The notes under the pieces were generated by a model. The model was not told the DNA's origin and did no database searches. It worked only from the letters and a program-made list of their open reading frames with translations. The position numbers and the translations under genes were made by a program. DNA of 29,764 nucleotides from a virus. Location: IMG/VR virus record IMGVR_UViG_3300046464_000342, positions 1 to 29,764 of that record. One strand, given 5' to 3'. Positions 1-29,764 of this stretch are shown in pieces. Each line of letters opens with the position of its first letter. The first letter of the stretch is position 1.

Positions 1-574
1 CTCCTTTATCAATAAGTCCTCCTGCAACTAAAGAAAGACCCATTTTAAGTGGACTTCCTGGTTTAATTGACTTAAGTCTATTAAACAATCCAGCACCTCT
101 AGATGCAGTAGACGTAACAGCAGAAGGAAGGGAGGGTGCTTTAATCTGTGGTGTTCTCTGCAAAGAAAGATTATTTCTTGCAGGAGGAGTTGGTGTAGGA
201 GGTTTCAAACCTGGAGGAGTTCCAAACTTAGGTATTGGAGTTTGACCACCTGGTCTTAGTGATGGTGTAGGAGTACCAGTTGGTGTTCTTACAGCACCAG
301 GACCAAACTCAGGTTTTGGTGCCTGACGTGGAAGTCCATTACCAGGTGTTGGAATAGTTCTTTGACCAAGCATACCACCCGATTGTTGGGTAGTTGTCAT
401 CTTTGGTTTTACTTGGGTTTTAGTCTTATTAAACAACATATTTCCAAGTCCAGACGCAAATACCTGGAGTGGATCAATTCCTTGCTCAACTAAAGAAACC
501 ATAATAGATGGAATTTCTTCTTTGCTATATCCTTCAGCAAGTAATAGTTCTTCTATCTTATCGTAAGAATCCAT
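1..574 (-). CDS. Proline-rich phage protein, 3' end beyond window
   Basis: The frame is open from an ATG at 572-574 to the left edge, so 191 residues are visible and the C-terminus is missing. Residues 1-35 are acidic and helical-looking (LLAEGYSKEEIPSIM) and could form a small helical bundle like a UBA fold. Residues about 75-150 are very rich in proline, threonine and glycine, with repeated PTP, RPGG and TPP motifs, which suggests an extended linker. The visible end (from about residue 178, LKMGLSLVAGGL) turns hydrophobic and glycine-rich. It lies directly downstream of the 57-aa gene and a GATAAATA box. I do not recognise the family. A virion or internal protein is possible because such linkers are common in structural proteins of this phage group, but this is only inference. 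Confidence 0.75.
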   Translation of the reverse strand, partial: MDSYDKIEELLLAEGYSKEEIPSIMVSLVEQGIDPLQVFASGLGNMLFNKTKTQVKPKMTTTQQSGGMLGQRTIPTPGNGLPRQAPKPEFGPGAVRTPTGTPTPSLRPGGQTPIPKFGTPPGLKPPTPTPPARNNLSLQRTPQIKAPSLPSAVTSTASRGAGLFNRLKSIKPGSPLKMGLSLVAGGLIDKG

Positions 575-587
575 CTATAAACACTTT

Positions 588-761
588 TTATATATTTATC
601 ATTCTTATTGTCTGATAATATGACGAAACCGCCTTGTCTGGGCGGTTCTTATACTTTTTCTTAAGGTGTTGTAATGCAGTTCTCCTATCACGCATTGCTT
701 GTGGTTTGAGAGTTGGTTTTTGTTCTTTTCTAGAATGATGCTGCCAGTTTGGAACGTTCAT
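588..761 (-). CDS. Small basic protein (57 aa), translationally coupled to gp46
   Basis: A 57-codon frame starts at the ATG at 759-761, which overlaps the gp46 stop as TAATG, and ends at TAA 588-590. An AAGGAGG sequence sits 4 bases before the ATG, one of the best ribosome-binding sites in the window. The protein is basic, with many Lys, Arg, Gln and His (KKKYKNRP near residues 34-41) and two adjacent tyrosines near 48-49. No cysteines or membrane segment are seen. It is too short for usual gene-calling cut-offs. I do not recognise the family. The strong ribosome-binding site and the coupling are the reasons to accept it as real. A GC-rich hairpin falls inside its coding sequence. Confidence 0.65.
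   Translation of the reverse strand: MNVPNWQHHSRKEQKPTLKPQAMRDRRTALQHLKKKYKNRPDKAVSSYYQTIRMINI
593..600 (-). promoter_or_regulatory. Possible late promoter box GATAAATA
   Basis: GATAAATA on the minus strand differs from the T4 late consensus TATAAATA at one base. It lies inside the last codons of the 57-aa gene and about 20 bases before the start of the proline-rich gene. The AT-rich background makes a chance match possible. Confidence 0.35.
627..647 (-). terminator. GC-rich hairpin, possible weak terminator inside the 57-aa gene
   Basis: A perfect 7-bp stem AACCGCC/GGCGGTT encloses a 7-base loop. On the minus strand only three T residues follow directly, so it is a poor intrinsic terminator. 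It may shape mRNA stability downstream of gp46 instead. It overlaps codons for NRPDKAV of the 57-aa gene. Confidence 0.35.
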
Positions 762-2488
762 TACTCCTCCTTGTCTGAAGATACTCTACGAGAAAATCCT
801 TTAACTTTATCGAACATTATGACACTTTCAAATTTGTCACGCATATCTTGTTTATGAGAGATGACAAAAATGTTGGCGTCTTTGATAACATAACGGATAA
901 TTTTTAGAAACTCATCAGTTCCAAATCCATCTAGTGAACTATCAAAAACCTCATCCATAATTAGCAGGTTGGTGTTTACAGAGTTTTTGAGACGCGCTAC
1001 TTCACGCCAAGTGAAGAGTAGGGCAAGGTCAATTCTCATCTTTTCACCTTCGCTAAAGGAACTATACGAGAAATCTTCGTGTATAGGAGACTTCACAGTT
1101 TCTTTAAATTCTTCATCAAGATGGAAGTTAATATAGAAATCCATCATCTGAAGATAACGATTAACCTGCTGATTAATGAATGGAAGATACTTTCTTATGA
1201 TCTTCGTTTTGACTCCATCATCTTTAAGTAGTGAATATGCAAAATCGTTATGAACAATTTCTTGTTTTTTGTCTGAAAGTTCGTTAAATGTGCTTTGGAG
1301 ATTACTTTTAAATTCGTCTAATTTTTCATGTTCAGAATTTCGGTTTGCAAGGTTCTCGGTAATTGTTTGAATTTCATGTTCAAGATCTCGGATTTGTCGT
1401 TGATTTGAGTTAATCCGAGTATTGTTTTGAGAAATGCCATGCGTTAAGTTCGTAATCTCCTTAGATAATTTGTTAAATTGACGTTCTCTTTCTTGTTCAA
1501 ACTTTATGGTTGATTCCAACTCATTGAAACCTTCCTTAAGTTCCTTTGCCGTATTTTGAACGTCCTCAATTTTATTTAACCGGAATGATTCTTCTATATC
1601 TTGAGTACAAGTAGGGCAGACCGTATTTTCGCTAAAAAACTTATGCTCTTTGGTAATTGTGCTCACTCTTTGAGACAATTTACCTTTCAAAGTATTAAGC
1701 TTTGATAATTTTTTGGTTGCTCCAGTAACTTCTTCTTGCTCTTTAGTATACTTAAATATATCTTCTTCAGTAGTAGAATTGTCGACCATATAAGAATCAA
1801 CTTCCCTCATCAACTTATCGATTTTTACATTATTGGATTCAATATTTTGATTTCCACGATTTTCCAATTCGTCGATGAAGTTTTGCTGCATCTTCATCTT
1901 ATCTTTAAGATTATCTTTTCTCAAGTCAAGTGATTTTACTTGGTCCTTTTGAGTACGTATTTTATCTCTGAGTATATTATTCATCAAAGAAAATATGCGA
2001 ATATCTAAAAGATCTTCAATTACTTCACGCCGATTAGTAGTAGTTAACTGCATAAAAGGCACAAAGGTGCTACTACCCAGAATTACAATCTGGGTAAATG
2101 ATTTATAGTTGACTTTAAGAATACTATCTTCAAGTAAACGTTGCATTGCACGATCATCTGCTTCACGATGAAGTTCTGTGCCGTTTACAATAATATCAAA
2201 AACATTTGGTTTAATACCACGTCTTACAATATATTGACGTGTATTAATTTCAAATTCAATCTCAACTAAACAATCACGATCATTTGTGGTATTAATTAAT
2301 TGGGGTTTATTAATCTTACGGAAAGGTTTATTAAACAGAACAAAAGTAAGAGCGTCCAACATTGTGGACTTACCTGCTCCGTTTGTACCTATAATTAGAT
2401 TAGTATTATTTTTTTGAAAGTCAACTTCAGTAAACTGATTGCCAGTGGACAAAAAGTTTTTCCATCTAATCTTCTGGAAGGTTATCAT
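761..2488 (-). CDS. 46: gp46, Rad50/SbcC-like recombination ATPase subunit
   Basis: This 575-aa protein is the ATPase half of the T4 gp46/gp47 exonuclease complex, which resects DNA ends for recombination-dependent replication. Visible motifs, in order, are Walker A GTNGAGKS (34-41), a long coiled coil, a zinc hook CPTC (291-294), a second coiled coil, the ABC signature FSEGEK (about 478), Walker B LLIMDE (about 508-513), and a switch histidine in ISHK (about 545). The length is close to T4 gp46 (560 aa). The ATG at 2486-2488 lies 23 bases inside the DUF3110-like gene. It is co-transcribed with gp47 and gp55 upstream. Confidence 0.97.
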   Translation of the reverse strand: MITFQKIRWKNFLSTGNQFTEVDFQKNNTNLIIGTNGAGKSTMLDALTFVLFNKPFRKINKPQLINTTNDRDCLVEIEFEINTRQYIVRRGIKPNVFDIIVNGTELHREADDRAMQRLLEDSILKVNYKSFTQIVILGSSTFVPFMQLTTTNRREVIEDLLDIRIFSLMNNILRDKIRTQKDQVKSLDLRKDNLKDKMKMQQNFIDELENRGNQNIESNNVKIDKLMREVDSYMVDNSTTEEDIFKYTKEQEEVTGATKKLSKLNTLKGKLSQRVSTITKEHKFFSENTVCPTCTQDIEESFRLNKIEDVQNTAKELKEGFNELESTIKFEQERERQFNKLSKEITNLTHGISQNNTRINSNQRQIRDLEHEIQTITENLANRNSEHEKLDEFKSNLQSTFNELSDKKQEIVHNDFAYSLLKDDGVKTKIIRKYLPFINQQVNRYLQMMDFYINFHLDEEFKETVKSPIHEDFSYSSFSEGEKMRIDLALLFTWREVARLKNSVNTNLLIMDEVFDSSLDGFGTDEFLKIIRYVIKDANIFVISHKQDMRDKFESVIMFDKVKGFSRRVSSDKEE

Positions 2489-2744
2489 CTAATCTTGGTG
2501 GAATAACAATGTCATTTGGCGTGACTACCGCATATTTGTAATTATAGCGTTTACAAGTTAAAATTGCAAGCGCATCATCAACCTCTACAACATCCATATA
2601 AGCATCGTCGTTATCTTCTAAAAGCATTGCGTAACGATCTGCATCATCCTCATCTTCAAAGAGAAAGAGAACTTTTTCACCATAACGGTTTTGAACGGCG
2701 TAAGCGCCATCATCTTTCTTATCTTTGAGTGTGAGAAGGAACAT
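2466..2744 (-). CDS. DUF3110-like protein between gp47 and gp46
   Basis: This 92-aa acidic protein starts at ATG 2742-2744, which overlaps the gp47 stop as TAATG. A longer frame exists only through a TTG five codons upstream, so I prefer the ATG. The core FLFEDEDDADRYAMLLE (about residues 27-43), the opening MFLLTLKD and the final PP turn (VIPPRL) recall the DUF3110 family, small proteins of unknown function found mainly in cyanobacteria. That match is from memory of the family pattern. No catalytic residues or membrane segments are seen. It overlaps gp46 by 23 bases, so its synthesis is likely tied to gp46 and gp47. Confidence 0.8.
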   Translation of the reverse strand: MFLLTLKDKKDDGAYAVQNRYGEKVLFLFEDEDDADRYAMLLEDNDDAYMDVVEVDDALAILTCKRYNYKYAVVTPNDIVIPPRLDDNLPED

Positions 2745-3784
2745 TACTCTATTTCGCAAGCTTGTGAATAAACTTTTTGGAGTATCCCTTTAATTATAGT
2801 ACTGTCACAATCAAACTCTGCTTCATCAATATAACGGTTCAAAATTGAAATTGTATTTTCACTTTCCTCAACTTCAAATTCATCATTCTCTTGTATATCA
2901 AAATTTTCAACAATTTTTAAATCTTGAATTCCACAGGAATATAACTTATCTATAAACCTTTCAAATTTCTTTGGTTCGGTTTTCTTCCTAACAATGACTT
3001 TTACAATCTTACCCTCATACTCGCGAGTATCAAAAGTTTGGATAGGAGTATCATCATAATAAATGTTATAAAAGAGTTTGTAAGGATTATTAATGTGCTC
3101 AAACTCTAAAGTTTCAGTATCAAATATTGTGAATCCACGAGGATCATTCACATCATTCCAGAACATCTCATAAGGATTTCCTAAGTAGAAGATTTTTCCG
3201 TTGTCGCTTCGTGTATGATAGTGCCCCGAAAACACCTTGTCGAACTTCTCAAATTCATCAGATGCCATACCGTCTTCCATGACGTGTCCACGGTGTGCTC
3301 TGAATCCGTTTAGTTCAAGGTGCCCCATCGCACATACACTATCAGTACTCTTGATAGCCTTCACACTACTATCAAAATTTTCTACATTAATCCAAGGAAC
3401 AAACAATACTTTCAGTTTATCAATCATTACCTCAGCACATTCTGAGTAAATCTCAACATTATTATACTGTGTGAGAAGAAGATCAACAGAATTAATAGAA
3501 TTAGTATCTTTATAGTAAGCAGTATGATTACCGACAATAGTATGGACAGTTATGCCCATCTTCTCCAATCGATCATAATAATTTTCCTTCGCCCACTCAA
3601 GAGACCACAGATCAATAGAGCGACGATTATCGAACGTATCGCCCATATCAATTACGGTGTTGATACCACTTTCTTCTAGATAGGGAAAGAAGACATCATC
3701 ATAAAACTTTTTGAAGTATTCATGAAGAAACTTGGAACCTTTACGGGCACCAAAGTGTTGATCGGTAATAATAGCAACCTTCAT
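2744..3784 (-). CDS. 47: gp47, Mre11/SbcD-like nuclease subunit
   Basis: This 346-aa protein is the metallophosphoesterase nuclease that pairs with gp46. The metal-binding motifs are all present: DQH (D8, H10), IDMGDTFDNR (D49), VGNH (N86, H87), GHLELNG (H155) and FSGHYH (H188, H190). The length is close to T4 gp47 (339 aa). The C-terminal third is acidic and would contain the gp46-binding part. Its ATG at 3782-3784 overlaps the gp55 stop as ATGA, so the two genes are coupled. It acts on double-strand ends in the cytoplasm during replication. Confidence 0.97.
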   Translation of the reverse strand: MKVAIITDQHFGARKGSKFLHEYFKKFYDDVFFPYLEESGINTVIDMGDTFDNRRSIDLWSLEWAKENYYDRLEKMGITVHTIVGNHTAYYKDTNSINSVDLLLTQYNNVEIYSECAEVMIDKLKVLFVPWINVENFDSSVKAIKSTDSVCAMGHLELNGFRAHRGHVMEDGMASDEFEKFDKVFSGHYHTRSDNGKIFYLGNPYEMFWNDVNDPRGFTIFDTETLEFEHINNPYKLFYNIYYDDTPIQTFDTREYEGKIVKVIVRKKTEPKKFERFIDKLYSCGIQDLKIVENFDIQENDEFEVEESENTISILNRYIDEAEFDCDSTIIKGILQKVYSQACEIE

Positions 3785-4302
3785 TGACGGTTTGTCTTGT
3801 AAGCAATATTGTCCTTAATACTATTATACTCTGAACTACTACTAGAAAGCAAGCTATCATCAACAACCATAACCTCATCGTAACCAGTACGTTCGATGAT
3901 TTTAGTTTTGATTTCCAGTTGCTTCTTCTCCTTCTGTATTCGGCGCAGGAAGGCGTAATGAATAATCTGGGTAAAGTATGCAAATGGGTTCTTAGACTTC
4001 TCTGGATCGAAGTTATGAATGTACTGAACACAATTTTCAATACCATCAGAGATCATATCGTCTCTGAACATATAGTTAACAAAGTTTGGTTTATATGACA
4101 AGTGCGTTGCAATCTTAAGAAAACAACCTCCCAAATAATTTGTAATGGGTGGTTTTCCTTCCCAACGTTGTGACCTATCTGCCTTAGTAGGTTCTCTACC
4201 GTTGATCTCCATAAAACTTTTTTCTACTTTAGATCGATAGACGATCAATGCCTCAAGTAGTTCTTTATTGTTAACGTAGTGTTCTGATTTCTTTTTAGAC
4301 AT
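3781..4302 (-). CDS. 55: gp55, late-transcription sigma factor
   Basis: This 173-aa protein matches the small sigma-70-family factor of T4-like phages, which redirects host RNA polymerase to late promoters. The region-2-like core reads NPFAYFTQIIHYAFLRRI (about residues 106-123), preceded by a FRDDMISDGIENCVQYI segment (about 78-94). Region 1 and region 4 of full sigma factors are missing, as in T4 gp55 (185 aa). The C-terminus is serine-rich and loosely conserved. It is the first gene after a sigma70-like promoter, which fits the need to make it before late transcription starts. The TATAAATA boxes elsewhere in the window are its likely targets. Confidence 0.93.
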   Translation of the reverse strand: MSKKKSEHYVNNKELLEALIVYRSKVEKSFMEINGREPTKADRSQRWEGKPPITNYLGGCFLKIATHLSYKPNFVNYMFRDDMISDGIENCVQYIHNFDPEKSKNPFAYFTQIIHYAFLRRIQKEKKQLEIKTKIIERTGYDEVMVVDDSLLSSSSSEYNSIKDNIAYKTNRQ

Positions 4303-4337
4303 AACATTGCTTTTTTCAATAAACTTTCGTTATGTAT

Positions 4338-4365
4338 ATTATAACATATAATCAGGACTTGACAA
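4338..4365 (-). promoter_or_regulatory. Sigma70-like early promoter upstream of gp55
   Basis: On the minus strand TTGTCA (4360-4365) is followed after exactly 16 bases by TATAAT (4338-4343), with TG one base before the -10 box as in extended -10 promoters. The -10 box lies between inverted TATGT/ACATA arms (4331-4335 and 4344-4348), which could be an operator or chance. The gp55 ATG is about 36 bases downstream of the -10 box. It would drive gp55, gp47, the DUF3110-like gene and gp46. Confidence 0.75.
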
Positions 4366-4414
4366 CATAGTGAATTATAAGTAGAATATCTTTGTTAAGG
4401 TTGAAGAGAAGGGC

Positions 4415-4825
4415 TTAGCTTTCTTTAGGATCTTCTGTATTGTTGTATATTTTCTCTAGCATTCTTCTTGCTTCCTTTACTGAGGAGATATAACCCATTT
4501 TAGTGTCAGGTTTTACTCTCCCATCTTCAGTAAAATCAACATCTTCATCATCCAAGTATCTGGTATAAAATTCAATCATTTGACCTTGTTTAACTTCAGT
4601 CATAGTAATAATTTTATCATATTTGATTACGTACATACTATCATCTGCCATTTCCATCCAAGGTCTGACCTTGACATATTGTCCTACTTGATTCCTCATT
4701 AATTTCATAATCACTGGGTTCATCAGTAGAAGTATAGGGTCGCCATCATTCTCGTCAACACAGACTAATGAAAAAATTTCTTCTCCTGTGACTAATTTTA
4801 TTACTGCATGAAATTCTTCGCCCAT
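4415..4825 (-). CDS. Conserved-type phage protein, possible LSm/SH3-like fold
   Basis: This 136-aa acidic protein starts at ATG 4823-4825, which overlaps the uvsW stop as TAATG. The N-terminal half (VIKLVTGEEIFSLV, then LLLMNPVIM near residues 32-40) has the alternating beta pattern of small Sm-like or SH3-like barrels. This is a fold impression, not a family match. The C-terminus is charged and helical (SSVKEARRMLEKIY). No catalytic motif is seen. It is the last gene of the uvsY-uvsW transcript before the early promoter of gp55. Its position suggests a role in replication or transcription, but the function is unknown. Confidence 0.85.
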   Translation of the reverse strand: MGEEFHAVIKLVTGEEIFSLVCVDENDGDPILLLMNPVIMKLMRNQVGQYVKVRPWMEMADDSMYVIKYDKIITMTEVKQGQMIEFYTRYLDDEDVDFTEDGRVKPDTKMGYISSVKEARRMLEKIYNNTEDPKES

Positions 4826-6288
4826 TAACTTTTCAGTGGTATGTTTACGATATCGTAATTGAAGTTCTCCTCGTTATAAACTTTGATTCTTTCAATTAGA
4901 TGATTAAGTGTATAGTTTCTCCGTGAATTGTAGGAAATGTCGTCAGCAATGTCATAGAGAGTTGCCTTGGTTTTGTTATTTCCTTTCCTGAGCACCCTTC
5001 CAATAGACTGGAGATTCCGAATTCTAGATTTGGATGGAGAAGCAAAAATAACATTATGGAGGTTCTTGATGTTAATACCAGTACTAAACGTTCCATATGA
5101 AGCGACGATGATCGCGTTGTTTTCCTGCTCTGTAATCTCTCTTACTTGTTCTCTGTCTTGTGTTGCCACACCACCGTGAACAAAGAAAACGTGTCTTTCT
5201 TCTACACTACCATTATTTATTAAATCATATAATGGTTGACCATGCCCCTCAACTCTTGAAAAAAGAATGAGAGTATTTCCTTTTAAGTCGAGTGCAAGAT
5301 TTCTAATAAATTTGTTGCGTTTTTCATGATTGATGATATACTGAACTTCTTCCTCAAAGTTTTCAAATTTATGGGCAGGATGTTTTAATAGGAGAACATT
5401 AATATCTAAGGTGGCAACGTGCCCCTTTTTCATCAGTTCTTCTGTTCTGATAATTTTATAAGATGGACCAAACAATCCTTCTAGAACCCACTTATGAGTT
5501 TGGGTGCCATCAAGAGTTCCAGTAAATCCATAACGATATTTTGCATCTCCAAGTTTTGTCATTATAGATATTAATGACTTACTTTTGAACTGGTGCGCCT
5601 CATCCCCAACAATAACTGAGAATCTCTCAAAATACTTTCGGGGGAGTTTGTAGATCGATTGCCAGGTAGTAATGATAACTTGAGAGTTTGTCTCTCGTTC
5701 TCTACCAGCGTATATCTTGTGGCAATATGAACCTACGTCCCAGCCATAGTCTGCAAAATCTTTATACATCTGCTCTACTAGCGAAGTCGTCGGAACAACT
5801 ATCAGAGTATTTTGTCCGCGTTCAACGTGATATCTCACAATCGAATATATCATCAGAGACTTTCCAGAGGCAGTTGGGGATATCAACAACCTTCTATTAT
5901 GCTTTAGGGCGTCGTATACGCCTTCTACCTGATAATCTCTAGGTGCATACTTACTAACCGCAGTCATATAATCTTTCACACCTTCTTTTGAGATTATTTT
6001 ATTAACCTCAAAAGGAAGACCATAGAACTTGTTCTCTACGAACTCATAGGAGTATTCGTGGTCTTTACAGAATTGTATAACCTTATCTAACAACCCAACG
6101 TATATCTCTCCATTCTGGGTGTTGAATAGACGTATTTTTCCATCCCAATACTTGTTACGGTATTGAGGCATAAATTTAGCACCTGGAACCTCAAATGTAA
6201 ACTGGTCTGCCAGTTCATAATAGACGTGAGGATCCGCCTTAATTTGAAGAAAAACTTCGTTCTTCTTCGATATAATCAAATGAGACAT
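4825..6288 (-). CDS. uvsW: UvsW, superfamily 2 DNA/RNA helicase
   Basis: This 487-aa protein (T4 UvsW is 503 aa) unwinds branched DNA and R-loops and helps switch replication from origin-dependent to recombination-dependent. Motifs seen are Walker A SPTASGKS (137-144), DEAH (229-232), motif III FTGTL (255-259), VASYGTFSTGINI (about 395-407) and motif VI QSIGRVLRKG (427-436). The N-terminal 110 residues match the small DNA-recognition domain of UvsW. The start ATG 6286-6288 follows a late-promoter-like box by 23 bases. T4 uvsW is a late gene, which agrees with this. Confidence 0.95.
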   Translation of the reverse strand: MSHLIISKKNEVFLQIKADPHVYYELADQFTFEVPGAKFMPQYRNKYWDGKIRLFNTQNGEIYVGLLDKVIQFCKDHEYSYEFVENKFYGLPFEVNKIISKEGVKDYMTAVSKYAPRDYQVEGVYDALKHNRRLLISPTASGKSLMIYSIVRYHVERGQNTLIVVPTTSLVEQMYKDFADYGWDVGSYCHKIYAGRERETNSQVIITTWQSIYKLPRKYFERFSVIVGDEAHQFKSKSLISIMTKLGDAKYRYGFTGTLDGTQTHKWVLEGLFGPSYKIIRTEELMKKGHVATLDINVLLLKHPAHKFENFEEEVQYIINHEKRNKFIRNLALDLKGNTLILFSRVEGHGQPLYDLINNGSVEERHVFFVHGGVATQDREQVREITEQENNAIIVASYGTFSTGINIKNLHNVIFASPSKSRIRNLQSIGRVLRKGNNKTKATLYDIADDISYNSRRNYTLNHLIERIKVYNEENFNYDIVNIPLKS

Positions 6289-6311
6289 AATCCATAAGAT
6301 TCACCTATGAA

Positions 6312-6319
6312 TATTTATT
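6312..6319 (-). promoter_or_regulatory. Probable late promoter box AATAAATA before uvsW
   Basis: AATAAATA on the minus strand differs from TATAAATA at one base. It sits in the 54-base gap between the 64-aa gene and uvsW, about 23 bases from the uvsW ATG. The position matches late expression of uvsW in T4. Confidence 0.55.
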
Positions 6320-6342
6320 ACCCCACTTTATACTTATAATAA

Positions 6343-6537
6343 TTATTGCTGATTGAATGTATAATCTAATATCATTCTTTGAAGACTGTCGCGCATATAC
6401 CAAAGATGCTCCTGTTCTTGATATGGTCTAGCAGGTGCTCCTGGCCAATATTTAATAGTTTCCAAAACAGAATGATGTAAAAGACGCACGTCTGATATAG
6501 TTAAATTTACTTGGTACTCAAATTCTTGATCTTCCAT
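6343..6537 (-). CDS. Small uncharacterised protein between uvsY and uvsW
   Basis: This 64-aa protein starts at ATG 6535-6537, overlapping the uvsY stop as TAATG. It is acidic at the N-terminus (MEDQEFEYQVNL) and helical after that, with two histidines in RLLHHSVLETIKYW and a tryptophan-tyrosine patch (HLWYMRDSL). No cysteines, signal peptide or membrane segment are seen. I do not recognise the family. The coupling to uvsY suggests that it is made in the same amounts and may take part in recombination, but nothing in the sequence shows this directly. Confidence 0.8.
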   Translation of the reverse strand: MEDQEFEYQVNLTISDVRLLHHSVLETIKYWPGAPARPYQEQEHLWYMRDSLQRMILDYTFNQQ

Positions 6538-6965
6538 TAGAATCCTGCTTGGAACTTTTGCCAGTCAATAGCATTTTTAATTTGAAAGGTTCTATTTGAT
6601 ACTGTCTTGATAATTTCCTCTAAAAATTTTAAAGAAGTATCGTAGTAGCGAATCTTCATATCAATCTTATTTAACCGATCATCTGCATCTAGATAGCGTT
6701 GAATAGCATCTTTCTCACGGACTTTATATGGAAAAGGTTCTTCTTCATACACAACAGGGTCTGCTTTACCTGTGTAAAAGTTATGACGTTCAAGTTTTAC
6801 TTTGTTATATTGCCCTCTTGCTTTCTCTCTCAGTAATGTTATAGTATTGTATACTGTATAATACTTTGAATGAAGTTGTGGAATCTTTAAAGATTCATCA
6901 TGTAGGTTATCAGGATCTATAACAGAGTCTCTCTGCCACATTTCCTGAATTTTTTCAAGATCCAT
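6537..6965 (-). CDS. uvsY: UvsY, recombination mediator
   Basis: This 142-aa protein (T4 UvsY is 137 aa) loads the UvsX recombinase on single-stranded DNA covered with gp32. The match lies in the overall pattern: an N-terminal DLEKIQEMWQRDSVID segment like T4 LEDLQEELKKDVFID, a central basic stretch ending in YTGKADP (T4 YYSGRGD), and the C-terminal FQIKNAIDWQKFQAGF (T4 FAIKHIQDMRAFEAG). It is mostly helical. The ATG at 6963-6965 overlaps the gp3 stop as TAATG. The neighbouring uvsW gene supports the call. Confidence 0.93.
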   Translation of the reverse strand: MDLEKIQEMWQRDSVIDPDNLHDESLKIPQLHSKYYTVYNTITLLREKARGQYNKVKLERHNFYTGKADPVVYEEEPFPYKVREKDAIQRYLDADDRLNKIDMKIRYYDTSLKFLEEIIKTVSNRTFQIKNAIDWQKFQAGF

Positions 6966-7504
6966 TATTTAATAGAAGAGGTCAATTGATATACAGTATA
7001 CTTGAATGTTGCCTGTGCTGTAAAGTAGTTCACGTCAGTTGATGTTGCATCAAAGTCTAATGAACTTAAAGACACTGGGAACATATCAAGGAATTTTACT
7101 TTAGCAACCTCGTTAAAGTTGCTGTTTAAAATGCGAAGAGTACCATCAGCAAACTGTTCGTTCATATCTCTGATACCATCTCTATCAGTGGTAACATCTT
7201 TGAACTGTTGTGCTGTTTCTGGGAAACCTAATCCAGTAATCCATTCGTGGACTATCCTGTAGTTCTCCATATTCTCATCAACAAGAAATTGAATAGATAA
7301 ATCTCCATAAGTGAGTTTATCACCAGGAACATCAATATCTTTCAAATATGATGGTTGAGTGGCAGTACCAAGCGTAACTTCTGGAATTCTAGCAGTATTG
7401 CAGTAGAAGTCAACCTTCGGGTACTTACCAAGATTAAATTTAAATCCAATACCAGATAAAAAATTCCTATTATTAATCTGGTTGGCCCAACTACAATTTC
7501 CCAT
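6965..7504 (-). CDS. 3: gp3-like tail completion / tail tube terminator protein
   Basis: This 179-aa protein follows gp23, the place where T4-like cyanophages carry gene 3. T4 gp3 is 176 aa and caps the tail tube. The body has the beta-rich look of the tail-tube family: KVDFYCNTARIPEVTLG (30-46), FLVDENMENYRIVHEWITGL (73-92) and a final strand FTAQATFKYTVYQL. The tube protein gp19 in this window has the same general layout. The name rests mostly on position and length, so a second tube-like protein is an alternative. Its ATG (7502-7504) lies 24 bases downstream of the gp23 terminator, with a weak TCTAAATA box between. Confidence 0.75.
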   Translation of the reverse strand: MGNCSWANQINNRNFLSGIGFKFNLGKYPKVDFYCNTARIPEVTLGTATQPSYLKDIDVPGDKLTYGDLSIQFLVDENMENYRIVHEWITGLGFPETAQQFKDVTTDRDGIRDMNEQFADGTLRILNSNFNEVAKVKFLDMFPVSLSSLDFDATSTDVNYFTAQATFKYTVYQLTSSIK

Positions 7505-7518
7505 CAGAGGTTTTTAGG

Positions 7519-7526
7519 TATTTAGA
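7519..7526 (-). promoter_or_regulatory. Weak late-promoter-like box TCTAAATA before gp3
   Basis: TCTAAATA lies just after the U-tract of the gp23 terminator and 15 bases before the gp3 ATG. It differs from TATAAATA at one base (position 2). The short leader it would give makes it uncertain, but a promoter is expected here because a strong terminator lies just upstream. Confidence 0.35.
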
Positions 7527-7527
7527 C

Positions 7528-7552
7528 AAAAAAAGAGGGTCCGAAGACCCTC
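7528..7552 (-). terminator. Strong intrinsic terminator after gp23
   Basis: On the minus strand a perfect 7-bp stem GAGGGTC/GACCCTC closes a TTCG tetraloop and is followed by seven T residues. The stop of gp23 is 24 bases upstream. It is the clearest terminator in the window and would end the capsid mRNA at a defined 3' end. Confidence 0.93.
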
Positions 7553-7575
7553 CAGTATAACCTTGTGAGATTAGA

Positions 7576-8955
7576 TCACATGAGGTTGTTAACGCGAACA
7601 CGTCTGTAGTAGCGGTTGGTGTTCTTAGTAAGAGCGCCAGCGCCGACACTTGTGCCTTCTGCGAAGGGGTTAGCAACAATACCATAACGGGTCTTGAAGC
7701 CGATTTTTGGTTGGAAGGTGTCCTGACCAACTGCACGAACCATCTGAAGGGGAACGTATGGGCAGTAGAACAGTCCAGCATCATAAGGGGAAGCACCCTT
7801 ATAACCAACAACGTAGTACTGCGAAGCAGCACTGTTTGCAGAATAAGGATCGATGTATACACGATACTTACCTTGCAGAATACCAGCGAAGGTATTACCT
7901 GCATCGTCAACCTGGAGACCAGCGTTAAGTGCAGGGGTGTAATCAAGAACACCAGCCATAGTCAGGGCGGAAGCAACGTCTGCAGAGCAGAGGATCATGT
8001 TGCCCTTTCCACGACGAGTTCTTTGTGCGATTGCGTTAGCATCGCGCTCGATTTGGAAAATAAGTCCTTTGAACTTCTCAACACTCCAACGTCCGTTGGA
8101 ATCGGTGTCGAGGTCAAATGTACCAGCAGAAGCAACGTTTGCTTGAGCACCAGACTCAGCAACGTTATAGATGGTTCTGATGACTTCACGGTTGATCTCA
8201 GCAAGGATCTCTGTGGAGAGAATGTTTGCGAGTTCAGCCTCAGCGTTCAATCCGTGGATTGCCTTGAGGTCTTGTGCCAGTTCCAAGGAATACTCTGCTT
8301 TCAGAGCGCGGCTCTTAGCAGTAACGGTGACTTTCTCGATCGAGAATGCCATTTCGTTGAAATGTCCTTCTGTACCATCTCCAAGGCTTTCTGCCTCGTC
8401 GGTACGCATACCCTGACCTACGTTGTAGGTTGTTCCGGTTTGACCAGATTCTGGGTTAAGAAGTCCAGGATTGCTACCAGATTGTGCGGTAGTACCCATA
8501 CCAACAGCACCACCAGTGAATCCTGCGGTGTTGTCGTTCGCTGAAGATTGTCCAGAGAATGCGGTGTCTGCTTCGTTGAACAGTGCCTCGGTTCCGCTCT
8601 GATTAGCATAGCGGGAGCGCATTGCGAAGATCAGTCCAGTAGGACCAGACATTGGTTGAACGCCTGCGAGGTCATAAGCGACCAGGTTAGGCATTGCACG
8701 TCTGATCAGGGAGATCAGAACGGGGTCGAAACCAGCAACGGTTTGACCACCAGCGGAAGTATATCCTCCAGCACCAACTGCGTTGGTAGGACCTTCGGAA
8801 AGGAACTCACGCTCTTCCTTAATTGTTTGTTCTTGGTTCTCTAGGAGAACGGCGGTAACAGCTCTGCGGTGGGAATCCTTAATTGGATCCATTCCCTCAT
8901 AGTCGAGAATGGGTGCCCACTTTTCCTGCAGAGCCTCTGTGTTAGGCATTTGCAT
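7576..8955 (-). CDS. 23: gp23, major capsid protein
   Basis: This 459-aa protein is the hexamer-forming HK97-fold shell protein. The conserved core is present: KVTVTAKSRALKAEYSLEL (about 208-226) followed by the ELANILSTEILAEINREVI helix. The N-terminal prodomain (residues 1-54) ends in FLSE|GPTN, matching the T4 gp23 cleavage site FLTE|AEIG, so gp21 should trim it to about 405 residues. It is smaller than T4 gp23 (521 aa) and typical of marine relatives. The ATG at 8953-8955 gives MQMPNT; the second ATG two codons later is also possible. The base composition is richer in G and C than its neighbours, as expected of a very highly expressed gene. Confidence 0.98.
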   Translation of the reverse strand: MQMPNTEALQEKWAPILDYEGMDPIKDSHRRAVTAVLLENQEQTIKEEREFLSEGPTNAVGAGGYTSAGGQTVAGFDPVLISLIRRAMPNLVAYDLAGVQPMSGPTGLIFAMRSRYANQSGTEALFNEADTAFSGQSSANDNTAGFTGGAVGMGTTAQSGSNPGLLNPESGQTGTTYNVGQGMRTDEAESLGDGTEGHFNEMAFSIEKVTVTAKSRALKAEYSLELAQDLKAIHGLNAEAELANILSTEILAEINREVIRTIYNVAESGAQANVASAGTFDLDTDSNGRWSVEKFKGLIFQIERDANAIAQRTRRGKGNMILCSADVASALTMAGVLDYTPALNAGLQVDDAGNTFAGILQGKYRVYIDPYSANSAASQYYVVGYKGASPYDAGLFYCPYVPLQMVRAVGQDTFQPKIGFKTRYGIVANPFAEGTSVGAGALTKNTNRYYRRVRVNNLM

Positions 8956-8978
8956 TTTTTTAAAAAAGTTATAGTTTG

Positions 8979-8986
8979 AATTTATG
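8979..8986 (-). promoter_or_regulatory. Possible late promoter box CATAAATT before gp23
   Basis: CATAAATT is two bases from the TATAAATA consensus and lies in the 40-base gap between gp22 and gp23, 24 bases before the gp23 ATG. A separate gp23 promoter would explain strong capsid expression together with the terminator after it. Confidence 0.35.
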
Positions 8987-8995
8987 ATTTAAAAA

Positions 8996-10099
8996 TCACT
9001 TTTTAGCAGCTCTAGAGAGAGTTTGCAGATAGGCTTGCATCATTGGGGATACCTCTTCAGAGATAACCTCGTTGGTAGAAACCTCTTCTGAAAGATTCTC
9101 GGAGGTGCTTGGAGTGCCAGCGGACTCAGGGAAATAAGATTTCCTTAGAGTTACCAGTTTCTCGCGATAGTCTGCTTCACTTTCAAACTCAACATTTTCT
9201 GCAAGAGTAGCGAGCTTCTCTTTCTGAGTGACTGCAAGTCCTTCAGAGACAGTAGCAAAAACGCCATCTGCATTAGATTCTGCTAATCTACGATTCAGAG
9301 CAACATTTCTGTCGATCTGTTCGTTGAGTTTACCTTCCATTTCATCTAGTTTATCTACCATGCTCTCAAGTACATCGTATTTTTCTTCAGGGATTGTTAC
9401 ATAATGTTCTTCAAAGAGACCCTTCATTCCAGTAATGAAGGATTCGGTAATTTCATTTTTAAGTCCTTGCTCAACAGCAAGTGCATTTTCTTGGAACCAC
9501 TCGTCAGCGACGTACTCCAAATAGGAGTCCATACGCTCACTGAGTTCTTCACGAATAGAAGAAACTTCTTCTACCAGAGCATTCTGATATGTTTCGTGAA
9601 GCGCATCTTTCATTTCAGCAACTTTTGTTTTAACTGCTGCTTCAAAGATAGTGCGTGCTTTATCTTGGAACTCTTCAGAGAGATCTTCACCTTCTAAAAG
9701 TGCTTGAACATCTGCTTCGATGTTAATAGTCTCTTCCTCAGTAATTTCTTCTTCCGTTTCGGCAACAACTTCTTCAGCTGCTACTTCCTCTTCAGAAACA
9801 ACCTCTTCTGTGGTTGCTTCCTCTTCAGAAACTATTTCCTGAGTCTCATCAACTTCGGTTTCCTCTTTTGCTGTTCCGGCATCGCCAGGTGCTGCTTTAG
9901 CATTGACGACGTCTTTTACCTGCTTGAGAGTTGCACCTGGGGTTGCAAGTGAATTCGATCCATCGAAGGGATTTGAATTTTCGGGAGTAGGACCGCCGAG
10001 ATCTTCTACTGGGATTCCAGCTGAAGTCATTGGCTCAGCAGCAGCAGCTCCTTTCGTTACTACGTTTTCCATTTCTTGTAAATTGTTACCAACGGACAT
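8996..10099 (-). CDS. 22: gp22, prohead core scaffold protein
   Basis: This 367-aa protein is very acidic and helical, as expected of the main scaffold on which gp23 assembles and which gp21 then destroys. Residues about 80-125 are a low-complexity run of EE, VV and AE units; the rest is predicted helix (e.g. KYDVLESMVDKLDEMEGKL). It is longer than T4 gp22 (269 aa) because of the N-terminal low-complexity part. Sites of the (L/I)xE type that gp21 prefers are present, e.g. DLSE. It sits between gp21 and gp23 as in T4. It starts at ATG 10097-10099, about 37 bases downstream of a perfect TATAAATA box. Confidence 0.9.
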   Translation of the reverse strand: MSVGNNLQEMENVVTKGAAAAEPMTSAGIPVEDLGGPTPENSNPFDGSNSLATPGATLKQVKDVVNAKAAPGDAGTAKEETEVDETQEIVSEEEATTEEVVSEEEVAAEEVVAETEEEITEEETINIEADVQALLEGEDLSEEFQDKARTIFEAAVKTKVAEMKDALHETYQNALVEEVSSIREELSERMDSYLEYVADEWFQENALAVEQGLKNEITESFITGMKGLFEEHYVTIPEEKYDVLESMVDKLDEMEGKLNEQIDRNVALNRRLAESNADGVFATVSEGLAVTQKEKLATLAENVEFESEADYREKLVTLRKSYFPESAGTPSTSENLSEEVSTNEVISEEVSPMMQAYLQTLSRAAKK

Positions 10100-10135
10100 T
10101 TGAAATATGTGATTAATTACTTAATTACATATATT

Positions 10136-10143
10136 TATTTATA
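10136..10143 (-). promoter_or_regulatory. Late promoter TATAAATA before gp22
   Basis: A perfect match to the T4 late -10 box lies in the short gap after the gp21 stop (10146), leaving a leader of about 30 bases before gp22. A second ATAAATA overlaps at 10132-10138. Confidence 0.75.
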
Positions 10144-10145
10144 AT

Positions 10146-10796
10146 TCAAAGATTTGATAGGAAATTATTCCATAACTGGAGTTTATGCTCCTCAAGTTGT
10201 CTTTGATCAGATAATTTATTAATTGCTCTCTCAGTTCTTTCTGCGAGTTGTTCGCGAAGGATTCCTCCTTCCCAAACCCAATCTTTTCCTTCCATAATTC
10301 CATTAACAAAAGCGTCTGGAGCGGAGGGATCGGCAACGATATCAGCAGCAGTTGCTAACTGAAAATCTTCACCAACAATTTTGCATCCTTCACTTGTGGT
10401 TTGGAGTGATCCAACACCACGAGAAGATACGCCAAGTTTCACACCTTCATCTAGAAGAGAAGATGCAATTTTACCCATAGGGGTGGAAAGGATTTGTGCC
10501 TTTCCTCTAAAATTATTACCTTCTTGAACCAGAGAAGTAATTTTATGTGAAACCCTGTCAAGATTGACAGTAGGACCATCGGGATGACCTAGTTCACCCA
10601 AAGCACGACCCTTATTGACAAAAGTTTCGCAATAGCGATTTACTTCCTTAGAAAGAGTTTGCATGGGATACATTCTCCCATTTCTGTTCTTGAGTTCACC
10701 TTGAAGGAAGACTCCCTCAATATAAAGTTTCTTGTTAGCACCCTTACCTTCGGTAAGAATTTCTACATTTGTTACTTCTTCTGTGATAAGTTTCAT
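10146..10796 (-). CDS. 21: gp21, prohead core protein protease
   Basis: This 216-aa serine protease (T4 gp21 is 212 aa) cuts the scaffold, gp23 and internal proteins during head maturation. The likely active site is H71 in ELGHPDGP and S124 or S125 in LGVSSRGVGS. The EGVFLQGELKNRNGRMYP segment (27-44) is also typical of the family. The long C-terminal tail (about 180-216) is helical and may target or self-inhibit the enzyme. It starts at ATG 10794-10796, 8 bases after the stop of the repeat protein. Its position between gp67 and gp22 agrees with T4. Confidence 0.95.
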   Translation of the reverse strand: MKLITEEVTNVEILTEGKGANKKLYIEGVFLQGELKNRNGRMYPMQTLSKEVNRYCETFVNKGRALGELGHPDGPTVNLDRVSHKITSLVQEGNNFRGKAQILSTPMGKIASSLLDEGVKLGVSSRGVGSLQTTSEGCKIVGEDFQLATAADIVADPSAPDAFVNGIMEGKDWVWEGGILREQLAERTERAINKLSDQRQLEEHKLQLWNNFLSNL

Positions 10797-10804
10797 TGTT
10801 GTTA

Positions 10805-11062
10805 TTAACCTGTTACTGGATTGCAGTTTTCATCATGACGTTGATATGTTCCAGGAGTTCTGGTGGTATTATCAGCATTTCTTGCTTGATATGTTCCGGG
10901 TGTCCTGGCAGTATTATTTGCATTGCGGGCTTGATAGTCCGCATTGAAATTTTCATACGTTATACTTGTCCATCCTTCATTGCCACCAAATTGGGTGACT
11001 GATGTTTTTCCTGGTTGCGGAGAAACAGGATTACAATTTTCGTCGTGACGAACGTATGCCAT
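10805..11062 (-). CDS. Short internally repeated protein in the gp68 position
   Basis: This 85-aa protein starts at ATG 11060-11062, overlapping the gp67 stop as TAATG. It is built of repeats. A 15-residue unit, YQARNA(N/D)NT(A/T)RTPGT, occurs twice (43-57 and 58-72), and the nonapeptide RHDENCNPV appears near both ends (5-13 and 75-83), each with one cysteine. The middle (T20-F39) is not repeated. It is polar, with no hydrophobic core, so it is probably extended or folds only when bound. T4 has gene 68 (core protein, 141 aa) at this place, but I see no similarity. A core, capsid-decorating or internal protein is possible. Confidence 0.8.
   Translation of the reverse strand: MAYVRHDENCNPVSPQPGKTSVTQFGGNEGWTSITYENFNADYQARNANNTARTPGTYQARNADNTTRTPGTYQRHDENCNPVTG
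10814..11050 (-). repeat. Coding repeats in the 85-aa protein
   Basis: Two tandem 45-base units (10892-10936 and 10847-10891) encode the 15-residue repeats. Two 27-base units (11024-11050 and 10814-10840) encode the identical nonapeptide at the two ends. The third base of codons differs between copies, so the peptide is kept while the DNA has drifted. Confidence 0.85.
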
Positions 11063-11322
11063 TACTCAGAATCCTCTTCTGTTTCCAACTCTTGTTCTAC
11101 TTCATCACCAACTTCAGTTTCTGCTTCTGCTTCTACTTCAGTTTCTGATTCAGTTTCATCTTCAGTTGTGGGTTGAAACTCTTGACCAAACATTGAATTT
11201 GCAACGTGTGGTCTAGCAAGATCAACTCTTTCTGCTGCTTTCGCATACAGAATTTCTTTCATTCTATCACTGACTTCAGATGCCTTAGCACCAGTAGCCA
11301 TCAAATCGACAACATCTTCCAT
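11062..11322 (-). CDS. 67: gp67-like prohead core protein
   Basis: This 86-aa protein starts at ATG 11320-11322; a longer version would need a TTG. The N-terminal half is helical (EVSDRMKEILYAKAAERVDLARPHV split around residues 16-40) and ends in ANSMFG. The C-terminal half is almost only Glu, Thr and Ala. T4 gp67 (80 aa) has the same layout and the same place between gp20 and gp21, and is a core protein degraded by gp21. The gene name rests on position, size and composition. A TATAAATA late box lies 28 bases upstream. Confidence 0.75.
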   Translation of the reverse strand: MEDVVDLMATGAKASEVSDRMKEILYAKAAERVDLARPHVANSMFGQEFQPTTEDETESETEVEAEAETEVGDEVEQELETEEDSE

Positions 11323-11349
11323 AAAAATTTTCAATATAATCTTATACTA

Positions 11350-11357
11350 TATTTATA
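11350..11357 (-). promoter_or_regulatory. Late promoter TATAAATA overlapping the gp20 stop
   Basis: A perfect late box contains the TAA stop of gp20 (11353-11355). The next ATG is 28 bases downstream, so it should drive gp67, the repeat protein and gp21. Confidence 0.75.
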
Positions 11358-13068
11358 ACTCAGCCTTTTTGGTATCTTTCTGATACTGTGCATCCACAAT
11401 TGCTGCATCATCAGAACTCGTATCTTCATCATTTGGAATGTCACCCATCCCATTTGGATCTGCACCCATTCCTGCCATACCAGAACCTTCACCTACTTGT
11501 GGTAAAGGTTGTCCAGTTACAGGATCTATTGTTGACGGATCTGGAATAATTCCTTTCATAATCTCATCTTCAATCTGCATATCAATTTCAATGATCTCAG
11601 AATCACTTTGGCGCAAGATTCTCTTACGGACATACTCAGTTGAATAGAACTTACCGATGTATGGTTCCATAGTTGCTAGGAGACCCAGACGGTTTTGGAC
11701 CAATTCAGATTCCTTAAGTTCTGCAAATTGATTATCATACAAGAAATCATATTGAATATGATCTTTCATATACTCCCAATCTTCTGGAGTAATGACGTTC
11801 TTCAGAATCAATTGAGTTTTGAGCATATCATTGAACATCTGAGAAAAACGCTTTCTCAGACGACCAACAAACTTAGCAAACTTGAGTTCATCTCTCAGAA
11901 TCTCAGAAGAACGACCGAGGTTAAACCCACCATCAGCAGCAATTCTGGATTCCGGAACACCAAGTGCTCTGTAGAGTTTTTTCTGGAAATATTCAATATC
12001 AGCAAGTTCTCCCAGATTTTGACCACCAGGAAGAGTTGTGATTTCAGTTCCTCTACCACCTTCACGGCGAGGTAACCAGAAGTCCTCCATCATGGACATA
12101 AACTTACGATCATCACGGATTTCTCCAGTCTGTGCATTATATGCAAGTTTATTTCTGTAGCGAGACATAACCTCTTTGAGGTATTGCTCTGCTTTTACTT
12201 TTGGAAGATTGCCAACATCGATGTAGAAAATTCTACGCTCGGGTGCGCGGGAGAGACGATAGATAACAAGCGAATCCTCAATCATTCTCAGTTGATTGAG
12301 TGCTTTAATTGCTTTATGCAGATATGATAGAACTGTATTCTTATTTCTATCTACTAAACCAGAAGTACAATAAGTTACAGAATCTTTTGACAGTTTTATT
12401 GCCTTTGATGCACTTCTACCAACACTAGTTGTTGGATAGTTTGGTGATGGTGTGTATTGGAAAAATTCTTCAAATTCGGGTCCTTTATATTGATCAATTT
12501 CTTGTTTCTGAGCACCATTAACTCTTATTGTACCAATATCATATTGATTTGGTTTTTTCTTCTCTTGACGAATATACTTCATCTTAAGAGGATCAATATA
12601 TCTCAACTCTTGAATCCCCGCTTGGGGATTTGCCATATCAATTACTTTGAGATAATATATTCTTCCGTCAACATACCAATTTCTAAAGATTTCGTGTGCT
12701 TTTCTATCGAAATCTAAAATCTCTTTTAAATACTTGAATTCCTCTCTAATTCTAATCTTGAGAGGTTCACTTATATTCAGATTTGATAACTCAATCTCAA
12801 CAGGTGAGTCATACAAATCACTAACTATTGCTTCATTAACTACATCTTCAATAGCACCATCCGCTTCAGGATGGAGTGACATTTCTCTATATCTTTTTAT
12901 TAAATCATGCTCTGTTTTAAATACACCTTCAATGTCAATATATGAACCATAAAATCCACTAGAGACATAGTTATCAACCCCGTCCTGATTAGTTTCAGGA
13001 ACGGGGGAGATGACTGAAGGTGACTTATTTTGGTTGCCGTCAATTTTAAAACCAAAAAGTTTGGCCAT
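11353..13068 (-). CDS. 20: gp20, portal vertex protein
   Basis: This 571-aa protein (T4 gp20 is 524 aa) forms the dodecameric DNA gate at one head vertex and starts prohead assembly. Diagnostic stretches are DGAIEDVVNEAI, RNWYVDGRIYY, RIFYIDVGNLPK, DFWLPRREGGRGTEITTLPG and GVPESRIAADGGFNLGRSSEI. The stem and wing helices follow. The C-terminal 60 residues (PDPSTIDPVTGQ onward) are Gly, Pro and Asp rich and look disordered. The ATG is at 13066-13068. The gene lies between the tube and core genes as in T4. Confidence 0.97.
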   Translation of the reverse strand: MAKLFGFKIDGNQNKSPSVISPVPETNQDGVDNYVSSGFYGSYIDIEGVFKTEHDLIKRYREMSLHPEADGAIEDVVNEAIVSDLYDSPVEIELSNLNISEPLKIRIREEFKYLKEILDFDRKAHEIFRNWYVDGRIYYLKVIDMANPQAGIQELRYIDPLKMKYIRQEKKKPNQYDIGTIRVNGAQKQEIDQYKGPEFEEFFQYTPSPNYPTTSVGRSASKAIKLSKDSVTYCTSGLVDRNKNTVLSYLHKAIKALNQLRMIEDSLVIYRLSRAPERRIFYIDVGNLPKVKAEQYLKEVMSRYRNKLAYNAQTGEIRDDRKFMSMMEDFWLPRREGGRGTEITTLPGGQNLGELADIEYFQKKLYRALGVPESRIAADGGFNLGRSSEILRDELKFAKFVGRLRKRFSQMFNDMLKTQLILKNVITPEDWEYMKDHIQYDFLYDNQFAELKESELVQNRLGLLATMEPYIGKFYSTEYVRKRILRQSDSEIIEIDMQIEDEIMKGIIPDPSTIDPVTGQPLPQVGEGSGMAGMGADPNGMGDIPNDEDTSSDDAAIVDAQYQKDTKKAEL

Positions 13069-13097
13069 AATAAGTTTAAGTGTCTATTACCTTCTTC

Positions 13098-13105
13098 TAT
13101 TTAGT
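13098..13105 (-). promoter_or_regulatory. Possible late promoter box ACTAAATA at the gp19 stop
   Basis: ACTAAATA contains the gp19 TAA stop (13101-13103) and lies 30 bases before the gp20 ATG. It is two bases from the consensus, so it is weaker than the box after gp20. Confidence 0.35.
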
Positions 13106-13694
13106 TGATGTTTTCACCGCCAGCATTAGCGCCGGTACCTTTAGTTGCTTCCCACCATTGAACTTGCATTTCAACAGTGAACTCTTGGATTGCATTTCCT
13201 GCATCATAAGAGAGATCAATAGGTGCTACTGCAGTTGGGAACACATCATAGAAGCGATAAGATCTCAGAGTAGAACCATCACGGTCTAACTGATAAACAT
13301 ATGCATCTGCCTGATATGTTGCTGGATCTGTTAAACCAGTATTATCAGATACACGATTGATAGTATTCATCCAACGCTCAAAGGCGGAACGAATAGCGAA
13401 ATCGGCATCATTCAGGACGGTAACTGTCCAGGTATCGAAGGTACGATCACCTGCGATTTTTAGAATACGACCTCTGAAAGGTACATCTATCTGAGCAATG
13501 TTTGATGCAGGAAGGTTGGCACCCTTTACCAAGAATCTTGATTTATCAAGAACGTCAGAAGAAGGTTGCGCTGCATCAGGGAACTGGAGTACGACTTCAA
13601 AGAGATTGGCGCGAGCGCCACCACCCGTTAACTTACTCTTGAAGTCGGTAATTTTCCTTAGTGGGGGTGGATTAATCTGTTGTCTAGATGGCAT
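13101..13694 (-). CDS. 19: gp19, tail tube protein
   Basis: This 197-aa protein (T4 gp19 is 163 aa) stacks as hexamers to form the inner tail tube. Recognisable parts are GGARANLFEVVLQFP (about 25-39), RFLVKGANLPASNIAQIDVPFRG (split around 53-75), FDTWTVTVLNDADFAIRSAFERW and the closing FTVEMQVQWWEA strand. The extra length compared with T4 is at the two ends, including a Gly and Asn rich C-terminus. It follows gp18 by 17 bases, with AAAGG as the ribosome-binding site. Confidence 0.95.
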   Translation of the reverse strand: MPSRQQINPPPLRKITDFKSKLTGGGARANLFEVVLQFPDAAQPSSDVLDKSRFLVKGANLPASNIAQIDVPFRGRILKIAGDRTFDTWTVTVLNDADFAIRSAFERWMNTINRVSDNTGLTDPATYQADAYVYQLDRDGSTLRSYRFYDVFPTAVAPIDLSYDAGNAIQEFTVEMQVQWWEATKGTGANAGGENIN

Positions 13695-13711
13695 TTGAGT
13701 TAACCTTTAAA

Positions 13712-15925
13712 TTAAACGGAACCGATTACTTCTTCAAATGCAACACCAGTTCTGGTGGCAATGAAGGTAAGACCGATGAAGTTAATCGATCTTGCTGGTT
13801 TGATGTAGATGTCTGCAACAAACTCATTAGCATCAATAATTTCAGGAGTATTATTTGTTTCATCACAAATAACAACATAATCAAAGATGCCTCTCTTAGA
13901 TTGAACATCACGCAGGAATGGTTCTACGATGTTTACAAAATTAGTTCTTGTAATTTCATCGTTGAACTCAAACAGGAAGTCCTTAGCGGCAGCAGAAATT
14001 GCATCTTCTAAGAAGATAAACAAGCGACGAACGTTAATTCTATCGAACGCGGAAGACTTTCCAAATCCAGTTTTATCACCGAATAGGATAATACCTGCTC
14101 CAGGGGAGAAGATAATTGGGTTGATCCTATTTGAGTAAAGAACATCTCTCTGCTTTCTACCTGGATTATATGCCAGTTTTACAGCATTGAGAATAGAACC
14201 TCTCGATGTTCCTGCAGGTGAGAACCAAGGGAACTGTTGAATGTCTGTTCTGGCACAAGTACCAGCGATGTCTCCATTTAGAGGAACATAACGGAAAGTA
14301 TCATTGAAGCGGTCGTACATATACTTGTAACCACTATCAAATACACCATAAGTTGTAGATGAAAGTGAAGCATAGAACGAAACTACATTTTCAGTAATTT
14401 GATCAATATCATTAACTGTTACAGTTCCAACAGTATTATCTGAAAGGAATGCACCTCTATATGGTGAGATGAATGCAACAGCATCTTGTCTTGCTTCCGC
14501 AACAGCAATTGCTTTTTGTGCAATACCCTGTGCAGTATCTTTATCCCAGTTTCCTGATCCCATCAGGATGAAGTCTACTTCGTATTCTTCAGTGTTATCA
14601 TACTTACCAAGTCCACTGATAATGTCATCAGCGCCTGAATAAAGTGCTCCTTGCTCAGTAAGAGTTGTCTTACCACCATAGTTCTTACCACCTCCAAGAG
14701 ATGCAGTAAAAACTCCAGAACCAGCAAAGTTTACACTATCTGCATTTTGATCCCATCCACAGTCAAGATCAAGTTCGTTTTGTGCAACACCATTGTCACT
14801 AAATGCGACTGTAGTAATGCCTACTGGAGCAGATCCTCCAAATACATATCTGGAATTGGTATAAAGATACTTTCTCCAATAAGATGTAGAACCTACGGAG
14901 AATTCAGCATCTTTTGCTTTGGAAAGATTTAAATGCTTCTCCAGAATAGAACCTGCATTTCCAGTTATTGTTCCTTTGTCGTCAATGACAACAACATGAA
15001 CTTCATCAAATCTGCCGTTTCTGTTTGCAGCATATTCTGAAGTTCCTGGGCGGTTGGCAAGTCCATCCCACTCAAGTTCTACTGGATTTCCTTTTAGATC
15101 TGTTGATGTTAGAACAATTTTTTGCCCTTCAAACCAATCACTTTCTCCAGTGTATGATCTTGAAGCAAAAGCACTAGATTGTCCATCAGTTGCAATACCA
15201 ATTGTTCCAGTATTTGCTAAAGCATATTTGCCGTTTTGTTCGTAGTCAGCATTTGTAACAGTTCCTGCAGCAGAAACGTGCTTAACCAACTTAACACCAA
15301 GTGAGTCTGCACTAACTTCAGTGATTACACCTTGGAAGTATCCATCAAGAATTGTAGTTCCACCAGTTCCAACAGGAACAACAGTGCCAGCAGGCACTCC
15401 ATAAGTGAAACCAAAACCAACAGAAACACCAGATCCAAGTCCTGATCCTGTTAATGTTTGATCTGCTTTACCATCAATTACAGCAACTCGGATTCCGTTT
15501 GCCCAAGTACCAGGGTTCTTTGCAGCAAAGGTAACACCTGTAATTGCATTTTCATCATATTGAAGTTCTTCGTAGTGAGAAGTGCTCTTGATTCTGATGC
15601 TTGTTGCAGTTCCAACATAAGCATTCTTAAGACCTTCGCCTGTCAGAATGTTGAAATCATCTGCTCTAGAAACTCGTAGAGTTCCTCCATAAGCAAGATA
15701 GGATGATGCAACCATCCAACTCTCATAATGCTTATCTGTGGAATATGGTCTACCGAAAGTGTTTAAGAGATCGTCCTCGTTTTCAATAAACTGTGGAAGA
15801 TCTACAGGTCCCTTGGCAAAAGGAGCAACAATCGCCCCAATAGAGCCAGAGACTGGATCGACTCTTCCAATAGTTAAGTCAACTTCTCTTACTACAATTC
15901 CAGGAGATGCTAAATTTAGTGGCAT
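13712..15925 (-). CDS. 18: gp18, contractile tail sheath protein
   Basis: This 737-aa protein (T4 gp18 is 659 aa) forms the outer sheath that contracts on infection. The N-terminus LASPGIVVREVDLT and the C-terminal RTNFVNIVEPFLRDVQSKRGIFDYVVICD are strongly conserved. ISPYRGAFL, SGYKYMYDRFNDTFRYVPLNGD and the FSPAGTSRGSILN segment mark the core domains. The middle (about 110-370) is longer and more variable than in T4 and is probably the surface-exposed domain. The ATG 15923-15925 follows an AAGGAG site. Start and upstream GATAAATA box suggest its own late transcript with gp19. Confidence 0.97.
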   Translation of the reverse strand: MPLNLASPGIVVREVDLTIGRVDPVSGSIGAIVAPFAKGPVDLPQFIENEDDLLNTFGRPYSTDKHYESWMVASSYLAYGGTLRVSRADDFNILTGEGLKNAYVGTATSIRIKSTSHYEELQYDENAITGVTFAAKNPGTWANGIRVAVIDGKADQTLTGSGLGSGVSVGFGFTYGVPAGTVVPVGTGGTTILDGYFQGVITEVSADSLGVKLVKHVSAAGTVTNADYEQNGKYALANTGTIGIATDGQSSAFASRSYTGESDWFEGQKIVLTSTDLKGNPVELEWDGLANRPGTSEYAANRNGRFDEVHVVVIDDKGTITGNAGSILEKHLNLSKAKDAEFSVGSTSYWRKYLYTNSRYVFGGSAPVGITTVAFSDNGVAQNELDLDCGWDQNADSVNFAGSGVFTASLGGGKNYGGKTTLTEQGALYSGADDIISGLGKYDNTEEYEVDFILMGSGNWDKDTAQGIAQKAIAVAEARQDAVAFISPYRGAFLSDNTVGTVTVNDIDQITENVVSFYASLSSTTYGVFDSGYKYMYDRFNDTFRYVPLNGDIAGTCARTDIQQFPWFSPAGTSRGSILNAVKLAYNPGRKQRDVLYSNRINPIIFSPGAGIILFGDKTGFGKSSAFDRINVRRLFIFLEDAISAAAKDFLFEFNDEITRTNFVNIVEPFLRDVQSKRGIFDYVVICDETNNTPEIIDANEFVADIYIKPARSINFIGLTFIATRTGVAFEEVIGSV

Positions 15926-15961
15926 CTTTTTTGTTCTCCTTGGTCCAGAATTACCTGAAAT

Positions 15962-15969
15962 TATTTATC
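15962..15969 (-). promoter_or_regulatory. Probable late promoter box GATAAATA before gp18
   Basis: GATAAATA differs from the consensus at the first base and lies in the 82-base gap between the zinc-ribbon gene and gp18, about 37 bases before the gp18 ATG. Confidence 0.6.
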
Positions 15970-16007
15970 AAAAAGGGCATTTTCAATGGGGAATCCAGAC
16001 GTGAAAC

Positions 16008-16220
16008 CTACCAATCTGGGTATTCCCAAACATCACTACCCTTTTTAACTCTTTTTTTAGTACATTCTTTACATTCATAAGAGTATGATGATGCAACTGG
16101 ACCTCTATCTTTTCTAGTTCTGTAAAATCCATCAAGCATATTTTTAGTGTTACCACAAACTCTACATTTTCTATCATAAAGTAGAAGATGTCCTAGTTTT
16201 AATTGATCATCTAACTCCAT
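16008..16220 (-). CDS. Small zinc-ribbon protein after the large terminase
   Basis: This 70-aa protein starts at ATG 16218-16220, which overlaps the gp17 stop as TGATG; the longer frame uses a GTG and is less likely. Two cysteine pairs, CRVC (about 24-27) and CKEC (about 50-53), are spaced like a zinc ribbon. The segment between them, FYRTRKDR...SSYSYECKEC, resembles the zinc-finger part of HNH and endonuclease VII-type nucleases. The catalytic HNH residues are absent, so it may be a remnant or a stand-alone DNA-binding ribbon. A homing-endonuclease origin is possible. It might also help gp17, but nothing in the sequence shows this. Confidence 0.82.
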   Translation of the reverse strand: MELDDQLKLGHLLLYDRKCRVCGNTKNMLDGFYRTRKDRGPVASSYSYECKECTKKRVKKGSDVWEYPDW

Positions 16221-17869
16221 CAATAATAATCCCACATATATGCTCGATCACCATATTCGTCAGTATGCCAGCGATCACCATCTTTATCTGTAAATGATCC
16301 TGTCATATCATTAATTCCATCATCTAAAAATCCAAAAGGTGCCATATCTTGATCTATCTGATTTTTCTGCTCTTCATATATTCTCTTACGAATATCATTA
16401 TCAGTCATTTCCTTGAAGTAGTCTTGTGCTACCAACCAAGCAAAGATAACAAGACACATTGCAAGGTCATCATTACAACCTTCTTCTGCTTCAAAAGAAT
16501 TGTGTCTCTGAGCAAAGGTAGTCAGTTCGGAAATTATTTCATAATCTAATGTTAATAACTTAAAATCTTCAATTAACATTTTTAAGTTTGAACAACCAAG
16601 TTTTTTAACTTGTGCTGTTGTTCTAACACCCATCTGTGATTTTTTACCTGAGAATCCGTGCCCAACAACTTGTCCTGCACGACCTCTCATCGCTGCCATC
16701 AACATATTTTCATACTCCAAGTCATAATGGAGAATGTTTGCTACCTGCTCTCCAATATCATTGACTTCTATTAGCACCCAAGCATCATTATATGCCTTCG
16801 CTGTTTGTTGAATGATGTTGGGAAACAACATCGGTTTTATTTCATTATTTCTATACTTCGCTACTATCTTGTAGGGAAACTCTGTAATATCAACAACGAT
16901 AAATGCAGAATAATCGTTGCCCAACCCACGAGCAACATCAACAGTAGTAAGGTAGTTGTGTTCAGGTTTCGCTTTTTCGTAGACATCTAAACCTGCACTT
17001 CTTTGGATAGGATCTTCATAAATGAGATTCTTTAAAATTGATGGATTTATAAGGGTATTGACAGAACCAAGAAACTCACACTCGAACTCGACTTTGAATT
17101 GCTGTTCAGATGTGTTAGCAATCGTCTGTTCTTTCCATACTTCATCTCTTCCAGGAACCTCGGACCAATGAACATCAGTTGGAATGTATTCATTTTTACC
17201 TTTCTCAGAATCATGCCACATTCGGTAGAAATGATTCATACCGTGTGGAGTGGATACAATAATTACTTTGGTGTTTTTACCAGAAGTAATAGTAGGATAA
17301 ACAGATGCAAAGAACGAGTCTGCAACATGGTTTGGAACGAATGCAAATTCGTCGAGGAATAGGATATTGAACGACATGCCTCGGACAGCACTTGCAGACG
17401 TAGAAGCTGCCAATATCTTACTGCCATTTTCTAACTCTAAAGATCCTTTGTTCCATGATATGATACCCTGCTGCATCCATTTAGGCAAGTTTTCGTAAGC
17501 AGTTTGTAACCTACTGAGAAGTTCTCTAGCAGTTGCCGCCTTGTTTGCTAAGATGCCAATGTTAACACTATCATTAAAAACAGCATAATGTAGAAGATAA
17601 GATACCACAGTGGTAGACTTACCAGTCTGACGTGGCATCTTACAGATATTAAACCTGTTATTATTAAAATTGTGAATTAATTTCTCTTGAAAGTCATAAG
17701 GATCAAACTGCGTCAATCCTTCATCAAGAGAAACAATTTTTACATAGTTTTTTGCAAAATAGACGGGATCTTCTTTACACCGCATAAACTCAAGAACTTG
17801 ATCTTGAGTAAATTCGATGGGTGTATTTGCTTTTTTTAATAATGGATTGCCAAGGTACTGTTCATTCAT
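16220..17869 (-). CDS. 17: gp17, large terminase subunit (ATPase and nuclease)
   Basis: This 549-aa protein (T4 gp17 is 610 aa) pumps DNA into the prohead and cuts the concatemer. ATPase motifs are Walker A PRQTGKST (79-86), Walker B ILFLDEFAF (169-177) and coupling motif IIVSTPHG (203-210). The RNase H-like nuclease has D311 in TTVDVARG, E368 in LIEVND and D467 or D468 in CNDDLAM, matching the T4 acidic triad. It starts at ATG 17867-17869. No clear ribosome-binding site is seen in the A-rich 40-base gap before it. In this phage three other genes lie between it and gp16. Confidence 0.97.
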   Translation of the reverse strand: MNEQYLGNPLLKKANTPIEFTQDQVLEFMRCKEDPVYFAKNYVKIVSLDEGLTQFDPYDFQEKLIHNFNNNRFNICKMPRQTGKSTTVVSYLLHYAVFNDSVNIGILANKAATARELLSRLQTAYENLPKWMQQGIISWNKGSLELENGSKILAASTSASAVRGMSFNILFLDEFAFVPNHVADSFFASVYPTITSGKNTKVIIVSTPHGMNHFYRMWHDSEKGKNEYIPTDVHWSEVPGRDEVWKEQTIANTSEQQFKVEFECEFLGSVNTLINPSILKNLIYEDPIQRSAGLDVYEKAKPEHNYLTTVDVARGLGNDYSAFIVVDITEFPYKIVAKYRNNEIKPMLFPNIIQQTAKAYNDAWVLIEVNDIGEQVANILHYDLEYENMLMAAMRGRAGQVVGHGFSGKKSQMGVRTTAQVKKLGCSNLKMLIEDFKLLTLDYEIISELTTFAQRHNSFEAEEGCNDDLAMCLVIFAWLVAQDYFKEMTDNDIRKRIYEEQKNQIDQDMAPFGFLDDGINDMTGSFTDKDGDRWHTDEYGDRAYMWDYY

Positions 17870-17909
17870 AACAAATCAATTTTTTTTAACTTCTAAATTT
17901 GTTTCTTTT

Positions 17910-18074
17910 TCATTTTGACTTCACATCAAATTTATAAAAAAACGAATCGTTTTTTGTCTTTTTATTTTTAGCATCATTGATAATATAATTATTTACCCAA
18001 GATGCATTACTAGGTAGATAACGATATGCTCCACTGTCTACTTTTTGTTCTAAAAATTGCTTAAAAGTTTTCAT
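17910..18074 (-). CDS. Small protein (54 aa) with capsid-targeting-like N-terminus
   Basis: A 54-codon frame runs from ATG 18072-18074 to TGA 17910-17912. It begins four bases after the stop of the 98-aa gene. Its first ten residues, MKTFKQFLEQ, differ by one residue from those of that gene and resemble the capsid-targeting sequence of T4 internal proteins (MKTYQEFIAE). The rest is basic and polar (NDAKNKKTKN), with several aromatic residues (SFFYKF). It was too short for usual gene calling. The shared N-terminus and close spacing are the evidence that it is real. A head-internal, ejected protein is my inference. Confidence 0.72.
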   Translation of the reverse strand: MKTFKQFLEQKVDSGAYRYLPSNASWVNNYIINDAKNKKTKNDSFFYKFDVKSK

Positions 18075-18078
18075 ACAT

Positions 18079-18375
18079 CTATACATCCATTGGTGCTTTA
18101 GGATTCCTTAAAGGAGTAATTTTTTGTGTACTCGGAGTTACAGATGGGTAATTGAATCGTGGAGCTCCACGATTAGTGTTCTGAGCGGGTATACCTGCTT
18201 TCTCCCTTTCCTTATCCCTTTCTCTATGAAAATCGAGAGTCGTGTTCCTTCTACCTAAACCGAAAGCACGTCTGCCTCTATCAATATCACCAGAACCGGG
18301 TACAATATTAATATTGACTCCTTGTGGAAATCCTTTTGGAACTGTTTGTTCGATAAACTGTTTAAAAGTTTTCAT
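18079..18375 (-). CDS. Small basic protein (98 aa) with capsid-targeting-like N-terminus
   Basis: It starts at ATG 18373-18375, which overlaps the stop of the 630-aa gene as TGATG; the GTG four codons upstream is less likely. The N-terminus MKTFKQFIEQ resembles the T4 internal-protein targeting peptide MKTYQEFIAE, identical at M1, K2, T3, F7 and I8. After that come a Gly/Pro stretch (KGFPQGVNINIVPGSG), an Arg-rich segment (DRGRRAFGLGRRN, DFHRERDKEREK) and a Pro/Thr-rich tail. It is strongly basic, as expected for a protein packed with DNA. No known domain is recognised. Packaging in the head and trimming by gp21 are inferred. Confidence 0.85.
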   Translation of the reverse strand: MKTFKQFIEQTVPKGFPQGVNINIVPGSGDIDRGRRAFGLGRRNTTLDFHRERDKEREKAGIPAQNTNRGAPRFNYPSVTPSTQKITPLRNPKAPMDV

Positions 18376-20267
18376 CAGCACTTCCACCTTCTACGTGCTT
18401 TACAAATTTTCTTATCTGGGGTTTTTGAGCAATCGATGTTGTGCATCTTCATCTGACCTTTAGATCGACTGCAATAAGAAGAACGACGCTTTGCATCTTT
18501 GCTTCCTTTCTTTGGATTGCCTGTTACAGCAGTCTTCAGTTTAGAACCTGGATTCTCACGCTTATATGCATTAACAGATTTTTGACTCATACCATCAACA
18601 CCATCTTTGCGATTTGATTTCTGCCAATCTTCTTGCATGTCAAAATCTGATCTCCAATCATAATGATTTATGGATTCACTTTTCGTGGAGAAAGTCATTG
18701 AAGGACTGCCACCATAAGTAATTTTATCTTTTGTTTTAGTGTTATGAACATTAGGTGCTTGGAACTTTCTAGGTTCAAAATTACGCTGCCCCTGAGATCT
18801 TACCTGATCCGCAGTTTGACCTTTTTGGTCCATTGCAGCATATCCACCACCAGCTTTAAATTCTTTATTTGATTTTCTATCAGCAAACCTCCTTTTAATA
18901 TCAGATTTCGTTTCAGCAGAAACTTCTTGAATTTGCTCAATCCCTTCTTCCTTGACACAATTTGGATATCTTTTTCCAAACATTGTCTTCATACCCTTTT
19001 TCTTATATCCTTTCCAACACTTTTCATCAAGCATCTTACTTCCAATTCCTTCAGTTGGTTGTAGTGGTTCTGTTTTGATAATATCTACAGATTCATATTC
19101 AAGTGCCTGAAAATCATCTCTCCAATTGGAGAACTCATAACTTTCTTTTTTGGTTTTGTTACCCCAGTTCTTAGCACCTTTTTTACGGCACTTAACTAAA
19201 GCACCTGATGCATAAGCACTTGGCCAGACAGAATAACGAGACTTGACTTTATGATAGCAAGCATCTTTCTTACCTTCATCAACCATTTCACCTTCTGGTT
19301 CATAATGTGCTTTATCTAATTTAACTCCTGGTTTCAAATTCTTTAATCTCTGCAGTCTTTCTCTTTCAAGATCCTGTGGACTCTTCAAACCTCCCTTACC
19401 ACCCATCTTAATCATATCTCTGGGACCTGTACCCCAGGCATCGCGTTCGGCAATAACTTCCTCTTTAACACCTCTTGCCTTGTTGATGGCATCTTGCATT
19501 TTTTGATTTCTAGATTTAACCTTCTCACCAACTTCTCTTGCTTTGTCCATAAGTTTCAATCCAGCAAGTCCTGTACCTATTGCTAAACCTGCACGAATGA
19601 CATTTGCAGCACCTTCATCAATAGATTTTGATTCTTCTCTCCAGTTTGAATAAGATTCTGTTTTCACGTTGATTGCCTTTCCTTTTCTATTTGGATTTGG
19701 ATCTTGACGTTGCTTTCTATTAAATGCCTTTTTCTCTTCCTTATCATTTAAATTTGCAGCCATTTTGCTGGACCCACACTTAGGTTTGGTCTTTTGTCCT
19801 GGTTGCTTTGCACAAGGTTTTCCAGCATATTTCCCACCCAATTGGACCCAACCAGGTTTGCCATCACTAGACTTACTCTTACTAAACCAGTCACGCAAAG
19901 AAGAATCACCACTCTTCGATTCGCTTACTTTTTCTCTACTCCCACAATGTGCTCGTTGAGAGAATCCTTTTGGATTATTGCAATCGATGGATTTTTTGTA
20001 CTTTGCACTCCACGATTCAGAGACGCCACCTCCGCCGCCTTCACCACCTCCATCAGAAGAGGAGCCATCCCCGTTGCCATTGCCATTTGAGTGATTTCCA
20101 TTTCCATTTCCTCCATTACCATTATTTTTTGTTTCTTCATCAGAATCATCACCTTTTTCCTTACGAAGATATCCACCTATACCAAGAATATAACCACGAG
20201 GTATTTTTTTACACTTTTCATCAGTGTTGCAATAGTAATATCCTTTTTTGCAGGACTTCTTAGACAT
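18375..20267 (-). CDS. Large modular Cys-rich basic protein between the terminase genes
   Basis: This 630-aa protein starts at ATG 20265-20267 (TGATG with gp16). It is a chain of small basic modules with conserved cysteines. Residues 6-36 hold KGYYYC...EKCKKIPRGY. Residues 41-81 are a Gly/Asn/Ser linker. Residues 86-110 contain DCNNPKGFSQRAHCGS. Residues 124-170 (RDWFSK, GKPGWVQ, GKPC, PKCGSSK) resemble DUF5872. Residues 336-370 (CYHKVKSRYSVWPSAYASG) resemble DUF6321. Residues 417-437 hold KCWKGYKKKGMKTMFGK. Residues 597-630 hold SSYCSRSKG...KARRRWKC. A short motif (S/N/D)WR(E/D/S) appears near 208, 381 and 538, each time after ES. The DUF names are from memory. It is probably a virion or head-internal DNA-binding protein. 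Confidence 0.88.
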   Translation of the reverse strand: MSKKSCKKGYYYCNTDEKCKKIPRGYILGIGGYLRKEKGDDSDEETKNNGNGGNGNGNHSNGNGNGDGSSSDGGGEGGGGGVSESWSAKYKKSIDCNNPKGFSQRAHCGSREKVSESKSGDSSLRDWFSKSKSSDGKPGWVQLGGKYAGKPCAKQPGQKTKPKCGSSKMAANLNDKEEKKAFNRKQRQDPNPNRKGKAINVKTESYSNWREESKSIDEGAANVIRAGLAIGTGLAGLKLMDKAREVGEKVKSRNQKMQDAINKARGVKEEVIAERDAWGTGPRDMIKMGGKGGLKSPQDLERERLQRLKNLKPGVKLDKAHYEPEGEMVDEGKKDACYHKVKSRYSVWPSAYASGALVKCRKKGAKNWGNKTKKESYEFSNWRDDFQALEYESVDIIKTEPLQPTEGIGSKMLDEKCWKGYKKKGMKTMFGKRYPNCVKEEGIEQIQEVSAETKSDIKRRFADRKSNKEFKAGGGYAAMDQKGQTADQVRSQGQRNFEPRKFQAPNVHNTKTKDKITYGGSPSMTFSTKSESINHYDWRSDFDMQEDWQKSNRKDGVDGMSQKSVNAYKRENPGSKLKTAVTGNPKKGSKDAKRRSSYCSRSKGQMKMHNIDCSKTPDKKICKARRRWKC

Positions 20268-20698
20268 CACTTACTATCAGATTCATTATTATTTAGAAAA
20301 CCTTGTTTGAGTAACTTTGAAAGTTCTGATGTAGACCCAACAAATAAAGCGTTATTTGTTACATTATTTGGTCCCTTACTACCATTATCTTCTTCCAGAT
20401 CTTTTAACTTTTTCTGAAGATCTGCTAATTTATCTGTAGTATCTGCAACAGATTTGATTAATTGACCCGCAACTTCATATGCTCTAGGACTTGCACTTTC
20501 ACCTGCAAGTTCCATAATACCATTTATTGCTTCTTGACCCTTTTCAATCAAAGAATATAAGTTTGCTCTTGTATACTCATAATCTTTTTTAATATCATTC
20601 TTTTCCACTTTTAGTGGAACAGGTTTTACTGGTTTTGACTCAACAATACTACTTTCAATATTGAGTGCTTCATCAATAGAATCATAACTATTAGTCAT
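20267..20698 (-). CDS. 16: gp16, small terminase subunit
   Basis: This 143-aa protein (T4 gp16 is 164 aa) recognises DNA and regulates the gp17 packaging motor as a ring. The diagnostic core is ANLYSLIEKGQEAINGI (about 45-61), followed by RAYEVAGQLIKSVADTTDKL (about 72-91) and a coiled-coil segment. The C-terminal NNALFVGSTSELSKLLKQG (about 114-132) is the gp17-binding part in T4. The N-terminal 40 residues are variable. It lies 5 bases after the gp15 stop. Unlike T4, gp17 does not follow it directly. Confidence 0.95.
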   Translation of the reverse strand: MTNSYDSIDEALNIESSIVESKPVKPVPLKVEKNDIKKDYEYTRANLYSLIEKGQEAINGIMELAGESASPRAYEVAGQLIKSVADTTDKLADLQKKLKDLEEDNGSKGPNNVTNNALFVGSTSELSKLLKQGFLNNNESDSK

Positions 20699-20703
20699 TG
20701 TTA

Positions 20704-21549
20704 TTAGATATCAATTTTACGGGTTGGACTGAATGTCTTGGAATCTGCAAAGAATTCAGTTGTTTCCGAGAATCCAAAATCATCACCTGGCATTAAAAGT
20801 TTATGGTCTAATTCATCAATTACACCATCATCATTTTTATCAATTTTGGATGTTGGTGTAACTGTATAACGAACTTCTCGTTTGGCAGTCTTAACATCTG
20901 TACTGGTGTACATATCAACCTGAACCTTACGGATAAGTCCATCACTACTATCGGCAACAGGACCAAACAGATAAGTTTTTGCTGTAAACTGTAAAGTATG
21001 TATCAATGCACGTCTTGTATCAAAATTTCCTTCATAATCATCTTGGAATCCAACACTCTCTAAAATAATAGGAATATCTCTTTTTTCTCCAATAGAATCT
21101 ACTAAATCAATAGTTAAATTGAAGTGTGGTTGAAAGTATGGCAGAATTTGTTCTAATATCTGTAATGAGTCATCATTCAACTTTGAAAGAATGTTTAATT
21201 CAAATCCAATGTTATACGGAACTGGCATAAAAACTTTTTTTGCCTTACTACCGTCATCACAAGTTTTAAATGTCTGAACTAAACTTGATTTTCTGGTTGC
21301 ATCATAGTTAATAGATGTCATTTCAAATGACATCCTTGGCATTGTAATTTGAACTGCTCTATTTAAATCTGCTTGTTGTGTAATTCTTGCAAGAAATTTT
21401 TGACTAGGTCCATATGCAAGAGGTACTTCTATCTCACTAAAATTTGTACCATTTTCTCCCGTATGACGAACATGAATATCGTTGAATAATGTTCCAAAAC
21501 CAATAATTGTTTTTCTAACAATTTCGTGATAATAATAAGTTCCTAACAT
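20704..21549 (-). CDS. 15: gp15, tail completion and sheath stabiliser protein
   Basis: This 281-aa protein (T4 gp15 is 272 aa) forms the hexameric ring that ends the tail and binds the neck. The N-terminus MLGTYYYHEIVRKTIIGFG, the FNDIHVRH stretch and the RMSFEMTSINYDATRK segment match the family. A central VPYNIGFELNILSKLNDDS segment begins the second beta domain. The C-terminal PTRKIDI tail is polar. Its ATG (21547-21549) overlaps the gp14 stop as TAATG, so it is made with the neck proteins. Confidence 0.95.
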   Translation of the reverse strand: MLGTYYYHEIVRKTIIGFGTLFNDIHVRHTGENGTNFSEIEVPLAYGPSQKFLARITQQADLNRAVQITMPRMSFEMTSINYDATRKSSLVQTFKTCDDGSKAKKVFMPVPYNIGFELNILSKLNDDSLQILEQILPYFQPHFNLTIDLVDSIGEKRDIPIILESVGFQDDYEGNFDTRRALIHTLQFTAKTYLFGPVADSSDGLIRKVQVDMYTSTDVKTAKREVRYTVTPTSKIDKNDDGVIDELDHKLLMPGDDFGFSETTEFFADSKTFSPTRKIDI

Positions 21550-22988
21550 TAAAACGTACCAAATGGATTTCTTTCTGTAAAGTCCAATATTTTATCTGCT
21601 TGGACTTGGAACTCATCGTTCTCAGTATATTTATCGTATAAGTCTTCGTGTCTATATTCTTGGACTGGGTAGTAAGCTCCAGACTCTTGTCCAACAATAT
21701 TTTCTCCCCTTTGGAATCTTGTTTGTGTTTCTCCAATCCCAACGTTGGAAATCTTAAGGATTTTAGTATCCTGATCCCATCCTTTAACTCTTGCTCGTGT
21801 TTGAGATCTTGATCCAATTATTATTTCATTGAATATATAAGTTCCAATGCCAGCAAGAGTTTCTGGATCTGCAATAGTTACTTGTGGAGAAGAACTATAT
21901 CCTCTACCAGCATTTTGAACGTAAATTGATTTGACAACATTTGAAGTTCCATCACGACCAATAGATGCAATACCTACTGCAGTATGTGCAATACCACTTG
22001 CAGGTGGTCCAGCAATAGTTACTGTTGGTGCAGTTCCATATCCAACACCAGTATCAGTAATTACTAATTTGACAACGCCTTGACCAGAGGTGACCAATCT
22101 ACAAGTAGCAGCAGCACCAGATCCGCCACCACCAGTAATTGTAATAGTTGGTGTAACAGTATATCCTGCACCAGCATTGGTAAGAAGAATTCTTTCAAGA
22201 CCAGTAACTCCTGCTCTTGTTGTCATGAAACCAACAGCGGTTGCAGTATCTCCAATCTGACCTGTTGGAGAAGATGTAAATCCAATAATTGGTACTGATG
22301 TATAATTTCCTCCATCATTATTTAAGAATATCTCTTGAATATATCCACTAGAAACAGATCCCTCAATAGATGCAGATGCCGTTGCTGTTCTACCAATACC
22401 AATCAATTGAAGTTGGGTAATGAATCCTTCATCTTGAACTTGAGTATCGATAGTTTCGATTGTTGTATCAATAATTTCATCTTCATATTCAAAGAGTTCA
22501 CATTTAAGTTGATAAACGTAGTTCTTTCCCAATTGGTAAAAGGGATCCTCGTGCTCAACAAATTTTACCTCAAATAATCTCTGTCCTAAGGGGAAATAAA
22601 TCAAATCTCCTTCCCTTGGGCGAGTTGGAGTTGGCATTATTGAATCATCAGTTCCATCATCCTGACCAGCCATAAATGGAGCAATGAAATCTTCAAATCT
22701 TTCTTTTGAAATTGTTAGAATCAGTTCATCACGAATACTGACCCCAAATTTAGTCATAATATCGCCAGCACCACCATATCCTTCATAGGTGTTTACATAT
22801 GCTTCTATTGCAAAATTATCATCAAATTTTGAAGTTTGAACTTCTTCCAATACAGTCTTTTTATTTACATATTTTCTTGGAATATATGTAACTTCAACAC
22901 CATGCATTGACAGGTGCTCGTTTATTAGATCTTGGACCAATCTTTGTTCAGATGCAGTCCCTTGTAAAAAGAATGGATTAAGTGCCAT
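21549..22988 (-). CDS. 14: gp14, neck protein with a repeat insertion
   Basis: This 479-aa protein is nearly twice the length of T4 gp14 (256 aa). The conserved parts are the N-terminal half (MALNPFFLQGTASEQRLVQDL, then FGVSIRDELILTISKERFEDF) and the C-terminal end (ILDFTERNPFGTF). Between about residues 195 and 380 is an insert of four related beta units around GxGYxxxPxVTI. It could project from the neck. The ATG 22986-22988 overlaps the gp13 stop as TAATG. gp14 works with gp13 to close the filled head and give the tail a docking site. Confidence 0.95.
   Translation of the reverse strand: MALNPFFLQGTASEQRLVQDLINEHLSMHGVEVTYIPRKYVNKKTVLEEVQTSKFDDNFAIEAYVNTYEGYGGAGDIMTKFGVSIRDELILTISKERFEDFIAPFMAGQDDGTDDSIMPTPTRPREGDLIYFPLGQRLFEVKFVEHEDPFYQLGKNYVYQLKCELFEYEDEIIDTTIETIDTQVQDEGFITQLQLIGIGRTATASASIEGSVSSGYIQEIFLNNDGGNYTSVPIIGFTSSPTGQIGDTATAVGFMTTRAGVTGLERILLTNAGAGYTVTPTITITGGGGSGAAATCRLVTSGQGVVKLVITDTGVGYGTAPTVTIAGPPASGIAHTAVGIASIGRDGTSNVVKSIYVQNAGRGYSSSPQVTIADPETLAGIGTYIFNEIIIGSRSQTRARVKGWDQDTKILKISNVGIGETQTRFQRGENIVGQESGAYYPVQEYRHEDLYDKYTENDEFQVQADKILDFTERNPFGTF
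21849..22340 (-). repeat. Four degenerate beta repeats inside gp14
   Basis: The repeats of about 45 residues centre on GGNYTSVPII (226-235), GAGYTVTPTITI (273-284), GVGYGTAPTVTI (314-325) and GRGYSSSPQVTI (361-372). Each is followed by a Gly/Ala-rich turn. The same GxGY pattern occurs in the large protein at the right edge. Confidence 0.85.
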
Positions 22989-23854
22989 TATCCAATAAAG
23001 TCGAGAGGTGGAAGTTCATACTCTGAAGACATACGTGATTTAATATCTGCCAATTCTTGTTCTGCTTGTTGCAAAATACCATCACCATTCATCTCAAGAC
23101 CGCCTGGAAGTTTTACTCCTCTAAACTTACTTAAGTTTCTACCCCATTGACGTTTGATCAGAGCAGTCAAAAATGGTTTTATAAAACTATCATTGTAAAT
23201 TTGAGTAAATGATACCGGATCCAGTGCTCTATAACATTCTAAAATAATAAACTCACCTACATTTTGCGAACCCCAATCAATATCTAGATATAATCTATCT
23301 TGCCTCTTATTAAATCTTACTTGTTTATCTGGAGTAAGTAAAAAATCAATATCCTCAAGATAAGTCTTAGTCATTGCATACTGTAACAACTCTACAGAGT
23401 TGAAATAATACATATCATTCAAAAATAATTGATATTTAATACTAAACATTCCACCAGAAATGGAACTAGTATCAAACTTAAATATCTTTTCTACTCCAAT
23501 AACCGATTCTGGAACTTGGATGTAATTTGAATTCTCATAGAAACTAAAAGTTGTTGCAGTTCCTACAATTGTTGATTCGCCAGTAGTAACTGTTACTCCT
23601 ATTCCAGTTTTTGGTGCTACTGTACTTGATCCTGAAGATTCTGCTGCAGTACCTCTATCAATATCACCTTGTGTTATCTCATACTTGAGATACATTTTTT
23701 CCACACCATCAAAATGGCGCTCATTAAAATATTGAATGGCATCATCAACTAGATCATCAATTTGATCGTCGTCTACATTAATCTCAAGAACTGGAGCACC
23801 AAGTTGACGTAAACAGTAGTCTATGAGTCCTTGTCTAGATGATGGTTTTGCCAT
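22988..23854 (-). CDS. 13: gp13, neck protein
   Basis: This 288-aa protein (T4 gp13 is 309 aa) joins the portal in the head completion complex. Family markers are GLIDYCLRQLGAPVLEINVDDDQIDDLVDDAIQYFNERHFDG (spread over residues 9-49), the IKYQLFLNDMYYF segment (about 138-150), RLYLDIDWG and the IYNDSFIKPFLTALIKRQWGRNLSKFRGVKLPGG region. The C-terminal part is helical (LQQAEQELADIKSRM). The region 75-100 is Ser, Thr and Gly rich and variable. It starts at ATG 23852-23854, two bases after the 61-aa gene. Confidence 0.95.
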   Translation of the reverse strand: MAKPSSRQGLIDYCLRQLGAPVLEINVDDDQIDDLVDDAIQYFNERHFDGVEKMYLKYEITQGDIDRGTAAESSGSSTVAPKTGIGVTVTTGESTIVGTATTFSFYENSNYIQVPESVIGVEKIFKFDTSSISGGMFSIKYQLFLNDMYYFNSVELLQYAMTKTYLEDIDFLLTPDKQVRFNKRQDRLYLDIDWGSQNVGEFIILECYRALDPVSFTQIYNDSFIKPFLTALIKRQWGRNLSKFRGVKLPGGLEMNGDGILQQAEQELADIKSRMSSEYELPPLDFIG

Positions 23855-23855
23855 A

Positions 23856-24041
23856 TTAACCTTCTAATTTTGCTTTAAGATCAGCGTTCTCTTCAAGTAG
23901 AGATTCTACTTGTTCTTTAAAATCTTGAGACATAGTTGCCAACTTTGCCTCAAGAAGAACATTTTGATTTGATACCGCTGCTAACTTTGAATTATAAATT
24001 TTTATGAGAACGTTAACATCAACTTCACTTTGATTGTCCAT
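23856..24041 (-). CDS. Coiled-coil mini-protein before gp13
   Basis: This 61-aa protein is almost entirely helical. From about residue 12 to 58 leucines, valines and isoleucines fall at heptad positions (VLLEAKL, SLLEENADLKAKL), which predicts a coiled coil. The first ten residues are acidic. There are no cysteines. It lies 8 bases after the fibre-like gene and 1 base before gp13. In T4 the trimeric coiled-coil fibritin (wac) sits at a similar place, but this protein is far shorter, so that link is only a suggestion. An assembly helper for the neck or fibre is possible. Confidence 0.75.
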   Translation of the reverse strand: MDNQSEVDVNVLIKIYNSKLAAVSNQNVLLEAKLATMSQDFKEQVESLLEENADLKAKLEG

Positions 24042-24049
24042 TAATTACC

Positions 24050-25672
24050 TCAGAAAGTTCCCCCGTCAAGTGTTGAAGTCCAGTGGGGTTTGTTAGTATA
24101 TATTACACTAACAGTATTGGGAACTGAAGCAAGATTTGCAATTGCTCCATTAACACCTTCTCTCCTAAGATTGCCGGATGTATTAAATGTTCCCTCAACA
24201 CCAATTACATTAACAGAATTTGCTCCAGTAACAGCAGTTTCAACAACACCATAAGCACCAGTAGTATCCTGTCTGATGATATCTCCTGCAGACGCAGTAA
24301 CAGCACTGCCAAGAGCAAGGGTGTTCTTAGTGATAGCAGTCAACATCTGTTTAGATGTGACTACAGGCGATGCAACGGCATTTGTGGATCTCTGAAGACC
24401 AGTGTCATCAAAGTAAACTATACCACCAGTATTGTAATCACCAGATTGGTAGTAGATACCTTTAATATCTAAGAAACCTTTGGTTCCACTGACAAGACTG
24501 CTTGCAATACTTGCATCTGGAACATACGTCCATCTTCTACTGTCATCTGCGTGAGTTCCGTGGTTATCGGCATCAGCAGCACTATTTGCAATAGAACTAT
24601 CATCAAAACCAAAGAAACCTTCTTTATTATTTGAAGTTCCACTACTTGTGTTGTAACTGAAAGATATACCTCTATCAGTATTACTATCGTAAGCGTGAGT
24701 AAGTGTTACTTGAGAAGTTGTTGTAATACCAGCAGTACTATTTGCTGACATCGTAACAACTTTAGTGCCTGTGTTAAAGGCAGTAATTGATGTTGCACCA
24801 GGAATATTTGCGTGAGCAATAATATCACCAGTATTAATACCAACTACAGAGTCTAAAGTAATTGTATTTGTACCACTGGCATGTTCTGCCATTACTGTTC
24901 TGGTACTAGTTACATCACCAAGATGTAAAATTGCATCATTTAAAGTTGAAGATGTGGAGTTGACAGTTGTTGTAGTACCATCAACTTGTAAATCACCTTT
25001 GATGATGACCTTACCTTCATTACTTAATCCATCGGGATATGGATCAATATACAGTTCATTACCACCACCTGCTCTAGTTGCGATAACATTGGATGAAATA
25101 CCAATATTACCAACTTCAAGACCATTTGTTATATTGACGTCAGTTTCATAAGTCCAGGGAGCACCTGTTACCTTAATACTATTATCACCATCTTCATCAT
25201 ATTCAATCTTTGAATCTTTATCATTGCCAAACGTTAAGAAAGTGTCATCAGGAATGACAACCTCTCCAGTTCCATTTGGATCGAGAACTATATCTCCATC
25301 GGTATCGGTGGATGATAATGTATTTGCATCTAACCTTAAGTTATCTACATTCCATTGATCTACCTTAAGTGAAGATGCTCCACCTAAACCGGTATTATTT
25401 GCTGGTGCAAGAACTGCAACAACACCATTGTCTGAATTTCTCGTATTTGTTACACCTTGGATAGCACCTGGGTCGTGCTCCATCATTGAGGTGTAATAGA
25501 ATCCACCTACAGGATTGGCGTTTGTGCCGTCATCTCCTAGGAAAATCCTATCTTTATATTGATTTGTTCCTCCGTAACTACCAATACCAGTTACGTATCC
25601 AAGTTCACCCCATTGTAAACTGGCTGGTTTGCTAGTACCTGAGGATCTCTTAATCCTAATAATACTTGCCAT
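24050..25672 (-). CDS. Fibre-like virion structural protein
   Basis: This 540-aa protein looks like the fibre or whisker proteins of marine T4-like phages. The N-terminal MASIIRIKRSSGTSKPASLQWGE is a typical anchor. The body is beta-rich and Asp, Thr and Gly rich, with DGDIVLDPNGTGEVVIPD, a DSKIEYDEDGDNSIKV segment and GKVIIKGDLQVDGTTTTVNS, repeats common in trimeric fibres. The end is LDGGTF. No receptor-binding domain is recognised. It lies near the neck genes, where T4 has fibritin. It could be a neck whisker or tail fibre. It starts one base after the 75-aa gene ends. Confidence 0.85.
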   Translation of the reverse strand: MASIIRIKRSSGTSKPASLQWGELGYVTGIGSYGGTNQYKDRIFLGDDGTNANPVGGFYYTSMMEHDPGAIQGVTNTRNSDNGVVAVLAPANNTGLGGASSLKVDQWNVDNLRLDANTLSSTDTDGDIVLDPNGTGEVVIPDDTFLTFGNDKDSKIEYDEDGDNSIKVTGAPWTYETDVNITNGLEVGNIGISSNVIATRAGGGNELYIDPYPDGLSNEGKVIIKGDLQVDGTTTTVNSTSSTLNDAILHLGDVTSTRTVMAEHASGTNTITLDSVVGINTGDIIAHANIPGATSITAFNTGTKVVTMSANSTAGITTTSQVTLTHAYDSNTDRGISFSYNTSSGTSNNKEGFFGFDDSSIANSAADADNHGTHADDSRRWTYVPDASIASSLVSGTKGFLDIKGIYYQSGDYNTGGIVYFDDTGLQRSTNAVASPVVTSKQMLTAITKNTLALGSAVTASAGDIIRQDTTGAYGVVETAVTGANSVNVIGVEGTFNTSGNLRREGVNGAIANLASVPNTVSVIYTNKPHWTSTLDGGTF

Positions 25673-25673
25673 G

Positions 25674-25901
25674 TCAGAAATTTCCTCCGTTGATGTCTAA
25701 ATTCTGCGTTGCACCTGGTGTCAGGGTTAAAGTTGCCTCCCATTTTCGGATACTGCTGTTGTAAACAAGCACCATACCATTCTGCAAGTTAGAAGCACTA
25801 ACATCACTGAGTTCTGCCAAAGAAAGACCTTGGGCACCCGCCAATGAAGATATTACTTTTACAGCGGGTTGCTGACCTACTCTGACCTTTATTTCAGCCA
25901 T
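25674..25901 (-). CDS. Short structural-type protein before the fibre-like gene
   Basis: This 75-aa protein has the pattern SLAELSDVSASNLQNGMVLVYNSSIRKWEA (residues 27-56, with the conserved trio DV, NGMVLVY and KW), which recurs in many phage fibre and structural proteins as a beta-hairpin unit. Its end, NLDINGGNF, resembles the end of the next gene (LDGGTF). It is probably an accessory part of the fibre. A TATAAATA late box lies 26 bases upstream of its ATG (25899-25901). Confidence 0.8.
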   Translation of the reverse strand: MAEIKVRVGQQPAVKVISSLAGAQGLSLAELSDVSASNLQNGMVLVYNSSIRKWEATLTLTPGATQNLDINGGNF

Positions 25902-25926
25902 TTATATACAATTCAGGATTTAAATA

Positions 25927-25934
25927 TATTTATA
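25927..25934 (-). promoter_or_regulatory. Late promoter TATAAATA overlapping the 59-aa gene stop
   Basis: A perfect T4-type late box contains the TAA stop (25930-25932) of the upstream 59-aa gene. The next ATG is 26 bases downstream, so it should drive the fibre-like genes and perhaps the neck genes. Confidence 0.75.
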
Positions 25935-26109
25935 TTCCTGGAAGTCCTAATCTAATTACAGTTTCCTGTTGCTTCAAATAAAGCTTGACATATGATTTTG
26001 CAATATTTTTTAGCATATCTCTATCATCACAAGAATCAATTTCTCTTGCTAGTTTTGTATACTCGAAACTTTTGGAAAGTTTATCCAACGTAATTTCATC
26101 TGGGTCCAT
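25930..26109 (-). CDS. Small helical protein (59 aa)
   Basis: The frame runs from ATG 26107-26109 to TAA 25930-25932 and was just below the usual length cut-off. It overlaps the 71-aa gene by 14 bases. The protein is charged and helical: LDKLSKSFEYTKLAREIDSC (8-27), then DMLKNIAKSYVKLYLKQQE (31-49) and a final IRLGLPGI. I have the impression of a conserved marine-phage family here, but cannot name one. A virion or chaperone role is possible. It is accepted as a gene because of the codon-like composition and the tight coupling. Confidence 0.75.
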   Translation of the reverse strand: MDPDEITLDKLSKSFEYTKLAREIDSCDDRDMLKNIAKSYVKLYLKQQETVIRLGLPGI

Positions 26110-26311
26110 TAGTAATCTCCCTTAGTAAGGATTTTATTTCTTCAATGTCTTGTTTAAGTGAATCTAACTCATCTCGCTCTGATTGCTTTCGCTTCTTCAT
26201 TTTAATATATTGATCATAACTTGATGAGTCAGTATTAACAATAGCGCCAGTATTTTTATCTCTAAAAAGATGACGCTCACCTTCAACAGGAATTAAATTG
26301 TCACTATTCAT
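26096..26311 (-). CDS. Small conserved-type protein (71 aa) with C-terminal coiled coil
   Basis: The ATG 26309-26311 is preferred over a TTG three codons upstream. Residues 12-37 (ERHLFRDKNTGAIVNTDSSS then YDQYIKM) recall a small family common in marine T4-like phages, in which an RDxxxGAIxNTD motif precedes a coiled coil. Residues 40-66 (KKRKQSERDELDSLKQ and EEIKSLLREI) are a predicted coiled coil. It begins two bases before the stop of the large protein ends, and overlaps the 59-aa gene by 14 bases. The function is unknown. Confidence 0.8.
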   Translation of the reverse strand: MNSDNLIPVEGERHLFRDKNTGAIVNTDSSSYDQYIKMKKRKQSERDELDSLKQDIEEIKSLLREITNGPR

Positions 26312-26312
26312 A

Positions 26313-29300
26313 TTATGCAAGTGCTATTACTCTAAAGTCTGTAAGTGAAACTGGTGTTGATTCATTTGTGGATGACATTACAACCTTTAATGCAAAGGCA
26401 GTAAATTGATCAAGATTGTTTGCAGTAAATTGATACTCCGAGAACCCTTCGGTTCCATTAGGAGAAACAAATGCATCCGCTCTACCACTATTTAAGTCTG
26501 AATTAATTACCATATCACCGAAACCATCTCCATCAGTATCTCTCAAATTATCATATCCTGGAAAAGGTACAAATTTCTGAGGAATTTCCGTAGAATCTGC
26601 TTTATATAATTGATATAAGACTCTAAAATCTGCACCTTCTTGTACATTAGCAGCAATGTACACTTTCAAACTTGTTGCTGGTTGTGCAAGAGAAATACTC
26701 TTAGTTACAAATACCGCACCATGTGGATCCTGATCTATGGAATTAGATCTAGAATCTGTAATGTAATCACCGACTGGAGCATTAGATTTATTTCTTCCAA
26801 GAATGAATGTTGCATTTTGTGCATCCATTACGGGGGAGACATTTTCATTTTCACTTGCAAACTCAACTCTCATTGTTAGTGACTTATTACGTGGTAACGT
26901 TGTAAGTCTTTCAAGTTCATTTGCTCTGGAAGCAACCATTCTAGGAGTATTAAACTTGAGTGGTTTGTTGAGAGGAAGTGGTTCATATCCTTGATCTTGG
27001 AATGAAACTTCTCTTCCGCCTGCACTTGTTCCAGATATTGTTCTAATGAAACTTCTTGCTGAAGTTCCCTTTCCAGGGGTAATAATATTAAATTCTGAAA
27101 CAATAGTGCTGAACTGGTAGTTTTGAGAAATACCAACTTCAGTGCCACCAAATCCTTTTTCAGATGCAAAATTCAACAAAGCATCTCCAGAAACCCTACT
27201 TGATGGTGTTGACCTGTCAACTTCTATGAAGTAACTATCAAGATCCGAACTTTCATTTTTATAAAATGTTGATGGAATATTATGAGTTTTGTTAATTCTC
27301 ATCAAAGAAACACCATTGACTTCATATGGTTGAATAGATGCTCCAGTTTCATGTGCAATTTTTACAGTTCCATTTACTGCTCTTCCATCAATACTAAGAG
27401 TTCCTGCTCCAGCATTTCCTGCAGAAATATTACTGTAAGAAACTACTTCACTGTTTATGATTGCATATCCTCTACTTGTAGAAATTCCTTCAGCAACTCC
27501 AAATAATGAAGTATTTGCAATAGAAACTGTAGTGTCAGTTAATCCAAATGCTGCACTAAGTTCCGTCTTAGTACTATCTGGTTTAATATCAACAATTTCA
27601 ATTTTATTGTTTCCACCATGATGTGCGTGATTATGCTGCTTAATGCTCATAATGTTTCCAACATACTTTTCATCGTAAATTGAAGATCCATTAGTTCCAA
27701 CATTAGCACCAGCAGTTAATGCAGTTCTAGAAAGATGATTATCTGGTTCCGTATAATAAACTAATGCTTCACCCTGAGTATAGTTTTCACCCAAAACATT
27801 AGTCATATACAGAGTATCAAAAGTGGTATTATGAGTCTTGATTGTTACTCTGGCACCACTACCTCCACCACCAGTTGCAGATGTAACACCAACAACTTCT
27901 CCACTACGATATCCAGTTCCAACAGCAGTAATGTTTACTCCAGTTACACCACCAGAAGCATCAACTGTAATAGTTGCTTGTGCTCCAGATCCTTGACCAG
28001 AGATTGGGAATAGTGGAACACTATTATAAGAACCTGCCTTATACCCAGAACCACTATTTCCAATAGCAACGTTACCAGTTCCCGTTGCAGCAATAGGTCC
28101 GCCAGTTGCTTCAATAAATCCAGTCGTGCCTTCTGTTGCAGGAGTAACGCTTACTCCACCTTGTCCAACTTTTACACCTGTTAAAAGTAAAGATTGTTCA
28201 TTTGCAGTAACACCAGTTACTGGCAGTTTTAACTTTCTTGGTAATCCTTGAATTGGATTATCTTCCAAAATGGAAGAATTATCACCCTTAGGTAACACAT
28301 CTCCATTATACCAAGTAACGGTGCCAGATTTAACAAATTTTGCTTTATTAAGTCTGAATGTTAGATCTTGGAACTGTGAAGGAGTCCAGATTGTTCCATT
28401 CTGAGATTTGAACAGAGATCCACCAAGATACTGTTTAGTAACAACAACATTTTGAACATCAGGAAGACTTGTTGTTCTAACAGTCTTTTTGCCCATTGTT
28501 GCCGTCCACATTTCATATCCATCAGATGCTGGAGAGAGAATGACAATAGCATATTCTGTATCATTACCTTCAAGATAAATTGGTGATTCAAATTTAACAT
28601 TTGTTGCTACTGGTTCAAATGGATTTGCTTCATTAACATTAATATCTGCAGGATTAAGTGAAACCTGAGCATAATCTTGAACTAGAAGACCTGTTGGTGT
28701 TCCAAGTTCAACTGTTCTAAGTTCAACAAAGATCTTTGCACCAGGATCCTTAGTTGCAAAGAATAGATCAACAGAAGTTAAGAAAATACCTTCTGGTTCT
28801 GTAACCGTAAATGATTGTGCAAGGGGGTCTCTATGAACTGCCTTAACAGTTTTCTTAATGTCAATTTCAGTTTTCTTTCTACGTGGTTTGGGTGGATTTC
28901 TAACAGAAACTCTAGAAGTTTCTTGGGTTAAAATACTTCCGGAACCACTATAAGTTCCAATTGCTTCCGATGCAAATACAGTAGATCCTGGTAATGGAGT
29001 TACACCAGGAGGAACTGCAGTAACTTTTACAGTTTTTGTTCCACTCTTAACTCTTATTGCTGGTGCTGGATTAGAATTTGGATTTCTAAAGAAGAACGTT
29101 CCAATTATATCTCCCCAATTATCGGAGACTAATTCGGCTCTTGTTATTGTCGCAACTGCACCAGATGTTCTACCAACAACTTTAAATCCTTTTCTTACAT
29201 ATCCATAAAATTTTTCACTAATAGAAAGAACTCTTACACCAAAATTAATCAGTTTTGATGTTGGAGAATATGCAGTTCCAGGTCCAGGTCTATCTCTGTC

Positions 29301-29764
29301 ATAAGGGTCTACTTGATATTCTTCAACAAGAACCGCAGGAGATCCTAAACCAGCACCAATATCAGGTCTTGTAGTATCACCAAACTTATGATTAGGTCTT
29401 TGAACTCTTATGAATCCAACTTTTCTACCCCTAATATCGAAAATATCAGCATTTTCAAATACGGTAAATGTACCTGAATTCATTTCAATTTCACAAAGTT
29501 TGGGAACAATATCAACTTGTTGTGCATCAAGATACTTGTAATGCTTTGTATATGGTCTTAAACCGTTCGCAGCAAAGTAAACATTTCTTGAACGCATCCA
29601 AGGATCTGCTTCACCAGAAACTTTTACATCTTCAACATAATCAAATTCTCTTGCAGGTCCTCTAAGTTTAGGTTTAAACTTAGTTGTTGTTGTAACCTTA
29701 GTTGTAGTAACTGCTTTTTTAAGTCTTTCACCTCTACCACCACCTTTTTTATATTTTTCAATTA
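26313..29764 (-). CDS. Very large virion structural protein, 5' end beyond window
   Basis: The frame is open to the right edge, so 1149 residues are visible and the true start is outside the window. An ATG at 29595-29597 is not the start, since 55 more codons lie upstream. The visible N-terminal part is Lys/Thr rich (VTTTKVTTTTKFKPK), then MRSRNVYFAANGLRPYTKHYKYLD. The middle holds DPLAQSFTV...FLTSVDLFFATKD, a pattern seen in large structural proteins of marine myoviruses. A Gly-rich GxGY repeat pair (27838-28070) follows. The C-terminus has GYDNLRDTDGDGFGD and a final beta domain FSEYQFTANNLDQFTAFALKVVM. It is probably a baseplate, fibre-attachment or fibre protein. Confidence 0.88.
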   Translation of the reverse strand, partial: IEKYKKGGGRGERLKKAVTTTKVTTTTKFKPKLRGPAREFDYVEDVKVSGEADPWMRSRNVYFAANGLRPYTKHYKYLDAQQVDIVPKLCEIEMNSGTFTVFENADIFDIRGRKVGFIRVQRPNHKFGDTTRPDIGAGLGSPAVLVEEYQVDPYDRDRPGPGTAYSPTSKLINFGVRVLSISEKFYGYVRKGFKVVGRTSGAVATITRAELVSDNWGDIIGTFFFRNPNSNPAPAIRVKSGTKTVKVTAVPPGVTPLPGSTVFASEAIGTYSGSGSILTQETSRVSVRNPPKPRRKKTEIDIKKTVKAVHRDPLAQSFTVTEPEGIFLTSVDLFFATKDPGAKIFVELRTVELGTPTGLLVQDYAQVSLNPADINVNEANPFEPVATNVKFESPIYLEGNDTEYAIVILSPASDGYEMWTATMGKKTVRTTSLPDVQNVVVTKQYLGGSLFKSQNGTIWTPSQFQDLTFRLNKAKFVKSGTVTWYNGDVLPKGDNSSILEDNPIQGLPRKLKLPVTGVTANEQSLLLTGVKVGQGGVSVTPATEGTTGFIEATGGPIAATGTGNVAIGNSGSGYKAGSYNSVPLFPISGQGSGAQATITVDASGGVTGVNITAVGTGYRSGEVVGVTSATGGGGSGARVTIKTHNTTFDTLYMTNVLGENYTQGEALVYYTEPDNHLSRTALTAGANVGTNGSSIYDEKYVGNIMSIKQHNHAHHGGNNKIEIVDIKPDSTKTELSAAFGLTDTTVSIANTSLFGVAEGISTSRGYAIINSEVVSYSNISAGNAGAGTLSIDGRAVNGTVKIAHETGASIQPYEVNGVSLMRINKTHNIPSTFYKNESSDLDSYFIEVDRSTPSSRVSGDALLNFASEKGFGGTEVGISQNYQFSTIVSEFNIITPGKGTSARSFIRTISGTSAGGREVSFQDQGYEPLPLNKPLKFNTPRMVASRANELERLTTLPRNKSLTMRVEFASENENVSPVMDAQNATFILGRNKSNAPVGDYITDSRSNSIDQDPHGAVFVTKSISLAQPATSLKVYIAANVQEGADFRVLYQLYKADSTEIPQKFVPFPGYDNLRDTDGDGFGDMVINSDLNSGRADAFVSPNGTEGFSEYQFTANNLDQFTAFALKVVMSSTNESTPVSLTDFRVIALA

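Follow-up and report, generated by a model that had tools for sequence, protein, structure and literature searches.

The head genes of phage T4 are arranged in the order 20-67-68-21-22-23, and gp68, a prohead core protein encoded between genes 67 and 21, has been described as non-essential (PMC9958956). Two further T4 proteins are relevant by analogy only: Hoc, an Ig-like fibre on the capsid that is attached by its C-terminal domain (PMC9958956), and fibritin (wac), in which a conserved N-terminal anchor is combined with a variable C-terminus (PMC3797505). The region between gp16 and gp17 has been described as a hot-spot where variable genes occur (PMC3037559), and for S-SCSM1 a mass-spectrometric study is reported to have identified 45 phage proteins in the virion (PMC9602691).

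The stretch of DNA analysed here (29,764 nucleotides, henceforth the window) belongs to the genome of a T4-like cyanophage. It contains, on the minus strand (10805..11062) and in a single copy, an open reading frame with an ATG start for an 85-aa repeat protein, P0001, of which residues 1-85 match positions 1-85 of the profile of PHROG_17325 (E 6.2e-43), a phage protein family whose function is not annotated. The family includes PHM1_109 of P-HM1, recorded as T4-like GC 520, which is 70.6% identical to P0001 and has the same four repeat units, but differs in that its gene lies between gp16 and gp17 and in that its end units, RHDKDNNEV and RHDKDNNAV, are free of cysteine. Weak matches were obtained with PHROG_3552 (403 aa) and PHROG_32891. 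The Pfam search of P0001 gave no match, and the sequence search of solved structures gave one chance-level match (7c5x, E 1.4). A literature search by six family identifiers returned no paper, and no description of the family was present among the matches listed for cyanophage virion-protein, decoration, and repeat literature (supplementary tables excepted); the family is already known as a PHROGs cluster and as P-HM1 GC 520, with no published account of it found.

Relatives were collected as follows (loci are designated by L numbers). A tblastn search with P0001 against 50,697 phage records (E up to 10) returned 67 places in 65 records, including a Shewanella phage record that was taken as chance and was gone at E up to 1. 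When the relative L184 served as the query (E up to 1), 64 places in 64 records were found (56 Synechococcus, 6 Prochlorococcus, 2 Cyanophage, with many ACG-2014f isolates and GenBank/RefSeq duplicates among them), i.e., the domain occurs once per record in 64 of 64 despite differing gene slots. Among 84,980 species genomes of bacteria and archaea, a pattern matched 17 stretches, none of which was confirmed as a relative, and the plasmids searched yielded none. From IMG/VR, 120 relatives were confirmed with the P0001 query (80 kept) and 372 with the profile (80 kept); the incomplete L043 was dropped from the former set, and five new loci were used from the latter, the remainder being mostly the same contigs. 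Altogether, 139 loci were read; from 138 of these and the window, 101 distinct proteins were obtained, among which 92 have at most 95 aa. Ten new loci and three repeating known contigs from further searches stand outside the counts. The intact L173 is inside the counts of 93 proteins and the paired-change test, and outside the counts of 90 proteins and the slot tree; L179 and L218 were missed by the unit pattern in the 90-protein counts, L179 is also outside the paired-change tree, and L177 is outside the slot tree. A lack of homologues or frequent frame loss had been named in the initial annotation as grounds for doubt. Homologues were found, and none of the copies read showed an internal stop or frameshift (L169 runs off the contig end), with broken copies possibly under-counted by locus searches that favour conserved-peptide copies.

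Setting in the head gene operon

P0001 lies within a series of head genes that are all encoded on the minus strand, namely the gp20 portal protein (11353..13068; PF07230, E 7e-187), an acidic 90-aa gp67-like open reading frame at the T4 gene 67 position (11062..11334; PHROG_14164, 5e-20), P0001 itself, the gp21 prohead protease (10146..10796; PF03420, E 3e-36), the gp22 scaffold (8996..10099; assigned by position and by match to an annotated cyanophage gp22), and the gp23 major capsid protein (7576..8955; PF07068, E 5e-151). Also on this strand are gp17 and gp19 (match to the P-HM1 gene order) as well as gp18 (PF17482, PF04984). Acidic tandem repeats are present in gp22 and in the gp67-like protein (9764-9832 and 11095-11167, minus strand, with periods of 33 nt and 12/24 nt, respectively). 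Base 11062 belongs both to the stop codon TAA of the acidic open reading frame (11062-11064) and to the P0001 start codon ATG; the two are therefore probably coupled in translation, and gp21 starts 8 nt past the P0001 stop. From this overlap and spacing, P0001 is very probably expressed together with the prohead genes, and expression would be late.

Given the T4 gene order, P0001 occupies the gene 68 position, as had been proposed in the initial annotation, which had also judged the protein unlike a T4 core protein. Both points hold. No profile similarity was found between the P0001 family and T4 gp67, and the comparison with T4 gp68, represented by a single sequence so that very remote kinship could escape it, gave an hhalign probability of 0.1 over 1 aligned column. 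In composition, P0001 is turn-rich and poorer in charged and helix-forming residues than either of these T4 proteins. P0001 contains no [IL]xE site, which we take to be the gp21-type cleavage motif, compared with five in T4 gp68, three in T4 gp67, and 18 in the gp22 of the window, and the motif is present in one of 93 unique short proteins; this is a weak test, since the gp67-like protein of the window has none either. The assignment to the prohead core is further weakened by 66 of the 139 loci, in which the gene lies in the gp16-gp17 slot, and by the fusion of the domain to large Ig-like proteins (see below). A functional stand-in for gp68, internal to the prohead and removed at maturation, would fit the exact gene position within the same operon and a gene that, like T4 gene 68 (PMC9958956), may be dispensable; set against the evidence above, we consider it improbable.

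The phage operons ranked highest in a nucleotide search came from P-SSM2 and related phages (72-73% identity over 90% of 4.2 kb). Between gp20 and gp21, P-SSM2 carries a single, different small gene, and this phage is absent among the records with the P0001 domain; P0001 is regarded as accessory because P-SSM2-type operons lack it where checked. The operon is matched by 467 records named Synechococcus, Prochlorococcus, or Cyanophage, but only 64 phage records carry the domain. The gp20-gp21 slot of S-SCSM1 holds two other small genes of 90 and 93 aa that are annotated as “virion protein” (L093 2288-2841), and S-SKS1, S-SRM01 (a DUF7243 protein), and Bellamy have different genes in this slot, with no visible copy of the repeat. 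The slot proteins P0009, P0012, and P0015 gave no PHROG_17325 match at E up to 0.01.

Repeat units and end cysteines of P0001

The nonapeptide RHDENCNPV stands at residues 5-13 (unit 1, 11024..11050) and again at residues 75-83, where it is preceded by YQ (unit 4, residues 73-83, 10814..10846), exactly as the initial annotation had it. The tandem 15-mers reported before the second copy are likewise present as unit 2 (YQARNANNTARTPGT, residues 43-57, 10892..10936) and unit 3 (YQARNADNTTRTPGT, residues 58-72, 10847..10891), with 13 of 15 residues matching, and the same array was found by Tandem Repeats Finder (period 45, 2.1 copies, 10841-10936). Unit 1 is followed by an insert with G30-W31 that is conserved in the alignment (residues 18-38, 10949..11011; all units and the insert on the minus strand). 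The longest repeated word in P0001 has nine residues, and no word longer than six was repeated when the protein was shuffled 20,000 times. All six frames of the window were scanned with the unit pattern, and the four matches obtained lie inside P0001; a look for RHDENCNP in other proteins of the genome had been suggested in the initial annotation.

The end nonapeptides had been treated as a feature separate from the central repeats. All four units of L184 are of the type RHDENNNPV, RHD-type units 2 and 3 also occur in L170, L171, L179, L185, and L188-L190, and in L039, L058, and L062 unit 3 is RHD-type and unit 2 of the window's type. Judged by these relatives with RHD-type middle units, the end nonapeptides belong with the central 15-mers to a single four-member repeat family, in which the nonapeptides are units 1 and 4, and the middle units of the window are read as diverged copies of an RHD-type unit. 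The classes of units 2/3 among 93 unique short proteins were ARN/ARN (50), YTYNS/RHD (27), RHD/RHD (8), YTYNS/ARN (4), and ARN/RHD (2), with two left unclassed by the automatic rule (L058, L080). P0001 shows this four-unit architecture with the G-W insert after unit 1 (a family description of our own and not of the PHROG library), and D7, Q16, P17, G30, N65, Y73, and R75 are invariant in 72 aligned sequences. The relative in S-N03 (L008 4007-4243) has permuted units, in the order ARN, RHD, RHD with the QP stretch, and AHD, which suggests rearrangement at the level of units. The “identical end peptides” of a short protein can thus be remnants of a simple tandem repeat.

Within the family, identical ends are unusual: among 90 unique short proteins, 11 have them, and in nine of the 11 they read RHDENCNPV. 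Between the two 27-nt copies in the window, six of nine codons differ and all differences are synonymous, in agreement with the earlier observation of differing codons, from which selection on the peptide had been proposed. In the close group (the window and L013-L032, 14 distinct DNA sequences), two extra synonymous codons and no extra residue were counted over the nine codons of unit 4, and seven extra synonymous codons and two extra residues in unit 1. These changes fit purifying selection on the nonapeptide, as had been proposed, and are too few for ranking the units. The mean identity of the end units was 6.69 of 9, compared with 5.79 in slot-wise shuffles (maximum 6.16, 2000 shuffles), an excess that is not decisive because shared ancestry alone could produce it, and tests on a tree from which the end units were left out gave no clear signal.

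The cysteine of each end unit (Cys10 and Cys80) had led to the idea that the protein forms disulphides or chains. Among 90 proteins, cysteine was present at both sites in 22, at the N-terminal site only in five, at the C-terminal site only in none, and at neither in 63, and the site is usually occupied by Asn in relatives. The residue is lineage-specific, and disulphide formation is unlikely as a conserved function of the family, 63 of the 90 being without cysteine at both ends. Paired gains and losses on the tree amounted to four independent pairs when well-supported branches only were considered, a result short of significance (median p 0.25). P0001 as a former of disulphide-linked chains would account for the joint occurrence at both ends and for the lack of proteins with the C-terminal cysteine alone; the many relatives with cysteine at neither end, the five with the N-terminal one only, and the prevailing Asn make it hardly credible.

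Two gene slots and fusions of the domain

The gene was found between gp20 and gp21 in 73 and between gp16 and gp17 in the other 66 of the 139 loci (slots assigned by the nearest core genes found). In nine of ten annotated phage records that were opened, the relative follows gp13-gp16 genes, with gp17 downstream in P-HM1, S-H9-2, ACG-2014f, S-N03, and S-RIM32, and beyond the stretch examined in S-BM3, S-H9-1, Sf-CH1b, and S-RSM4; S-SCSM2R is the one record of the ten with the relative between gp20 and gp21. On a tree of the domain (LG+G4; 100 rows and 89 columns) in which many forks are unresolved, at least five slot changes are needed (bootstrap range 4-5), and two are forced by well-supported branches; by this tree, the slot was switched at least twice.

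Several other genes of the window were noted in this context, all on the minus strand. Its own gp16-gp17 slot holds a 631-aa Lys/Ser-rich protein (18375-20270; PHROG_727, 9e-104, function not annotated), the Cys/Lys-rich C-terminal tail of which recurs in the proteins that P-HM1 and ACG-2014f have in their gp16-gp17 slots and that differ from it in other respects. A 75-aa Cys4 protein between gp17 and gp18 (16008-16235; endonuclease VII-like PHROG_4723, 1.5e-31) is also present in several gp20-gp21-slot relatives (L013, L015, L018, L039, L062). A 1094-aa protein (26313-29597) matches the C-terminal part of PHROG_358 (1205-2055 of 2056, function not annotated) and shows a weak match over one stretch to head closure Hc2.

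Each of the two slots lies next to packaging genes (gp16/gp17, or gp20), as would be expected if P0001 were a non-virion assembly factor, e.g., a terminase or portal cofactor encoded beside either. Such a factor would hardly be expected to be fused to Ig-like or tail-protein-like regions, nor to be kept in as few records as carry the domain compared with those matching the operon, and we regard this role as quite improbable.

The P0001 domain forms the N-terminus of 403-404-aa proteins in ACG-2014f, L166, L167, L168, L178, and L183. In the ACG-2014f protein, which represents PHROG_3552, the N-terminal ~90 residues are the P0001 domain, and ~300 extra residues, absent from P0001, are predicted to be beta-rich with Ig/FnIII-like matches. 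The 638-aa protein of L233, located in the gp20-gp21 slot, has the domain at residues 1-86 (PHROG_17325, 6e-32) and matches the “tail protein” phrog_5939 over residues 281-637 (4.5e-90). In L187, between gp20 and the gp67-like gene, ~130 other residues are followed by the domain and then by the ACG-type Ig-like region. The AlphaFold2 model of L178 (7 sequences; pLDDT 65.9, pTM 0.44) is strand-rich after residue 96 and best in the last 200 residues, with a pLDDT below 50 in the repeat domain. When this model was compared with viral models by Foldseek, 82 matches had E up to 0.001, with the ACG-2014f protein, itself a family member, at rank 1; the best 50 of the 82 included a single “Decorating protein,” proteins of the Ig-like, FnIII, tail-fibre, and tip-attachment kinds, and many without a name. 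Against the PDB, the best rows of the long relative were mainly Ig/FnIII and complement chains (Z 7-8) and included phage lambda tail-tip chains and RB49 Hoc (3shs: rank 37, Z 7.0, 249 aligned, rmsd 12.2), the latter not above unrelated Ig/FnIII rows; this level is background for such folds. No sequence similarity to T4 Hoc was found for the P0001 family, and Hoc attaches C-terminally (PMC9958956), whereas the shared module of the P0001 family is N-terminal.

The main rival to a capsid decoration is a neck or tail site, with the core and assembly roles discussed above being less likely. The domain would then plug the portal and neck or the tail and carry exchangeable distal domains, for which the gp13-gp16 neck and packaging genes beside the alternative slot, the tail-protein-like distal part of L233, and the conserved N-terminal anchor and variable C-terminus of fibritin (PMC3797505) may be cited. 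The likeness to fibritin is one of arrangement: the profile comparison with the single T4 sequence gave an hhalign probability of 0.3 over 15 columns, and the P0001 model has no helix. With the gene in the capsid operon in 73 loci as well, we consider this site unlikely.

Predicted structure and proposed role

The AlphaFold2 model of P0001 (72 aligned sequences; pLDDT 68.5, pTM 0.23) has a beta-hairpin at residues 18-25/31-38 (block pLDDT 58-68), isolated bridges in the units, and no helix, and is best in the last 25 residues (block means 79-84). No Ig-like domains were seen in this weak model, which suggests a string of turns that perhaps needs a partner for folding. With it, the fold search yielded nothing at E up to 0.001; a protein of 103 aa without a name came first (75% identity over 44 columns), followed at ranks 2 and 3 by family members.

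The P0001 domain may be a virion anchor or decoration module that stands alone here, a reading to which we give about even credence. It is favoured by the operon position with overlapping start and stop codons, by the N-terminal placement of the same domain in the 403-404-aa beta-rich/Ig-like proteins and its presence in L233 and L187, by the variability of the gp20-gp21 slot, in which the S-SCSM1 genes are annotated as virion proteins, and by the restriction to one place per phage record with none confirmed in bacteria, archaea, or plasmids. It is weakened by the poor P0001 model with no fold match, by the low pLDDT of the repeat domain in the 404-aa model and PDB matches at background, by the lack of sequence similarity to T4 Hoc or fibritin, and by the fact that fused C-terminal parts are no proof of virion binding by the N-terminal one. 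Mass-spectrometric or structural evidence for stand-alone members was not found in the literature as far as its text was available, supplementary tables excepted.

On the virion-module reading, P0001 would be one of the accessory structural proteins of this T4-like marine cyanophage, small in size and built from four imperfect turn units of 13-15 residues (approximately Y-x-R-H-D-x-[DN]-N-N-x-V-x-P), the first and second of which are separated by a Trp-containing hairpin. Its domain would act as the virion-attachment module of a modular family, placed in some phages N-terminal to Ig-like domains or to a tail-protein-like adhesin region, and made here alone alongside the portal, core, and protease genes. 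The stand-alone protein would probably act as a small decoration protein that coats or plugs this same site of the virion. More specifically, and in our estimate possible though rather unlikely, the domain could be a new virion docking plug of 15-residue turn repeats that attains its fold only when bound to the particle or in oligomeric form (a short beta-spiral, perhaps), and that is moved by cyanomyoviruses between two slots to swap or omit Ig-like or receptor-binding heads at a conserved site.

Cyanomyovirus particles hold many structural proteins without an assigned role. A small domain that occurs alone or N-terminal to Ig-like and tail-protein-like proteins, in two gene slots, would offer a testable handle on how these particles are decorated.
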